The translations under genes and the position numbers were made by a program. From Thermodesulfobacterium sp. TA1 (GTDB lineage: Bacteria; Desulfobacterota; Thermodesulfobacteria; Thermodesulfobacteriales; Thermodesulfobacteriaceae), in assembly GCF_008630935.1 (NCBI RefSeq), contig NZ_CP043908.1, positions 1,426,001 to 1,490,000 on the forward strand: a DNA stretch of 64,000 nucleotides. The letters are read 5' to 3'. Position 1 is the stretch's first letter. Each line of letters opens with the position of its first letter. Below are positions 1-64,000 of the stretch, one piece after another. The notes below the pieces were generated by a model. The model ran no database searches. It worked only from the letters and a program-made list of their open reading frames with translations, and had not been told where the DNA came from.

Positions 1-162
1 TAGAAAATTTACAAGCTTTGTGTTAAGGGTGTTTTCTCCAAAGAGATAAATCTGCTCCACTTGAGTAACAGGAATAAATCTTTTCCCTTCTGAAGTAGAT
101 AGACAAAGGGTGTTTTCTCTTCTTTCAAGTTTGCCCGAAGAAAAAAGGTAAAAAGATCTCAT
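1..162 (-). CDS. cas1: CRISPR integrase Cas1, N-terminal 54 residues (cut by window edge)
   Basis: Reading the minus strand from an ATG at 162 gives an open frame to the window edge. It begins MRSFYLFSSGKLERRENT and contains RFIPVTQVEQIYLFGENTL, the usual Cas1 N-terminal beta domain (in the family, a short sugar-like start followed by a P-V-x-x-I/V-E-x-I-Y-x-F-G motif). Cas1 is the DNA integrase that inserts new spacers with Cas2. The start lies 18 bases after the cas4 stop, so the two form one leftward unit. The catalytic domain, and any cas2, would lie outside the window. The frame is too short to stand alone as an ORF call. Confidence 0.88.
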   Translation of the reverse strand, partial: MRSFYLFSSGKLERRENTLCLSTSEGKRFIPVTQVEQIYLFGENTLNTKLVNFL

Positions 163-180
163 CTTAAATCCTCTATAATT

Positions 181-681
181 TTAACTATAGCAAAATTCAT
201 AGTAACTACAATTTTTGCAGTAAGGCTTTTGTATTGTAGGAGGTAGAGGAGAATTTAAAATCTGGTTTATCTCTTTTTTAAAATTTTCGATTATTCTTTC
301 GTCTTCCTCAACAAATTTAACCTCAATTTTTTTGAAAAGTTTTGGGTAATGAATAATTCCTGAAGAACAATTTATCCCCAATTTTTTCAGTTTGTATATA
401 TAAAACTTAACCTGCCAAATATGAGCAGGCTCCAATTTTCTTGACTTTTTTATCTCATGAACCACAATCCCATCTTTTGTTTTTATAAAATCTATTTTTA
501 CATCTCCGAGTTCTATATCTTTATACTTTTCCTTCTTAAAAGCTTCTTCATCTATTAATTTACCAAGCTCCACATAATCAGAATATTTTTCAAAACTTAT
601 CTGATGAGAAAAAAGCCAGAGTTTTCTTTTACAGACTACATAATAAGCTACCTGTGTGCCTGTGAAACTTTCTTTCAACAT
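181..681 (-). CDS. cas4: CRISPR-associated exonuclease Cas4
   Basis: A 166-residue RecB/Dna2-like nuclease that, in the family, trims and selects PAM-bearing ends of new spacers together with Cas1-Cas2. Visible features are the N-terminal cysteine in YYVVCKRKLWLF, the nuclease acidic residues in GDVKIDF and the core EIKKS motif, a QVKFYIYKL helix, and three C-terminal cysteines in YCKNCSYYEFCYS. With Cys17 these complete the four-cysteine iron-sulfur site. Length is normal for Cas4. A GGAG ribosome site precedes the ATG. It is transcribed away from the effector operon and leads straight into cas1. Confidence 0.95.
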   Translation of the reverse strand: MLKESFTGTQVAYYVVCKRKLWLFSHQISFEKYSDYVELGKLIDEEAFKKEKYKDIELGDVKIDFIKTKDGIVVHEIKKSRKLEPAHIWQVKFYIYKLKKLGINCSSGIIHYPKLFKKIEVKFVEEDERIIENFKKEINQILNSPLPPTIQKPYCKNCSYYEFCYS

Positions 682-997
682 TTTTAAAAATCTCCATTTT
701 TGTTTAATTTATCATAAAAAAGACTGCTTTTTAAATTTTTTTCGGCTAAAAATTAAATTTATTTAAACTTGACAGAAAAATTTTAAAAACTACAATTTTT
801 CAATAATAAGAAAATTAAAAAAAATAATAACCAACACATTTTGTTATCTATAACATTACGAAAAAAAATTTTGCAAAATAAAACGATTAATTGAAGGTGC
901 AAAAGGAACAACTACCAAAGTAGATGACCTCTTGAGGTGATTTATAAGGCAGGCTTTTTAAAATAAGAACAGCAATGTTTTAAATGATAAAGAAAGT
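682..997. other. Divergent intergenic region between cas4 and cas8b
   Basis: 316 bases without a credible gene, very AT-rich. It carries the rightward promoter at 769-796, leaving an untranslated leader of roughly 195 bases before cas8b. That leader contains a short perfect hairpin (ACCTC-TT-GAGGT, 927-938) and, on the minus strand around 942-962, a stretch resembling the first half of the CRISPR repeat (TTTTAA, then AGCCTGCCT). It also has AATTGAA at about 889-895, which matches part of the repeat 3' handle. The leftward promoter for cas4-cas1 must also lie here; no strong -35 was seen for it. Confidence 0.6.
769..796 (+). promoter_or_regulatory. Sigma-70-type promoter for the cas effector operon
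   Basis: TTGACA (769-774), a 16-base spacer and TACAAT (791-796) match the consensus closely. It is the best promoter between cas4 and cas8b on this strand, and predicts transcription from about 803. Seen directly; use as a promoter is inferred. Confidence 0.65.
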
Positions 998-2926
998 ATG
1001 AGTAAACCAAGAATTGAGGAACATGTAAACCAAAAATCAGGCAAATCTTCTAATAATCCGAATCAACTTCAATTTACCGGCAACTGGTTTATCGATGCAG
1101 GGATTTTGGGGTTCGTGAATTTGATGGAAGAAGTTTATGGGTGGGATTTAGAAAAACTAAGAGAAAGAATTAGTGAAGAACCAGAGGTCGTGTATTATGG
1201 ATACTTTCCGTTTGCTTATTTCTATAACCTTTCAAAAAAAGATAAGAAAGAATTAAAAACGGAAGCGATTAGCTTTATAGAGAAAAATAAAGGATTAGGC
1301 AAAAAAATTTTAGAAGAAATTTGGTGGAAGTTTATTACTGAACTTTTTAGGGAGACTTGGGTTGAAAAGAAATTAGAAATAATGCACGAATCAGAATGCT
1401 ATAAGGGAGGCAAGGTAAAGGACGCGAGAGGTAAAGTAAAGTCTCAATATGCTGATGATGGGTACATAAATTTAGTTAGGGACAGAGAGGAGTTGATAGG
1501 TAATATATTAAAAAACAATAATTTTAAAGAAAAAATTAAGGAAGTCCTCGGAAAACGTAAAGAATTTATTAAAGAAGGATCACATAATTTAGAAATTGAT
1601 GATATAAGATGCTTAGAAGAAAATTTAGGCAACTTTACGGATGATGATCTTCGTAAAGAAATTGAAAATATTGTAAGGAAACACAAAGAACTCGAAAATT
1701 ACCTTAACAGAATTTGGGATGTAGTTAAGTCGAAAAATGTTTCTAAAGACAAGAGCGTATTCTATAGAATCCCGATTGACAGTAGTTTCTTCAAAAACTA
1801 TCTATTTTTCAACAACTCAAAAGGAATTTTTGAACAGCTGGAAGACTTAAAAAATCTTTTAGATGGCGACACAAGTTATTCAGATTATTTATCTAAAATC
1901 GATAAAACCATCAGCAAATTTTTACCGTCAGATAAAGAGTTCCCTAATATTTCATATACTAAATTTAGAGCAGAAACAATACTGAAAGATGTGCCATACT
2001 TATTTGTTTATCTTATTAATTTCTTGAATGCTTTTGTTAACGTAAGAGGAATCGGTAATGTGTTTTTCTATAGCAATGATTTGGATTTCACATATCGGAT
2101 TAATAAAAAGATTAAAGTTTATATTAAGGATAGCGATAAAAATCTGAAGATACTTAGATTGACTTGGCAGGCGATAATAGACACATTGGTTGAAACCGAA
2201 ACAACTTGGGTTCTCGAAAATATGTATTTAATCCGATACAAATCCCTTTCTCAACAGGATTTAATAGGAGTAGAATACATAGGAATTTTAAAACTACAGG
2301 CAAGCATAATCCTCGATGATACGATAAGAGACACTATAAATAGAAATATAGCTGTAAAAGCGTCAAACGGGAAAATAGAACAGCAGGTTTGGCTCCTTGA
2401 AGAATTTATAAAACAAAAACCCCTTTTACCGCATCTTATAAACAACATTCATCTTTACTTAGCAGAAAGGTTAAACTTGAGTGAGGAAAGTGTCGGAAGA
2501 ATAAAAAGAAGAATGGTTTACGCGAGCATAGTAGATGCAAAAGTAAGAGAATTTGGGCATGATAACAGATTGTTCGGAGATTATTTCTTTAATAGCTACA
2601 GACAGCTTTTATCAGAAATAAAGGATGATGCGATAAAAGCTTTTGGTGCGGTTAGAACAATTAGTGAAATACTTGAAGATAGTGATGAGAGAAAAAGTTA
2701 TGCTAATCTTTTACTAAGTGCAATAAGGAGAGACAATAAACACCGGTTTGTAAACACGGTTTTAAAAGCTCTTGTTGAGAAAAAGGGGGAAGAAAAAGTT
2801 GTTAAAACTCTAATGAGTTTTATATTCGATAAAATACTCTCTAACGATCTAAGCTGGAAAAATTACGCTCTAATTTTGGTTGCAGGTCTGCTTGGAGGAG
2901 GTGAAGCTGATGGAGAAGAAGAATGA
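998..2926 (+). CDS. cas8b: Type I-B Cascade large subunit Cas8b (Cst1-like)
   Basis: A 642-residue large subunit of the crRNA-guided surveillance complex, expected to recognise the PAM. Evidence is mainly position (first gene before cas7-cas5-cas3) and the N-terminal FTGNWFIDAGILGF segment (residues 26-39), typical of the Cst1/Cas8a1-type families. No CxxC zinc motif is visible, unlike many Cst1 proteins. The rest is mostly helical and poorly conserved, as usual for Cas8. The C-terminal ~90 residues resemble the small protein encoded next. An in-frame ATG at 2513 behind an AAGAAGA stretch could start an internal 137-residue small subunit. The ribosome site at the main ATG is weak. The final 17 bases overlap the next gene. 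Confidence 0.82.
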   Translation: MSKPRIEEHVNQKSGKSSNNPNQLQFTGNWFIDAGILGFVNLMEEVYGWDLEKLRERISEEPEVVYYGYFPFAYFYNLSKKDKKELKTEAISFIEKNKGLGKKILEEIWWKFITELFRETWVEKKLEIMHESECYKGGKVKDARGKVKSQYADDGYINLVRDREELIGNILKNNNFKEKIKEVLGKRKEFIKEGSHNLEIDDIRCLEENLGNFTDDDLRKEIENIVRKHKELENYLNRIWDVVKSKNVSKDKSVFYRIPIDSSFFKNYLFFNNSKGIFEQLEDLKNLLDGDTSYSDYLSKIDKTISKFLPSDKEFPNISYTKFRAETILKDVPYLFVYLINFLNAFVNVRGIGNVFFYSNDLDFTYRINKKIKVYIKDSDKNLKILRLTWQAIIDTLVETETTWVLENMYLIRYKSLSQQDLIGVEYIGILKLQASIILDDTIRDTINRNIAVKASNGKIEQQVWLLEEFIKQKPLLPHLINNIHLYLAERLNLSEESVGRIKRRMVYASIVDAKVREFGHDNRLFGDYFFNSYRQLLSEIKDDAIKAFGAVRTISEILEDSDERKSYANLLLSAIRRDNKHRFVNTVLKALVEKKGEEKVVKTLMSFIFDKILSNDLSWKNYALILVAGLLGGGEADGEEE

Positions 2927-3275
2927 ATATGAATTTTATTCGGTAAAACCGTGGGAGTTGAAAAATTTGAGAAATCTAACAAGAGAAGTATTCAGCAACA
3001 TAGGCACTGAAAAATCAAGGCAGAGGCTCGTTTACGACCTTCTAAACGCATTGAAAACGAACGACAGAAAACGATTTTTATGGCTAATTCTGAAAAACGT
3101 CAACAACATAAGTGTTGAGAAGAGTGAAAAAGTGAAGGAATTTGCGGAGCTCCTAAGCACTCTTCAGTTTGAACACGAAACAGTGGAGAATTTTGATAAA
3201 ATAGCTTATGCAATTGTTATGGGTATAATGTCTGGTGAATCTAAAACAGAAATAGGAGGTGATTCCAATGAGTAA
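2910..3275 (+). CDS. Probable Cas11-like small subunit, paralogous to the Cas8 C-terminus
   Basis: 121 residues from the ATG at 2910, which sits six bases after GGAGGAGGTG; a longer TTG start is possible but less likely. Helical, charged and soluble-looking. It aligns by eye without gaps to the end of the upstream Cas8: LLNALKTNDRKRFLWLILK here against LLSAIRRDNKHRFVNTVLK there, and both end in a similar V-x-G-I/L-M/L-x-G segment. Type I-B complexes are known to contain a Cas11 small subunit made by internal initiation inside cas8b. This gene is therefore probably a detached, diverged copy. It overlaps cas8b by 17 bases and cas7 by 8, so translation is likely coupled. Confidence 0.72.
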   Translation: MEKKNEYEFYSVKPWELKNLRNLTREVFSNIGTEKSRQRLVYDLLNALKTNDRKRFLWLILKNVNNISVEKSEKVKEFAELLSTLQFEHETVENFDKIAYAIVMGIMSGESKTEIGGDSNE

Positions 3276-4296
3276 TGAATCCAACGTTAAGTATATTTCG
3301 ATGGATATAGTTTTTTATGGCAACTCCTTAAACTACGATTGGGGTGGAGGGACAAACTACCAAGAACTTAAGAAGATAACAAAATGGGATGGTAGACAAT
3401 ATGTTTTGGTAAGCAGATACGCACTTAGATACAGTATATTGCACTGGGCGAATAAGCTATTTCCCGAAAAATGGAAGTTGGCAGGACAAAACGAATTACA
3501 TGTGGAAAAAGGAGAAGTTGTAAGACTTAAAAAGAAAGACAAGGAGTTCCTAGAAAAAATTTTCAAGGAATTTCCCGAATTTGATCTGTTTGGATTCATG
3601 ATTGCAGAAAAAGGCAGCGAGCAGGCAGCTTTAACAAGAACCTCACCTGTAAAAATAAGTCATGCCATATCACTGACACCTACAAATCTCGATGCGCATA
3701 CTATGGCAAATTTGGATATGGTCAGAAGAGCAGGTGGTAAGGGTAGCAATCCAGTGACGATTGAAGAAAAACCTGACTTTTACGTATACAACATTACAAT
3801 AGATGTCGAAAGAATCGGAAAATATCTTAAAGAGGAACACGGAGATGAAAAGATAGGAGATATTGTGATCGATCAGAATACGGCAAAAGAAAGAGTTGTT
3901 CAGTTAATTGAGACGGTATTAAACCTAAAAAGAGACATCAAGGGGAGAAGAGAAGACCTTTCACCATGGCTTGTTGTGCTTGGTATCTATAGGGACGGAA
4001 GATACGAGACATTCATTGACAAAATAATGTTAGAGAGAAAAACGCACTATAAAGTTAAGAGGACTTATAGGAAAGAGGGAGATACAGAAATAGTTGAAAA
4101 TGAAATTGAAGAAGGGTTGATGCCATTGTTCAAGATAGGGCTAACGGATAACGTTGACAACAACGCCGGATTGTATATTTACTATCGAAAAGACTTTTGC
4201 GATTACACACCGAAGAAAGAAGAACTAGAAGTGAAGGCAAAGGAAGATATTATTAAAAAAATTGAAGAAGCATTAAGATTGTCAACAGAAAATTAG
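3268..4296 (+). CDS. cas7: Type I-B Cascade backbone protein Cas7 (Cst2/DevR family)
   Basis: A 342-residue backbone subunit that polymerises along the crRNA spacer. The start chosen is the ATG eight bases after AGGAGG; an upstream GTG would add three residues. Family features are the N-terminal DIVFYGNSLNYDWGGGTNY followed by DGRQYVLVSRYALRYSILHW, and RTSPVKISHAISLTPTNLDAH in the middle, as in Cst2/DevR proteins. It overlaps the small-subunit gene by 8 bases and is followed 15 bases later by cas5, so it belongs to the same operon. Confidence 0.92.
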   Translation: MSNESNVKYISMDIVFYGNSLNYDWGGGTNYQELKKITKWDGRQYVLVSRYALRYSILHWANKLFPEKWKLAGQNELHVEKGEVVRLKKKDKEFLEKIFKEFPEFDLFGFMIAEKGSEQAALTRTSPVKISHAISLTPTNLDAHTMANLDMVRRAGGKGSNPVTIEEKPDFYVYNITIDVERIGKYLKEEHGDEKIGDIVIDQNTAKERVVQLIETVLNLKRDIKGRREDLSPWLVVLGIYRDGRYETFIDKIMLERKTHYKVKRTYRKEGDTEIVENEIEEGLMPLFKIGLTDNVDNNAGLYIYYRKDFCDYTPKKEELEVKAKEDIIKKIEEALRLSTEN

Positions 4297-4311
4297 ATTA
4301 AAAAGATAAAT

Positions 4312-5133
4312 ATGAATGAGAAAATAATATACGTTGAACTGTTCCAACCTTTTTCACAATACAGGAACCTATTCACTTTTTACTATGCGCAATCATATCC
4401 TCTACCGCCCAAAAGCACGGTAATAGGAATGCTGCAAAATGCAACTGACAGGTATTATGAGCTTGAGTTCTGGAAACTAAGAGTCAGCATTCACGGAGGA
4501 TTTGAGAGTGTGTTCTGGAACTACCAGCAGTTAATCAAGGGGTATGTAGAGGTTGATAGTAAATTAAAAGTAATAAATCAGGGGAAACTACTATACAATG
4601 AGGGTATTAAAGCCCAGAGAACTCCGGTTCACCAGCAAGAACTTTTTAATGGTCATCTCTACTTCTTTATTAAAGGACCTAAGGAAATCGTCGATGAAAT
4701 ACATTATGCTTTGGAAAAACCTAATAAAATACTGTCCCTCGGAAGAAGCGAGGATGTTGTGTACATAAGAAAAGTATTGGACATAAATCCCAAAAACATA
4801 GAAACAAAAACTGTAAAGAAAAACATCTGGTTAACGTATCCAACGTATATTAAGCTGAAAGCCAATGGAAAACGTTTTCCAATAAAAAACGAGAAGTTTC
4901 CTGTTTACTCGATTCCAGTTAGGGTGGAATTTTGGAATGATGGCAAGCCTGTCAAAAACAAAGCAGAAATCAACAAAAAAACTGAAAGAAAGGTTTGTTT
5001 TGAAACTGTTATCTACACAGGGCTTGATTATGTGGTTTATCTAAGCAAAGAAGTTAAAGTTGAGACATTTAAGATAAACCTGAACGGAAAAAATCTTATA
5101 TTTAAGATCCCTTCAGAATTCGGGTGGTTGTGA
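4312..5133 (+). CDS. cas5: Type I-B Cascade subunit Cas5 (Cas5t-like)
   Basis: A 273-residue RAMP protein that caps the 5' handle of the crRNA in Cascade. The N-terminus has the Cas5 pattern: IIYVELFQPFSQYRNLFTFYYAQ, then YPLPPKSTVIGML, the conserved P-x-x-S-T-V-x-G-M-L element. A central FESVFWNYQQL and later LGRSEDVVYI also fit the family. Its stop codon overlaps the cas3 start as TGATG, a typical coupled junction. The preceding ribosome site is weak (AAAAAGATAA). Confidence 0.92.
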   Translation: MNEKIIYVELFQPFSQYRNLFTFYYAQSYPLPPKSTVIGMLQNATDRYYELEFWKLRVSIHGGFESVFWNYQQLIKGYVEVDSKLKVINQGKLLYNEGIKAQRTPVHQQELFNGHLYFFIKGPKEIVDEIHYALEKPNKILSLGRSEDVVYIRKVLDINPKNIETKTVKKNIWLTYPTYIKLKANGKRFPIKNEKFPVYSIPVRVEFWNDGKPVKNKAEINKKTERKVCFETVIYTGLDYVVYLSKEVKVETFKINLNGKNLIFKIPSEFGWL

Positions 5134-7826
5134 TGAAGCTAATAGATTTGTTAAGGGCAAAATCCGAAGGCCAAGAGAGCCTTTTGTTTAAAGAGCACAT
5201 AATTGAGGCCCTACAAAGAGCAAAACAATTAAAGAATTTTATAGATGCAAACAAAGAATCCATAAAATGCCAGCAGTTAAAAGACATCGAATTTTTTGAG
5301 GCTTTAGCAACGGCTATAATTTTACATGATTTAGGAAAAGTAAATTACGAATTTCAAAAAATGGTGTATGACAAAGCTTCTGAAGAGTGGGAAAAAGTTA
5401 AGGAATTTCTTAAAGTATTGCGAAATGTTAATCTGAAGGATCACGAAGTACTGTCTTCTATCTGGGCTTCTATACTTTTAGATAACAGTGAATGGAACGC
5501 GAAAATTAGAACTGCTGTATTACTCCATCACTATAACGGGTACTTTGTAAATGAGAAAGACCTCATGGGAATTGTAGAAGACTATCGTGAGAACATAATG
5601 CTATATTTAAAGTTCTTGATTGAGAAAAAGGATGAAATTGATGATTTCTTAAATGATCTTTTAAACGAAATCAACGAAAAATTTGAAGAAGATTTTATAA
5701 AATCAGCTGTTAGTAAGATTCAAAAAATCAACGTTTTTGAAAGAGCAAAAGACCTTCTTGAAAAAATAGAAAATCGCGAAGACGATATATCTGAATTCGC
5801 AGATTTTTATAACATTAACAATGAAAATCCAGATTACGATTTTATGCTATTTCTTGGTTGTTTGAGGAGATGCGATTATTCTGCAAGCGGTGGCGTTGAT
5901 TTAGAGTTAGAGAAAATAAACAATATGGAAGATGTTTATACTACTCTGAAAGAGAGGATAAAAACCAAAGTTAAATCAGATTCATTATGGCAAGAAAACA
6001 TCTTAGAAAAAATAGATCCTCTAAAGCCTATAGTCCTGGTGGCACCTACAGGTTCTGGAAAAACAGAATTTGCACTGTTATGGGCAGAGAAAAATAATAG
6101 AAAGCTGATCTACACCTTACCCCTTAGAGTGGCGTTAAATGATCTTTTTTTTAGATTCAGAGAGGCGGATCATGCATATTTCGAAAAAGAATTCGTTGAT
6201 GTTTTGCATTCTACTGCGTTCATAGAATATCTGGGGAGAGAAAAAGTTTATGAATCGGGAGATATAGAAAAGAAGTTAACCGCAGCAAAACTCTTATCGT
6301 CTCCAATTTTACTAACTACGCCAGATCAGGTTTTTCTAACATCTTTAAACTACTACGGTTCGGATAAAGTTTTGGCCGTCTATCCATTATCTTCTATAGT
6401 GATTGATGAAGTTCAGACTTATGATGAAGAAATGGCATCCATAATAGTGAAAACGCTTCAAATTGTCCAAAAACTTGGTGGTGTTGTGATTGTGATGACA
6501 GCAACGCTGCCACCTTACTTTGAACCGTTCCTTAAAGGTGAAGTTGATTTTACAGATTTGCAGTTTGATTTTATAGATTTGCAGGATATTAAAGAAAATG
6601 TCAAGAACTACAACATCAAGAGGCATAAGATTAAGGTTGTAGATAAGGCTCTTGTTAAATACGTAGATAATGATAAAAAAGATAAAGAATTAAAAAAAGG
6701 TAAAAAAGATATAGATATATCGGATGAACTTGAGTTATGGCTCGATGAGTTCAAAGACAAAAACATGTTCATAGTCGTAAACAATGTTAGCAAGGCAATA
6801 GCTATCTACGAATGGTTAAAAAACAAAGATTATCCAAACATCTTTCTTTTGCACTCCCGATTAATCGAGAAAGAAAAAAGTAGGCGCATTAAGTTGATTA
6901 AGGAACTCATCAAACCTAACAAAAACGAAGAAGAGATTAGTAAACTAAAACAAGAAGGTGAAAAAATAAACCCAGATAAGCCAGCTATTGTTGTTGCAAC
7001 TCAAATTATCGAAGCCTCGGTTGATCTAGATTTTGACGCAATGATTACGGAGATTTCAACTATAGATAGTCAAATCCAGAGATGGGGTAGAGTCTATAGA
7101 AATAAGGATCAAGATTATAATAAAGAAGAGCCAAACATCGTTATTTTTGCCGGAGAGCAAGAAGAAGGTAAAACAAAAATAGACAAAGGAACTAAAGCGA
7201 TTTATGATAAAAAAGTTATAGAAAAAACAATCGAGGTTTTAAAAGAATTCGAAGGTAAAGTTCTGAACTACGACGATGAGAGAGCAATGGTAAATGAAGT
7301 TTTCAACAGAGAAGTCGAAGTTGAAGGTTATCAAGGAACACTTAAGGATTTTTACATTAAAAAAATCAGAGAAAACTTAGATTTCCTGAAATACTTTACA
7401 GTTGAAAAAAAGAGTCAAGCACAGCGGGTTTTTAGAAGAATAGCTGGAATTCAAGTGGTAATTCCTGAAATTATGAAGCATTATGGAGATGAATTAACAG
7501 AAAAGTTTGCCGAAATCGTTGAAAATCTAGATTTAAACAAAATAACATGGGAAGAAATTGTGGACGAACTTAATAAGAAGTTATCAAATGGTTTAAATAA
7601 AATAGAAACTAAATGGATGCTTAAGAAAATCCTTTACGAGTATTCGATTAACATCCCAGTATTTTACTGGGAAGGTGGGAAACTCTCAAACTTAAGAACT
7701 CATGAATTCAAAGGATTTCAGGTTTTAAAACTTTCAAGAGAGCAAGCAGAAGAAGTATACTGGTATGGAATTGATAAAATACTCAAAAAAGAGGAAGAAG
7801 AAGTATATTTTGATAATATTATCTAA
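5133..7826 (+). CDS. cas3: CRISPR helicase-nuclease Cas3
   Basis: About 897 residues from the ATG that overlaps the cas5 stop; a GTG nine bases earlier is an alternative. It is a single-strand nuclease plus SF2 helicase that degrades DNA bound by Cascade. The N-terminal HD domain shows IILHDLGK (His65-Asp66) and LLHHYNGY around 130. The helicase shows Walker A VLVAPTGSGKT (about 305-311), DEVQ as motif II (425-428), MTATLP as motif III (456-460) and QRWGRVYR as motif VI (649-656). HD and helicase are fused in one chain, the common arrangement. All key motifs are intact, so interference should be functional. Confidence 0.97.
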   Translation: MKLIDLLRAKSEGQESLLFKEHIIEALQRAKQLKNFIDANKESIKCQQLKDIEFFEALATAIILHDLGKVNYEFQKMVYDKASEEWEKVKEFLKVLRNVNLKDHEVLSSIWASILLDNSEWNAKIRTAVLLHHYNGYFVNEKDLMGIVEDYRENIMLYLKFLIEKKDEIDDFLNDLLNEINEKFEEDFIKSAVSKIQKINVFERAKDLLEKIENREDDISEFADFYNINNENPDYDFMLFLGCLRRCDYSASGGVDLELEKINNMEDVYTTLKERIKTKVKSDSLWQENILEKIDPLKPIVLVAPTGSGKTEFALLWAEKNNRKLIYTLPLRVALNDLFFRFREADHAYFEKEFVDVLHSTAFIEYLGREKVYESGDIEKKLTAAKLLSSPILLTTPDQVFLTSLNYYGSDKVLAVYPLSSIVIDEVQTYDEEMASIIVKTLQIVQKLGGVVIVMTATLPPYFEPFLKGEVDFTDLQFDFIDLQDIKENVKNYNIKRHKIKVVDKALVKYVDNDKKDKELKKGKKDIDISDELELWLDEFKDKNMFIVVNNVSKAIAIYEWLKNKDYPNIFLLHSRLIEKEKSRRIKLIKELIKPNKNEEEISKLKQEGEKINPDKPAIVVATQIIEASVDLDFDAMITEISTIDSQIQRWGRVYRNKDQDYNKEEPNIVIFAGEQEEGKTKIDKGTKAIYDKKVIEKTIEVLKEFEGKVLNYDDERAMVNEVFNREVEVEGYQGTLKDFYIKKIRENLDFLKYFTVEKKSQAQRVFRRIAGIQVVIPEIMKHYGDELTEKFAEIVENLDLNKITWEEIVDELNKKLSNGLNKIETKWMLKKILYEYSINIPVFYWEGGKLSNLRTHEFKGFQVLKLSREQAEEVYWYGIDKILKKEEEEVYFDNII

Positions 7827-8206
7827 ATTTTAAAGGTGGGACCAATTTCATAATTTATTTTAATTATTTTAACCCCTCTGAAAAGTATTTAAATTCTTAG
7901 AGATTGATTTAAAATTTTGAAGTAAAAAAGTGAAAAAAGAGATATTGAGACGAAAGTATAGAAAGTTGATAAACTACAGTGCTTTCTCTAAAAAATTTTT
8001 GTACAATAAAAAGAACACTGTGTTTTAATGCTTAGACGGGATGAGACAAACAGATTTTTTAAAATACTTAGTAAAAAATTTCTGTTCTTTGACAATTGAA
8101 TAAAAGTTGATTAATTTAATAAATTTTTATTCTTTGCTTATAAGTTGACGCAAAAATGAGATTTTATTTTTTTTGAAATTAAAGTATATTTTAAATTTAA
8201 ACTACG
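7827..8206 (+). promoter_or_regulatory. CRISPR leader region
   Basis: 380 bases of strongly AT-rich, gene-free DNA between cas3 and the first repeat. Leaders lie at the young end of an array; all degenerate repeats lie at the opposite end, supporting this side as leader. A candidate array promoter is TTGACA at 8089-8094 with TTAATT 16 bases on. A partly symmetric ACAGTG (7976-7981) and CACTGT (8017-8022) pair is present. No open reading frame of note. Confidence 0.8.
8089..8116 (+). promoter_or_regulatory. Candidate promoter of the CRISPR array transcript
   Basis: TTGACA followed after 16 bases by TTAATT, ending about 90 bases before the first repeat. The -35 is exact; the -10 is poor, and other AT-rich hexamers nearby could serve. 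Confidence 0.4.
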
Positions 8207-11200
8207 GTTTTAAGCCTACCTATGAGGAATTGAAATTTTCTTTTTGCAGTTTATAAAACTTATACATTCCCTGTTTTAAGCCTACCTATGAGGAATTGAA
8301 ATAAGGACGAAATTGTTATTTACGACGAAACTTTAAACGTTTTAAGCCTACCTATGAGGAATTGAAATACTCAGACGTCTTGTGCAGATATATCTTAATT
8401 TTCTGTTTTAAGCCTACCTATGAGGAATTGAAATCGCCTCCCGCAAAATCGCCGCTAAAAATTCCTTTAAGTTTTAAGCCTACCTATGAGGAATTGAAAT
8501 TTTACTTTTAAACACTTAAAAGCAAACATATTTCGGTTTTAAGCCTACCTATGAGGAATTGAAATTTTTTTGTGCTACTTTTTCTAAAGCTGGTCCCTTT
8601 CGTTTTAAGCCTACCTATGAGGAATTGAAATGCAAGCATTGCTCTTGCAAGAACACTTCCCATTTTGCGTTTTAAGCCTACCTATGAGGAATTGAAATTC
8701 AGGACATAGCGGATGTAGAAGTTTATAGTCCAGAGTTTTAAGCCTACCTATGAGGAATTGAAATTGACTTCAAGCTCTACAAGCTCGTCTCCTAAGAACT
8801 GTTTTAAGCCTACCTATGAGGAATTGAAATAGTAGAAAAGGCTGTAGAGGATTTCATTGCTTGGAGTTTTAAGCCTACCTATGAGGAATTGAAATAAAGA
8901 AAATATTTTTCGTAAGTGTCCTCTTTGTGGAGTTTTAAGCCTACCTATGAGGAATTGAAATGAAAGGTTATTAATCAATCTTCAGACCTACGCAAGGTTT
9001 TAAGCCTACCTATGAGGAATTGAAATCATCCTCCCCCGCATTGACGAAATAGAAGACGAGAAGTTTTAAGCCTACCTATGAGGAATTGAAATTTATGTAT
9101 TGAATAGCCTTGTCAATTCTTTTCAGCATGTTTTAAGCCTACCTATGAGGAATTGAAATTACGAGTTTTCTGTCTTCTGTGCAAACTTTGCTTGTGTTTT
9201 AAGCCTACCTATGAGGAATTGAAATCGGGATCTTTCATAGGGCTTGGTATTCACGCAAACTGTTTTAAGCCTACCTATGAGGAATTGAAATGATAAGGTT
9301 TCAGCGGTATATGTCGCTGGATTTGAAGTTTTAAGCCTACCTATGAGGAATTGAAATTTAGAAATAGCTGGTGCGTCAATTCCTGAAAGAAGAGTTTTAA
9401 GCCTACCTATGAGGAATTGAAATCCGGGATGGGATGGGATTTACGGACTTTGGAGAAGAGTTTTAAGCCTACCTATGAGGAATTGAAATCTGTAATAGAA
9501 ATAGAAATTAGAAGAAATGAATAAAGTTTTAAGCCTACCTATGAGGAATTGAAATAAGTAGGTGAGGAATGGGAAGTATCCATTATTGATAAGTTTTAAG
9601 CCTACCTATGAGGAATTGAAATTTCGTATTTGTCAATGACTTTATAAACTTTTTCCTCAGTTTTAAGCCTACCTATGAGGAATTGAAATCATAGACAGGC
9701 TCAGGGACATACTCAGATTTTTTCGGTTTTAAGCCTACCTATGAGGAATTGAAATATAAATGTCTCACCAATAACCGCATCTGTTAAATCTGTTTTAAGC
9801 CTACCTATGAGGAATTGAAATAATTTTTGGTGAGCCGTTTGGGGTGGATGGCAGTTATGTTTTAAGCCTACCTATGAGGAATTGAAATAACCTGATAGTG
9901 ATATAGAATTTTTTGATTTCTTAGCGTTTTAAGCCTACCTATGAGGAATTGAAATCCCTTATATTAGTTATATTTCTACCCATTGAAGCTTCGTTTTAAG
10001 CCTACCTATGAGGAATTGAAATCACTAAGACATAATCTTCGTTGATTTCTCTTTCAAGTTTTAAGCCTACCTATGAGGAATTGAAATTCTGGTAATCTTT
10101 GCTTTAAAGCAAAGTGAATACCTGTTTTAAGCCTACCTATGAGGAATTGAAATCTTTTTTTCTGCTCTTTTTATCTCTTCTTCGTTAACGTTTTAAGCCT
10201 ACCTATGAGGAATTGAAATATTAGTTCTAATTGATTATTTTCAATAAATAGAGCTGTTTTAAGCCTACCTATGAGGAATTGAAATAAATCGATGCGGGGT
10301 ATTTTTGAAGAGAAGAAGCTTGTTTTAAGCCTACCTATGAGGAATTGAAATGAGGGCGGCGAGGTTTTAGATCGTCAACTATATGAAGTTTTAAGCCTAC
10401 CTATGAGGAATTGAAATTTGGAGTAATTCCCGAGCTTCATCAACAGTAATTCTGTTTTAAGCCTACCTATGAGGAATTGAAATTATACTTTCAAATAAAC
10501 ACCTCATATCATCATTATAGTTTTAAGCCTACCTATGAGGAATTGAAATCTATTTGTCGAAGTCTTTGGCAAGCATGATGACCCCAGTTTTAAGCCTACC
10601 TATGAGGAATTGAAATTGTTTGGTTGTTTTGATATTAAATGTGTAAAATGTTGTTTTAAGCCTACCTATGAGGAATTGAAATTTTGGTGTCCCAGGTGGC
10701 AGCTTTTGCTGCCACCCAGTTTTAAGCCTACCTATGAGGAATTGAAATGAAGAAAAAAGGAACTTATTTTCTGACAGGATAAGGTTTTAAGCCTACCTAT
10801 GAGGAATTGAAATTCTCCTAACATACCGAAATTCAAGTGTCCGTTATGGTTTTAAGCCTACCTATGAGGAATTGAAATCTGGGGCTTTTTGCATATTGGC
10901 TTGTTTATTTATTAGTTTTAAGCCTACCTATGAGGAATTGAAATGCCGTGTAAAGCCCCTTTATGAATTGTTTAGTAATTGTTTTAAGCCTACCTATGAG
11001 GAATTGAAATATTTTATAACCAAATACATTGATAGACTGCTAAATCGTTTTAAGCCTACCTATGAGGAATTGAAATCAGGTTGGCAGAGGGGCTATGAGC
11101 TTTGGAGAAAATGTTTTAAGCCTACCTATGAGGAATTGAAATTTTGTCGTTTTTGCAACAGATAATGAGACACATAGGTTTTAAGCCTACCTATGAGGAA

Positions 11201-14200
11201 TTGAAATTACGTCGATAATGGTATTTTTGATGATAACAAAAATGTTTTAAGCCTACCTATGAGGAATTGAAATCAAAAATGAGGGGACACTTTCAGGAGA
11301 GAATGTCTCGTTTTAAGCCTACCTATGAGGAATTGAAATGAGCCGGCGAAGGGATCTAAAATTATGTCATTAAGCGTTTTAAGCCTACCTATGAGGAATT
11401 GAAATAGGTAGGTTTTCTTGCTCTTCTTTTTCTCTGAAGGGTTTTAAGCCTACCTATGAGGAATTGAAATTACCCCGCAATGGAACGAGAAAATATTTAT
11501 TATTCCGGTTTTAAGCCTACCTATGAGGAATTGAAATAAGATCTTTATAAATGTCTTTATAGTGCTTTTTAAGGTTTTAAGCCTACCTATGAGGAATTGA
11601 AATCTCTCTTTCATCTCATCATATATCTTTTTCGCAATTAGTTTTAAGCCTACCTATGAGGAATTGAAATTCTTCTACATACAACTTCCTCAACATCTCT
11701 TTCTCTGTTTTAAGCCTACCTATGAGGAATTGAAATTGAAGCTTCATTTCTTGAATTAATGCACTAATCGTAGTTTTAAGCCTACCTATGAGGAATTGAA
11801 ATTCTTGGATTTCTTTTCCACGGTAATGATTTAACGAGTTTTAAGCCTACCTATGAGGAATTGAAATGCTGTCTTTCGGTTTTACAGTTACATCAAACAA
11901 ATCCGTTTTAAGCCTACCTATGAGGAATTGAAATTATTGATAAAGGAAGGTTTTTTATCGCAAAGCCTAGTTTTAAGCCTACCTATGAGGAATTGAAATA
12001 AAAAAAACAAAACACTAAGAACCTAAAGCAAACTCGTTTTAAGCCTACCTATGAGGAATTGAAATTTTACAATAAAAACAAATGGATTTGAGTTCGACGT
12101 TGTTTTAAGCCTACCTATGAGGAATTGAAATAAAAAGAAAAATTACATACCAAGCCCTGTCTACGAGTTTTAAGCCTACCTATGAGGAATTGAAATAAAT
12201 AAGATCCATCGTTAAATTGCTCAAGGTCTTTGTTTTAAGCCTACCTATGAGGAATTGAAATAAAGTTGTTTGTACTCATAACACACCTCCTTTGCTAGTT
12301 TTAAGCCTACCTATGAGGAATTGAAATGTGCATGCCCTCATTTGGGGAGCATGGGGGACAGGGGTTTTAAGCCTACCTATGAGGAATTGAAATGCCTCTC
12401 TGTTTAGCTAACTTTGCTATCTCTTCATGTTTTAAGCCTACCTATGAGGAATTGAAATTTGGTTGAAAGATAGTAATTTTCTAATATTATACTAGTTTTA
12501 AGCCTACCTATGAGGAATTGAAATAGTTGAAGTTTAATCGTAAAAAAGCCATAGACTTTTCGTTTTAAGCCTACCTATGAGGAATTGAAATCTCGCTATA
12601 TCCTCTTCATTCAGAAGTTTTCTCTTCGTTTTAAGCCTACCTATGAGGAATTGAAATAATAATGATTTGGAGTTTTTTGATTTCTTAGCTCAATGTTTTA
12701 AGCCTACCTATGAGGAATTGAAATGAATGAAACAAAAGTAGATATATTATCAGTTGCACGGGTTTTAAGCCTACCTATGAGGAATTGAAATGTGGTGTGG
12801 ATGTGGATGTTTTATTAGTCTTAACAAGGGTTTTAAGCCTACCTATGAGGAATTGAAATCAGCATACACCACCAACAGAGATATGGCATCCATGTGGTTT
12901 TAAGCCTACCTATGAGGAATTGAAATACGACTACTATTTTATCCTTGTTTTCTACTACCTCAGTTTTAAGCCTACCTATGAGGAATTGAAATGACCAAAT
13001 CTCTCTTGCAAGAAGGATGAAGTAGTTTGTTTTAAGCCTACCTATGAGGAATTGAAATTGCTCTTCTTCTTTATGTTGGTATTGTATTTGCCTTGTTTTA
13101 AGCCTACCTATGAGGAATTGAAATATTCTAATTTCAGCCATTTGCGCGTAATCAAACTCAGTTTTAAGCCTACCTATGAGGAATTGAAATCACAATTTGG
13201 GTCGTCACAGAAGTGATATATATTTTGTTTTAAGCCTACCTATGAGGAATTGAAATACTACATCAAGTTTGTTTTGACCATCCGCTCTGAACGGTTTTAA
13301 GCCTACCTATGAGGAATTGAAATTTATAAAGATGAACCTCCGTTCTTTTTACCAAGAGTTTTAAGCCTACCTATGAGGAATTGAAATACATGTACCTAAT
13401 GAGGACTACTTTGAATACTTCCCGGTTTTAAGCCTACCTATGAGGAATTGAAATCTCTGTGAAAAATTCGTCATTACGAATCAATTCTTCGTTTTAAGCC
13501 TACCTATGAGGAATTGAAATACATGTCCTACATCCTTTTTTCACTTTTCAGTGAAAGTTTTAAGCCTACCTATGAGGAATTGAAATAAAAAGGGTTTAGA
13601 AAAAGAAGAAAAACGGCTTTTGGTTTTAAGCCTACCTATGAGGAATTGAAATCGCATTTTCCCTATTTGGCTTTTTAACAAAAACACTGTTTTAAGCCTA
13701 CCTATGAGGAATTGAAATTTTTATAACAACTAATACACCATTTAAAAATTTACAAGTTTTAAGCCTACCTATGAGGAATTGAAATAAACGTTCGCAATCT
13801 TCATTCGGAATATAAACAGGCGTTTTAAGCCTACCTATGAGGAATTGAAATGCTGTTTGTCCTAAATATGAACCTCTTCCGTTTGAAGTTTTAAGCCTAC
13901 CTATGAGGAATTGAAATATGCCTGCTCCTTTTCGTTTTGCACGAAAACGCTGCGTTTTAAGCCTACCTATGAGGAATTGAAATCGATTCATGATTATGAA
14001 TTGTTTGAATTTTTCTTCAAGTTTTAAGCCTACCTATGAGGAATTGAAATGACCCGCGGGGGGCTACGTCGATTGTAGTAAACGAGTTTTAAGCCTACCT
14101 ATGAGGAATTGAAATGCGAGGATCTCTCGCGGTTTCTTAAGCGATTGCTCAAGTTTTAAGCCTACCTATGAGGAATTGAAATAAGGAAAAGCCCCCGTTG

Positions 14201-15572
14201 GACGACGAGGGGCAGTTAGGTTTTAAGCCTACCTATGAGGAATTGAAATCGAGAACTTCAGCCGGTTTTTTAGTTGACTGCTGTGTTTTAAGCCTACCTA
14301 TGAGGAATTGAAATTGGAGAAGGCAAGTTAAGGCAAAAAGCTTTTTCGTAGTTTTAAGCCTACCTATGAGGAATTGAAATAAAGAAAGCTTAGCTGGAGC
14401 TTCTTTTTTACGTGAGGTTTTAAGCCTACCTATGAGGAATTGAAATCTTAACGGTAAGGTTCCAGTAAAGGGTTTTCGGCTTGGTTTTAAGCCTACCTAT
14501 GAGGAATTGAAATAAAAAAAAATCAAAAAAAATGTTTACCGTCAGCCTGGTTTTAAGCCTACCTATGAGGAATTGAAATTTGTAACGCTGATAACTAATC
14601 CACAGCTTTGGGGATGGTTTTAAGCCTACCTATGAGGAATTGAAATTTTTCAGAAACTGAGCAAGATTTGTCGCTTTTACACGTTTTAAGCCTACCTATG
14701 AGGAATTGAAATCTGCTAACGTCTTTTTTTCTGCAATAATTAAATAATGTTTTAAGCCTACCTATGAGGAATTGAAATTCTATGAAGCAGATAAATTATG
14801 TAAAAGATTTGATGGGTTTTAAGCCTACCTATGAGGAATTGAAATGTTTTTACTGTCTCTCTGTATATAGTTTCTTTTTATAGTTTTAAGCCTACCTATG
14901 AGGAATTGAAATGTTCAGGTAGGAAGTGTAAAGGTGAGGTTTCCGAGGGGTTTTAAGCCTACCTATGAGGAATTGAAATTACAAGTTTAAAGTAGAACTG
15001 ACTTCTACAGATAGAGTTTTAAGCCTACCTATGAGGAATTGAAATGAAGAAATAATAAGTAGAGTTTATGATTATTTGATGTTTTAAGCCTACCTATGAG
15101 GAATTGAAATTGAGGAGGGTAAGAAAGTGCCGGGTGTTGTGCGGTGTTTTAAGCCTACCTATGAGGAATTGAAATGGATGCGAAAAATCAAGTGTTAAAC
15201 TAGTTTTATATAGTTTTAAGCCTACCTATGAGGAATTGAAAGCTTTATGGAGCGTTTATTTATAATGATACTTTAGCTGGTTTTAAGCCTACCTATGAGG
15301 AATTGAAAGAAGCTTTTAGCTTGTTAAACATTTTACCTTTGATAGGTTTTAAGCCTACCTATGAGGAATTGAAACTTTGCTAATTCTTCATCGTATAAAT
15401 CTATTAACTCCGTTGCGAGCCTACCTATGAGGAATTGAAACACTTTCTAAAAACTTTCTCAATTTTTCAACTAAGTGTTGCGAGCCTACCTATGAGGAAT
15501 TGAAACTTCGATATATTTTTAGAAAATAAAGAAATAGTGGATGTTTTAAGCCTACCTATGAGGAATTGAAAG
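8207..15572 (+). CRISPR. CRISPR array, 112 repeats and 111 spacers (type I-B)
   Basis: Counted by hand: 112 copies of a 30-base repeat beginning GTTTTAAGCCTACC and ending GAGGAATTGAAAT, with unit lengths of 64-68 bases, so spacers are 34-38 bases. The first 106 repeats appear identical; the last six vary. The 3' end ATTGAAA(T/C/G) matches the 8-base 5' handle typical of type I-B crRNAs, giving rightward transcription. This agrees with the leader on the left and decay on the right. Cas6 encoded just beyond the array should process the transcript. Many spacers translate into plausible protein fragments, consistent with viral coding origin. Open frames crossing repeats are artefacts. Confidence 0.99.
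15213..15572 (+). repeat. Degenerate distal (oldest) repeats of the array
   Basis: Repeats 107 and 108 (15213, 15280) end in GAAAG, 109 (15346) ends in GAAAC, 110 and 111 (15412, 15477) begin GTTGCGAG and end GAAAC, and 112 (15543) begins GTTTTAAG and ends GAAAG. Terminal decay is normal, but here the outermost repeat is closer to consensus than the two before it, giving a mosaic. Confidence 0.93.
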
Positions 15573-15596
15573 AAAATTTTAATTAAAATAAAATTT

Positions 15597-16331
15597 TTAT
15601 TTTATAACTTCAAACATTCCAAAACCTTGGGAATTTTTTGCACCAAGGCCTGCATCGTAAGCAAGTCTTAAAAGTTCTGGATCTCCCCTTAGCACAAAAT
15701 TTCCCATCCATCCCTTTATCACAAAACCCTTGTAAATAATTATCTTCTCGTTTCCCTTTTCCAGCTTAATAGGCTCTATAAAAAACTCCTCTGAAGGTGG
15801 CATCTTCTTGTAAAATGCCTTATACTTCTTTATGATATTTTCCTTCACAAGCATTGAAAAATTTTTCTCGTTTGGATGATAGTAATAAGTCTTCTTTTTA
15901 CCATCAGCACCATAAAGTGTGCTATAAACTGTCAAAGGTGATAGCATCCGTATAAGGATTTCTTTTCTTATCTCAGGGGATGGAAGAACCTTTATAGACT
16001 CAAGCCAAACTCTGTTTACGTCAAGCTGTATCTCTTTATTATACAAAAAATTTGAGGTAAGACTCAAAAGCATTTCTGTATAAGGCGATGAGATAAAGAA
16101 CTTGAAAGGCGAAGAAATTTTAAACTTATCTCTTTCTTTTTCTAATTTTCCAAAAATTCGAGAAAAGGTAAAAAATTTAAACCTCCTCTTTTGGTAAACA
16201 AACCCTTCGTTGTGAAGTTTTTCAGCAAGGGCTCTGTCTAAAAGATGATAAATCAGCCCTTGCAAAACTTCGTTATAATGAATAGGTAAAACAGCTTCCT
16301 TTTCAGAAACAAAAGTAATGGCTAATCTCAT
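15597..16331 (-). CDS. cas6: CRISPR pre-crRNA endoribonuclease Cas6
   Basis: A 244-residue RAMP endoribonuclease that cuts each repeat to release crRNAs. The C-terminal glycine-rich loop GLGAKNSQGFGMFEV (228-242) is diagnostic. The N-terminal LPIHYNEVLQGLIYHLL carries histidines where family catalytic residues occur. It lies on the opposite strand to the effector operon, with its stop only 24 bases from the last repeat, so it is transcribed convergently with the array. No terminator is visible in the 24-base AT-rich gap. Separation of cas6 from the rest of Cascade by the array is uncommon but not unique. Confidence 0.95.
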   Translation of the reverse strand: MRLAITFVSEKEAVLPIHYNEVLQGLIYHLLDRALAEKLHNEGFVYQKRRFKFFTFSRIFGKLEKERDKFKISSPFKFFISSPYTEMLLSLTSNFLYNKEIQLDVNRVWLESIKVLPSPEIRKEILIRMLSPLTVYSTLYGADGKKKTYYYHPNEKNFSMLVKENIIKKYKAFYKKMPPSEEFFIEPIKLEKGNEKIIIYKGFVIKGWMGNFVLRGDPELLRLAYDAGLGAKNSQGFGMFEVIK

Positions 16332-16503
16332 TAAATTAATTCTATAAATAATTTAAAAAGGGTCAAGTTTCAGAAAAATATAACAGAATCTTTTGCACTA
16401 TCTTTTGAGGCCTTGATAAAAATCTAAACTCAAAACTTCGAAATCTATCTTCTCTTTTAAAAATTTAAAAAGGTATTAAAATTTAAAAAATATAGGAAAA
16501 AAC

Positions 16504-16575
16504 GCCGGCGTAGCTCAGCGGTAGAGCAGTGGATTCGTAATCCACAGGTCGAGGGTTCGAAACCCTCCGCCGGCT
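16504..16575 (+). tRNA. tRNA-Thr (CGU)
   Basis: Folds as a cloverleaf: acceptor GCCGGCG with CGCCGGC, D stem GCTC/GAGC, anticodon stem GTGGA/TCCAC around loop TTCGTAA (anticodon CGT), and T stem GAGGG/CCCTC around TTCGAAA. Discriminator T; CCA not encoded. Confidence 0.97.
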
Positions 16576-16623
16576 CTTTATAACCTTTTAGGTTCAACTA
16601 AAAATCAGAAAAGGAGTTTACCG

Positions 16624-17436
16624 ATGGAAGCTTTACAAAATTTAAGAGGTTTAGATAAAATTCTTGTGCCTATCAGGCTTACAGGAAAGTCAAAATTTGT
16701 TTTTCAATGTCATCCTGGGGTTCCTTGTTTTAAACTTTGTTGTTCAGACCTGTTTTTACCCCTTACCCCTTATGACATCATAAGGATTAGGGATAAGCTT
16801 GGGCTTACTACAGATGAATTTCTGCTTCAATACACCGAGCCTTTTATTCTTCCTAAATCGGGACTTCCGATAGCAAGGCTAAAGATGAGTGAAAACGAAG
16901 AAAAAACCTGTCCTTTTTTAGGAGATGGTGGATGTAACATCTATGAAGTAAGGCCTCTTGCTTGTAGATATTATCCCTTAGGTTTTGGGCTTTTTCGAAA
17001 TAAAGATAAAAGAAAAAACGAAGAAATTTACTACTTAGTAAAAGAGGGTTTTTGTCAAGGACTTGATTCTGGAGAGGAAATGACGGTTGATGAATATCGT
17101 AAATCTCAAGGCATACCTGGTCTTGAAGACCCTATTTTGGAATGGGCAGAAATCATCATGAAAAAAGAATCTCTTGGACCGATTTCTGTGCCAGAAAAAA
17201 GCCTTCAGCTGTTTTTCATGGTTAGCACCAATCCAGAAAGGTTTAGAAGCTTTGTTTTTGAGAGCAAGTTTTTAGATATGTTTGAGGTTGACGAAAAAAC
17301 CTTAGAAGAAATCAAGAAAGATGATTTAAAGCTTTTGCAGTTCGGATTCAAATGGCTTAAAACCGTTCTTTTTGGAGAAAATCTGGTAAAAAGAAGGAAA
17401 GAAAGCCCGGCGGTTAAAAAGGTAAAACCTTTCTAA
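16624..17436 (+). CDS. YkgJ-family cysteine-cluster protein
   Basis: 270 residues with the metal-binding pattern of the YkgJ (CxxCxxxCC) family: CHPGVPCFKLCC near residue 38, later CPFLGDGGCNIYEVRPLACRYYP, and a further cysteine in EGFCQGLD. The family is thought to bind zinc or an iron-sulfur centre; no reaction is established. A GGAG site precedes the ATG. The stop lies two bases before ispG, so they are probably co-transcribed after the tRNA. The C-terminal ~100 residues are not recognisable. Confidence 0.85.
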   Translation: MEALQNLRGLDKILVPIRLTGKSKFVFQCHPGVPCFKLCCSDLFLPLTPYDIIRIRDKLGLTTDEFLLQYTEPFILPKSGLPIARLKMSENEEKTCPFLGDGGCNIYEVRPLACRYYPLGFGLFRNKDKRKNEEIYYLVKEGFCQGLDSGEEMTVDEYRKSQGIPGLEDPILEWAEIIMKKESLGPISVPEKSLQLFFMVSTNPERFRSFVFESKFLDMFEVDEKTLEEIKKDDLKLLQFGFKWLKTVLFGENLVKRRKESPAVKKVKPF

Positions 17437-17438
17437 AA

Positions 17439-18539
17439 ATGTATCCTAAAATCAAGAGAAGGGTTACTCGTAAGGTCTGGGTTGGTAAAATTTCTGTAGG
17501 TGGAGATAGTCCCATCAGGGTTCAAAGCATGACCAATACCCCTACAGCAGACCTTAATGCTACTCTGTCCCAAATTCAAAAACTTTTTGAAGCTGGATGC
17601 GAAATCGTTAGGGTTGCTGTTCCAGATGAAAAGTCCGCTAAAGCCTTAAAAGACTTAGTAAAAGAAAGCCCTATCCCTGTTATTGCTGACCTTCATTTTG
17701 CTACCCTGTTAGGAGAAAAAGCCGTCAAAGCAGGGTGTGCAGGCATAAGAATAAACCCTGGGACTTTTAAAAACAAGGCTAATTTAGAAAGGTTGCTTAA
17801 AATCTGTAAAGACTACAACTGTTGTGTAAGAATAGGGATAAACGCAGGATCCCTTGAACCTGAAATTTTGAAAAAATATAAAGTTCCTTCTTATAAAGCG
17901 ATGGTAGAAAGTGCCTTAAGATGGGTTGAATACGTGGTAGAAACAGTGGATTACCATAACTTAAAAGTCTCGCTTAAATCTTCTAACTGGTGGGAAACCA
18001 TTAAGGCTTATCAAGCCTTTTCTAAAAAATCTGATTTTCCTTTGCATGTAGGGGTTACGGAGGCAGGAGGGCTTATACCAGGGACCATAAAAAACACCAT
18101 GGCTATATCCTATCTCCTGTTAAAAGGGATAGGAGACACCTTAAGGGTTTCTTTAACCGCAGACCCGGTAGAGGAGGTTTACGTAGCTTATGAAATCCTT
18201 AAAAACTTAGGGCTTAGAACCCTTTATCCAGAGGTTATAGCCTGTCCTACCTGCGGAAGATGTGAAATAGACCTTTTTTCGCTTTATCAAAAGGTTGAGG
18301 CATGGACTAAAAGAATTAAAGCTAATCTTAAACTTGCGGTTATGGGGTGTGTTGTCAACGGGCCTGGTGAGGCTAAGATGGCTGACATAGGTATTGCCGG
18401 AGGTAAAGGGGTTGGGGTAATTTTTAGAGAAGGAAAAATAATCAAAAAAGTGCCTGAAACCCAGCTTCTTGAAGAATTCTTTAAAGAAGTAGAGACCTTT
18501 CTTAAAGAACATCCTGAAAGACTAATCAACCCTCAGTGA
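17439..18539 (+). CDS. ispG: 4-hydroxy-3-methylbut-2-enyl diphosphate synthase IspG
   Basis: 366 residues, the short bacterial form. IspG is the iron-sulfur enzyme that converts MEcPP to HMBPP in the MEP isoprenoid pathway. The N-terminal TIM barrel begins with KVWVGKISVGGDSPIRVQSMTNT, a hallmark of the family. The 4Fe-4S ligands are in CPTCGRCEIDL (Cys268, Cys271) and CVVNGPGE (Cys304, with the cluster-binding Glu). The 3' end overlaps the oppositely oriented rsmI by 14 bases, a tail-to-tail overlap. Confidence 0.98.
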   Translation: MYPKIKRRVTRKVWVGKISVGGDSPIRVQSMTNTPTADLNATLSQIQKLFEAGCEIVRVAVPDEKSAKALKDLVKESPIPVIADLHFATLLGEKAVKAGCAGIRINPGTFKNKANLERLLKICKDYNCCVRIGINAGSLEPEILKKYKVPSYKAMVESALRWVEYVVETVDYHNLKVSLKSSNWWETIKAYQAFSKKSDFPLHVGVTEAGGLIPGTIKNTMAISYLLLKGIGDTLRVSLTADPVEEVYVAYEILKNLGLRTLYPEVIACPTCGRCEIDLFSLYQKVEAWTKRIKANLKLAVMGCVVNGPGEAKMADIGIAGGKGVGVIFREGKIIKKVPETQLLEEFFKEVETFLKEHPERLINPQ

Positions 18540-19365
18540 TAAGCTGATAAACCTCCTTTGCAGGTATATTATACTCCTCTGCTAAAATTTTAGCTATTTC
18601 CTTGGGTTTTAAACCCTCTTTTTTTAACTCCCTTATTCTTTTTTTTAGCCCTGAAAGCCCTTTTTTTAACAAAACCGATTCTTCTTTATCTGTTCGGGGA
18701 AGGATGATAAGGGTAATTTCCCCTAAAAAATTTTCTCTTTGAGCTAAAGTCTCAAGGTCTGTCCAAAGAAGCTCTTCATGAAGTTTGGTTAGCTCACGAG
18801 CTAAAAAACATTCACGGTTTCCGAGAATTTCAAGAAGGTTTTTAACGGTTTTTCCCATCCTATGAGGACTTTCAAAAATAACGATAGGCAAGTTTTCAGG
18901 CAAGTTTTCTAAAACTTTTTTTTGCTCGGTTTTTTTACGAGGCAAAAAACCAAGAAAAATAAAACCTTTGGTTAATTCAACCCCAGAAACACTAAGAGCA
19001 CAAGTAAGGGATGAGACCCCAGGGACAGGAACTACTTTAACGCCTCTTTTATGAGCCTCTTTTACCAAATAAGCCCCTGGGTCTGAAATAAGAGGACAAC
19101 CTGCTTCACTGGTAAAAACCACATCTTTAGCTTCTTCTAAAAGCTTAAGCACTTTATATGTCTTCTCAACCTCTACCTCTTTATAAAGGCTTATCAGCTT
19201 TTTGGGACCACATCCATAATGAGTAAGAAGTTTTTTTACAGACCTTGTGTCTTCAGAAACGATGATTTCAACACTTTTTAACACCTCTAACGCCCTTAGG
19301 GTAATGTCCCCAAGATTACCTATAGGCACTCCAACTACATATAAAGTTCCTTTTGTTTTTTCCAT
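18526..19365 (-). CDS. rsmI: 16S rRNA 2'-O-ribose C1402 methyltransferase RsmI
   Basis: 279 residues. RsmI methylates the ribose of C1402 in the ribosomal decoding centre using SAM. The tetrapyrrole-methylase fold is clear: TLYVVGVPIGNLGDITLRALE, VSEDTRSVKKLL, SEAGCPLISDPGAYLV, VVPVPGVSSLTCALSVSG and FESPHRMGKTV, all standard RsmI segments. A C-terminal helical domain ends in EIAKILAEEYNIPAKEVYQL. Monocistronic as far as can be seen; its 3' end overlaps ispG. Confidence 0.97.
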   Translation of the reverse strand: MEKTKGTLYVVGVPIGNLGDITLRALEVLKSVEIIVSEDTRSVKKLLTHYGCGPKKLISLYKEVEVEKTYKVLKLLEEAKDVVFTSEAGCPLISDPGAYLVKEAHKRGVKVVPVPGVSSLTCALSVSGVELTKGFIFLGFLPRKKTEQKKVLENLPENLPIVIFESPHRMGKTVKNLLEILGNRECFLARELTKLHEELLWTDLETLAQRENFLGEITLIILPRTDKEESVLLKKGLSGLKKRIRELKKEGLKPKEIAKILAEEYNIPAKEVYQLITEG

Positions 19366-19437
19366 TTTAAACCTATGTTTTAGGATTAATAAATTTAACT
19401 ATTATCATAAATAGTAAAAAAGGGCAACCGATTATCA

Positions 19438-19470
19438 AGGCTTTTTCAAAAAAGCGATTTTTTTAATTAA
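19438..19470 (+). terminator. Hairpin with T-tract between rsmI and btuB
   Basis: An inverted repeat GCTTTTTCAAAAAAGC (19439-19454) is followed by GATTTTTTT on the plus strand. The orientation does not suit either flanking gene, both of which run leftward; it might act as a weak bidirectional stop after btuB. Confidence 0.25.
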
Positions 19471-19521
19471 AAAACTTCAATCATCAAACAAAAGGTCCTG
19501 ATAGTTTAGGTTTAGTAAATA

Positions 19522-21402
19522 TTAGTAGTCAAACTTTATACCACCATATATAGACCTGTCAGGGGTCCCGTAGTCTTTTACCTCCTCGTAATTAGCGTTA
19601 AAGAGGTTTTCTATCCTAAAATAAAACTTAAGCTTAGGGTTAAAAGAATAATTGGCAGAAAGGTTTACCAGAGAGTAAGGTTTTAAGCTCTTCGTATTAT
19701 CTTTATCGTGAAACCTTTCTCCTGTATAAACATAATCAGCTAAAAGTGTCAAATTTTTCCAAGAGTATTCTAAAGTAGCCCCTGCTTTATGAGAAGGTTT
19801 GTAAACAAGGTATTTTCCTTTATCTCTGTCCTCGGCGTCTAAGTAGGTATAGTTAGCTTTAAAGCTTAAGTTTTGAGTAAGTCTTAGGTTAAGATAGGCT
19901 TCAGCCCCTTTAATAACAGCTTTTCCGATGTTTTCAGGTTTCCAGGTTGTTTGGTCAAACTGGATAAGGTCCTTATATTTTTGATAAAAAGCACTTATTC
20001 CTAAAAGAAGTCGTTCTTTAAAAAAGACTCTTTCTAAGGAAAGGTCCCAACCTTTAGACTCTTCTGGGTTAAGGTTTGGATTACTGTAATTAGGATAAAA
20101 AAGATCATCAAACGTTGGGGCCCTGAAACTTGTTCCGTAATTAGCCTTTAAAACTACTTCAATCTGAGGAATTATATACCTAAATCCTAACCTATAAGTA
20201 GTTTTTTCTCCAAAGTTTTTATAATCATCATGCCTTAAACCTACGTTAAAAATAAGTCTTTCTTCTAAAAAGGAAAATTTGTTATTAACAAAAATCCCTA
20301 CATGTTCTCTTTTTTCATCATAACTTGTTAATCCTAAACTACTTTCTGATAACATCTCTACCTTTTCTCTCTTAAAGTCTACCCCAAACACCAAGGAATA
20401 AGCCTTCCCTAAGCTTAAAAAATTCTCCCAAGAAAAACCTTCAGCTGAGGGTGTATAACGATTATAAGGAAACCAACCATCAGGTTCGTAAAATTTCCTC
20501 TGAAAACGGTTTTTATAAACAGAAAAAGTCTGTTTATAATTATGAAGAAGAGATAAATCAAGTTTAGCACCTATTAAATAGTGATGTTCTCTTCTAACAT
20601 AATCTTTGTCTATTAAGTTATATCGAAAATCATAACCATCATATTCTGTCCTGCCATAACTATACCTTCCCAAAACTTCAAACCGTGCTTTAGGATGAAA
20701 ATTAACCCCCATCTTAGTAGAAACAAAGGAGTTTTTAAACCCATCTTTTTCACTTCCATAACGAGAAGCTGAAAAACCATCGGTATAGTAATGAAAGGCA
20801 TTTAACCTAAAATCAAAGCCTTTAAACTCTCCTGCTACCTCAAAGGAAGGTTTGTAAGTTCCATAAGACCCCGCATCTAAAGAAATTCCTACCTTAGGTT
20901 TACCTTTGCCTTTTTTAGTTATGATGTTTATCACACCGGCTACAGCCTCAGACCCATAAAGGGTGCTTTGAGGACCCTCTACGATTTCAATCCTTTCTAT
21001 ATCATCAACCGTTAAGCTTCCAAAATCAAACATCCCTAAGGATGGGTCATTAACTTTAAACCCATCTATCAAAACTAAGGTATGATAAGATTTAGCCCCT
21101 CTTGACAAAATTGCTCCTGCTGTCTGTCCAGGACCTCCGTTTGCCCTCACATATACTTGAGGAAGGGTTCGTAAAACATCAGTAACCAACACAAAATTTT
21201 TCTTTTTAAGTTCTTCTTTAGTAATAACCGTTACTTTAGCGGTAGTTTCTTTTATCGGCTCTTCAACCCTATCCGCGGAAACCACTACTTCAGGAAGCTC
21301 TTTAAACTCTTCTGGTTTGGGTTTTTCTGTGCAAAAGCCAGGAGAAGCTAAAATTCCTGCCATCAAAAAGAAGCTAAGCTGATTTAATAGATTTTTTCCC
21401 AT
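19522..21402 (-). CDS. btuB: TonB-dependent cobalamin receptor, BtuB-like
   Basis: A 626-residue outer-membrane receptor. A signal peptide (about 1-24) is followed by a TonB box region (ELPEVVVSADR, about 36-46). The plug domain contains VLVTDVLRTLPQVYVR, LIDGFKVNDPS, IERIEIVEGPQSTLYGSEA and AGVINIITK. The 22-strand barrel ends in an aromatic residue (GGIKFDY). The cobalamin riboswitch directly upstream makes vitamin B12 or another corrinoid the likely ligand. The ATG follows GAGGGGGTGAGG, which lies within reach of the riboswitch 3' end. No btuCDF or tonB genes are near. Confidence 0.93.
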   Translation of the reverse strand: MGKNLLNQLSFFLMAGILASPGFCTEKPKPEEFKELPEVVVSADRVEEPIKETTAKVTVITKEELKKKNFVLVTDVLRTLPQVYVRANGGPGQTAGAILSRGAKSYHTLVLIDGFKVNDPSLGMFDFGSLTVDDIERIEIVEGPQSTLYGSEAVAGVINIITKKGKGKPKVGISLDAGSYGTYKPSFEVAGEFKGFDFRLNAFHYYTDGFSASRYGSEKDGFKNSFVSTKMGVNFHPKARFEVLGRYSYGRTEYDGYDFRYNLIDKDYVRREHHYLIGAKLDLSLLHNYKQTFSVYKNRFQRKFYEPDGWFPYNRYTPSAEGFSWENFLSLGKAYSLVFGVDFKREKVEMLSESSLGLTSYDEKREHVGIFVNNKFSFLEERLIFNVGLRHDDYKNFGEKTTYRLGFRYIIPQIEVVLKANYGTSFRAPTFDDLFYPNYSNPNLNPEESKGWDLSLERVFFKERLLLGISAFYQKYKDLIQFDQTTWKPENIGKAVIKGAEAYLNLRLTQNLSFKANYTYLDAEDRDKGKYLVYKPSHKAGATLEYSWKNLTLLADYVYTGERFHDKDNTKSLKPYSLVNLSANYSFNPKLKFYFRIENLFNANYEEVKDYGTPDRSIYGGIKFDY

Positions 21403-21419
21403 GACCTCACCCCCTCGGG

Positions 21420-21690
21420 TTTTTTTCTGGGTCGAAGCGGTCTTCCGGCTTCCGGATCAACCTACTCGCCGCACCTTCCCGGTGCCTTTCGGCACCAGTG
21501 GTCTGTCGGCTAAGAGCTTTTAAACAAAAAGGCTCTTAGCCCAAGGAAGGAAGCCTCCTTTTGGGTTTTTACCCCTACTTGGGACCTCCTTCCCCGTCCG
21601 CAAACGATGCGGACAAGCGGCTTTCGTCCCCGGTCACGGCTGCGGGGCAGCGGGGGATTTTCACCCCTCTTCCGCAACTTCAACCCGCTA
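21420..21690 (-). promoter_or_regulatory. Cobalamin riboswitch controlling btuB
   Basis: On the minus strand the leader of the btuB-like gene reads GGTGAAAATCCC, GCTGCCCCGCAGCCGTGA and CCGGGGACGAAAG, the conserved core of the cobalamin aptamer. Toward the gene come a long GGCTAAGAGC stem, CACTGGTGCC, GGGAAGGTGCGGCGAGTAGG and finally GAAGCCGGAAGACC, the conserved 3' receptor strand. The last GACC lies about 35 bases before GAGGTC-ATG at the gene start and no T-tract terminator is evident, which suggests translational control. Open frames called inside this RNA are artefacts. Confidence 0.95.
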
Positions 21691-21705
21691 TAATTAAACA
21701 ACATA

Positions 21706-21735
21706 TGTAAATAACATGGGTTTAAAATTTGTCAA
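21706..21735 (-). promoter_or_regulatory. Promoter of the cobalamin riboswitch-btuB transcript
   Basis: On the minus strand TTGACA (21735-21730), 18 bases, then TTTACA (21711-21706), placing the start of transcription just upstream of the aptamer. The spacing and -35 are good; the -10 is approximate. Confidence 0.5.
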
Positions 21736-21746
21736 CAAACCAAAAA

Positions 21747-22307
21747 CTACGCTTCACTCTTTATCTCTTCAGGGGTGGTGAAAAAGGCAACGGCAATCAA
21801 TATCCAAGCTACCAAGTTTATCAAAACACCTATCACTATAATCATTAATATATTACCGATAAAATACAAAAACCCTCCGGTTTTATATAAATTAACCCCT
21901 GTATAAGAAGAGAGTAAATACAATGAAGTTTTTAAGTAATATGCACTAATAACCAGTAATATATAGAGAATTATCCAAACAAAAATAGTACCTATTCCAA
22001 CGTGCGGAAACATGTGAAAAGAATGAAAATGAGATCCCATCATGGTAAATAACGAAAAAAACGTTAGCCCAACGGTAAATATAACGAAAAATCCCCCTAT
22101 TATGGTAAAAATAAAAGAAAGGAGAGCGTTCTTAAAAATCTGAGGGTCATTAAATATTTTAGAAAACATATTAAAAGAAATAAGTAAAAGTACAATACCT
22201 ACAAGCCCAGCAGCAATCCCAAAATAAGGGGTCATGGTTAAGATTAACAATATCGATCCAATTCCTCCGATTAACTTAGGAGTTGACATTGACAGGTTAT
22301 CTTTCAT
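21747..22307 (-). CDS. DUF996-family membrane protein
   Basis: 186 residues, almost wholly hydrophobic with about five membrane segments (LIGGIGSILLILTMTPYFGI, IAAGLVGIVLLLISF, FIFTIIGGFFVIFTVG, GTIFVWIILYILLVIS, GNILMIIVIGVLINLVAW). The N-terminal LIGGIGSIL and overall layout resemble DUF996 proteins, whose function is unknown. A histidine-rich loop (MGSHFHSFHMFPHVG) in the middle faces one side of the membrane. GAGGGAGG precedes the ATG. It stands alone between btuB and the phoR-like gene. Confidence 0.7.
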   Translation of the reverse strand: MKDNLSMSTPKLIGGIGSILLILTMTPYFGIAAGLVGIVLLLISFNMFSKIFNDPQIFKNALLSFIFTIIGGFFVIFTVGLTFFSLFTMMGSHFHSFHMFPHVGIGTIFVWIILYILLVISAYYLKTSLYLLSSYTGVNLYKTGGFLYFIGNILMIIVIGVLINLVAWILIAVAFFTTPEEIKSEA

Positions 22308-22376
22308 GGCTTAACCTCCCTCTCTTTGGAGTTTAGAATCTATTCTAAGCAGTTTTAAAAACTTATACCACCAATC

Positions 22377-23414
22377 TTACTGATTACATAGCGGTAGTTC
22401 TATCAAAACTTCAAGCCCTCCTTGTGGAGGTAGACTAAACTTAAGTTTGCCTTGATGGGCTTCTATCACCTTTTTGGTGATAAAGAGTCCAAAACCCAAG
22501 CCTTTTTCAGCACTGGATTTAAAAAAGGGCATCCCTAAGAAAGGCAGGTCCTGAGGATTGACCCCAGGTCCTTGGTCTCTTATAAGAATGTTTATTTTTT
22601 GGTCTTCCCTAACATAAGATTTGATGGTTATTTTACCGTTTTTAGGGGTAAACTTAACCGCATTTTCTATAGGGTTAATAAGGGCTTGCATCATCCAGTC
22701 CTTATCCCCTTCTATCCATAGGTTTTCCGGCAGTTCTACTTCTAAACTTATGTTTTTATCCTCACATAAAGGTTTTATCCAAAAAATTACCTCCTCTAAG
22801 GCGATCCTTAAATCAAAACGCTCTTTTTTTAACGGTAGGTCTTTGACCAAGTATTCTAAAGAAGTAAAAAGTTTAGAAGTCAAACGCTCAATCTTGTCTA
22901 AGGCATTTTTAAAGGTAATAAAATAAGTATGAAGCTGAGGGTATTGGCTTGAGCTAAGGATTTCAGCCTCCAGTTTTTCAGCATATCCTCTTAGGATGGT
23001 AAAAGGCGTTTTGATTTCATGAGAAAGATAAGAAAGGGCTATAGTATAACTTTTTTTAAAAATCTCTTCTTCAGACTTGTCTATCAAAAGATAAACCTTT
23101 TGCCCTTTTTGTAAGGATAAGGTTTTAACCTCCCATTTTTTGGGATAAAATTTCTGTAAATCTATCTGAAATGTTTTGCCTCTTAAGTCTCCGAAAAAGC
23201 TTAAAGAAGCTTTGTTTTGCCATTGAGTTTCCTCTTTATTATCTACCAAAAAAACCGGTATTTCTAATTGATAGAGGGTCTCTTCCCAAAAACTTTTTGT
23301 TTGCTTTAACTCTTCTATTTGATTTTTAGCCCTTTTTATGTTTTTGATAAAAAAAACGATAGCTAAACCAAAAGCAGAATTTAATACAATAGAAAAAATA
23401 AGAAATAGTTCCAT
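22377..23414 (-). CDS. phoR: Sensor histidine kinase, PhoR-like
   Basis: 345 residues. One N-terminal membrane segment (about 4-23), a short coiled or PAS-like region, then a HisKA domain with SYLSHEIKTPFTILRGYAE (phospho-acceptor His132). The ATPase domain shows the N box NAVKFTPKNGKI, G1 DQGPGVN and G2 GLGFGLFI. With only one membrane helix and no periplasmic domain, it resembles PhoR kinases that sense phosphate through the Pst transporter. It begins three bases after the phoB stop and the two form one operon, diverging from pstS. Assignment to phosphate sensing rests on this context. Confidence 0.85.
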   Translation of the reverse strand: MELFLIFSIVLNSAFGLAIVFFIKNIKRAKNQIEELKQTKSFWEETLYQLEIPVFLVDNKEETQWQNKASLSFFGDLRGKTFQIDLQKFYPKKWEVKTLSLQKGQKVYLLIDKSEEEIFKKSYTIALSYLSHEIKTPFTILRGYAEKLEAEILSSSQYPQLHTYFITFKNALDKIERLTSKLFTSLEYLVKDLPLKKERFDLRIALEEVIFWIKPLCEDKNISLEVELPENLWIEGDKDWMMQALINPIENAVKFTPKNGKITIKSYVREDQKINILIRDQGPGVNPQDLPFLGMPFFKSSAEKGLGFGLFITKKVIEAHQGKLKFSLPPQGGLEVLIELPLCNQ

Positions 23415-23417
23415 TTT

Positions 23418-24092
23418 TCACGAATTTTTTTTAAGTTTATACCCAAATCCCCTTACCGTTTCTATCAGGTATCCATAATCTCCAAGTTTATCTCTTAATC
23501 GGCAAATATAGGCGTCAACCACCCGCGAGTAATAATCTTTTTCTAATGCCCAAAGATGACTTGAAAGCTCTTCTCTTGAAAAGACTTTTTCAGGATTTTC
23601 TATTAAAAGCTCTAAAATTTTGTATTCTGTAGGGGTTAGGATTAAAGGTTTTTCTTCTAAAGAGATGGTCTTTTTTTCTTTATCAAGAAGAAGAGGTCCT
23701 ACCTTAACCTGAGAAGAGGAGAAACCTTCGTTTTTTAAAAGTTTTTTAATCCTAAGGGTTAGTTCTCTTAAACTAAAGGGTTTTACCACATAGTCATCAG
23801 CCCCTAACTCAAGCCCTAAAACTCGGTCTAACTCAGCTCCTCTGGCTGAGACTATAACTACCGGAGTCTTAGAAAACTTAGAAGTAAACTTAAGATATTT
23901 TAAAAGCTCTATTCCGTCTCCGTCTGGAAGGATTAAATCAAGCACTACCAAGTCTACTGAAGATTGTAGCAAGAAAGAATAAGCCTGAGCAAGAGAATTG
24001 ACCACATAAGGTTTAAACCCTTGAGCTAAAAGCGTCTCTGAAATAAGGTTTGCTATGTCTTGGTCGTCTTCTACTATAAGGATTTTCTTCAT
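23418..24092 (-). CDS. phoB: Response regulator, OmpR/PhoB family
   Basis: 224 residues. The receiver domain has acidic pocket Asp9-Asp10, phospho-acceptor Asp52 (LVVLDLILPDGDG), a conserved Thr/Ser region (VIVSARG) and Lys in DDYVVKPFSLREL. The C-terminal winged helix ends RVVDAYICRLRDKLGD and IETVRGFGYKL. It lies head to head with pstS across a 227-base gap that holds a duplicated Pho-box-like element, supporting a role as the phosphate regulator. A TTGACA on the minus strand (24134-24129) may be its basal -35. Confidence 0.88.
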   Translation of the reverse strand: MKKILIVEDDQDIANLISETLLAQGFKPYVVNSLAQAYSFLLQSSVDLVVLDLILPDGDGIELLKYLKFTSKFSKTPVVIVSARGAELDRVLGLELGADDYVVKPFSLRELTLRIKKLLKNEGFSSSQVKVGPLLLDKEKKTISLEEKPLILTPTEYKILELLIENPEKVFSREELSSHLWALEKDYYSRVVDAYICRLRDKLGDYGYLIETVRGFGYKLKKNS

Positions 24093-24175
24093 AACTTTTT
24101 ACCATAAAGATAAAAAGTTTTTGGTATATGTCAACCATCTATCTCAGGCTTTTTAAAAATCCTCTACTTTGCCGT

Positions 24176-24272
24176 ATAAAGTTTTAACCAAGCCTACCTC
24201 TTTTAAAAGTTCTCTTATCTTTATTCCGTTTTAAACAAACTTTCATAAAGTTTTAACCAAATTTTAACAAAA
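24176..24272. promoter_or_regulatory. Duplicated Pho-box-like elements between phoB and pstS
   Basis: The 16-mer ATAAAGTTTTAACCAA occurs twice, at 24176-24191 and 24245-24260. The second copy runs on so that TTTTAAC is repeated after 11 bases (24251 and 24262), the spacing of PhoB or PhoP half-sites. The right copy is 60 bases before the pstS ATG with possible -10 TATCGT at 24279. The left copy is 84 bases upstream of phoB. Binding is inferred. Confidence 0.6.
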
Positions 24273-24319
24273 CATGTTTATCGTTAATTACAAACCAAAA
24301 TAAAAAGGAGGTTTAAAAG

Positions 24320-25354
24320 ATGCAAAAAGGTGCAAACAAAAAAGGATGGTTTAAAAAGTTGGTTTCTTTAGCCCTTGGGATTGGATTTTTTACCACGGCA
24401 AGCGCTCAAGCAGCTGAGATTACAGGTGCAGGAGCAACTTTCCCGCAACCGGTTTTTCAAGCCTGGGCTTATGAATATCATAAGGCTACCGGTATAAAAG
24501 TAAACTACCAAGGGATAGGATCTGGAGGAGGTATTAAACAAGCTCAATCAAAAACCGTTGATTTTGGGGCAAGCGATAAACCTTTAACCTCTGAGGAACT
24601 AAAACAGTATAATTTAGCCCAATTTCCTGCTATCATAGGGGCCGTAGTTTTAACTTATAATTTACCTGGATTAAAAGAAGTATCCTTAAACCTTGATGAA
24701 AAAGCGGTTTGTGACATCTATCTTGGGAAAATCACTAAATGGAATGATCCCTATCTTCAAAAACTTAATCCTAATATCAAGCTTCCTGATGCTCCTATTA
24801 CTGTGGTTAGAAGGTCAGACGGGTCAGGAACTACCTGGCTTTTTACTACCTATCTTTCTAAAGCCTGTCCCGAGTGGAAAAATAAAGTGGGCGCAGGTAC
24901 CTCAGTTGATTGGCCGGTGGGGATAGGTGCCAAAGGTAACCCCGGGGTCACTAACTACATAAAACAAAACAATTGGTCTATAGGTTATGTAGAATATACC
25001 TACGCCAAGGAAAATAAGCTTCCAGTAGCAAGATTACTTAACAGAGATAAAACCTATTATTTAGCTCCCAGTGTAGAAACCATTCAAGCCGCAGCCTCTC
25101 ATGCTAAATGGTCTATGGATAAAGACTTTTACGAAGATTTAACCTATCAGCCAGGTAAGAACTCCTATCCTATAGTAGGTGCTTCTTTCGTGCTTTTGGT
25201 TAAAGACAGCCCTCGGGTTAAGGAAGCTACTAAATTTTTTAGATGGTCCTTTGAAAAAGGAGATGGTATTGCCCAACAACTATACTACATTCCCCTTCCT
25301 AAAAATGTAAAAAGCATGATTTATAAATACTGGGAAAAACATAAAGTCAACTAA
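24320..25354 (+). CDS. pstS: Phosphate ABC transporter substrate-binding protein PstS
   Basis: 344 residues. A signal peptide (about 1-31, ending SAQAAE) precedes the mature start ITGAGATFPQPVFQAWAYEY, the classic PstS N-terminus. Phosphate-binding residues fall in GIGSGGGIKQ, DFGASDKPL and RRSDGSGTTWLFTTYL. It captures phosphate in the periplasm for PstCAB. AAGGAGG precedes the ATG. A strong hairpin separates it from pstC, so it is probably the most abundant product of the operon. Confidence 0.98.
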   Translation: MQKGANKKGWFKKLVSLALGIGFFTTASAQAAEITGAGATFPQPVFQAWAYEYHKATGIKVNYQGIGSGGGIKQAQSKTVDFGASDKPLTSEELKQYNLAQFPAIIGAVVLTYNLPGLKEVSLNLDEKAVCDIYLGKITKWNDPYLQKLNPNIKLPDAPITVVRRSDGSGTTWLFTTYLSKACPEWKNKVGAGTSVDWPVGIGAKGNPGVTNYIKQNNWSIGYVEYTYAKENKLPVARLLNRDKTYYLAPSVETIQAAASHAKWSMDKDFYEDLTYQPGKNSYPIVGASFVLLVKDSPRVKEATKFFRWSFEKGDGIAQQLYYIPLPKNVKSMIYKYWEKHKVN

Positions 25355-25376
25355 GGATTCCTTTGAATTTCTTTTT

Positions 25377-25412
25377 AAGGGTCTCCTCTTTTGGAGGAGA
25401 CCCTTTTATTTT
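25377..25412 (+). terminator. Intrinsic terminator/attenuator between pstS and pstC
   Basis: Perfect 12-base stem AAGGGTCTCCTC (25377-25388) with GAGGAGACCCTT (25394-25405), loop TTTTG, followed by TTATTTTTAAT. Partial read-through would give more PstS than PstCAB. Confidence 0.85.
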
Positions 25413-25472
25413 TAATATCTTTCTATTTAAACTTTTTATGTTAAAATAAACTCAAAATAGATAGGACAAATT

Positions 25473-26414
25473 ATGGAGAAACGTTTAGCTTATATAACGG
25501 AGATTCTCACCCGATATTTTTTAGGTTTTTGGGCTATTTTTACCGGATTTCTTTTTCCTTTTGTTATATTTTTAATCCTTTTATATGAATCTAAACTTGC
25601 TATCAAAAACTTCGGATTTTTACACTTTCTAACTTCTACAGAGTGGGACCCTGTGAGAGAAAGCTTTGGGGCCCTTCCGATGGTTGTTGGCACCTTAATA
25701 AGCACCTTTATAGCTATCCTTTTTGCTGCCCCTATCTCAATGGGAATTGCTATCTTTATTACTGAGCTTGCCCCTTCATGGCTCAAAGGTATTTTTGCTA
25801 CAGCCATAGAACTTTTAGCCGCCATACCAAGCATCATTTATGGTATGTGGGGTTTTTTGGTATTTGCTAAATACATGAGAGAAGACATAGAACCTTTTTT
25901 ACAAAAAATCTTTTCTCCCTTTCCTGTTCTTTCCCAACTTTTTTCAGGAAATCCTACCGGGATTGATGTGCTTACTACCTCTGTCGTGCTTTCTATCATG
26001 ATTATTCCGTTTATGTCCTCGGTGGTAAAAGATGCCTTTAATCTCGTCCCCTCGGTAATGAAAGAGTCGGCTTATGGACTTGGGGCTACCAAATGGGAGG
26101 TGGTAAAGGATGTAGTTATTCCTTATACCGCCTCAGGTATTGCAGGGGGTCTTATCCTTTCTACAGGAAGAGCCTTGGGAGAAACGATGGCTGTTACCTT
26201 TTTGGCAGGAAACGTGCCTCAAATCCCTAAATCCCTGCTTGAACCCTTTACTACGATTACTGTAGCCTTAGCCAACCAGTTTACCGAAGCAGATACTCCT
26301 CTATATCTCTCATCGCTTTTTTACCTCTCTCTGTTTTTATTTGTGATTTCTTTTGGAGTGTTAATACTGGCTAAACTTATGATTTTAAGAATAGAGAAAA
26401 GATGGAAAAAATAG
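25473..26414 (+). CDS. pstC: Phosphate ABC transporter permease PstC
   Basis: 313 residues with about six membrane helices. Typical PstC segments are visible: FLTSTEWDPVRESFGALPMVVGTLIS near residue 50, ELLAAIPSIIYGMWGF, the permease coupling loop ESAYGLGATKWEVVKDVVIP, and GRALGETMAVTFLAGN. It forms the inner-membrane channel with PstA. Its last 13 bases overlap pstA. The start has only a weak ribosome site (AGGACAAATT). Confidence 0.97.
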   Translation: MEKRLAYITEILTRYFLGFWAIFTGFLFPFVIFLILLYESKLAIKNFGFLHFLTSTEWDPVRESFGALPMVVGTLISTFIAILFAAPISMGIAIFITELAPSWLKGIFATAIELLAAIPSIIYGMWGFLVFAKYMREDIEPFLQKIFSPFPVLSQLFSGNPTGIDVLTTSVVLSIMIIPFMSSVVKDAFNLVPSVMKESAYGLGATKWEVVKDVVIPYTASGIAGGLILSTGRALGETMAVTFLAGNVPQIPKSLLEPFTTITVALANQFTEADTPLYLSSLFYLSLFLFVISFGVLILAKLMILRIEKRWKK

Positions 26415-27277
26415 TCCTTTATCGCAGAAAAATCTTAAGTAAGATGATGCTTTTTTTATGTTTAGTTGCGGCTATTTATGGACTCTTTTGGTTGTTTTGG
26501 ATTTTAGGCACCCTTTTTATTAATGGATTTAAGCACCTAAACCTTTCACTTTTCTTAGAAGATCCTGGACCTCCAGGAGTAGAAGAAGGCGGTTTAAGAC
26601 ACGCCTTCATCGGACATGCTATCATCACTTTTATAGCCAGCTTGATAGGGATTCCTATCGGGATTTTTTCTGGGATTTATTATTCTGAATACGGAAGAGA
26701 TTCGAGACTTTTTAAAGTATTAAGGAATATCACTGACATCATGGTAAGCACCCCTTCTATCATCATGGGGGCGGTGATGTATGCCTTGTTTGTGATCCCG
26801 TTTAAGCATTTTAACGCCTTAGCAGGGGCTTTAGCTTTAGCCATGCTTATGGTCCCGGTTATAAGTAAAACTACCGAAGAGATGCTTAAATTAGTTCCCT
26901 TTACCTTAAGAGAAGCTGCCTATGCGTTAGGAGCCTTTAAATGGCAGCTGATAAAAGATGTGGTTTTAAGGTCAGCTAAGGTTGGTATTTTAACCGGAGT
27001 CCTCCTTGGGATGGCAAGGATTTCTGGAGAAACAGCCCCTTTACTTTTTACCGCCTTTAACAATCACTATCTTTCCTTTGATGTTTTTAAACCTATGGCT
27101 TCGCTTACGGTTACCATTTTTGATTATGCTATGAGCCCTTATGAGTTTTGGCATAACCAAGCTTGGGCTGCCTCTTTTTGTTTAGCCCTTTTTGTGCTAA
27201 TCCTTTCTGTATTAGCTAAAGGGTTAGTCCACTCAAACTTCGGATTTTTTAACATCTTTAAAAGAAAAAAAACTTAG
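26402..27277 (+). CDS. pstA: Phosphate ABC transporter permease PstA
   Basis: 291 residues, six predicted membrane helices. Characteristic PstA segments: GGLRHAFIGHAIITFIASLIGIP, GIYYSEYGRDS, STPSIIMGAVMYALFV, coupling loop EAAYALGAFKWQLIKDVVL and ARISGETAPLLFTAF. It pairs with PstC, whose gene it overlaps, and leads into pstB 12 bases later. Confidence 0.97.
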   Translation: MEKIVLYRRKILSKMMLFLCLVAAIYGLFWLFWILGTLFINGFKHLNLSLFLEDPGPPGVEEGGLRHAFIGHAIITFIASLIGIPIGIFSGIYYSEYGRDSRLFKVLRNITDIMVSTPSIIMGAVMYALFVIPFKHFNALAGALALAMLMVPVISKTTEEMLKLVPFTLREAAYALGAFKWQLIKDVVLRSAKVGILTGVLLGMARISGETAPLLFTAFNNHYLSFDVFKPMASLTVTIFDYAMSPYEFWHNQAWAASFCLALFVLILSVLAKGLVHSNFGFFNIFKRKKT

Positions 27278-27289
27278 AGGAACCTTGAT

Positions 27290-28051
27290 ATGGACGACAA
27301 GCAGTTAGAGATAGAGGTTAGAACTTTAAATTTTTATTATGGAAAAGACCTTGCTCTTAAGAACATAAACATGAAAGTTTATCGAAATAAGGTAACTGCC
27401 TTAATCGGCCCTTCTGGTTGTGGGAAAACTACTTTTCTTCGCTGTTTAAACAGGATGCATGACCTTTATGTAGGCAACCGATATGAAGGGGAGATAATCT
27501 TTGAAGGGAAAAATATCCTTGATAAAAAAATAGACCTTATAGAGCTTAGGTCAAAAATAGGGATGGTTTTCCAGAAACCCACCCCTTTTCCTATGAGTAT
27601 ATTTGACAACGTGGCCTATGGTTTAAGGTTAAAGGGAGTAAAAGGTTCAGAGCTTAAAGATAGGGTAGAGGCTGCACTTAAAGATGCCGCCTTATGGGAC
27701 GAGGTTAAAGATAGGCTTAAAGAAAGTGCCTTTTCTCTTTCAGGAGGGCAACAACAAAGGCTTTGTATCGCAAGGGCTATAGCGGTTGAACCTAAGGTCC
27801 TTCTTTTTGATGAACCTACTTCAGCCTTAGACCCTATTTCTACCGCCAAGATAGAAGACTTGATCGTCCAGCTTAAAAGTAAAATTACTATAGTTATCGT
27901 TACCCACAACATGCAGCAGGCGGCAAGAACTTCAGATTATACCGCTTTTATGTATTTAGGCGAGCTTATAGAAGTAGGTCCTACCGAAAAAATCTTTACC
28001 AACCCAGATAAAAAACTTACAGAGGACTATATTACAGGAAGGTTTGGATAA
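27290..28051 (+). CDS. pstB: Phosphate ABC transporter ATPase PstB
   Basis: 253 residues, the usual length. Walker A is GPSGCGKTT (40-48), the signature is [16 protein letters not shown], and Walker B is [13 protein letters not shown]. The segment [18 protein letters not shown] is typical of PstB rather than other ABC ATPases. AGAGGA precedes the ATG. Nothing like phoU follows; the next gene, argJ, starts three bases after the stop and may be read through with this operon. Confidence 0.98.
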
Positions 28052-28054
28052 ACC

Positions 28055-29203
28055 ATGAAGGCACCAGAAGGATTTCTTTTTTCTGCGGTAAAATGTAGTA
28101 TAAAAAAATTAGATAAGTTTGACCTTGGGCTGATTTATTCTCCGCATAAACTCACAGCCTGGGGTGTTTTTACTAAAAATACCGTTCAGGCAGCCCCTGT
28201 AGTATTAGGCAAAAGATTGATAAAAGGAGAAAACTTACACGGGGTAGTGGTTAACAGTGGGGTAGCTAACGCTTGCACCGGAGAAGAAGGGATAGAAAGG
28301 GCTAAAAAACTGTTAGAAGAGGTAGCCAAAGGGTTTAAATTAGAACCTCAAAGCTTTCTTCCTGCCTCAACCGGGGTAATAGGAGAACAATTACCTTTAG
28401 AAAAGATGCTTTCTCAAGTCCCTGAGCTTCTAAACAAGCTTTCTCCAGACCGTTATTTAGACTTTACTCAAGCTATCATGACCACTGATACCTTTCCTAA
28501 AATATCTTACCGTGTGTTAGAAGACGGGGTTTCTATCCTTGGGATAGCTAAAGGCGCCGGAATGATTGCCCCTAACATGGCAACTATGCTTGGGTTTATC
28601 CTTACAGATGCCAAAGTCTCAAAGGAAACTTTAAAGAAACTTCTTCCGAAAATAGTAGACCAAAGTTTTAACCGGATAACCGTTGATGGTGATACCAGCA
28701 CCAACGACACGGTTTACATGCTTTGTAGCAATTTAAAAGACCTTAAAAATTGGAATCACTTTGAGAAAGCCTGTTTAGAGGTTGCCCAAGAACTCGCCTA
28801 TCTTATCGTTAAAGACGGAGAAGGTGCCAGCAAGGTAATTAAAATCATAATAAAAGGTGCAAAGACCAAAGAAGACGCTAAGGCTTTTGCCTTTTCGGTT
28901 GCCAACTCTCCTTTAGTAAAAACCGCGGTTTACGGAGAAGATGCCAACTGGGGAAGGATTTTTGCCGCCTTAGGTAAAACAGGCATTCCCTTTGACTTTG
29001 AAAAGGTTGAAATCTATTTAAACGGCCTTACTTGGATAAAAAACCTTCAGGTAATAACTGAAGAAGAAAAATTAAGAAAGGAATTGCAAAAAGAAACAGT
29101 AGAACTCCTTATCAAACTAAAAGAAGGTAAAAAGGGATTTGAGGTCTGGACAAGCGACTTTACTGAAGAATACATAAAAATAAACGCTCATTATCGCACT
29201 TAG
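28055..29203 (+). CDS. argJ: Bifunctional ornithine acetyltransferase / N-acetylglutamate synthase ArgJ
   Basis: 382 residues. ArgJ recycles the acetyl group from N-acetylornithine to glutamate in arginine synthesis. The autocleavage site is KGAGMIAPNMATMLGF, giving alpha and beta chains with catalytic Thr177. Other family segments are VVNSGVANACTGEEG, DTSTNDTVYML and the C-terminal INAHYRT. The start is three bases after pstB. Confidence 0.98.
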   Translation: MKAPEGFLFSAVKCSIKKLDKFDLGLIYSPHKLTAWGVFTKNTVQAAPVVLGKRLIKGENLHGVVVNSGVANACTGEEGIERAKKLLEEVAKGFKLEPQSFLPASTGVIGEQLPLEKMLSQVPELLNKLSPDRYLDFTQAIMTTDTFPKISYRVLEDGVSILGIAKGAGMIAPNMATMLGFILTDAKVSKETLKKLLPKIVDQSFNRITVDGDTSTNDTVYMLCSNLKDLKNWNHFEKACLEVAQELAYLIVKDGEGASKVIKIIIKGAKTKEDAKAFAFSVANSPLVKTAVYGEDANWGRIFAALGKTGIPFDFEKVEIYLNGLTWIKNLQVITEEEKLRKELQKETVELLIKLKEGKKGFEVWTSDFTEEYIKINAHYRT

Positions 29204-29211
29204 TTTTAGGA

Positions 29212-29976
29212 ATGAAGCTCCTGCTTACCAACGACGACGGTATCTACGCAGAAGGGCTTTGTGCACTTTATAACGCCCTTTCCTTAGAACACGAGGTTTA
29301 TATCGTAGCCCCTGAGGCAGAAAGAAGTGCTGTAGGACATGCCATCACTATCCATTATCCCCTTAGGGTAACCAAGGTAAAAAGAGGAAAAACCTTTTGG
29401 GGATATGCCGTAAGTGGTACCCCTGCTGATTGTGTAAAATTAGCCATCTATGAACTTATCGGACCGGTAGACCTTGTGATTTCAGGGATTAACCGAGGGG
29501 CTAACGTTGGGGTTAATTTAGTTTATTCTGGAACGGTCTCAGCAGCCACTGAAGCCAAAATTTTAGGATACTCCTCTTTAGCAGTTTCTATAGACAGCTA
29601 TGAAGATATAGACTATTGTTTTGCTGCCAATTTTATAGCTAAATTTTTAGACGTCTTAAAACAATTACCTCTAAGCAAGCCCTTTTGTCTTAACCTTAAT
29701 TTCCCAAACTGCAATCCCTCAGAGATAAAAGGTATAAAATTTGTAAGACAATCCAAAGCAAGACTTAAAGAAGTTTTTGAGAAGAGGTTTGACCTTCATG
29801 GAAAGGCTTACTATTGGCAAGGAGCAGAAGAGCACACAGAAACCGACCCAGACACAGACGTTATCGCCCTAAAACAAGGCTACATAACCATTACCCCGAT
29901 ACACTTTGACCTAACCAACCATAACTACCTCAAAATTTTAAAAAAACATCACTTAAATTTTAGCTTAGATTTTTAA
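29212..29976 (+). CDS. surE: 5'/3'-nucleotidase SurE
   Basis: 254 residues, a metal-dependent nucleoside monophosphate phosphatase. The N-terminus MKLLLTNDDGIYAEGL carries the metal-binding Asp8-Asp9. SGTPADCVKLAI, SGINRGANVGVNLVYSGTVSAA and the C-terminal DTDVIALKQGYITITPI are standard. TTTTAGGA precedes the ATG eight bases after argJ, so it is probably in the same transcript. Confidence 0.97.
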   Translation: MKLLLTNDDGIYAEGLCALYNALSLEHEVYIVAPEAERSAVGHAITIHYPLRVTKVKRGKTFWGYAVSGTPADCVKLAIYELIGPVDLVISGINRGANVGVNLVYSGTVSAATEAKILGYSSLAVSIDSYEDIDYCFAANFIAKFLDVLKQLPLSKPFCLNLNFPNCNPSEIKGIKFVRQSKARLKEVFEKRFDLHGKAYYWQGAEEHTETDPDTDVIALKQGYITITPIHFDLTNHNYLKILKKHHLNFSLDF

Positions 29977-30078
29977 TAAATTAGATTTTAATAAAAAGCC
30001 TACCTTTCCGTTTTAAGTAAAAACCTCTTCTACCTCGAACCAAAGGTATATAGCGGTGTTTTTTTTAGAAACCAAAAC

Positions 30079-30108
30079 TTGACTTATACTAAAATAGAAG
30101 AATAATAA
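30079..30108 (+). promoter_or_regulatory. Candidate promoter of the minor pilin operon
   Basis: TTGACT (30079-30084), 18 bases, then TAATAA (30103-30108), about 35 bases before the first pilin gene. The match is moderate. Confidence 0.4.
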
Positions 30109-30141
30109 AAATTAAAGAAAAAATTTTAAAAGGTTTTGATT

Positions 30142-30651
30142 GTGGATACCTGCAACCATAAAAATAGACTTTCTAATTCAGGCTATTCTTTAGTAGAACT
30201 TTTAGCCGTAATTTCTCTTATAGGAATTTTGGTTAGCCTATCTATCCCTTATATGTCCAAGTTTATAAGGTATACTAAATATCAAAATTACTGTAATTCT
30301 TTAGAAATTCTTGTAAGACAAGCAAAAATTCTTGCTATGGAAAGAAGCACTAACATAGGAATTTGTGTAGATGATGAGAGAACGGTGAAAATTTTTGATA
30401 CGGGCACAGCTAGAACTTATATCTGTACAGGTACACCTATAAGAACACTTCAGATTGAAGATAAAGATACTTCTTTTGTTAGATTTTCTGGAAGCGGAGC
30501 TTCCTTTGACCCAAGAGGTTTTGCTATTTTTAACGGTAATGTTTGTGTTTATAACAGTGAAAAAAACGTATATTTTCTGTTGTGTATAAGTAGGTTTGGG
30601 GGAATAAGGGTAGAAACCGGAAACGGAGGATGTAGAAGTTGCCCAAACTAA
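30142..30651 (+). CDS. Minor type IV pilin, FimT/GspH-like
   Basis: About 169 residues from the GTG at 30142, eight bases after AAAAGG; a TTG two codons earlier is possible. The prepilin signature is SNSGYSLVELLAVISLIGILVSL, with cleavage expected after the glycine and the conserved Glu5. The globular part has several Ser/Gly-rich strands and ends in a paired-cysteine tail (GNGGCRSC). GspH/FimT proteins prime pilus assembly. First of four overlapping or tightly packed pilin genes. Confidence 0.85.
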   Translation: MDTCNHKNRLSNSGYSLVELLAVISLIGILVSLSIPYMSKFIRYTKYQNYCNSLEILVRQAKILAMERSTNIGICVDDERTVKIFDTGTARTYICTGTPIRTLQIEDKDTSFVRFSGSGASFDPRGFAIFNGNVCVYNSEKNVYFLLCISRFGGIRVETGNGGCRSCPN

Positions 30652-31049
30652 GGACTAAAGGTATATCTTTGATAGAAGTTTTAATATCGATTTTTATAGT
30701 AATTATCGTTGCTATATCCATAGCTCATCTTATAACCTCAAGTGTCTTAACCACAAGAGATGATACCTTAGGGATGTGTGCCTGGCAGGCTGCATTATCA
30801 GGGATAGAAGCAGTCCGTGGCAATAGAACGTTGATAGGTACTAACCAAAATTATACATGTACCTTGTCAACCGGCAATACAAACAGCACGATAACCGTTA
30901 TTGTCACTACTTCTATCATAACCGGTAATATACCCTCTACCCCTCCTTCTGAAGGAAGTGGAACCAAGTCTTGTGCTTTGGTAGAATCAAGAGCGACGGT
31001 ATTAAATAAAAACTACACGGTTAGGGATATGGTATGCAATTTTCAGTAA
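30639..31049 (+). CDS. Minor type IV pilin, PilV-like
   Basis: 136 residues from a TTG start behind GGAGG; no ATG or GTG is available before the signature. Prepilin motif KGISLIEVLISIFIVIIVAISIA with Glu5, then CAWQAALSGIEAVRGNR as in PilV minor pilins. It overlaps the gene before by 13 bases and the next by 16, so the group is translationally coupled. Role as a priming minor pilin is inferred from the order FimT-PilV-PilW-PilX. Confidence 0.82.
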   Translation: MPKLRTKGISLIEVLISIFIVIIVAISIAHLITSSVLTTRDDTLGMCAWQAALSGIEAVRGNRTLIGTNQNYTCTLSTGNTNSTITVIVTTSIITGNIPSTPPSEGSGTKSCALVESRATVLNKNYTVRDMVCNFQ

Positions 31050-32047
31050 GATGTTTAAAAACCAGAGGGTATTCTCTTATAGAACTTTTGATTGCTTCAT
31101 TTATAGGTCTTTTGGTTATAGCTGCCATGTTTGGATTTTATTGGGTTGCACAAAATACTTTTACTCAAATAAGATATCTTACCTCGGTGAAAGAACAAAC
31201 CAAAGGTGGACTTGCACAACTTGAATGGTTTTTTCAAAGATGGGGGTTTGGGGTCCCCTGTTCAAACCTAAACAATCCTGAAACTTGTACTCAAGTTTTG
31301 GTTGATAACAACTCCACCTCCCGTTTTCCTTATCCTCCTCAAACCTCTCTTTACTTAAGATTAGCGCAAAACAACCCTTGCGATGAAGTTTGGTTTTACG
31401 GAACCCTCGGAGGAGAAGGATTTATTACCAGAGTTGTCGGAACAGATAATGTAGCTGTCATGAGTTGTAGGTTAAGCATAGAAAGTAGACATAACTGTTA
31501 TCATATATGGAGAAGAAGGTCTCATTTTGTTAACAAAGATACAACCTCTAATGGTTCAGCTTGTTATAATACTAACGTCTTTAATATTACAACTAATGAA
31601 TATCCGATAGTATTTAGCCTTTCAGGGCTATCCCAAAACAATCTTGATTGTTCCCGTGAAACCAATCCAGACAATGCTCAACTAAACATTCAAGCTACTG
31701 TCTATGATGGTAGGATAGAAGATTACAACGGAACCCAAAGAATTTTAACCGATAGAATAAATTTAGAAGGAGGAGACCTTCTCATAAGAACTCCTCATCT
31801 AATACACTTTTTTTGTAATCAAAACCCAAACGACCAAAACAACCTTTGGCTTTATGTAGAGGCAACAGACGTAGCCTCAAGCTGTAATAGTAACGAACCT
31901 GCTATGCCTATAGCAAGGGTAAACAGTTTTAAGGTTTTATCTCAGAATAACGGGGTTTTAGTGAGAATAGAGGTAGTTACCACAGAGAGAAAATTTGGGA
32001 CTGAAACTCCCAAAATTATAAGGGTTGAAAGATTTTTTGGGAGGTAA
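31034..32047 (+). CDS. Minor type IV pilin, PilW-like
   Basis: 337 residues. Prepilin motif KTRGYSLIELLIASFIGLLVIAAMFGFY with Glu5 retained, and a large exported domain (EWFFQRWGFGVPC onward) with numerous cysteines that could form disulfides. Length and N-terminus fit PilW. The next gene starts two bases after its stop. Confidence 0.85.
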   Translation: MQFSVRCLKTRGYSLIELLIASFIGLLVIAAMFGFYWVAQNTFTQIRYLTSVKEQTKGGLAQLEWFFQRWGFGVPCSNLNNPETCTQVLVDNNSTSRFPYPPQTSLYLRLAQNNPCDEVWFYGTLGGEGFITRVVGTDNVAVMSCRLSIESRHNCYHIWRRRSHFVNKDTTSNGSACYNTNVFNITTNEYPIVFSLSGLSQNNLDCSRETNPDNAQLNIQATVYDGRIEDYNGTQRILTDRINLEGGDLLIRTPHLIHFFCNQNPNDQNNLWLYVEATDVASSCNSNEPAMPIARVNSFKVLSQNNGVLVRIEVVTTERKFGTETPKIIRVERFFGR

Positions 32048-32049
32048 AA

Positions 32050-33933
32050 ATGAAAAAAAAGGGCTTTGCTTTGGTTACAGCCCTAATCTTATGTTTTGTT
32101 TTAAGTGTTATAGGGACTGCTGCCATTACTCTTTCTTATATTTCTTATCAAACAAGTATGGCGGAAAAGAACTTTTATCTTGCAGAAAAAGCGGCTAATG
32201 TCTGTCTTTTGGCTGCGGTAGATGAAATAAACCGAACAGGCTTTTGTGGTAACCAAGAGTATACCGCTTCAGGTTTAGGATATCAACTTCCCTATGGAAC
32301 CACCTGTAAAGTAACCTCTACCCAAAGTACTAACATCTGCTTTTTAAGGGCTGAAGGTCAGGCAAGAAGTTCAAGGGTTTTTAAAACTACTATCATACAA
32401 GGATTTTATGGAGCTGGTTTGTATACGGTAAGAGGCGGGGTTAGTGCTTCTTATTCTGGTGGGTTGCTTACAGGCTGCGATGCAGCCAATAACTGCACCG
32501 TTCCTGCTTTCATAGCCTCAAGTGGAACTATAAACTTAGGAAGCGCAACTCCTCGATATTGTCCACAAACAAGTAGTACAGGAATTTGGGGGAATCCACC
32601 CACTTATACTAATGCCGCATTTAGAGACCTTGTTCCACTTTTTTTTAATGTAAACTGTTTTGCTTCTGACTTCTACAACCCAAACTACAGATGTAATTAC
32701 GGATTAACAGACGCTCTAAGAGACACTTATGGATGGGTTTATAGAAATAATAATCAAACCTATTTTACTCCGTATCCTAACGATCAGCCTTCAAACAATG
32801 CAACCGATTTTTATTTTTCTCCCTATGGAGAACCTGTGATAAATCCTACTCTAAAATCAGATTTAAGCTCCCCTTCTTCTATAACATCTATCCCCTGCAG
32901 TTTTATCAATAATAGTACTTCTTATAACCTTAATAACTTCTGTAGTGATTATTATTATCCCAATCCAACATGTGGAAACTATACTATCGTGTTTACAACA
33001 AGTAGTACAATTACGCTTACTGGAACTTTACCTTCAAATTGTGGAGGTACAGACATATCTTCTCGGTGGGTTACGATTTTCTTACCAAAAGGGGGAACTA
33101 TAAACAATCTCAACGGTAACTTACCAGTTTCTCAGACCTCTTTGGGAGAGTGGAGGTATCGTTTAAACATCTATTCTGGAGGACCCTTAACCATTTCAAA
33201 TGGATTAAACTTTACAAGGATCTTAACCAACGCAACCGTTAATATATCCTCAGGTATAACCATTAATAATTCCACCGTTATCCAAGTTCTTAACCACGAA
33301 ACAGAAAATAATAACGCTAACGCACCTCAAAACCTCATAAACAGTAGAACAACCTATTTTTATGATTCTAAAATCATAAGTAGACATATACGGTTTGTAA
33401 ACAATCATTTTTATGCATTTAGAACTCTTTTGTATCTTTATGCTAATGCTTGTCCTAATTGTGTAAGAAATACAAGCGACCCTAATCAAAATCCTTGTTA
33501 TACAGGGTCTAATTACTATAGATGTGGTTGGTATGGTGGTAGCTACAATGCTTATATAGGCATGTATGGCAACGGAACCTATCTTTTACCCGATAGAACC
33601 CCTTTAACCTCTATCGTAATAAATAATAATTCTATCGTAAGGTCTTCCAATTTTTATATAGCTGGAATTTATTTTGGTCAGGATGTAAACTATTTATTAG
33701 GTAGTGTAAGTGTTATAAGAGGCTTTTTAGTAAGAAATTTTCCCCCTAATCTTTCCCTTCGAATAGGTTTTAATTCAAATACCAACTTCCAGTTTAAACT
33801 TGATGCTATCAATTCTTTGAGATATGACCCTCTCAGTAGGAGAGGCTTTTGGTTTGTAAGAAAGGTTGAGTGTATAAGGGAGAAACCAACCCCAGCTTAT
33901 TTTTCTATTATAACCAGGATGACCACTTGGTAA
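32050..33933 (+). CDS. Oversized PilX-like pilus assembly protein
   Basis: 627 residues. The N-terminus KKGFALVTALILCFVLSVIGTAAI has the PilX layout (no Glu5; a hydrophobic helix followed by AEKNFYLAEKAANVCLLAAVDEINR). PilX proteins are usually 150-200 residues; here about 450 more follow, rich in Asn, Tyr, Ser and Thr with some nineteen cysteines. That extension resembles a secreted beta-rich surface domain, perhaps an adhesin at the pilus tip. No PilY1 or major pilin lies in the window. The gene ends 13 bases before a tRNA on the other strand. Function of the extension is unknown. Confidence 0.75.
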   Translation: MKKKGFALVTALILCFVLSVIGTAAITLSYISYQTSMAEKNFYLAEKAANVCLLAAVDEINRTGFCGNQEYTASGLGYQLPYGTTCKVTSTQSTNICFLRAEGQARSSRVFKTTIIQGFYGAGLYTVRGGVSASYSGGLLTGCDAANNCTVPAFIASSGTINLGSATPRYCPQTSSTGIWGNPPTYTNAAFRDLVPLFFNVNCFASDFYNPNYRCNYGLTDALRDTYGWVYRNNNQTYFTPYPNDQPSNNATDFYFSPYGEPVINPTLKSDLSSPSSITSIPCSFINNSTSYNLNNFCSDYYYPNPTCGNYTIVFTTSSTITLTGTLPSNCGGTDISSRWVTIFLPKGGTINNLNGNLPVSQTSLGEWRYRLNIYSGGPLTISNGLNFTRILTNATVNISSGITINNSTVIQVLNHETENNNANAPQNLINSRTTYFYDSKIISRHIRFVNNHFYAFRTLLYLYANACPNCVRNTSDPNQNPCYTGSNYYRCGWYGGSYNAYIGMYGNGTYLLPDRTPLTSIVINNNSIVRSSNFYIAGIYFGQDVNYLLGSVSVIRGFLVRNFPPNLSLRIGFNSNTNFQFKLDAINSLRYDPLSRRGFWFVRKVECIREKPTPAYFSIITRMTTW

Positions 33934-33946
33934 ACCCTTTAAGTAA

Positions 33947-34029
33947 TGCGGGAGGAGGGACTTGAACCCTCACGGGGAAATCCCCACCGGATCCTAAGTC
34001 CGGAGCGTCTACCATTCCGCCACTCCCGC
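33947..34029 (-). tRNA. tRNA-Leu (UAG)
   Basis: 83-base class II tRNA with a long variable arm. Minus strand: acceptor GCGGGAG/CTCCCGC, anticodon stem CCGGA/TCCGG around CTTAGGA (anticodon TAG), variable stem GGGGA/TCCCC, T arm GAGGG-TTCAAGT-CCCTC, discriminator A. CCA is not encoded. Confidence 0.97.
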
Positions 34030-34158
34030 AAAAGCCTCTATTAATCTCCCAAATATTTTAATAGATAAACCTTTCTTTTCAAGAGGACTTAAGAAACAAC
34101 CTGCATCTTCTTTTTTAAATTCATTCCCTATAAACTAATTTTGCATTATAATAAAAAT

Positions 34159-34611
34159 ATGGATGTTAAACCTGCAGGCTCAGAACCGGTTAATCCTTGG
34201 TTTAGTAAAAGGGCCGAAACCTTAGAGGACCTCAAAGTCCGGATGTTGATACAAAAACTTAAGATCAGAGAAAAACAAGTGATCTCCCATGAAATGGCGC
34301 ATAAAACCGTCGGTGGTAAGTATGCAGGAAGCGTTCATTACGAGTATACCAGAGGTCCTGACGGAAGGTTTTACATCACAGGAGGAGAAGTAAGTATAGA
34401 CCTTTCAGAGGAAGACTCACCAGAAAAAACCATAAGAAAAATGCAAATCGTAAGGGCTGCAGCTTTAGCCCCTGCAGACCCATCACCTCAAGACCTTCAA
34501 GTAGCCCAGGCGGCAACGATTAAAGAAATAAAAGCCAGACAGGAATTAGCCCTTTTAAAAGAAAAGGAACAATCCCAACCCAAAGGAAAACTTCTAAATA
34601 CCAAAGCCTAA
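34159..34611 (+). CDS. Putative metalloprotease, SprA-related / CJM1_0395 family
   Basis: About 150 residues. The core VISHEMAHKTVGGKYAGSVH contains HEMAH, an HExxH-type zinc site, followed by YEYTRGPDGRFYITGGEVSID and ALAPADPSPQDLQVAQAA, as in the SprA-related putative metalloprotease family. There is no signal peptide. The ATG at 34159 was chosen: TATAAT at 34147-34152 ends six bases before it and no ribosome site is present, suggesting a leaderless transcript. A TTG at 34141 would overlap that -10. The 3' end overlaps the HAD gene tail to tail by four bases. Confidence 0.78.
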   Translation: MDVKPAGSEPVNPWFSKRAETLEDLKVRMLIQKLKIREKQVISHEMAHKTVGGKYAGSVHYEYTRGPDGRFYITGGEVSIDLSEEDSPEKTIRKMQIVRAAALAPADPSPQDLQVAQAATIKEIKARQELALLKEKEQSQPKGKLLNTKA

Positions 34612-35276
34612 AACTGAAAAATTTTCCGATAAACCTCTAAAAAAGGCTCTCCCTGATAATGATAGGTAAGTATACCTAAGGCCTTAGCAGGTTTTACGTC
34701 ATTTTCTATAGAATCTCCTATCATAAGGGTTTCTTCTGGTTTCACCCCCAAGACTTCCAAGGCCGTTTGATAAAGTCTTAAATCAGGCTTTAGATAGCCT
34801 ACTTCACAACCTATAAAAACCTCATCCAAAAGATCTTCTAACCCCAGCTCTCTCAAGATGTTTCTTAACCTTGCATCCCAGTTAGAAATTACCGCAGTTT
34901 TTATTTTTTCTTTTTTTAGGAGTCTTAAAATTTCTGGAAAATCCTCGGCTAAAACTACGCAATCTTTGGTAGCAAAAAAATCCCAGCTTTTTTGAAAAAC
35001 CTCATCAAAACAAGGGGCATTTTTAAAAGACTCAAAGGTCTTTTCAAACACTTGATACCAGCCTTTTTTACAAAGCTCCTGGGTCCAGCGGTCAACCCTA
35101 TCGTGTTTAAATTTATCTCTAAAAGCTTTAACAAACCTTTCCATCACCTCAGAAGGAGAAACTTCATACCCCTTTTCTCTCCAAAACCGGGCATAAACCT
35201 CTCCTACCGAAGGAGAAATCTGTAAAAATGTTCCTTCCACATCAAAAAACACTGCTTTTATCGAGTTTATCCGCAT
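34608..35276 (-). CDS. HAD-superfamily hydrolase
   Basis: 222 residues. HAD motifs: I, AVFFDVEGTFL; II, TAVISNWD; III, the lysine in VGYLKPDLRLYQ; IV, MIGDSIENDVKPAKALG. A helical cap (about 20-90) makes it a type C1 enzyme. Motif I reads DVEGT, with Glu where the common second Asp acts as general acid; similar DVEGT forms occur in HDHD3-like groups. The substrate cannot be told. Confidence 0.85.
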   Translation of the reverse strand: MRINSIKAVFFDVEGTFLQISPSVGEVYARFWREKGYEVSPSEVMERFVKAFRDKFKHDRVDRWTQELCKKGWYQVFEKTFESFKNAPCFDEVFQKSWDFFATKDCVVLAEDFPEILRLLKKEKIKTAVISNWDARLRNILRELGLEDLLDEVFIGCEVGYLKPDLRLYQTALEVLGVKPEETLMIGDSIENDVKPAKALGILTYHYQGEPFLEVYRKIFQF

Positions 35277-35417
35277 ATATTTATTTTCTCATACCTTTTC
35301 GGTTTTTCAAATCCCTTCTTCTTTTTTTACCTCTACCAAGGTAAATTTTTCTCTTTGGACCCTAAAAAATTTTTTTTAAAAATCTTTAAAGATGTTAGCT
35401 TAAAAACCAAGTTAAGC

Positions 35418-36572
35418 TTAAAATTTAACATAATATTTTCTGACCTTTAAAAGCAAAGGTATAGCTAAAAGTTGAAGTACTACTGAAGTCAGTATAAGGG
35501 CAAAAATAGAAAAATCATACAACAGACCTAAAACCGTGCTACCTAAAAACCAGAACAATCCATATCCTGTGTTGAAAACCCCGTATCCTATTCCTCTTTT
35601 TTCCTTAGGTACAAGCCAAGCAACCGCTGACCTCATGATAGACTCCTGTGCGCCCATACCTATACCCCATAAAATCATCCCAAGGACTGCTCCGTAAAAC
35701 CCTCCCAAAAAACAAAGAGGAGCAAAACCTGCTGATAAAACAATCGAAAAAATAAGAACAGAAAGGCCTTTTCTATCAAACAAGTATCCAAATAAAAGCG
35801 CAGTCAAGGCATCAACCCCCATGGCTATCGCGTAAAACACAGGTATCCATTGTTCAGCAACTATACCTACCTTCTTGAAATGATAGGCGATTAAAGGAAA
35901 ATCAGCGTATCCTGCCCCGTTTAAAGCAACCGCTATGAGATAAATCCAGTAAACCCTACTTAAATCTTTGGTTTCTACCTGCAGGGTTTTTACCTCCAAT
36001 TCCTTAGGAGAGGGATATAAAAACTTAGCCCAAAGCAAAATAGATATGGCCAAAACCGCAGGGATAATTAAAACCCCAAAGGCCTCTCTATAACCACCGT
36101 TTAAATAAAAAACCAGAGCTACTATCAACGGACCAAGCATAGCCCCGATTTGGTCCATCGCCTCATGAAGGCCAAATCCCCATCCCCTGCCGATTTCTAT
36201 GGTTGCATGGCTAAGCATCGCATCCCTTGCTGGGGTCCTTATCGCCTTGCCAATCCTTTCTAACATAATTAGCATAACCGCTAATTGCCATTGTCCAACC
36301 AAGGCTAATGCCGGGATGGTTAATAGATTGGTTAAATATCCTACTATGGTAATTCCCCAATATTTACCTGTCTTATCGGTAAACCAGCCTGAAACAATTC
36401 TCAAAGCATACCCTAAAAACTCCCCTACCCCTGAAACAAACCCTACTACCGCACCAGAAGCCCCAAGGGTTAAAAGAAAAGGACCGGTGATACTTCTTGC
36501 TCCTTCATAGGTCATGTCTGAAAACAAGCTTACCAAACCGAGCAAAACGATAAATAAGGTAGCCGGCTTCAT
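35418..36572 (-). CDS. Major facilitator superfamily transporter
   Basis: 384 residues, about twelve membrane helices. The loop YALRIVSGWFTDKTGKYWGI is the MFS G-x-L-x-D-R-like motif between helices 2 and 3, and LMLERIGKAIRTPARDAMLS is a conserved segment of an MFS group often annotated only as permease. The second half repeats the pattern (YLFDRKGLSVLIF). No substrate can be assigned. It is isolated, with the HAD gene 141 bases downstream. Confidence 0.85.
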   Translation of the reverse strand: MKPATLFIVLLGLVSLFSDMTYEGARSITGPFLLTLGASGAVVGFVSGVGEFLGYALRIVSGWFTDKTGKYWGITIVGYLTNLLTIPALALVGQWQLAVMLIMLERIGKAIRTPARDAMLSHATIEIGRGWGFGLHEAMDQIGAMLGPLIVALVFYLNGGYREAFGVLIIPAVLAISILLWAKFLYPSPKELEVKTLQVETKDLSRVYWIYLIAVALNGAGYADFPLIAYHFKKVGIVAEQWIPVFYAIAMGVDALTALLFGYLFDRKGLSVLIFSIVLSAGFAPLCFLGGFYGAVLGMILWGIGMGAQESIMRSAVAWLVPKEKRGIGYGVFNTGYGLFWFLGSTVLGLLYDFSIFALILTSVVLQLLAIPLLLKVRKYYVKF

Positions 36573-36639
36573 TTTTACATTTTTTATTTTATTTGAGTAA
36601 TAATTACACTAAACCAATAAAACCTCAAGCCCAATTTTT

Positions 36640-36655
36640 GAGTTTTTAAAAACTC
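36640..36655. repeat. Perfect palindrome upstream of purB
   Basis: GAGTTTTTAAAAACTC is a perfect 16-base inverted repeat, about 80 bases before the purB ATG. It could be an operator for purB or for the divergent MFS gene; no T-tract follows. Confidence 0.35.
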
Positions 36656-36734
36656 TGCCTTACTTCTATAAAAAAACCTAAAAACTTATGTTATATTTAT
36701 CTATAAGCAAATAACTAAAAAAGGGGGGACCAAG

Positions 36735-38060
36735 ATGATACCCAGATATACCCGCCCGGTGATGGCTAAACTCTGGAGTCCCGAAGAAAAACTGAGGGCC
36801 TGGTGTCTGGTAGAGTTTTACGCCTGTGAGGCTTGGTACAAACTTGGTAAAGTACCAGAAGAGGATTATCAGAAAATTAAAGAAAAGCTTGCTCCTTATT
36901 TAGAAGAAGGAGGTTTTACTGAAGCAAACGTTAAAAGGGTAGAAGAAATAGAAAAAGAGACTAAGCATGACGTGATAGCCTTTCTAACCCATCTGGCTGA
37001 AATTATAGGACCTTCCGCAAGATATCTTCATCTTGGGATGACCTCTTCTGACATGCTTGATACCGCTATGGCCTGGTTGATGAAAAGGGCTATGGAGATC
37101 ATCTTAGACGATTTAATAAGAATAAAAGAGGTGCTTAAAATTAGGGCCTATGAATTTAAAGATACTCTAATGATAGGAAGAACTCACGGTATCCATGCAG
37201 AACCTATTACTTTTGGATTAAAGCTTGCGCTATGGTACGAAGAGATGAAAAGAAACGAAAAAAGGCTGAGAAACGCCCTTGAGTGTATCTCTTATGGAAA
37301 AATCTCTGGTGCGGTGGGAACTTTTGCTCACGTGCCTCCAGAAGTGGAAGCTTATGTTTGCGAAAAACTGGGACTAAAAACGGCTCCGGTTTCTAATCAG
37401 ATAATCCAAAGAGATAGATATGCCGAATACATGGCCTCTCTTGCTATTTTAGGGACTACAGTAGAAAAAATAGCTACAGAAATAAGGCATCTTCAAAGAA
37501 CCGAGGTGCTTGAAGCAGAAGAGTTTTTTTCGCCTGGACAAAAAGGGTCATCTGCAATGCCTCATAAGAGAAACCCTATCCTTTCTGAAAATCTCTGCGG
37601 GCTTGCCAGGCTTTTAAGAGGTTATTTAATCCCAGCACTTGAAAATGTTGCCTTATGGCATGAAAGAGACATCAGCCATTCTTCGGCTGAAAGGGTTATC
37701 GTGCCTGACGCTACTACCATCGCAGATTTTATGTTAGCTCGTTTAGAGGGCTTGCTAAAAAACTTGGTGGTATATCCTGAAAACATGGAGAAAAATTTTA
37801 ACCTTTTAAGGGGCCTCACCTTTTCTCAACAAGTGATGCTGGCTTTAGTAGAAAAAGGCATGGTAAGGGAAGAGGCTTATAAAATCGTGCAGGAATTGGC
37901 TATGAAAGTATGGAAAGATAAAAGCCTTAACTTTAAAGACTTGGTGGTTGAAGACCCAAGGATAGGGAAATTTTTAACCAAAGAAGAAATAGAGGGTATT
38001 TTTGATGTGAAATACTATTTAAGGTATGTAGACCAAATTTTTGCAAGGGTTTTTGGTTAG
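36735..38060 (+). CDS. purB: Adenylosuccinate lyase PurB
   Basis: 441 residues. PurB removes fumarate from SAICAR and adenylosuccinate in purine synthesis. Visible are KHDVIAFLTHLAE, YLHLGMTSSDMLDTA, MIGRTHGIHAEPITFG and the signature KGSSAMPHKRNPILSE (about 272-285). The N-terminus MIPRYTRPVMAKLWSPEEKL is typical of the shorter bacterial form. AGGGGGGACC precedes the ATG. mutT begins on the base after its stop. Confidence 0.98.
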   Translation: MIPRYTRPVMAKLWSPEEKLRAWCLVEFYACEAWYKLGKVPEEDYQKIKEKLAPYLEEGGFTEANVKRVEEIEKETKHDVIAFLTHLAEIIGPSARYLHLGMTSSDMLDTAMAWLMKRAMEIILDDLIRIKEVLKIRAYEFKDTLMIGRTHGIHAEPITFGLKLALWYEEMKRNEKRLRNALECISYGKISGAVGTFAHVPPEVEAYVCEKLGLKTAPVSNQIIQRDRYAEYMASLAILGTTVEKIATEIRHLQRTEVLEAEEFFSPGQKGSSAMPHKRNPILSENLCGLARLLRGYLIPALENVALWHERDISHSSAERVIVPDATTIADFMLARLEGLLKNLVVYPENMEKNFNLLRGLTFSQQVMLALVEKGMVREEAYKIVQELAMKVWKDKSLNFKDLVVEDPRIGKFLTKEEIEGIFDVKYYLRYVDQIFARVFG

Positions 38061-38453
38061 ATGGCGGTTAAAGTTGTTGCAGGTTTTATAGAAAAGGACG
38101 GCAAGGTTTTGGTAGTAAAAAGGCCTGCCAAGAAAAAAAGAGGAGGACTGTGGGAGTTTCCAGGAGGAAAGGTAGAAAACGGAGAGAGTTTACAAGAAGC
38201 GCTAAAGAGGGAATTAAAAGAAGAATTAGGAGTAGAAACTTGGGTAGGAGAGGTTTTAGCCAAAACAACCTATGTATACCCTGAGGAAGAGATAGAACTT
38301 TACCTTTTATTAGCAAAGATAAAAGATGAAGTTTGTCTTTTGGAACCTTCTGAGGTCAGATGGGTTGAGTTAAAAGAATTAGAAAACTTAACCCTCTGTC
38401 CTGCGGATAAGGTTTTGCTGGAAAAATTAACTCTTGTCAAAAATAAAAAATAG
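38061..38453 (+). CDS. mutT: Nudix hydrolase, MutT-like (8-oxo-dGTP diphosphatase)
   Basis: 130 residues. The Nudix box GGKVENGESLQEALKRELKEELG spans residues 35-57 with the catalytic REL-x-EE-x-G; GGLWEFPGGK before it matches MutT enzymes that hydrolyse oxidised guanine nucleotides. The start codon abuts the purB stop, so translation is coupled. Assignment to 8-oxo-dGTP is family-based. Confidence 0.9.
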   Translation: MAVKVVAGFIEKDGKVLVVKRPAKKKRGGLWEFPGGKVENGESLQEALKRELKEELGVETWVGEVLAKTTYVYPEEEIELYLLLAKIKDEVCLLEPSEVRWVELKELENLTLCPADKVLLEKLTLVKNKK

Positions 38454-38478
38454 GTTAATTTTATAGGTTGAGGCTTTT

Positions 38479-38550
38479 GGGCGGTTAGCTCAGGGGTAGA
38501 GCGCCATCCTCACACGGTGGATGTCGCAGGTTCAAATCCTGCACCGCCCA
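38479..38550 (+). tRNA. tRNA-Val (CAC)
   Basis: Cloverleaf with acceptor GGGCGGT/ACCGCCC, D stem GCTC/GAGC, anticodon stem CCATC/GGTGG around CTCACAC (anticodon CAC), T arm GCAGG-TTCAAAT-CCTGC, discriminator A. CCA not encoded. It sits in the same direction between mutT and rpsF. Confidence 0.97.
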
Positions 38551-38552
38551 TT

Positions 38553-38600
38553 TTGTCTCCTTGCTCCTTGATGAGACAAGGGGCCCAAAAAACCGGACCA
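38553..38600 (+). promoter_or_regulatory. Structured leader of rpsF, possible S6:S18 autoregulatory site
   Basis: A stem TTGTCTC (38553-38559) with GAGACAA (38573-38579) is followed by GGGGCCC and a single-stranded AAAAAACCGG. A CCG trinucleotide beside a stem is the hallmark of the known S6:S18 leader motif; here the match is only suggestive. Confidence 0.3.
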
Positions 38601-38614
38601 AAAGGAGGGTAAAA

Positions 38615-38971
38615 ATGGCTTTATGGAGACCTATTAAACGGTTTCGTAAATGGGAAACGCTTTTTATCATTCATCCTGACAGAGTACCAGAAAAGGATCA
38701 AGTTTTAGAAAAGGTCAAAGAAATTATCAACTCTAAAGAAGGTGATGTTTTAAAGGTAGAAGAATGGGGGTTAAAGAAGCTTGCTTATCCTATTGCTAAA
38801 AGAAAAAATGGGTATTATGTCTTGATGGAGTTTTACGGTTTAGCAGATACCCCTAAAGCTTTAGAAGAATATTTTAGGATAGACGAACGAGTTGTAAGGT
38901 TTATCGTAGTTAAGTTGGAAGACAGATATACCCCAGAAACTGCTGCTAAAGAAGAACAACAGGAGGGATAA
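38615..38971 (+). CDS. rpsF: Ribosomal protein bS6
   Basis: 118 residues from the ATG after AAAGGAGGG; a longer frame to 38561 lies in the leader and is not used. [45 protein letters not shown] and [15 protein letters not shown] are typical S6. It has a short basic extension before the usual start ([12 protein letters not shown]). It heads rpsF-rpsR-rplI-dnaB; the ssb gene often found between rpsF and rpsR is absent. Confidence 0.97.
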
Positions 38972-38972
38972 A

Positions 38973-39224
38973 ATGGAGAACACCATCATAAAAAAGAAAG
39001 CCTTTGCCAAAAAAAAGTTTTGTAGGTTTTGTGCTGATCCAAACATTAAGATAGACTATAAAAACGCTGAACTTCTCAAGCATTTTTTAAACGAAAAAGG
39101 CATGATAGTTCATAGAAGACAAACGGGAACTTGTGCTTATCATCAGAGACAACTTACTAACGCTATAAAAAGGGCAAGGATAATGGCTCTTTTACCTTTT
39201 GTAGCTGAAGTAGAGATAGAATAA
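38973..39224 (+). CDS. rpsR: Ribosomal protein bS18
   Basis: 83 residues. [22 protein letters not shown] and [29 protein letters not shown] are diagnostic. It keeps Cys-x-x-Cys plus a Cys/His pair, so it may be the zinc-binding form. It starts one base after the rpsF stop, with GGAGGG as ribosome site inside rpsF. Confidence 0.98.
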
Positions 39225-39243
39225 TTAGATAGGGGGATAACCG

Positions 39244-39690
39244 ATGGAAGTAATATTAAGAACAGATGTTCCCAAACTGGGAAAAGCAGGTGATATTGTA
39301 AAAGTAAAAGACGGATATGCTAGGAACTATTTAATACCTAAAGGTTTTGCCATCCCTGCCAACCAAAAAAACATAAAAGCCTTGGAAAAAGAAAGACAGC
39401 TCATTTTAGCTAAAGCAGAAAGAGAACGTAAAAAACTTTTATCTTTAGCTGAAAAGCTTGAAGGAATTGAGTTGACGATTTACAGACGCAAAATAGAAGA
39501 AGATAGGATTTTTGGTTCGGTTACGGCAGCTGACATAGTAAGTGCTTTAAAAGAAAAGGGAATTGAAATAGACAAAAAGTTTATCGAGTTAGAAGAGCCT
39601 ATTAAAAAATTAGGCACCTACGAAATACCTATTAAGTTTTCTTCTGATAAAGTAGTAAACATAAAGTTAGAAGTATTAGAAGAAAAGTAA
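39244..39690 (+). CDS. rplI: Ribosomal protein bL9
   Basis: 148 residues, full length. N-terminal MEVILRTDVPKLGKAGDIVKVKDGYARNYLIPKGFA is nearly the family consensus, followed by the long connecting helix (NIKALEKERQLILAKAERERKKL) and the C-terminal domain (RIFGSVTAADIVSAL). The ribosome site is GGGGGATAACC. Confidence 0.98.
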   Translation: MEVILRTDVPKLGKAGDIVKVKDGYARNYLIPKGFAIPANQKNIKALEKERQLILAKAERERKKLLSLAEKLEGIELTIYRRKIEEDRIFGSVTAADIVSALKEKGIEIDKKFIELEEPIKKLGTYEIPIKFSSDKVVNIKLEVLEEK

Positions 39691-39699
39691 ACATTGTAA

Positions 39700-41082
39700 A
39701 TGCCAACTAAAAAAAGAATAAAGTCTAAGCAAGAGCTTGGGGAGGGGCTACCTCCTGAGCTCTTACCCCCTCAAGACCTTCAAGCGGAAAAACATCTTTT
39801 AGCTAGTATTTTTATAGACCCTCCTTCTATAGTAAAAGTTCTTGATTTAATCAAACCAGAGGATTTTTACGCCTTACCTCATAGACTGATTTACAGTGTC
39901 TTCCTTTCCCTTTTTGAAAGGGACGAACCTATAGACATCGTAACCGTTCATAACGAACTTGAGAAAAGAGGAGATTTAGAAAAAATAGGGGGGGCCGTAT
40001 ACTTAGCTGAGTTAGTTAGTCTTCTTCCTACCTCTGCCCATATCCTTTACTATGCCAAAATAGTAAAAGAAAAAAGTCTTCTAAGAGAAATCATTAACAT
40101 CTCCCAAGACCTCATTTATAGGGCTTATTATTCGGCGGAAGATTCTCAAGAGCTTCTAAGCTATGCAGAAAAAGCCTTTTTTGAGCTTTCTCACTACGGA
40201 AAAAAAGAGGGCTTTTCCTCTTTAAAAGAGGTAGTAAAAGATACCATCAAATATTTAGAAAGCATCTACCAAAAAGGCGACCTTATAACCGGTATTCCCA
40301 CAGGTTTTTATGAATTAGATCGGATGACCGCAGGGCTTCAAAAAGGAGACCTTATCATCATAGCCGCCCGCCCTGGTATGGGAAAGACCGCCTTAGCCTT
40401 AGATATAGTAAGGAAAGCAACTAAATTAGCTAACATTGGGGCGGCTATTTTCTCTTTAGAAATGAGTAAACAACAGCTTTGTGCAAGAATGCTTTGTGCC
40501 GAAGCTAAGGTAAATTTTCAGAAGTTCAGAACCGGACAACTTGAACCTCAAGAATGGCAAAAAATAGCCCAAGCTGCCTCAACCTTAAGCCAGCTTCCTA
40601 TTTACATAGACGAAACCCCTGGGATTAACATTTTAGAAGTTAAGGCTAAAGCTAAAAAGCTGTTAAAAGAAACTTCTTTAGGTTTAATCGTAATAGACTA
40701 TCTTCAGTTGATGAAAGGGCTTGAAAGAAAGGAAAGAAGAGAACAAGAGATATCAGAAATTTCTGCCGGGCTTAAAGCTCTGGCTAAAGAACTCAACGTG
40801 CCTGTGGTAGCCCTCTCTCAGTTAAACCGTAAGGTAGAAGAACGTCCAGATAAAAGACCTCAGCTGGCTGATTTAAGAGAATCAGGAGCTATAGAACAAG
40901 ACGCAGACGTTATTCTCTTCATTTATAGAGATGAGTTTTATAACAAAGAAAGCCCGGAAAAAGGAATAGCTGAAATCATCATCGGTAAACAGCGTAATGG
41001 TCCTATGGGGGTAGTAAAACTTGCCTACTTTTCTCAATATACCTCTTTTGAAAATTTAGACCCTACTATCCGTTTTTCTTAA
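39700..41082 (+). CDS. dnaB: Replicative DNA helicase DnaB
   Basis: 460 residues. N-terminal primase-interacting domain (PPQDLQAEKHLLASIFIDP to about 150), then the RecA-like motor with Walker A ARPGMGKTALAL (226-230 core), IFSLEMSKQQLCARMLC, Walker B IVIDYLQLM, and VVALSQLNRKVEERPDKRP with DLRESGAIEQDADVI. No intein or insertion. It ends the ribosomal operon and overlaps the stress-protein gene tail to tail by 17 bases. The ribosome site is poor. Confidence 0.98.
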   Translation: MPTKKRIKSKQELGEGLPPELLPPQDLQAEKHLLASIFIDPPSIVKVLDLIKPEDFYALPHRLIYSVFLSLFERDEPIDIVTVHNELEKRGDLEKIGGAVYLAELVSLLPTSAHILYYAKIVKEKSLLREIINISQDLIYRAYYSAEDSQELLSYAEKAFFELSHYGKKEGFSSLKEVVKDTIKYLESIYQKGDLITGIPTGFYELDRMTAGLQKGDLIIIAARPGMGKTALALDIVRKATKLANIGAAIFSLEMSKQQLCARMLCAEAKVNFQKFRTGQLEPQEWQKIAQAASTLSQLPIYIDETPGINILEVKAKAKKLLKETSLGLIVIDYLQLMKGLERKERREQEISEISAGLKALAKELNVPVVALSQLNRKVEERPDKRPQLADLRESGAIEQDADVILFIYRDEFYNKESPEKGIAEIIIGKQRNGPMGVVKLAYFSQYTSFENLDPTIRFS

Positions 41083-41923
41083 TTATTAAAATAGGTACCG
41101 GCGAGTTAGCAATAATTTTTTGAGCAGCACTTCCAATAAGCTTTTTTCCTGTTTCTTCATCAGCACCTATTACAAGTAAGGAAGCATCTATGTTTTTGAT
41201 AACGTTTACCATAACGGCATGAGGCTCTCCTTTTTCTATAAAAATTTGGGGATCTACGCCTAACTCTTTAAGTTCTGTTACAATTGGATTTAACTGTTTT
41301 TCAAGTTCTTGTTTCAAAATGTCAAAAAGTTCTTCCTCTCCAATAATAGCTTCAGGCGGAAACTGAATAACCGAAGCGATATTTAAGGTAGCACCATAGG
41401 CTTTGGCAATTTTTCCTGCCCTTTTAACCGCATTATTGCCTGGAACCGATCCGTCTGTGGCTGCTAATATTTTTTTGATTTTCATAACAGTCTTTCTAGG
41501 AATGATAAGGACATCTATCGGGCTGTCATTGATTATCTTAGCTGCAGTACTACCAATCAAGATTTTTTCAAAACTGGTAGTTCCTCTACGGCCAGTAACT
41601 ATTAAATCACAATCATTTTTTACCGCTATCTCTATAACTTTTTCACAGGGTTTTCCTTCCTCCAAAAAAGTTTTAAGATCAACCTGTACTTCTTCAGCCC
41701 AACTCTTAGCCTCCTCTAAAGCCTTAACATAAGTGTTTTTAATGTTCTCTTTAATATGTCCAAAGATAGAAAGAGAACTAACCAATCCTTTATAAGGAGG
41801 GATAACACTTACAGCCATAATTTCTGCACCATACTCTTTAGCAAATTTCAAAGCCTCTTCAAAGGCGTGTTTACTCGCATCAGACCCATCAAGGGCAACC
41901 AAAATTTTTTTAAACTTACACAT
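41066..41923 (-). CDS. Universal stress protein with two Usp domains
   Basis: 285 residues made of two tandem UspA folds: 1-142 starting FKKILVALDGSDASKHAF and ending in GRRGTTSFEKILIGSTAAKII, and 143-285 starting MKIKKILAATDGSVPGNNAV and ending GADEETGKKLIGSAAQKII. Both carry the G-x2-G-x9-G-(S/T) type ATP-binding element, the second in a weaker form. GAGGG lies before the ATG. It stands alone. The role, in nucleotide-dependent stress response, is family-based. Confidence 0.93.
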   Translation of the reverse strand: MCKFKKILVALDGSDASKHAFEEALKFAKEYGAEIMAVSVIPPYKGLVSSLSIFGHIKENIKNTYVKALEEAKSWAEEVQVDLKTFLEEGKPCEKVIEIAVKNDCDLIVTGRRGTTSFEKILIGSTAAKIINDSPIDVLIIPRKTVMKIKKILAATDGSVPGNNAVKRAGKIAKAYGATLNIASVIQFPPEAIIGEEELFDILKQELEKQLNPIVTELKELGVDPQIFIEKGEPHAVMVNVIKNIDASLLVIGADEETGKKLIGSAAQKIIANSPVPILIIKKNG

Positions 41924-42030
41924 CTTTTACCCTCCCTTAATTTAGTCAAATTAATCTATATTTTTTACTTTTAATAAATTTTTAAAATTAGTCAAGAGAA
42001 AATATCACCTCAAACTCTTTATTATTCTTC

Positions 42031-42059
42031 TTGACTTTTATTTCAATTTTTCATAAAAT
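42031..42059 (+). promoter_or_regulatory. Promoter of the cytochrome bd-like operon
   Basis: TTGACT (42031-42036), a 17-base spacer and TAAAAT (42054-42059). Transcription should begin about seven bases later, at or next to the ATG at 42067, giving a leaderless message; no ribosome site is present. Confidence 0.7.
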
Positions 42060-42066
42060 TTTTTAT

Positions 42067-43110
42067 ATGGGACCTTTCATTTTTTATCCAGAAAAACTTC
42101 CTTTTTATCCCCAAATCCTTATCTTGTTAGAGCAAACTTTTTTCCTTATCCACATTGTGCTTATAAACCTTATATTAGGATGGACCTTGCTTTTTGCTTA
42201 TCAACAATTTAGAAAGGAGTTTTTACCTGAAACTGCGGTTTTCTTTCTTAAGAAAAGTCCTATCTTTTTTGCTTTAGCCATCAACATGGCCATTCCTGCT
42301 TTACTTTTTCTGCAAGTAGTTTACGGTCCTCTTTTTTACAGTAGTTCGATTTTAATTGCTGTGCATTGGATGCTTATCATTCCTTTGGTGATTTTGGTTT
42401 ATTATCTTTCCTATCTTATTTCTAAAAAAATTTCCTCTCAAAGACCTTTTAAGCGCTTTATTCTTATCCAATTTCTTGTCCTTCTTTATGTTGCTTTTGT
42501 TCTGGCAAATAACCTTACTTTGATGGAAAATCCACAGACATGGAATATATATTTTACCAACAAAAAAGGTACTTATCTTCCCTTAGACATTCCTTATTTA
42601 TATTTTAAGTACCTTCATTTCTTGATAGCTTCTTTAGCCATAAGTGGGCTTAGTCTTGGGATTTTAGGTTTTTTAAAAAACGATAAAGCCTCCTTTTCAA
42701 AAGGTTTAAATCTATTTTTCTATACAACCCTATTTCAATTAGGAATAGGTTTAGCCTTTTTATTAACCCTTCCGGCTGACATAAGAAATTCTTTTTTAGG
42801 TAAAGTCCCTAAGGTTGCTGGATTTTTCTACTTTAGCTTAGTCTTAGCTGTTTTTTCTTTATACTTTAGCAAAAAAGCAAACTTAAAACTTACCCTAACT
42901 TTTTTAGGATTAACCCTTATTTTTATGGTAATAAACAGGTATCATCTTAGAACCTTACAACTGGGTACACAATACCAAACTGAAAGTTTACCTGTTTCCT
43001 CTCAAACCGATATTTTTTTGGTATTTTTAATGGTTTTAGGGTTAGGAGTTCTTATGGTTTATTATCTTATAAAACTCGCTTTTTCTAAGCCTGAGGTAAA
43101 GGAAAGATGA
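42067..43110 (+). CDS. Cytochrome bd-like membrane subunit (CydA'-like)
   Basis: 347 residues from the ATG at 42067; a TTG in frame at 42031 is the -35 box and is rejected. About nine membrane helices. The N-terminal LILLEQTFFLIHIVLINLILGWTL, with a membrane histidine, resembles the first helix of CydA-type subunits, and the next gene is a clearer CydA relative. Cytochrome bd relatives made of two CydA-like chains without CydB are known. Its own identity is moderate: divergent and without strong motifs. It overlaps the next gene by four bases (ATGA), so the two act together. Confidence 0.6.
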   Translation: MGPFIFYPEKLPFYPQILILLEQTFFLIHIVLINLILGWTLLFAYQQFRKEFLPETAVFFLKKSPIFFALAINMAIPALLFLQVVYGPLFYSSSILIAVHWMLIIPLVILVYYLSYLISKKISSQRPFKRFILIQFLVLLYVAFVLANNLTLMENPQTWNIYFTNKKGTYLPLDIPYLYFKYLHFLIASLAISGLSLGILGFLKNDKASFSKGLNLFFYTTLFQLGIGLAFLLTLPADIRNSFLGKVPKVAGFFYFSLVLAVFSLYFSKKANLKLTLTFLGLTLIFMVINRYHLRTLQLGTQYQTESLPVSSQTDIFLVFLMVLGLGVLMVYYLIKLAFSKPEVKER

Positions 43111-45761
43111 ACTACCCTGTTTGGGAGAGCTACTTTATTAACCCTGGGCTTTGGGTAGGTATCATCGCAGTAATTCATGTATTTATTTCTCACTTTGCAG
43201 TAGGGGGTGGGATTTATCTCTGGTATACTGACAGACTTTCTGTGCTAACAAAGGACCAAAGTTTACGTGAGTTTGTTCGTAAACACACCTGGTTCTTTGT
43301 TTTGTTAACGATGGTCTTAGGAGGCGTCTCAGGTGTAGGTATTTGGTTTATCATAGGGATTGCAAGTCCTGAAGCAACTTCTATCCTTATCAACCAGTTT
43401 GTATTTTTCTGGGCGATGGAGTGGGTGTTTTTCTTTGTAGAAATAATAGCCCTTTTGGTTTATCACTACAAGTTTGAAAAGTTGTCTGATAAAGACCGTC
43501 TTAGGGTAGCTTTAGTTTATGCTTTTTCTGCCTGGATGAGCCTTTTTATCATAAACGGTATTATTTGTTTTATGTTAACCCCAGGACAATGGGTTGAAAC
43601 TAAAAATCCATGGCATGGATTTTTTAACCCTTCAAGCTTCCCAAGCCTGTTTTTCCGCACTGGGATAACCCTTATGATGGCAGGGCTTTTTGGAATCTTA
43701 AGCACCTTGTTTTTTGCTCCTAAAGATAAAAGACAAGTTCTTTTGAAATATAACATAAAATGGCTCTATGTAGCTTTACCGATTTTAGTTCTTTCAAGTA
43801 TTTGGTATTTTTCAACGGTCCCAGAGGTTTCTAAGGTAGTTAATTTTGAGTTTAACAGACAGGTTTTGCTGGCAAAAAAAGTCCTTTATCTTTCTTCTGT
43901 CTTACTCTATCTACTGTCCTTGCTTCTTTTAGCAAGAGTAGGTCTTATTTTACAGCGTATGTTAGGCTTTTTACTCCTTTTTATAGGTTTACTTTGGATA
44001 GGAGGCTTTGAACACCTAAGAGAATATGCCAGAAGACCTTATGTTATTTACGATTATCTATATTCCTTTGGGTTAAAGGTTGAAGACGAAACAAAGGTTA
44101 ATGAAAAGGGTTTTTTAAAGTATACCAGATGGGCTTCGGTTAAAGAAATTACAGAAGAAAACAAACTTTTAGCAGGAAAAGAAATTTTTAATTTTCAATG
44201 TTTATCTTGTCACACCGTAAAAGGATTAAGAAATGATATCGTAAAAAAAGCTGAAGGCCTAACCTATTTTGGGATTATTTCTCAACTATACGGGCAAGGA
44301 AAAGTCTTGGGTTATATGCCTAAATTTGTAGGGACAGAAAAAGAAAGGGAGGCTCTGGCAGCGTTTATTGCCGAGGGTCTATTAGGCAAAGCAGCACAAA
44401 CTCCAGAACCTAAACCTGCTATCAAAGAGCTCAAGGAACAACCTTTAGCCTTTAACCCTGAAAAAGACGAATATGCCCTTTTTGTTTTTAGTCCTCTTGG
44501 GATGAAATGTGTAACTGATGCAGACCGGTGGTTTAGCTTTCTACCTCCGGGAAGCACTTTAGAAGCAGTGGTTATTAAAAGAGGACTTAAACCCGAGGTA
44601 GTAAACCAAGGGATTAAATTGGTTTATAGGGTTGAACCTGGTTTTGAAACCCCCTCTAAGCACGTTCTTTTATGGGATTACGCTCAACCGTTATTTAACC
44701 AAACCATTGCTAAAAATTTAGGCTTAACCGGTAAGGGGCTTAATGGTACCTTTGATTGGGACGATAAAAGAAAGGTTTTTATAGCCAAAGGATTACCTGT
44801 TTTACCTTATAAAAACGATGGCACCTACAATCCTTATCCTATTTTTGTAATAGAACTTATAGACCAATCTTCAGGAAAGGTTTTACAACGGACTAAAGTA
44901 GTTTCTCCTGTAGCCACTGAATTTCGTTGTTATGTATGTCATGACGGTGGGCTAAGATGGAATGACATAGCAGGAATCTCTGACCAAACGGCTATCAACA
45001 TCCTTAAAGCCCATGATAAAAACCATCAAACCAATTTTTATCAATCTGCCCTTCAGGGCAAACCTGTTTTCTGCCAGAAATGTCATCCTGATTTTATCGT
45101 AGGAAGTAAAGGGATTAAAGGGCACAAGAATTTTTCTACATCTATGCATGGGTGGCATGCCAATTATATGCCCTATAAAGATGAAAAAGCCTGTTATCTA
45201 TGTCATCCAGACCATCCCCAAGCTAATACTAAATGCTACCGTGACATTCATAAAAAATTAGGTCTTGAATGCATAGATTGTCACGGAAACATAGACTTTC
45301 ATGCTACAGCCCTTCTTCTTGGAGAAAAGAGCAGCAGAACCGCTAAGTTTTTGCTTGCTAATCTAAATCCTAATATTCCTAAGGAAAAGATAAAACCAAG
45401 AAAACCTTGGATACAACAGCCAGATTGTTTAACCTGTCATAAAGGTTTTAAAAAACCAATTAAAGAAGCTAAGGCTTATAATTATTGGACTGAGGGAGTT
45501 TCAGACCTTTTCCGGGTAAGAAAAGAAAATACTCAAAAACTTCCTTGCCTTACTTGTCATGGATCTCCTCATACTATTTATCCTGCTTTTAACCCCTATG
45601 GTATTAGTAGAGATAACCTCCAACCTTTACAATATCAAAAAAACATTCTTCCAATAGGTGCTAACTTTAGATGTGAAGTTTGTCATAAGAAAAAAATGAG
45701 GACCCCCTTACATCATCCAAACATCTTAAGAACTTTTAGAAATATCCAAGTGTTACCTTAA
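43107..45761 (+). CDS. CydA-like oxidase subunit fused to a multihaem cytochrome c
   Basis: 884 residues. The first ~310 are membrane: PVWESYFINPGLWVGII, then HVFISHFAVGGGIYLWY (His24, His29) and MEWVFFFVEIIALLVYH (Glu105, Glu112), matching CydA helix 1 and the acidic pair near the haem b595/d site. At the usual b558 histidine (FVHT in CydA) it reads FFRT by eye. The rest is exported and has eight CxxCH haem-c sites starting at about 365, 608, 656, 696, 722, 774, 814 and 856. The first is a lone class I-like domain, the others cluster at the C-terminus. It probably links periplasmic electron carriers to a bd-type reductase; substrate unknown. Confidence 0.8.
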   Translation: MNYPVWESYFINPGLWVGIIAVIHVFISHFAVGGGIYLWYTDRLSVLTKDQSLREFVRKHTWFFVLLTMVLGGVSGVGIWFIIGIASPEATSILINQFVFFWAMEWVFFFVEIIALLVYHYKFEKLSDKDRLRVALVYAFSAWMSLFIINGIICFMLTPGQWVETKNPWHGFFNPSSFPSLFFRTGITLMMAGLFGILSTLFFAPKDKRQVLLKYNIKWLYVALPILVLSSIWYFSTVPEVSKVVNFEFNRQVLLAKKVLYLSSVLLYLLSLLLLARVGLILQRMLGFLLLFIGLLWIGGFEHLREYARRPYVIYDYLYSFGLKVEDETKVNEKGFLKYTRWASVKEITEENKLLAGKEIFNFQCLSCHTVKGLRNDIVKKAEGLTYFGIISQLYGQGKVLGYMPKFVGTEKEREALAAFIAEGLLGKAAQTPEPKPAIKELKEQPLAFNPEKDEYALFVFSPLGMKCVTDADRWFSFLPPGSTLEAVVIKRGLKPEVVNQGIKLVYRVEPGFETPSKHVLLWDYAQPLFNQTIAKNLGLTGKGLNGTFDWDDKRKVFIAKGLPVLPYKNDGTYNPYPIFVIELIDQSSGKVLQRTKVVSPVATEFRCYVCHDGGLRWNDIAGISDQTAINILKAHDKNHQTNFYQSALQGKPVFCQKCHPDFIVGSKGIKGHKNFSTSMHGWHANYMPYKDEKACYLCHPDHPQANTKCYRDIHKKLGLECIDCHGNIDFHATALLLGEKSSRTAKFLLANLNPNIPKEKIKPRKPWIQQPDCLTCHKGFKKPIKEAKAYNYWTEGVSDLFRVRKENTQKLPCLTCHGSPHTIYPAFNPYGISRDNLQPLQYQKNILPIGANFRCEVCHKKKMRTPLHHPNILRTFRNIQVLP

Positions 45762-47554
45762 AGCTCGATCCTGGTCAACACTCCGTGAAGCTTAGCTGGA
45801 GGCAGGTTTAGAAACTTAACAAAATGAGGGCTTATCTGCTTGATAAAGGAGTAAATTTTCCAAATAGGATGTTGGGTTTCAATATCCTCAAGTCCATAAA
45901 AAATTACTCTTTCATCTATGCCTTGTTCCCTTAAGATGTCTTCAACCTTAAGGATTTCCATGTAACCGTAGGCGATTTCAAAAAGTTTGGCTCCAGGACA
46001 GATCTCCTCTAAAAAACTGGTAGTAATCCCATAAGGTTCGTTTTTCCTTATAAGAGAAACAAAAATGTTTTCTTCATAAACTATGCCGTGGACAAAGATG
46101 TTTTCAATCACATAAGGTGGAAAAGAATAAGGATCACGGATAAAATAAAGGGCTTTACCTGAAATTTTAGGGTTTTCCTTATAAAATTTACTAAACTGTT
46201 TAACGAATTCTTCGCGACTTAAGAAGGTAAGACTGTGGTAAAGTTTTTTCTGTCCTTGTGTATAAAGGATAATTATGGTAAAAGGTATACCAGCAAGCAC
46301 TAAAGCCCAATAACCTCCATAAGGAAGCTTAAAAAGAGTAGAAATAAAGTATAAAAAAGTAGTAAAAGTAGTCAATATTGCAAAAGATAGATATGCATAT
46401 CGTTTTTTAAGATAAAAAATAGTAATAAGGAAAAGGCCGGTGATAGTCATATCTCCAGTAACAGCAAGACCATAAGCTGCAGCTAAACTGGAAGAACTTT
46501 TAAACTCAAACATAATAAAAATTACAGCTAAAAAAAGTAACCAGTTGATCGATCCTATATAAATTTGAGAATGAAGCTCCGGAGAGGTATACTTTACTTT
46601 CATAATAGGCAAATATCTTGCAAACATCGCTTGATACACTACGCTAAACATACCGCTTATCATAGCTTGTGAAGCTATCACGGTTGCCATCAAAGCTAAA
46701 ATCAGAAAAGGCACATAACTTGGAGCAAAGGTATTTAAACACATCTCAAAAAGGATGCTTTTTGCCTCAGGATGGTTTAACAAAAAAGCTCCTTGCCCAA
46801 AGTAATTGACCACCAAAGCGGTTAAAACTAAATACCAAGCTCTTTTGATAGGCCTTGCCCCAAGATGGCCCATATCAGCATACATGGCTTCACTACCGGT
46901 AGCACAAAGAATAACCTCTCCCAAAATCAAATAAGACTTCCAACCATTTTGCTGAAAAAACTCTATAGCATAAAGGGGATTTAGTGCTAAGATGACTTCG
47001 GGTCTGGATAAAATCTGTAGGAAACCTAAGGTAAAAAGGCTTAAAAACCAAAGGCTCATGATAGGCCCAAAAGAACCTGAAACCTTCTCTGTACCTCTCT
47101 TTTGAAAATAAAATAATCCGAAAGCAATCAAAACACTAAGAAGGACTACCTCCATCTGTTCTAAAGGCCTTAACCCTGGAATATAAGATATTCCCTCTAC
47201 TGCGCTCATTATACTTATCGCAGGAGTAATCACTCCATCGCCCATAAGTAGGGAAATCCCTATAAAAGACAAAAAAGTAACCACCCCTAACAACCTTTTA
47301 CGACTTTTTAAAAGGGAACGCAAAATTTCTGAAAGGATTAAGGTGCCTCCTTCTCCGCGTAAACTAAGGCTCATGGCTAAAACAGTATATTGAACCGTAG
47401 GAATAATGATTAAAGTCCAAAAAATTAAAGATAAAACCCCAAAGACATTCTCTTTAGTAGGAGGCAAAAAAAGGAAAATAACCGGTAAGGTATAGATAGG
47501 GCTTGTTCCTATGTCTCCAAAAACAAGCCCCATAGCCTTTATTACTTTTTGCAT
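45758..47554 (-). CDS. kup: KUP-family potassium uptake transporter
   Basis: 598 residues. The N-terminus GLVFGDIGTSPIYTLPVIF is the KUP hallmark. LRGEGGTLILSEILR, MGDGVITPAISIMSAVEGI and YFGQGAFLLNHPEA are also conserved. Twelve membrane helices are followed by a cytoplasmic C-terminal domain of about 150 residues (GKALYFIRDPYSFPPYVIENIFVH). Proton-coupled potassium uptake is the family function. Overlaps the cytochrome gene tail to tail by four bases; proS lies three bases upstream on the same strand. Confidence 0.96.
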   Translation of the reverse strand: MQKVIKAMGLVFGDIGTSPIYTLPVIFLFLPPTKENVFGVLSLIFWTLIIIPTVQYTVLAMSLSLRGEGGTLILSEILRSLLKSRKRLLGVVTFLSFIGISLLMGDGVITPAISIMSAVEGISYIPGLRPLEQMEVVLLSVLIAFGLFYFQKRGTEKVSGSFGPIMSLWFLSLFTLGFLQILSRPEVILALNPLYAIEFFQQNGWKSYLILGEVILCATGSEAMYADMGHLGARPIKRAWYLVLTALVVNYFGQGAFLLNHPEAKSILFEMCLNTFAPSYVPFLILALMATVIASQAMISGMFSVVYQAMFARYLPIMKVKYTSPELHSQIYIGSINWLLFLAVIFIMFEFKSSSSLAAAYGLAVTGDMTITGLFLITIFYLKKRYAYLSFAILTTFTTFLYFISTLFKLPYGGYWALVLAGIPFTIIILYTQGQKKLYHSLTFLSREEFVKQFSKFYKENPKISGKALYFIRDPYSFPPYVIENIFVHGIVYEENIFVSLIRKNEPYGITTSFLEEICPGAKLFEIAYGYMEILKVEDILREQGIDERVIFYGLEDIETQHPIWKIYSFIKQISPHFVKFLNLPPAKLHGVLTRIEL

Positions 47555-47557
47555 TAC

Positions 47558-49255
47558 TTAAGCTCCTTTTTTCAGTAAATCCTGAACATAACTTTCTATC
47601 CCCTCCGGCTTAAGGTATACCCTTTCTCCTGTTTTTCTTTGTTTAACTTCTACCTCTCCCCTTTCTTCAAAGGTTTTCCCTAAAATAAGTTGAAGAGGCA
47701 CCCCTATTAAGTCTAAGTCATTAAATTTTACCCCTGGGCGTTCATCTCGGTCGTCAAGCAAAACATCCCATTTTTGGCTTAACACCTGATATAATTTCTC
47801 AGCGTTTTCTTTAAAACTTTCCTTTAGAGATATAATACCTATCTGAAAAGGGGCTATCTGCCAAGGGAAGATAATGCCTTTTTCGTCATGGTTCTGTTCT
47901 ATGGTGGCAGCAAGCACTCTACTAACCCCTATTCCATAACATCCCATGATAAATGGTTTCATCTGACCGTCTCTGTCAAGAAACATCGCCTTCATGGGAA
48001 GGCTATACTTGGTGCCAAGCTTAAATATATGACCCACCTCTATACCCTTTAAAAAATTTAAAGTTTTTTTACACCGTGGACAAAGATCCCCCTCGGTTGC
48101 CTTTCTTATGTCTGCTATGATATCTGGTTGAAAAGTATCACCCAAGTTTGCGTTTATGTAATGATACTCGTCTTCGTTTGCTCCTATCACAAAGTTAGGA
48201 TATCCTACCAGGCTTTTATCTGCGATCACCTTTATCCTTAATCCCTTAGGTCCTATAAAGCCAGGGTTTGCCCCTGCTATCTTTCTTATCTCTTCGTCTC
48301 TTGCCATCCTGAAAGGTTTTCCACCTAAAAGCTTTTCAAGTTTTACTTCGTTTACCTCATGGTCTCCTCTTATACAAACAGCCACAGCCTCTTTTTCTTC
48401 TACGATGTAAATCAAAGTTTTGGTAATCTTTGCCACAGGCAAGCCTAAGAAATCTGCTACTTCCTTAGCCGACCTTACTCCAGGTGTATATACCTTTTCT
48501 AAAGGTTTAGAAGACTCATAAGGATAGGTCTCTGAGGTTTCGGCAGGGGTTAATTCTATGTTGGAAGCATAACCGCAGGCCTCACAAAAGGCTATGGTGT
48601 CTTCCCCTGTTTCTGCAAGCACCATAAACTCATGAGAGACATCCCCTCCTATAGCTCCAGTATGGGCCTCAACCGCCTTAAACCTAAGCCCACAACTTTC
48701 AAAAATCCTATGATAGGTATCATACATCTTTTGATAGCTTTTTTCTAAACCTTCCTCGTTAGCATCAAAACTATAGGCATCTTTCATGATAAACTCTCTT
48801 GCCCTCATAATACCAAACCTGGGACGTATCTCGTCTCTAAACTTAACGGCAATCTGATAAAGGATTAAAGGTAAGTCTTTATAAGATTTAACGTCCCTTC
48901 TTACGATGTCGGTTACCACCTCTTCATGGGTAGGTCCAAGACAAAAATCATGGTCTTTTCTGTCTTTTATTCTTAAAAGTTCTTTACCATATAGATCCCA
49001 CCGACCTGTTTCTTGCCAGAGCTCAGCAGGCTGAACCAAAGGCATAAGGATTTCTAAAGCCCCTGCTCTATCCATCTCTGTCCGAACTATATTTTCTATC
49101 TTTTTTAAAGCTTTAAACCCTAATGGCAAAAAGTTATAAATCCCTGAAGCCACCTTTCTTATCATCCCTGCCCTTAAAAGAAGTTTATGACTTACAGTTT
49201 CAGCCTCAGAAGGGTCCTCCCTTAGGGTTGGTAAAAAATATCGGCTTAATCTCAT
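47558..49255 (-). CDS. proS: Prolyl-tRNA synthetase
   Basis: 565 residues, long bacterial type with the editing insertion. The ATG at 49255 follows GGAGGGTAACC; a frame opening further upstream is not supported. Class II motifs: MRLSRYFLPTLREDPSEAETVSHKLLLRAGMI, then motif 2 IRPRFGIMRAREFIMKDAYSF and motif 3 FIMGCYGIGVSRVLAA. The INS editing domain is seen around KEVADFLGLP to GANEDEYHYINANLGDTF. The anticodon-binding domain is at the end. Confidence 0.98.
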   Translation of the reverse strand: MRLSRYFLPTLREDPSEAETVSHKLLLRAGMIRKVASGIYNFLPLGFKALKKIENIVRTEMDRAGALEILMPLVQPAELWQETGRWDLYGKELLRIKDRKDHDFCLGPTHEEVVTDIVRRDVKSYKDLPLILYQIAVKFRDEIRPRFGIMRAREFIMKDAYSFDANEEGLEKSYQKMYDTYHRIFESCGLRFKAVEAHTGAIGGDVSHEFMVLAETGEDTIAFCEACGYASNIELTPAETSETYPYESSKPLEKVYTPGVRSAKEVADFLGLPVAKITKTLIYIVEEKEAVAVCIRGDHEVNEVKLEKLLGGKPFRMARDEEIRKIAGANPGFIGPKGLRIKVIADKSLVGYPNFVIGANEDEYHYINANLGDTFQPDIIADIRKATEGDLCPRCKKTLNFLKGIEVGHIFKLGTKYSLPMKAMFLDRDGQMKPFIMGCYGIGVSRVLAATIEQNHDEKGIIFPWQIAPFQIGIISLKESFKENAEKLYQVLSQKWDVLLDDRDERPGVKFNDLDLIGVPLQLILGKTFEERGEVEVKQRKTGERVYLKPEGIESYVQDLLKKGA

Positions 49256-49265
49256 GGTTACCCTC

Positions 49266-49757
49266 CTAACCAAGTTCTATTTTTTCCCAAGATCTGGTAA
49301 TTAAACCAAGAATTACCATCGTAGGTGGACCCTCTTTGCCTAAAATCTCACCTGGATTAATAAGCAAGGTTTTTCCTATTTCTTGAACTTCAAACTTATG
49401 GGTATGACCACAAAAAACGTAATCAAAATCTTGACTTTTAGCCAAAGAATAAGCCATCTTAGGATAGTGAACCATAGCTATTTTAAAACCACCTACCTCT
49501 AAAAAGGCATGTTCTCCATGAAAACGCACCCAAGGATATTTTTTAAGATGCTCACACATAAGGGCTATATCTCCCCGGTTATTTCCGACGATAAAATGAA
49601 CATCTTTTTGAAAAGAGGCAAGAAGAGGTATCATAAAAGGTGAAATCAAATCTCCACAATGAAACAATATTTCACAACCTTTTTCGCAAGCTATCTTGAT
49701 GGCTTTTTCGGTATGTGGAAGGTTATCGTGGGTGTCACTTATGATGGCAACCACCAT
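49266..49757 (-). CDS. Metallophosphoesterase, YfcE/MJ0936 type
   Basis: 163 residues. Dinuclear metal motifs are present in order: DTHDN, CGD, GNNRGD, MVHYP and CGHTHKFEV, as in YfcE/MJ0936 phosphodiesterases. The C-terminal LINPGEILGKEGPPT also fits. It starts one base before the end of the UbiD gene spacer and reads into proS with a ten-base gap, so they are likely co-transcribed. Natural substrate unknown. Confidence 0.9.
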   Translation of the reverse strand: MVVAIISDTHDNLPHTEKAIKIACEKGCEILFHCGDLISPFMIPLLASFQKDVHFIVGNNRGDIALMCEHLKKYPWVRFHGEHAFLEVGGFKIAMVHYPKMAYSLAKSQDFDYVFCGHTHKFEVQEIGKTLLINPGEILGKEGPPTMVILGLITRSWEKIELG

Positions 49758-49758
49758 C

Positions 49759-51225
49759 CTATTTTAACCTCCTTATCTGTTCCTCGATTTTTTTCCACAC
49801 CTTTTCTACCTTAGACTTAACCTCTGGAACCATCGCCGCTTCTTCAGGCCATTCCCTTAAATAACCTTCTTCTTTCCATTTTCTGGTGGCATCTATACAC
49901 ATCTTTGACCCATAGGCTGGATAGGGACTTGCATGGTCTAAGGCATCAACCGGTCCCTTTACTATCATTATATCCCTTTCTGGGTCTACATTTCCTGACA
50001 TATAAAACAAAACCTCGCTTACATCTTGAACGTTTACCTCTTTATCAACCACTACGATAATTTTAGTAAACATCATCTGCCCAAGCCCCCACAGAGCTGA
50101 AGCCACCTTAAAGGCATGTCCTGGATATCTTTTATCTATGGAAACAAAGGCTAAATTATGAAAAACTCCCTCCCAAGGAAGGTTAATATCTACTATCTCT
50201 GGGAGTATTTTTTTTAGCAAAGGTAAAAACAATCTTTCTGTTGCCTTTCCAAGAAAACAATCTTCTTGAGGAGGTTTTCCTACGATAGTAGCAGGATAAA
50301 TAGCATCCTTTCTAAAGGTAATACAAGTAACCTTAAAAACTGGATAATAATCTTGAGGGGTATAATAACCTGTATGGTCCCCAAAAGGTCCTTCAAGCCT
50401 TCGTTCATAAGGCTCTACATAACCTTCAAGGACTATTTGACTTTCTGCAGGTACTTCAAGAGGCACAGTAAGGCATCTAACCAACTCTACAGGAGACCTT
50501 CTTAAAAAACCTGCCAACAAGAATTCGTCTATATCTTCAGGTAAAGGAGCCGTAGCGGCATAGATTACTGCAGGGTCAGGACCTATGGCTACTGCTACCG
50601 GTAATCTTTCTCCTCTTTTTTCTGCCTTCTGATGATGTTTGGCACCTGTTTTATGTATCTGCCAATGCATCCCTGTTTCATTTTTACTAAAAACCTGCAT
50701 TCTATACATACCTACATTGTAGGTGCCGGTTTCAGGATCTTTTGTAATCACACAAGGAAGGGTAATAAAAGGACCGCCGTCTTTAGGCCAACATTTAAGC
50801 ACCGGAAGTTTATAAAGGTCTACTTTGTCGCCTTCCCATACGATTTCCTGACAAGGTGCTTTTTCTACCTTTTTAGGAAAAAGATTAGAAGCCCTGAAAA
50901 GCTTCGGCACAAGTTTTAACTTATCTAAAAGAGAACCTGGTTTAGCCACTTCTATAAACTCAGCCACTTCCCTTCCAAGTTCATCAAGGTCCTTTACCCT
51001 TAAAGCTAAGCATACTCTTTTATAACTCCCCATCAGATTAGTAACTACTGGGATTTTATGACCTTTTACCTTTTCAAAAAAAAGAGCTGGGCCAAAAGCC
51101 TTGCACACTCTATCGGTGATCTCTGTAATCTCCAGTTCAGTAGATATTTCTTCTTTAACCTTGATCAGTTCTTTTTCCCTTTCAAGTATCTCTAAAAAAC
51201 CTTGTAAATCTTTAAAATTTTTCAT
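49759..51225 (-). CDS. UbiD-family decarboxylase
   Basis: 488 residues. UbiD enzymes decarboxylate aromatic acids with prenylated FMN. Seen are MYRMQVFSKNETGMHWQIHKTGAKHH, VAIGPDPAVIYAATAPLPEDIDE, VEPYERRLEGPFGDHTGYYTPQDYYPVF (with the catalytic Glu-Arg-Glu set), GKPPQEDCFLGKATERL and a C-terminal KMCIDATRKW. Full length for the family. In an organism of this kind a role in quinone (menaquinone) synthesis is likely but not proven. It lies two bases after purF. Confidence 0.93.
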   Translation of the reverse strand: MKNFKDLQGFLEILEREKELIKVKEEISTELEITEITDRVCKAFGPALFFEKVKGHKIPVVTNLMGSYKRVCLALRVKDLDELGREVAEFIEVAKPGSLLDKLKLVPKLFRASNLFPKKVEKAPCQEIVWEGDKVDLYKLPVLKCWPKDGGPFITLPCVITKDPETGTYNVGMYRMQVFSKNETGMHWQIHKTGAKHHQKAEKRGERLPVAVAIGPDPAVIYAATAPLPEDIDEFLLAGFLRRSPVELVRCLTVPLEVPAESQIVLEGYVEPYERRLEGPFGDHTGYYTPQDYYPVFKVTCITFRKDAIYPATIVGKPPQEDCFLGKATERLFLPLLKKILPEIVDINLPWEGVFHNLAFVSIDKRYPGHAFKVASALWGLGQMMFTKIIVVVDKEVNVQDVSEVLFYMSGNVDPERDIMIVKGPVDALDHASPYPAYGSKMCIDATRKWKEEGYLREWPEEAAMVPEVKSKVEKVWKKIEEQIRRLK

Positions 51226-51227
51226 CT

Positions 51228-52604
51228 TTAGCCCTCAGCGATGTCCTTTTTAAAATTAAAATCAACCTCTACCGGATATTCACCGGTAAAACAGGCTAAG
51301 CAAAGTTTGTTTCTTAAATCACCTAAGGCGTCAACCAATCCTTCTATACTTAAATAGTAAAGTGTATCGATGTCTAAAAACTTTCTTATCTCTTCTACAC
51401 TATGTTTAGCAGCGATAAGCTCTGACCTCGAGGGAAAGTCTATTCCAAAAAAGCAAGGAAACCTTATCGGAGGACAAGAAAGCAAAAAATGCACTTTTTT
51501 AGGTCCAAGTTCTTTTATTCCTCTAAACCGGTTTTTACTGGTAGTTCCTCTCACTAAAGAGTCGTCTATTACGACGACCTCTTTATTTTTAATAAGCTCT
51601 CTTACTGGATTTAACTTCATCCTTACCGAAAGGTCTCTAAGTCTTTGAGAAGGTTGGATAAAAGTCCTTCCTATGTAATGATTTCTTATCATCCCAAACT
51701 CAAGCGGGACTCCACTTGCCTGAGAATATCCGATCGCTGCATAAGTTCCTGAATCAGGAAAGGGCATCACAAAATCCGCTTCTAAAGGACATTCTTTATA
51801 AAGGTTTTTACCTAATTGCTTTCTCACAGGATAAACCATTTTACCAAAGATATAACTATCAGGCCTGGCAAAATAGATGAATTCAAATACACAATGACTT
51901 TTAGGAAATTTTTCCTTTTTAAAAGGAAAATAAGACTGAGGTCCTTCTTGGGTTATCACCAAAATCTCCCCTGGAGCTACCTCTCTTAGGTATTGAGCCC
52001 CTATGAGGTCAAAAGCACAGGTTTCAGAGGCTACGACATACCCTCCGTTGAGCATTCCCAACGCAAGAGGTCTAAACCCCCATGGATCCCTAAAGGCAAC
52101 TAAGGTATCTTCATAAAGCAATAAAACAGAATAAGCCCCTTTTATCTTTTTCATCGTCTCTGAGATAGCTTCAATCAAACCTTTTTTAAGGTTTCTTACT
52201 ATAAGATGGACAATCACTTCACTGTCCATCGTAGTCTGAAAGATGTGTCCTTCTTCTTCTAAACCACATCTAATCTGATAGGCATTTACTAAGTTTCCGT
52301 TATGGGCTATAGCTATCTTTTTTTTGGCAAAGTTTACACAAAAAGGCTGGGCGTTTTGCACCACACTTGACCCGGTGGTGGAATACCTAACATGTCCGAT
52401 GGCTATCCTACCCTTAAGTTTTTGTAAAATCTGCTCGTTAAAAACTTCACTAACCAACCCCAAAGCTTTCCACTCTCTAATGGTTTCTCCGTCATAAACA
52501 GCCATACCCGCGCTTTCTTGGCCTCGATGCTGAAGTGAGTAAAGCCCAAAATAGGTATAATTAGCCGCTTCTTCTACCCCAAAAATTCCAAAAAGTCCAC
52601 ACAT
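51228..52604 (-). CDS. purF: Amidophosphoribosyltransferase PurF
   Basis: 458 residues. PurF makes phosphoribosylamine from glutamine and PRPP, the first step of purine synthesis. The nucleophile Cys2 directly follows Met1 (MCGLFGIFG), so unlike the Bacillus enzyme there is no propeptide. Other segments: LQHRGQESAGMAV, IGHVRYSTTG, ETCAFDLIGA, VVVIDDSLVRGTTSKNR (PRPP site), and KLCLACFTGEYP, whose cysteines indicate the oxygen-sensitive iron-sulfur type. Confidence 0.97.
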   Translation of the reverse strand: MCGLFGIFGVEEAANYTYFGLYSLQHRGQESAGMAVYDGETIREWKALGLVSEVFNEQILQKLKGRIAIGHVRYSTTGSSVVQNAQPFCVNFAKKKIAIAHNGNLVNAYQIRCGLEEEGHIFQTTMDSEVIVHLIVRNLKKGLIEAISETMKKIKGAYSVLLLYEDTLVAFRDPWGFRPLALGMLNGGYVVASETCAFDLIGAQYLREVAPGEILVITQEGPQSYFPFKKEKFPKSHCVFEFIYFARPDSYIFGKMVYPVRKQLGKNLYKECPLEADFVMPFPDSGTYAAIGYSQASGVPLEFGMIRNHYIGRTFIQPSQRLRDLSVRMKLNPVRELIKNKEVVVIDDSLVRGTTSKNRFRGIKELGPKKVHFLLSCPPIRFPCFFGIDFPSRSELIAAKHSVEEIRKFLDIDTLYYLSIEGLVDALGDLRNKLCLACFTGEYPVEVDFNFKKDIAEG

Positions 52605-52631
52605 AAGATCTCACCTCTCTGGTTACTACTT

Positions 52632-53969
52632 TTACTCCTCTATGATACCTCCTACGGTTAACTCAGGGACCCTTAAAGTTGGTTGACCGTCTGAAACAGG
52701 AACCCCTTGGCCGTCTTTTCCACAAACACCAGGTTCAAAATGCAGGTCATCTCCTACCATGTCTATAATTTCTAAAACTTTAGGGCCATTACCCACCAAA
52801 GTAGCCCCTTTTACCGGATAGGCTATTTCTCCTTTATCTATATAATAACCTTCTCTTACCTCAAAAACAAAATCTCCGGTTAATGGGTTTACCTCCCCTC
52901 CTCCCATTTTCTTAACCAAAAGTCCTTTCTCTATACTTTTAAGAATTTCGTCTGGGTTATTAAACCCTTTAGCTATATAAGTGTTTGCCATCCTGGGTAT
53001 AGGAACAGAACGATAATCTTGTCTTCTTCCGTGCCCATTAGGGGCTTTTTGGTGTTTCAAGGCAGTTAATCTATCATAAAGATAGCTTTTTAAAATTCCT
53101 TTTTCTATCAACACTACCTGCTGCGCTAAAACCCCTTCGTCATCAACATTATAAGATCCATAAAGACCATGTATCGTAGGGTCATCTATCACGGTAATCA
53201 AAGGGCTTGCTACCTTTTCCCCTAACTTACCCGCATAGACAGAAAGACCTTCCTCTGCATGGTCTGCCTCAAGACCATGGCCTACCGCTTCGTGGATCAT
53301 CGTGCCCCCTGCCTCCCCTGCTAAAACTACAGGCATAATCCCAGCAGGGACCTTTCTTGCTGAAAGCATGGTGATAGCTAACCTTGAAGCCCGCTCAGGA
53401 AGGAGTAAAAATTCTTCTAAGTCTTTAGCCTTTTCAAAAATAAGGCTTTTTCCTGCTACTTCATATCCCCTTTCAAGCCTTCCGTCCTTTTCTGCTACTA
53501 CGATGACCCCTAATTTGGTATATTCCCTTCTATCAGAAAAAAAACTTCCCTCTGAAGTCATCACCCAGACATCTTTTTTCACCTCACTAAAAATTAAACG
53601 GTAATGTTTTATTTCTTTAGTAAACCAAACCCTCTTTTTTAATGCTTCTAAGTACTCAAGTCTGGTCTTTAAAATCTTTGATATATCTTCCTCTTTATGG
53701 CTTGCCTGTTTTTTAAAAACTTCGTCTTTTAAGGTTTCTTCTAAAATCCCATTGGAAAAGTAAACCTGATTGGTAAAGTCTGAAGTGATTTTTCTAAGAG
53801 CTGACCCTTCCTCTATCCCCCAGTTGATTTCATCTATTCTGTCTGGTTCAACGACTATTTTTAACGTCTCTACTCTTTCTACGTAAAAATCTCCGTAAAG
53901 AGCATCTTTAAACCATTTCTTAGTTGAATCTTTTAAAAACTTATGGTCAGAAACTAACATACTTAGCAC
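52632..53969 (-). CDS. tldD: TldD-family metalloprotease
   Basis: 445 residues. The metal site is IHEAVGHGLEADH (HExxxH with a downstream acidic/His ligand), and YDRLTALKHQKAPNGHGRRQDYRSVPIPRMANTYI and VEVREGYYIDKG-like strands follow TldD. TldD normally forms a heterodimer with TldE/PmbA, which is not in this window. Known roles include processing of peptide modifications and antitoxin turnover. It starts 11 bases after the PfkB gene on the same strand. Confidence 0.93.
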   Translation of the reverse strand: MLSMLVSDHKFLKDSTKKWFKDALYGDFYVERVETLKIVVEPDRIDEINWGIEEGSALRKITSDFTNQVYFSNGILEETLKDEVFKKQASHKEEDISKILKTRLEYLEALKKRVWFTKEIKHYRLIFSEVKKDVWVMTSEGSFFSDRREYTKLGVIVVAEKDGRLERGYEVAGKSLIFEKAKDLEEFLLLPERASRLAITMLSARKVPAGIMPVVLAGEAGGTMIHEAVGHGLEADHAEEGLSVYAGKLGEKVASPLITVIDDPTIHGLYGSYNVDDEGVLAQQVVLIEKGILKSYLYDRLTALKHQKAPNGHGRRQDYRSVPIPRMANTYIAKGFNNPDEILKSIEKGLLVKKMGGGEVNPLTGDFVFEVREGYYIDKGEIAYPVKGATLVGNGPKVLEIIDMVGDDLHFEPGVCGKDGQGVPVSDGQPTLRVPELTVGGIIEE

Positions 53970-53979
53970 CTGTTATAAA

Positions 53980-54978
53980 TTAAAGTTTTCCTGTTAATTT
54001 TAACAAACTTACATAATTTTGAAACTCCCTTTTATCTAAACAACCTCTCCTACCGTAATCCCTCAAACTCATACCCGCTGCGTAAATCCCAAGTTCTAAA
54101 GCCTTATCTTCATTAAATCCTAAGGATATACCAGCAAGCACCCCAGCGTTGAAATAATCTCCTGCCCCTGTGTTGTCAACCACCTTGTCAACGTTTAAAC
54201 TAGGCTTTTTAAAAACTTTATCTTTAGTGAACACCATAGCACCATTTTTACCCTGTTTTAAAAACACCTTTTCTATCCCTAAGTTTAAAAGGGAATCAGG
54301 AGCCTTTTTTAACAGACCTAACTCTTCTTCAGTAATAAAAAGATATTTAGTAGCTTTTAACCAAGATAAAAGGTCGTCCCAACCAAGGGAAACATATATC
54401 CTACCTGGGTCAAAAGAAATCCGGTTTATCTGAGTAAGAAGTTGGACCTGAAAATGTCGTCCCGGGGCACTAGCAAAAGAAGAAAAATGATAATCTCCTT
54501 TAGGCAAATTTTTTTCAATTAAAACAGGTAGATAATTTTCTGCATCTCCTGGACTTACGAGAATAAATCTGTCTTTAGCAGGGCTTAGAACTATCAAAGC
54601 CAAACTGGTAGTTCCTCTTTCTATAATATATTCTAAAGAAAGGCCAACTGATGAGAACTCCTCTAAAACTTTTTTACCAAAAGGGTCTTTTCCTACAGCC
54701 CCTAAAAAACTTCCTTTAAAACCCCAAAGGCTAAGAGCATAAAGGGTGTTAGCTGCCGAACCTCCCCCTCCTTCAAACAAAAAATTTCCTCTTTTCTCTA
54801 AAAAATTTAGTACCTCTATAAAATCTTTCCTTTCTAAAGCTATTTCTCCTCCTGGGGAAGCATGTATGTTTTTTTCTTTTAAAATTTGCAAGTCTTCTAA
54901 CTCAAAAAAAATATCCCAATTAAGGGCCCCACAGCCTATAAAATCAAACCTCAAAAAATCGTTCAAATTTTCGTCCAT
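53980..54978 (-). CDS. PfkB-family carbohydrate kinase
   Basis: 332 residues. FEGGGGSAANTLYALSLWGFKGSFLGAVGKDPFG near residue 70-105 and the catalytic DNTGAGDYFNAGVLAGIS near 265 are the two PfkB signatures. Sugar or nucleoside specificity cannot be told from sequence. Followed by tldD; rnpB starts divergently 128 bases away. Confidence 0.92.
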   Translation of the reverse strand: MDENLNDFLRFDFIGCGALNWDIFFELEDLQILKEKNIHASPGGEIALERKDFIEVLNFLEKRGNFLFEGGGGSAANTLYALSLWGFKGSFLGAVGKDPFGKKVLEEFSSVGLSLEYIIERGTTSLALIVLSPAKDRFILVSPGDAENYLPVLIEKNLPKGDYHFSSFASAPGRHFQVQLLTQINRISFDPGRIYVSLGWDDLLSWLKATKYLFITEEELGLLKKAPDSLLNLGIEKVFLKQGKNGAMVFTKDKVFKKPSLNVDKVVDNTGAGDYFNAGVLAGISLGFNEDKALELGIYAAGMSLRDYGRRGCLDKREFQNYVSLLKLTGKL

Positions 54979-55105
54979 TTTTACCTCTTTGTCTGAGTTG
55001 TTTATTTATTAATTTTAATTTGAAAGTTAGTTTTTTTAACAGCTATGTAAAAGGAAAAATCGGTTTTGGTTGAAAAATTTTAAAAAAAACTTATTTTTTG
55101 TAAAA

Positions 55106-55500
55106 GGGCAGGGTTTAAGAGGTGGTTGCCCCAGAGGGATAAAACCTTCTGGGGAGGAAAGTCCGGGCTCCATAGGGGAGGACGCCGGGTAACACCCGGA
55201 GGGAGTAATCCCTGGAAAGGGCCACAGAAAACAGACCGCCAGCGGCCAGAAGGTTAAATGCCTTCTGGTGCGGGCAAGGGTGAAAAGGTGGGGTAAGAGC
55301 CCACCGCACTGGGTGGTAACACCTGGTGGCACGGCAACCCCCGTCCGGAGCAAGGCCAAACAGAGCCGATGGGTGCCCCGCCCGTTAAGGCTCAGGTAGG
55401 CCGCTTGAGAAGAGGGGTAACCCTCTTCCTTAGAGAAATAATCACCGCCTGAGGATTTTTTCCTCAGGTAACAGAACCCGGCTTACTTAAACCCTGCCCC
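55106..55500 (+). ncRNA. rnpB: RNase P RNA (class A)
   Basis: Catalytic RNA that matures tRNA 5' ends. The ends pair as P1: GGGCAGGGTTTAAG at the start with CTTAAACCCTGCCC at the finish. Conserved cores are present: GAGGAAAGTCCGGGCTCC, AAGGGCCACAGAAAACAGACC, GCAAGGGTGAAAAGGTG and the 3' ACAGAACCCGGCTTAC, with GGTAA-bearing P15/P16 loops. Total about 395 bases. Open frames on the other strand across this RNA are artefacts. Confidence 0.97.
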
Positions 55501-55523
55501 TTCTAAAAATTTCGAACCTAAAC

Positions 55524-56114
55524 ATGTTTAAAAACATAGAATTTATTAAAAGTGTTTTTAAATTAGAAGACCTCCCTCCTCCAGAATTTCCTGAGATTGC
55601 CTTTTTAGGTAGGTCTAACGTAGGAAAATCTTCTTTGATTAATGCCTTCTTAAACCGTAAAAAAATAGCCAGAGTATCCTCTACCCCTGGGTTTACCAAA
55701 GCCTTAAATTTCTTTAGGGTTGATTTTAGGTTTTACTTAGTAGACCTACCAGGATATGGGTTTGCTAAGGTTCCTCCTGAAGTTCAAAAACATTGGCAAC
55801 GTTTGATCGAAGGTTATCTTAAAGCTATAAGAGATTTTAGGTGCCTTATCCTTATTTTTGACATAAAACGTAAACCTGATGAAGCAGACATTGCTTTGAT
55901 AAAATTTGTCAACTACCTTAAAAAACCATATTGCGTCGTTTTAAATAAAATAGATACCCTATCTCCTAAAGAAATAGAACTTCAAACCTCTCTTTATCAA
56001 AAAACCTTCAAACTCTCTCAAGAAACCCCGTTCTTTCTTACTTCTTGTAAGGAAAAACAAGGTATAGATCACTTGCGAAAATATCTTTTTGCTTGTTTAG
56101 GTTTAAAAATATAA
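55524..56114 (+). CDS. engB: Ribosome biogenesis GTPase EngB/YsxC
   Basis: 196 residues. G1 FLGRSNVGKSSLINAFLN, G2 Thr in SSTPGFTKALNFF, G3 LVDLPGYGFAKV, G4 VVLNKIDTLS and G5 TSCKEKQGI are all in place, and the FPEIAFLGRSN N-terminal strand is typical of EngB/YihA. It assists 50S subunit assembly. It begins 24 bases after rnpB and may share its transcript; the ribosome site is weak. Confidence 0.97.
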   Translation: MFKNIEFIKSVFKLEDLPPPEFPEIAFLGRSNVGKSSLINAFLNRKKIARVSSTPGFTKALNFFRVDFRFYLVDLPGYGFAKVPPEVQKHWQRLIEGYLKAIRDFRCLILIFDIKRKPDEADIALIKFVNYLKKPYCVVLNKIDTLSPKEIELQTSLYQKTFKLSQETPFFLTSCKEKQGIDHLRKYLFACLGLKI

Positions 56115-56134
56115 TTGAGGAATTTCTCCCCAAT

Positions 56135-56195
56135 ATGTTTTATAAAGTTTTAAACTTTTTTCTTTCTATGTTTTATAAATACTATGTTTTATAGA
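56135..56195 (+). repeat. Three copies of a 12-base element upstream of the sigma-54 promoter
   Basis: ATGTTTTATAAA at 56135-56146 and 56168-56179, and ATGTTTTATAGA at 56184-56195. All have the same orientation and occur only in this gap as far as seen. The third ends two bases before the -24 element. Likely binding sites for a regulator of the acetate-uptake operon. Confidence 0.55.
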
Positions 56196-56197
56196 TA

Positions 56198-56212
56198 GGC
56201 ACAATACTTGCA
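56198..56212 (+). promoter_or_regulatory. Sigma-54 (-24/-12) promoter of the DUF485-actP operon
   Basis: GGCAC (56198-56202), five bases, TTGCA (56208-56212): the invariant GG and GC are exactly ten bases apart. Transcription is predicted near 56224, with GGGGGGAGG before the first ATG at 56249. No sigma-70 match competes in this gap. Confidence 0.75.
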
Positions 56213-56248
56213 TCTTAAAATATAAATCATAAAGAGGGGGGAGGTAAA

Positions 56249-56542
56249 ATGAAGGATTTGCTAAATTCACCAAAATTTCAGCACCTGGTTTCCAAAAAGA
56301 ACCAGGTAGCTTTTTGGCTAACCCTTATTCAATTAGCGGTTTACTACGGTTTTATTTATTTCTTAGCATTTAAAAAAGAGGTTTTAGCCATAAAAGTAAC
56401 CGATGTAATCCCTTTAGGTATCCCTATAGGAATTTTAGTTATCATTATTTCTTGGTTATTAACAGGGGTTTACACTTTTTGGGCTAACAATGTATATGAT
56501 AAGCTGGTGGAAGACGTTAAAAAAGAGATTAAAGAAAGTTAA
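56249..56542 (+). CDS. DUF485 small membrane protein, symporter partner
   Basis: 97 residues with two membrane helices ([20 protein letters not shown] and [22 protein letters not shown]) and a charged C-terminus, matching the DUF485 family. In many bacteria this gene stands directly before the acetate symporter gene actP, as here (14-base gap), and is thought to be an accessory subunit. First gene after the sigma-54 promoter. Confidence 0.9.
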
Positions 56543-56556
56543 AAAGGAGGGATAAG

Positions 56557-58101
56557 ATGGAAATGCAAACAACCTTGGGACAACCAAACGCGGTTTCTAT
56601 TCTGTTTTTCTTTTTATTTACCTTAATTACCCTTTATATTACCTATTGGGCAGCCAAAAGAACTAAAACCACTTCTGAATACTATGCAGCAGGAAGAAGT
56701 ATTACAGGGTTTCAAAACGGTCTTGCCTTAGCAGGAGACTACATGAGTGCTGCTTCTTTCTTGGGAATTGCTGGATTGGTAGCCTTAAAAGGATATGATG
56801 GGTTGATCTATTCTATTGGATTTTTGGTAGGTTGGCCTATAGTGATGTTTCTTATAGCAGAACAGTTGCGTAACCTTGGTAAGTATACCTTTGCCGATGT
56901 GGTAGCCTATAGGCTTAAACAAAAACCCATAAGGATTGCTGCTTCTTTTGGAGCTTTAGCTACGGTTCTTCTTTATCTTATAGCCCAGATGGTAGGAGCA
57001 GGTTCTCTTGTTAAACTTTTGTTTGGATTGCCTTATGAGATTGCGGTCATATTGGTAGGATGTATCATGCTAATCTATGTGCTTTTTGGGGGAATGATTG
57101 CTACTACTTGGGTTCAGATTATCAAGGCTTGTCTTTTGCTTAGCGGGGCTACTTTGCTTGCCATCTTAGCCATGGCTAAGTTTGGGTTTAACTTTAATGA
57201 ATTTTTTGGTTATATTGCTCAAAAATACGGAGAAAAAAGACTTCTCCCTGGTGGGCTTGTAGCCAACCCTTGGGATGCTCTTTCTCTTGGAATAGCACTC
57301 ATGTTTGGAACTGCAGGACTTCCTCACATACTCATGAGGTTTTACACCGTTCCTGACGCCAAAGAAGCCAGAAAATCTGTATTTTATGCCACAGGTTTTA
57401 TCGGATACTTTTATATCCTTACGTTTATCATAGGGTTTGGTGCAGCAGCCATAGTAGGAGAAGACCTGATTAAAACCATAGAAAAAGGCGGAAATATGGC
57501 AGCTCCTCTTTTGGCTGAAGCTTTAGGAGGAACGGTGTTTTTAGGATTTATTGCTGCAGTGGCTTTTGCTACTATACTTGCGGTGGTTGCAGGTCTTACC
57601 CTTGCAGGCGCTGGAGCGCTTTCCCATGACCTTTACACCAACGTGATCAAAAAAGGCAGGGCTACTGAAGAAGAACAGGTAAGGGTAGCTAAATTTGCTA
57701 CTCTTATCTTGGGATTTCTTGCTATCTTTCTTGGAATAGTGTTTAAAGGCCAAAACGTCGCCTTTATGGTTGGTCTTGCCTTTGCTATAGCTGCAAGCGC
57801 CAATTTTCCTTCTCTTTTGCTTTCTATCTTTTGGAAAAGGATTTCTACTGCCGGTGTGGTGGCTGGAATTTTAACCGGGGTTACTCTTTCGGTGGTGCTT
57901 ATCATACTTAGCCCTACCGTTTGGGTAAATATTTTTAAAAACCCTGCCCCTATCTTTCCTTGGAAAAACCCTGCCCTTATCTCTATGCCGGCAAGTTTTA
58001 TCATAGCTATCTTGGTTTCTCTTTTAACTCCAGAGAAAGAAGCTCAAGAGAAATTTGAAGAAGAAAAGGTTAGAACCTACCTTGGTGTTGGGATAGAATA
58101 A
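56557..58101 (+). CDS. actP: Cation/acetate symporter ActP (sodium:solute symporter family)
   Basis: 514 residues and about thirteen membrane helices. SSS-family signatures include [79 protein letters not shown] and [13 protein letters not shown], all close to ActP. It probably imports acetate or a related short-chain acid with sodium. AAAGGAGGG precedes the ATG. The following DUF294 gene starts one base after its stop, an arrangement seen with many actP genes. Confidence 0.93.
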
Positions 58102-58102
58102 G

Positions 58103-59920
58103 ATGCTTGATGCAGAAAGATTTTTAAGAGAAGTGCCCCCTTTTAGGGGGCTTCCCCCTTCTATCTTAACTGAATTGGTAGAAAAACTAAAAGTAAAGGT
58201 CTACCCCAAAAACGAGATCATCTATAGAGGAAACGAACCAGCTGAACATCTCTTTTTAGTAAGAAAGGGATATGTAGTTTTAGAAAAAGAGGGGAATATC
58301 ATAGACCAACTGCAAGAAGGAGAAACCTTTGGGTATCTTCCTCTGATAACTGGCCAACGTCTTGACCATTCAGCCCGTGCAGTAGAAGACACCGTGGTTT
58401 TTCTTTTTAAAAAAGAAGATTTTTTAGATCTCTTTCAGAAATACCCAGTAGTACAGACCTTTTATACCCAAAAGCTTGCTCAAAAACTTGCTGAAGCTTT
58501 AGAGCAAAAAAAAGACCAATGGGGAGCCTTTAGTTCTGTTCCCCTTGCTAAACTAACCATAAAACCTCCTATAATCATAGACGGGCAAGATTCAGTAGAA
58601 AAAGTAATTAAAGAATTGGTTGAGAAAAACGTTACTGCTTGTTTGGTAAAATTAGAAAAAGGATATGGAATTATTACTGAGAGAGACCTTCTAAAAAAAA
58701 TTCTTTACCAAGGATTAGATAAAAAAGAAACCAAAGCTAAGGATATAGCCTCACATCCATTGGTTTGTTTAGAAAAAGAAGCTCCTTTGTCAAAAGCCAT
58801 GCTTATTATGGCACAACATCGAATAAGAAAAATAGTAGTCGTTGACGAAGGCCTTCCTATAGGTATTTTAGAAGATACAGACATCATCTCTCTTGGTAGT
58901 AAAAACCTAATTACTATTACCAAAGAAATAGAAAGAACCAACTCTTTAGAAGACCTGAAAAAGCTTTATTATCACAGCTTTTATTCTGCCATAGACTTTG
59001 CGATAAAAGAAAAAGACCCTGAATTGATAGGAAGGTACCTTGCCGAGATAAGAGATGGAATTATTAAAAGGGGGATTGACCTTACCCTTGAACAAATAAA
59101 ATATCCTGAAAAACCCAAGATTATGGTCATAGGAGCTCACGGAAGACGAGAGGCAAGTTTTAGAACCACGCTAAAGATTTTTCTAATAAAAAATCATCCT
59201 AAGGATGACCTTTTTGAAATAGGCCTTTTATTAGCTAAAAATCTGAAATTTTTAGGGATCGAGATAGAAGAGCAATATTTAACCCAACCCTATTGGTTAA
59301 AAACCTTAGAAGAATGGAAAGAAACATATTTCAGATGGATAGTATACCCAGACCTAAAAGATATAGGTAAAAAAGCCAACTTTTTTGACCTTCGTCTTCT
59401 AAACCTATCGACTGAGGAAGAAAACCTTTTTCACCAACAGATTTTACAAAAAATACAAAAAAGCGACAGGATCTTACCCTACTTAGCCTTAGACGCGGTA
59501 AAACTAAGACCTCCTTTGGGCTTTTTTAAAGAATTTTTAGTAGAAAAAACCGGACCTTTTAAAGGTAAAATAAATCTATTTAAATCAGGAGTTTTACCCT
59601 TGGTGTGTGTAGTAAGGGTTCTCAGCTTAGAACAAGGGATTAAAAATGTAAACACTTTTAAAAGAATCTCTCAGTTAGAAGCTACGGGAAGTATTAAGTC
59701 TGAAACAGCTAAAGACTTAAAAGAAGCATACCGATTCCTTACTACCTTGAGGTTTAAAACTCAAGTAGAAAACTTTAAAAAGCATCAAGAAATTCATGAC
59801 TATTTAGACCCAGCAGCCCTGGAAAAAGGGGACCTAAATCTTTTAAAAGAGGTTTTTAAGTTTATAGAAAACTTACAAAAGATGCTTTTTGAGAAATACC
59901 GGTTAAGTTATCTCAGTTAA
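58103..59920 (+). CDS. cNMP-CBS-DUF294 regulatory protein with degenerate nucleotidyltransferase site
   Basis: 605 residues. Order: cyclic-nucleotide-binding domain (about 10-130), two CBS motifs (152-268, GIITERDLL and GILEDTDIISLGS), a DUF294 putative nucleotidyltransferase domain (about 285-430), and a helical substrate-binding domain (DAVKLRPPLGFFKEFLVE to the end). In the transferase site it reads GAHGRREASFRTTLK (344-358), lacking the Asp-x-Asp that binds metal. The paralogue two genes on keeps those residues. So this copy is probably a sensor without catalysis. Coupled to actP by a one-base gap. Confidence 0.88.
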   Translation: MLDAERFLREVPPFRGLPPSILTELVEKLKVKVYPKNEIIYRGNEPAEHLFLVRKGYVVLEKEGNIIDQLQEGETFGYLPLITGQRLDHSARAVEDTVVFLFKKEDFLDLFQKYPVVQTFYTQKLAQKLAEALEQKKDQWGAFSSVPLAKLTIKPPIIIDGQDSVEKVIKELVEKNVTACLVKLEKGYGIITERDLLKKILYQGLDKKETKAKDIASHPLVCLEKEAPLSKAMLIMAQHRIRKIVVVDEGLPIGILEDTDIISLGSKNLITITKEIERTNSLEDLKKLYYHSFYSAIDFAIKEKDPELIGRYLAEIRDGIIKRGIDLTLEQIKYPEKPKIMVIGAHGRREASFRTTLKIFLIKNHPKDDLFEIGLLLAKNLKFLGIEIEEQYLTQPYWLKTLEEWKETYFRWIVYPDLKDIGKKANFFDLRLLNLSTEEENLFHQQILQKIQKSDRILPYLALDAVKLRPPLGFFKEFLVEKTGPFKGKINLFKSGVLPLVCVVRVLSLEQGIKNVNTFKRISQLEATGSIKSETAKDLKEAYRFLTTLRFKTQVENFKKHQEIHDYLDPAALEKGDLNLLKEVFKFIENLQKMLFEKYRLSYLS

Positions 59921-59934
59921 CAAAGGAACCAAAG

Positions 59935-60582
59935 GTGTGGCAGGTGTTACAAACAACTTTAAAAGCTACCTATCAACGACTTTTCAGCCAAAAAAAAACT
60001 TTGAGTTGGGAGGTAGACCTTAACCAAAAGGTTAAAGATACCACCTTTGTGGTAATAGACACGGAAACTACAGGGCTTGATCTAAAAAAGGATGAAGTCC
60101 TCTCGGTTGGTGCTTATAAAATCCGTGATCTTACCCTTTCCTTTTCTGAGAGGCTACATCTCTATTTAAAAACCGACTTAATTAAGGCTGAAGAATCTAT
60201 TAAGATACATGGGATTACCCCTGATAAACTCAAACAAGGACTTGAAAAAAAAGAAGCTCTCCTTAAACTTTTAGAATTTATAAAAGGTTCTGTTTTGGTA
60301 GGCTATTTTTTAGAGTTTGATATAGAAATGTTAAAGAAACATTTTCAAAAAGAACTAAACCTTAAAGTTTCTTTTTACGGGTTGGATGTTTTAGACCTTT
60401 ATCCTCAAAAAAGCTTAGACAGGATTCCCAAGCTTATCGAACTATTAGAAGCATACAACCTTCCCAAGACTTATTTTCACTCAGCCCTTGAAGACTCCTA
60501 CATGACCGCTTTGCTTTTTTTAAAATTAGTTTATTCTTACCAAAATAAAAAACTTAAAAAACTACCTTTAAAGATTATTTGA
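59935..60582 (+). CDS. DnaQ-like 3'-5' exonuclease
   Basis: 215 residues from a GTG start behind AAAGG. DEDDh exonuclease motifs: Exo I VVIDTETTGLDLKKDEVLSVGAYKI, Exo II VGYFLEFDIEMLKKHF, Exo III HSALEDSYMTALLFLKL. It resembles the proofreading epsilon subunit but has no polymerase-binding tail. In many bacteria such an exonuclease gene follows actP and a DUF294 gene; its role there is unclear. It is sandwiched between two DUF294 genes. Confidence 0.9.
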   Translation: MWQVLQTTLKATYQRLFSQKKTLSWEVDLNQKVKDTTFVVIDTETTGLDLKKDEVLSVGAYKIRDLTLSFSERLHLYLKTDLIKAEESIKIHGITPDKLKQGLEKKEALLKLLEFIKGSVLVGYFLEFDIEMLKKHFQKELNLKVSFYGLDVLDLYPQKSLDRIPKLIELLEAYNLPKTYFHSALEDSYMTALLFLKLVYSYQNKKLKKLPLKII

Positions 60583-60583
60583 A

Positions 60584-62026
60584 ATGTTTAAGAATTCTCT
60601 TTTTGACCAACCTTTAAAGAACCTTCCCTTAAAAACTCCTCTTATCGTTCACGAAGAAGACCGTTTAGACAAAGTAGTAAAACTTATGGTAGAAAAAGAT
60701 TATAGTTTTGTAGTGGTTCAAGGCAAAGAAGGGTTAGGGATTATCACTGAAAAAGACTTTCTACAAAAGGTAGTTTATCCCCAGAAAAACCCTTCAGAGA
60801 TAAAAGCTAAGGAAATAGCTACCTTTCCCCTTATAAGCCTTACTACAGAAAACCTACTTTTTGAAGCCCTTCTTCTTATGGCAGAAAACCGAGTTAGAAA
60901 GGTTGCTGTTTTTGAAAAAGGGATCCTCCAAGGAATACTTGAAGATACAGATATTATAAGTTTTCAAAGTAAAAACTTGGTTTCCCTCCTTTATCAAGTT
61001 GAGTTATCCCACGACCTTGAGGAATTAGCAAGGCTTTATACCTTAGTTAAAGAAGGTGTGTTAAACCAAATTGCAGAAGGTTTTAATCCAGAATACTTAG
61101 GAAAATATCTTGCAGAAATAAACGATTTGTTTATCAAGAAAACTATAGAGATTACCTTAAAAGATTTAGAAGGAAAACCCCCTTCTAATTTTGGGGTTTT
61201 TGTCCTTGGAAGTGAAGGAAGAAAAGAACAAAGTCTTAAAACCGACCAAGATAACACCTTAATATATAAGGATTTATCTGAAGAGAAAAAAGAAGAAGTT
61301 GACCGGTTTTTTGAACGTTTCTCTTCAACCTTTATAGACAATCTTTTAAAGGTAGGCTTTCCTCCTTGCCCTGGTGGGGTTATGGTCTCTAATCCACTTT
61401 GGCGAGGGGACTTGAAAACCTGGAAAAACAGGCTTTCTAACTGGCTTGATTGCTCCCAAAAAGAAGCTCTGCTTAATCTTTGTATTTTTTTAGATTTTCG
61501 TATGGTTTATGGAGATGAAGAGATAGAAAAAGAGCTTAAAGAATGGATAACCGAGAAAATAAACCAAAACAAAAGGCTTATTATTTGTCTTGCAGCAGAG
61601 GCTATAAGGTTTGAACCACCCCTTAACTTTTTAGGAAGATTTATTACTGAGAAAGAGGGACCTAATAAAGGTAAATTAGACCTTAAAAAAGCAGGCATTT
61701 TCCCTATAGTTCAAGGAGTAAGAACTTTAGCCTTAGAATATAACATTTGGCAAACAAACACCTTTGACCGAATAGAGGCTTTAAAAAAAGAGGGAGTGCT
61801 TTCCTTAGACTTTGCTTCTGAATTAAAAGAAGGATACAGGTTTATCCTGTCTCTTCAATTCTTGAATCAAGCCCAAAAGATTAAAAAAGGCCAACCTCCT
61901 GACAACTACTTAAACCCTCAAGAACTTTCTAAAAATGAACGAAATCAATTAAAACAAGTTTTCAAAACGATAAAAACCTTTCAGGAATTTCTTTTCAGAA
62001 AGTATAACCTTAGGTTCTTTACTTAA
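60584..62026 (+). CDS. CBS-DUF294 protein with intact nucleotidyltransferase site
   Basis: 480 residues, paralogous to the 605-residue protein two genes upstream but without a cyclic-nucleotide domain. Two CBS motifs (about 13-130: GIITEKDFL and GILEDTDIISFQSK), then the DUF294 domain with LGSEGRKEQSLKTDQDNTLIY, the G-S-x-G-R-x-E ... D-Q-D pattern of GlnD-type transferases (Asp221, Asp223). A C-terminal helical domain has AIRFEPPLNFLGRFITE. It could modify a partner protein or a small molecule; the target is unknown. It starts one base after the exonuclease stop. Confidence 0.9.
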   Translation: MFKNSLFDQPLKNLPLKTPLIVHEEDRLDKVVKLMVEKDYSFVVVQGKEGLGIITEKDFLQKVVYPQKNPSEIKAKEIATFPLISLTTENLLFEALLLMAENRVRKVAVFEKGILQGILEDTDIISFQSKNLVSLLYQVELSHDLEELARLYTLVKEGVLNQIAEGFNPEYLGKYLAEINDLFIKKTIEITLKDLEGKPPSNFGVFVLGSEGRKEQSLKTDQDNTLIYKDLSEEKKEEVDRFFERFSSTFIDNLLKVGFPPCPGGVMVSNPLWRGDLKTWKNRLSNWLDCSQKEALLNLCIFLDFRMVYGDEEIEKELKEWITEKINQNKRLIICLAAEAIRFEPPLNFLGRFITEKEGPNKGKLDLKKAGIFPIVQGVRTLALEYNIWQTNTFDRIEALKKEGVLSLDFASELKEGYRFILSLQFLNQAQKIKKGQPPDNYLNPQELSKNERNQLKQVFKTIKTFQEFLFRKYNLRFFT

Positions 62027-62150
62027 ACCCCTTCTTAAGCTTTGTCCTTAAAGGGCCAACCTTTGGACTTAAAGGTACAAAGTCTAAAAATCTATATAGT
62101 TTTAACCTTTTAAACTTCCTAATTTTTAAAGCAAAAAAGTTATCTTATTT

Positions 62151-62166
62151 TGGCATAATCTTTGCT
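62151..62166 (+). promoter_or_regulatory. Sigma-54 (-24/-12) promoter of the TauE/SafE unit
   Basis: TGGCAT (62151-62156), five bases, TTGCT (62162-62166): GG and GC ten bases apart. Transcription is predicted near 62177, and AGGAGGAGG precedes the ATG at 62207. Confidence 0.7.
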
Positions 62167-62206
62167 AACGCCTTCCCTAAAAAAACAAAAAGGAGGAGGT
62201 TAGATT

Positions 62207-63481
62207 ATGCGGTACAAGCTTAAGCTAAGTTTTTACTGGATACTCTCGCTTTTATTTTTTATGTTTTTCTCTAAAACCCTTCTTGCTCAGCCGCAGGAAA
62301 GTATTATCAAACCTGTGACTGAGGTACCACTTTTAAAAATTGAATTACAGGTTGATAAAACCACTTTTAAAGGTGATGAAAAAATCAAACTTACAGGAAA
62401 GGTGCCTGAAGGCTACAGGGTAAACTTTATCGAGATTACCTCTAAGGAAAAGGTTCAAGTAAGTAGACTTGATAGAAAGGATTTTAAATTTTACTTAAGT
62501 AAAGAAATACCAGCTTTTTATCAAGTTTGGATTGCCGATGACTATGTGGCTAAAATAGACAAAAATGGAACAGTAGAAGAAAAACCGATAAAAGAAATTT
62601 ATCAGAAATATGCACAGAACAAAAAATGGAAAATCGGAGAATTTTTAAAGGAAAGTAATGCTAACGTAGCCTTTATTACTCCTGTGAAAGAAATTACACA
62701 AATCGACGTTTGGAAAACCACGGTATTAAGGGCGATTATAGGCTCAAGAGGTATTAAGTTAGAACCCCTCACAGATAAAAAAGAAATAAGTAAAGAAGCT
62801 GCAAGATTAATTCAAACCAGGTTTAGAAATTTTAACAAAATCTTTAGACTTGCTCAAATCAAACATAACCCTGACGGAACCTTTGAGGCAGAAATAACCA
62901 TTCCTGGGAGTGCTCCCAAAGGTGAATTTACCGTTTTAGCGGTAGCCAGCAAAGAAGTTAAAAGTGAGCCTATAAAATTAATCCATGATATCTCCTTTCC
63001 TACGGTTTATTTCCCTGTAGCTGGTACTTCTACTAATGTTTTTGGGCCTCTCGCCTTAGCTTTTATCATCTGTACTTTTGGAGTAATCATGGGAGCAGGT
63101 GGTGGGTTCATTTTAAACCCATTATTAATCCTTATTTATGGCTTACCTCACGGTGTAGTAGCTGGTTCAGTCATGCCTACTGTGCTTTTTAGCCAAGCTT
63201 CTGGTATTTACAACTATTCAAAAATTGGATTTATCAATTGGAAACTTGGAATCGGAGTAGGTATCTTTATGTTGCTTGGTGGATTTATAGGTCCTCTATT
63301 AAACCAGTTTGTTACGTTAGATGAATATAAATTTATCTTTGGTATTATATTGTTAATCTTAGCAGTCCTTCTTGTTTGGCAGACAACCCCAGGTTACTTA
63401 GAGAAGAACAAGAAAGAAAGAGCTATTCTTCAAGAATACATGAAACGTGCTAAAGAAGCTAAGGAAAAAAAATCTAATTAG
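62207..63481 (+). CDS. TauE/SafE-type transporter half with exported N-terminal domain
   Basis: 424 residues. A signal anchor (about 8-28, ending LLAQPQ) precedes a periplasmic beta-rich domain of about 230 residues that I do not recognise. Then comes one TauE/SafE repeat of four helices: FIICTFGVIMGAGGGFILNPLLILIYGLPHGVVAGSVMPTVL and GFINWKLGIGVGIFMLLGGFIGPLL. It ends in a lysine-rich tail. Whole TauE/SafE proteins carry two such repeats in one chain; the second is the next gene. Sulfite or organosulfonate export is the best-known family role, unproven here. Confidence 0.8.
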   Translation: MRYKLKLSFYWILSLLFFMFFSKTLLAQPQESIIKPVTEVPLLKIELQVDKTTFKGDEKIKLTGKVPEGYRVNFIEITSKEKVQVSRLDRKDFKFYLSKEIPAFYQVWIADDYVAKIDKNGTVEEKPIKEIYQKYAQNKKWKIGEFLKESNANVAFITPVKEITQIDVWKTTVLRAIIGSRGIKLEPLTDKKEISKEAARLIQTRFRNFNKIFRLAQIKHNPDGTFEAEITIPGSAPKGEFTVLAVASKEVKSEPIKLIHDISFPTVYFPVAGTSTNVFGPLALAFIICTFGVIMGAGGGFILNPLLILIYGLPHGVVAGSVMPTVLFSQASGIYNYSKIGFINWKLGIGVGIFMLLGGFIGPLLNQFVTLDEYKFIFGIILLILAVLLVWQTTPGYLEKNKKERAILQEYMKRAKEAKEKKSN

Positions 63482-63494
63482 GAGGTAAAGGACT

Positions 63495-63893
63495 ATGAAG
63501 TTAAGGATAGAGTTTTGGGGACAAGAGTTTTATGCTAACATGATAGTTGGTGCCATAGGAGGTTTCTTAATCGCTGTTGCTTCAAGTTTAGGTGGTTTCG
63601 GAGGAGGACCTTTTGTGGTTCCACTTATGACGGTTATCATGGGACTTCCGATTTACGTAGTAGTTGGAAGTTCTCTTTTAGCCATCTTTTTTAACACCCT
63701 TATGGCAAGCTCACGTTATTTCCTCTTTGGACAAACCGACCTTTTGTTGTTTGCCGTAATGGCTGTAGGAGCAATAGCCGGTGGATTTATAGGACCAAGA
63801 ATTGCTAAAAGATTAAGTCCCATTTGGGTTAAAAGAGTAGCTGCAATCGGTATAACCTATCTCGGATTAAAACTTTTAAATATTCTTCCTTAG
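63495..63893 (+). CDS. TauE/SafE-type transporter, second half
   Basis: 132 residues with four membrane helices. MIVGAIGGFLIAVASSLGGFGGGPFVVPLMTVIMGLP is the family signature of a glycine-rich re-entrant segment, then VVGSSLLAIFFNTLMASSRYF and GAIAGGFIGPRIAKRL. It begins 13 bases after the first half behind GGAGG. Both genes have good starts, so this appears to be a genuine two-gene transporter rather than a broken one. A terminator follows. Confidence 0.85.
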   Translation: MKLRIEFWGQEFYANMIVGAIGGFLIAVASSLGGFGGGPFVVPLMTVIMGLPIYVVVGSSLLAIFFNTLMASSRYFLFGQTDLLLFAVMAVGAIAGGFIGPRIAKRLSPIWVKRVAAIGITYLGLKLLNILP

Positions 63894-63919
63894 TGTTTTT
63901 TATTTAACTTTTATATTTT

Positions 63920-63970
63920 AGGGACCGGCCTAATTTAATCTTAGGTCGGTCCTTAAGTTTATTTTTTCAA
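63920..63970 (+). terminator. Intrinsic terminator after the TauE/SafE unit
   Basis: Stem AGGGACCGGCCTAA (63920-63933) with TTAGGTCGGTCCTT (63941-63954), allowing G-T pairs, loop TTTAATC, followed by AAGTTTATTTTTTC. Confidence 0.85.
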
Positions 63971-64000
63971 AGAACTCAAAATAGTCTTCTAATTTAGTCT

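What the first reader, a model, noticed from the sequence alone, without database searches (positions are those of the whole stretch)
2910..3275. A detached small subunit that looks like a copy of the Cas8 C-terminal domain
The 121-residue gene after cas8b aligns with the C-terminus of that same Cas8 without gaps over about 30 residues (LLNALKTNDRKRFLWLILK against LLSAIRRDNKHRFVNTVLK), and the two chains end in similar V-x-G-hydrophobic-x-G segments. Known type I-B complexes obtain Cas11 by internal translation inside cas8b. Here duplication seems to have produced a separate gene while the Cas8 copy persists. This would be a visible intermediate in the origin of stand-alone small subunits such as those of type I-A, and the complex could contain two kinds of small subunit.
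Basis: partly seen in the sequence, partly recalled or inferred. Interest (0 to 1): 0.72.

Follow-up and report, generated by a model that had tools for sequence, protein, structure and literature searches.

The report
Stand-alone small subunit of I-B Cascade
A bacterial CRISPR defence system, resembling those of heat-loving archaea, has a separate gene for the small "belly" protein that most type I-B systems are thought to make from inside a larger gene; the gene is real, old and shared across its clade, so it is an informative natural experiment and not a newly caught evolutionary intermediate.

Summary
The ORF at 2910-3275 is real. It is homologous over its full length to the C-terminal domain of the Cas8b encoded just upstream: family profiles align over 98 columns (97% probability, E 4e-11), although BLASTP of the two window sequences is marginal (E 0.019). 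It matches PADLOC's Cas11b small-subunit model (1.4e-26); that library also holds a Cas11b model titled 'Small subunit of some of I-B systems'. All 23 related loci with an intact cas8b 3' end carry both copies, in hydrothermal archaea and Aquificota. On a tree the separate genes form one branch (99/99) and the Cas8b domains another (82/82), and the small gene is no closer to its own Cas8b than to others. The duplication is therefore ancient, not a visible intermediate. The separate genes have good ribosome sites, in the window AGGAGGTG inside the last cas8b codons. None of 22 cas8b genes here has a Shine-Dalgarno-backed internal start, whereas six of six I-B cas8 genes without the extra gene do. 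Best reading: a I-B clade in which a dedicated cas11b gene replaces internal translation. The direction of the event and subunit counts are inferred.

The parts
998..2926 (+). cas8b, large subunit (642 aa)
   Evidence: PADLOC PDLC01542 Cas8b E 4e-191; 34-56% identity to relatives
2597..2923 (+). Cas8b C-terminal small-subunit-like domain (about residues 534-642), helices H534-558, H562-577, H581-593, H599-614, H620-633
   Evidence: hhalign to the small-gene family E 4.4e-11; PADLOC Cas11b model hits residues 565-636 at E 5e-4; AlphaFold2 helices
2896..2903 (+). Shine-Dalgarno AGGAGGTG of the small gene, encoded within the terminal Gly codons of cas8b
   Evidence: sequence; start-site scan
2910..3275 (+). 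cas11b, stand-alone small subunit (121 aa), predicted five-helix core plus a short N-terminal helix
   Evidence: PADLOC PDLC01541 Cas11b 1.4e-26; conserved in 23 loci; AlphaFold2 pLDDT 83
3268..4296 (+). cas7 (Cst2/DevR family); likely start is ATG 3268 behind AGGAGGTGAT, overlapping cas11b by 8 nt
   Evidence: TIGR02585 E 2.9e-54; sequence
4312..5133 (+). cas5b
   Evidence: PF09704 1.9e-25; PADLOC PDLC01271 5e-44
5124..7826 (+). cas3 (HD plus helicase)
   Evidence: TIGR01587 1.9e-67, TIGR01596 9e-18
181..681 (-). cas4; cas1 and cas2 follow just outside the window
   Evidence: PF01930 2.8e-53; neighbouring ORFs in L066
8194..15572 (+). CRISPR array, 30-nt repeats at about 66-nt spacing, roughly 110 units
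15597..16331 (-). cas6, on the far side of the array
   Evidence: HMM of neighbouring cas6 genes from relatives, E 6e-57

Best explanation
The gene at 2910-3275 is cas11b, the dedicated small subunit of a type I-B Cascade. An ancient duplication (direction unknown) left one copy fused as the Cas8b C-terminal domain and one as a separate gene. The separate gene is made by overlapping, probably coupled, translation from the cas8b-cas11b-cas7 mRNA (its Shine-Dalgarno lies in the last cas8b codons). It most likely supplies the two or three small subunits of the Cascade belly that line up behind the single Cas8b C-terminal domain along the Cas7 backbone and hold the non-target strand of the R-loop. 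It thus replaces the internal translation start that supplies Cas11 in other I-B systems. Shown here: homology, conservation, gene order, ribosome sites, absence of a Shine-Dalgarno-backed internal start in cas8b, ancient divergence. Inferred: assembly into the complex, stoichiometry, DNA contacts.
For: Profile homology to the Cas8b C-terminal domain. Cas11b model match in all 10 members tested, best 8e-53. Gene order cas8b-cas11b-cas7-cas5-cas3 in relatives from Thermococcales, Archaeoglobaceae, Thermoplasmatota, Aenigmatarchaeota and Aquificota; 23 of 23 loci with an intact cas8b 3' end have it. Good ribosome sites in front of most small genes. 0 of 22 cas8b genes in this clade against 6 of 6 I-B cas8 genes without the extra gene have a Shine-Dalgarno-backed internal start (Fisher P 3e-6, but loci are not independent). 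Same order of five helices in the two AlphaFold2 models. Pairwise distances of the small protein track those of the Cas8b C-terminal domain (r 0.89) and, beyond that, of Cas7 (partial r 0.27, P 0.0025), as expected for partners in one belly. In the solved Synechocystis I-B Cascade the Cas8b C-terminal domain and three Cas11b form the belly (PMC11096372).
Against: No expression or purification data. Foldseek of both models against the PDB gives no significant match (best small-subunit hits E 1.7-3.4; Cas8b none). The Thermococcales cas8b genes keep an ATG about 98 codons from the end with AAGGA at a poor distance, so weak internal initiation there is not excluded. Adjacent position could by itself explain part of the distance correlation. 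The overall absence of an internal start is not below what synonymous shuffling gives (1.3 expected): it shows absence, not selection against it.
Confidence: 0.86

Rival explanations
1. One reading: a recent duplication caught midway, with the Cas8b copy on its way to loss, showing how stand-alone small subunits such as I-A Csa5 arose.
For: Both copies coexist and are clearly homologous.
Against: Two separate clades, 99/99 and 82/82, across bacterial and archaeal hosts; own-locus identity 18.5% equals other-locus identity 18.3%; the Cas8b domain is well conserved in all loci; no Csa5 family hit.
Confidence: 0.05
2. The complex uses two interchangeable small-subunit sources: the separate protein and an internally translated Cas8b fragment.
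For: An in-frame ATG at 2513 would give a 137-residue C-terminal fragment; Thermococcales share an ATG with AAGGA about 98 codons from the end.
Against: The window ATG has no Shine-Dalgarno and is not conserved; two Archaeoglobaceae cas8b genes have no ATG at all in the stretch.
Confidence: 0.06
3. The separate gene is the older form and the Cas8b C-terminal domain arose by fusion of a copy of it, so that systems with internal translation are derived by loss of the separate gene. (This differs from the best explanation in history only; the function today would be the same.)
For: The separate family is at least as close to Cst1-type Cas8 C-terminal domains (hhalign score 65) as the clade's own Cas8b domain is (score 47).
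Against: The tree is unrooted and long branches meet, so it cannot choose.
Confidence: 0.3

Closest known systems
PADLOC Cas11b models PDLC01541, PDLC01190 ('Small subunit of some of I-B systems'), PDLC01193
   Same: PDLC01541 matches this protein at 1.4e-26 and all 10 tested relatives
   Different: A library entry; no paper describing such a stand-alone I-B subunit was found in the open library searched
Internally translated Cas11b of type I-B (Synechocystis PMC11096372, Haloferax PMC11899642, proposed for Thermotoga maritima PMC13199841)
   Same: Homologous role, expected belly position next to the Cas8b C-terminal domain
   Different: There one gene gives both proteins, so sequences are identical; here two genes with about 18% identity
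Cst1-type Cas8b (Listeria, Acetoanaerobium, Lactobacillus loci L074-L076)
   Same: C-terminal domain homologous to both copies; same gene order otherwise
   Different: No separate small gene; a Shine-Dalgarno-backed internal start lies 104-114 codons from the end
Type I-E and I-A Cascades (separate Cas11 plus a large subunit)
   Same: Separate small-subunit gene beside a large subunit, as reviewed in PMC13199841 and PMC3727216
   Different: No detectable sequence similarity to Cse2 or Csa5 families

Membership tests
Stand-alone Cas11b (PADLOC PDLC01541) | Profile match | tested here: met
   E 1.4e-26, residues 12-109 of 121
Stand-alone Cas11b (PADLOC PDLC01541) | Own start codon and ribosome site, separate frame next to cas8b and cas7 | tested here: met
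   ATG 2910 with AGGAGGTG
Stand-alone Cas11b (PADLOC PDLC01541) | Present in the purified Cascade in several copies | not testable with these tools
   needs mass spectrometry or cryo-EM
Type I-B CRISPR-Cas | cas8b, cas7 (Cst2), cas5b, cas3 with cas1-cas2-cas4 and cas6 | tested here: met
   effector genes, cas4 and cas6 by profile; cas1 and cas2 recognised only by reading the ORFs next to cas4
Internally translated Cas11b | Shine-Dalgarno-backed in-frame start inside cas8b | tested here: not met
   none in window cas8b, 0 of 22 in the clade
Csa5 (type I-A small subunit) | Match to a Csa5 family model | tested here: not met
   no Csa5 hit in Pfam, NCBIfam or PADLOC
Cas11 fold | Helical bundle like solved small subunits | tested here: inconclusive
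   five-helix bundle, pLDDT 83; three of the top six PDB hits are small subunits (Csm complex chain B twice, I-A Cascade chain E) but E 1.7-3.4

The most novel reading that the evidence does not exclude
An undescribed functional subclass of type I-B: the two copies have divided the work, Cas8b's domain fixed as a specialised first belly subunit and the separate Cas11b as the repeating ones, giving an asymmetric belly unlike internally translated I-B complexes, in which both are identical. The presence or absence of the separate gene predicts whether cas8b carries an internal start.
Probability: 0.5. Interest if true: 0.5.

Novelty: new member of a known kind. Interest (0 to 1): 0.4.

Why it matters
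Recent papers state that I-B systems make Cas11 only from inside cas8b (for example PMC13199841). This clade shows a second solution, with a measurable trade: separate gene present, internal start absent. It gives a natural pair of architectures for testing what a distinct Cas8 domain and small subunit add, and a thermophilic I-B Cascade that could be reconstituted without the hidden internal start that failed for Thermotoga maritima in E. coli.

Tried and rejected
Pfam and NCBIfam gave no family for the small protein or Cas8b. Relatives in the host's own phylum: none with the small subunit among 98 other genomes or with this Cas8b among 394 others, so the locus was probably acquired horizontally. 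Plasmid, phage and viral collections gave no close relatives, apart from a weak Listeria hit that turned out to be a Cst1 C-terminal domain. PDB sequence profiles found nothing meaningful. Foldseek of the full Cas8b model was uninformative. Searches for PDLC02050 and PDLC00966 Cas8b genomes as outgroups found nothing; plasmid-collection Cst1 loci were used instead.

Full report
Locus. The window starts beside a type I-B CRISPR-Cas locus: cas4 (181-681, minus; cas1 and cas2 next to it outside the window, recognised by reading the ORFs), then cas8b 998-2926, the small gene 2910-3275, cas7 (Cst2 family), cas5b 4312-5133, cas3 5124-7826, a CRISPR array from about 8194 to 15570, and cas6 on the other strand at 15597-16331.

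Observation. Its ATG at 2910 lies 6 nt behind AGGAGGTG (2896-2903), a Shine-Dalgarno sequence formed by the last glycine codons of cas8b, and the two genes overlap by 17 nt. With relatives it becomes unambiguous: the small-gene family and the Cas8b family align over 98 columns at 97.2% probability (E 4.4e-11), only at the Cas8b C-terminus. Non-overlapping Cas8b segments score 11-14, the real domain 75, and 200 shuffled versions at most 22.

Relatives. A scan of genome contigs with Cas8b found 15 loci, mainly archaeal genomes of hydrothermal type plus Aquificota and Deferribacteres. Searching related groups added Thermococcales-group genomes and one more relative in the phylum of Archaeoglobaceae. 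In all 23 loci whose cas8b 3' end and downstream DNA are present, the window included, the small gene follows cas8b directly. The other loci stop at contig ends or are small cas8b fragments. The host's own phylum lacks this Cas8b elsewhere (1 of 395 genomes, the window's own), so the locus probably came by horizontal transfer.

Age of the duplication. A tree of 21 small proteins, 21 Cas8b C-terminal domains and 3 Cst1-type C-terminal domains puts all small proteins on one side of a branch (99/99) and all Cas8b domains of the clade on another (82/82). A small protein is no more similar to its own Cas8b domain (18.5% identity) than to those of other loci (18.3%). The split is thus older than the sampled clade, with no sign of recent copying or gene conversion. 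The tree is unrooted and has long branches, so it does not tell which form came first. Cst1-type C-terminal domains are homologous to both: hhalign score 65 to the small family, 47 to the clade's Cas8b domain.

Translation. I looked for in-frame start codons backed by at least 5 nt of Shine-Dalgarno match at proper distance, giving C-terminal products of 90-155 residues. None of 22 cas8b genes with a neighbouring small gene has one (1.3 expected under synonymous shuffling). Six of six I-B cas8 genes without a neighbouring small gene have one: Listeria, Acetoanaerobium, Lactobacillus and three archaeal Csh1-type genes, whose individual chance rates are 0.07-0.46. The product of those rates is about 5e-5 (my multiplication). 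The loci are related, so the Fisher P of 3e-6 overstates the evidence, and the three archaeal genes come from a different Cas8b subfamily (small family against Csh1 C-terminal domains: hhalign probability 0.5%).

Structure and co-variation. AlphaFold2 models of the small protein (pLDDT 83) and of Cas8b (pLDDT 79) show the same order of five helices, the two central ones of equal length (16 and 13 residues) at aligned positions. Distances between small proteins follow those between Cas8b C-terminal domains (r 0.89) more closely than the latter follow their own Cas8b core (r 0.59), and follow Cas7 beyond that (partial r 0.27, P 0.0025). This fits joint packing in the belly, but adjacent genes that are exchanged together would give part of the same signal.

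Mechanism. Most likely the gene supplies the repeated small subunits of the belly, next to the single Cas8b C-terminal domain, to hold the displaced strand. That arrangement is known for Synechocystis I-B, where Cas8b's C-terminal domain and three Cas11b form the belly (PMC11096372), and the small subunits there come from inside cas8b. Membership in the complex and copy number here are inferred.

Known or new. PADLOC, a 2023 library, contains this family as Cas11b and another model titled 'Small subunit of some of I-B systems'. In the open papers searched, recent texts still list only I-A and I-E as having separate cas11 genes (PMC13199841; PMC11899642). The gene is therefore a member of a catalogued but, as far as I could find, undescribed kind. 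That Cas8 C-terminal regions may contain the small subunit was proposed in 2011 (PMC3150331).

Noticed in passing
L070:2567-4430 (minus): A different I-B system (Csh1-type Cas8b, genome G932 in the Thermoplasmatota-group search) has cas8b broken exactly before the small-subunit domain: a 480-aa N-terminal gene ending GAAGGTGAGTAG followed one base later by ATG of a C-terminal gene. Looks like a stand-alone small subunit made by fission; the second copy in the same genome (L081) is fused. The frames differ, so a one-base assembly error is not excluded.
   Followed up: partly
window 15597-16331 (minus): cas6 sits beyond the CRISPR array on the opposite strand, whereas in most relatives it directly precedes cas8b.
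   Followed up: partly
window 998-7826: The operon is a mosaic: cas7 and the small gene are nearest to the Aenigmatarchaeota locus L010, Cas8b core to L004, cas3 to L008.
   Followed up: partly
window 3259-3275: The mechanical ORF start of cas7 (GTG 3259) is probably wrong; ATG 3268 lies behind AGGAGGTGAT and overlaps the small gene by 8 nt.
   Followed up: yes
window 15408-15510: Two repeats near the far end of the array carry a variant start (GTTGCGAG instead of GTTTTAAG), and a further standard-type repeat follows at about 15543.
   Followed up: no
L066:7800-8045 (upstream of the window): An ORF that reads like the end of a transposase lies near cas2, perhaps a remnant of the transfer of the locus.
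   Followed up: no
L077: A Lysinibacillus plasmid carries a broken Cst1-type cas8 in several frames.
   Followed up: no
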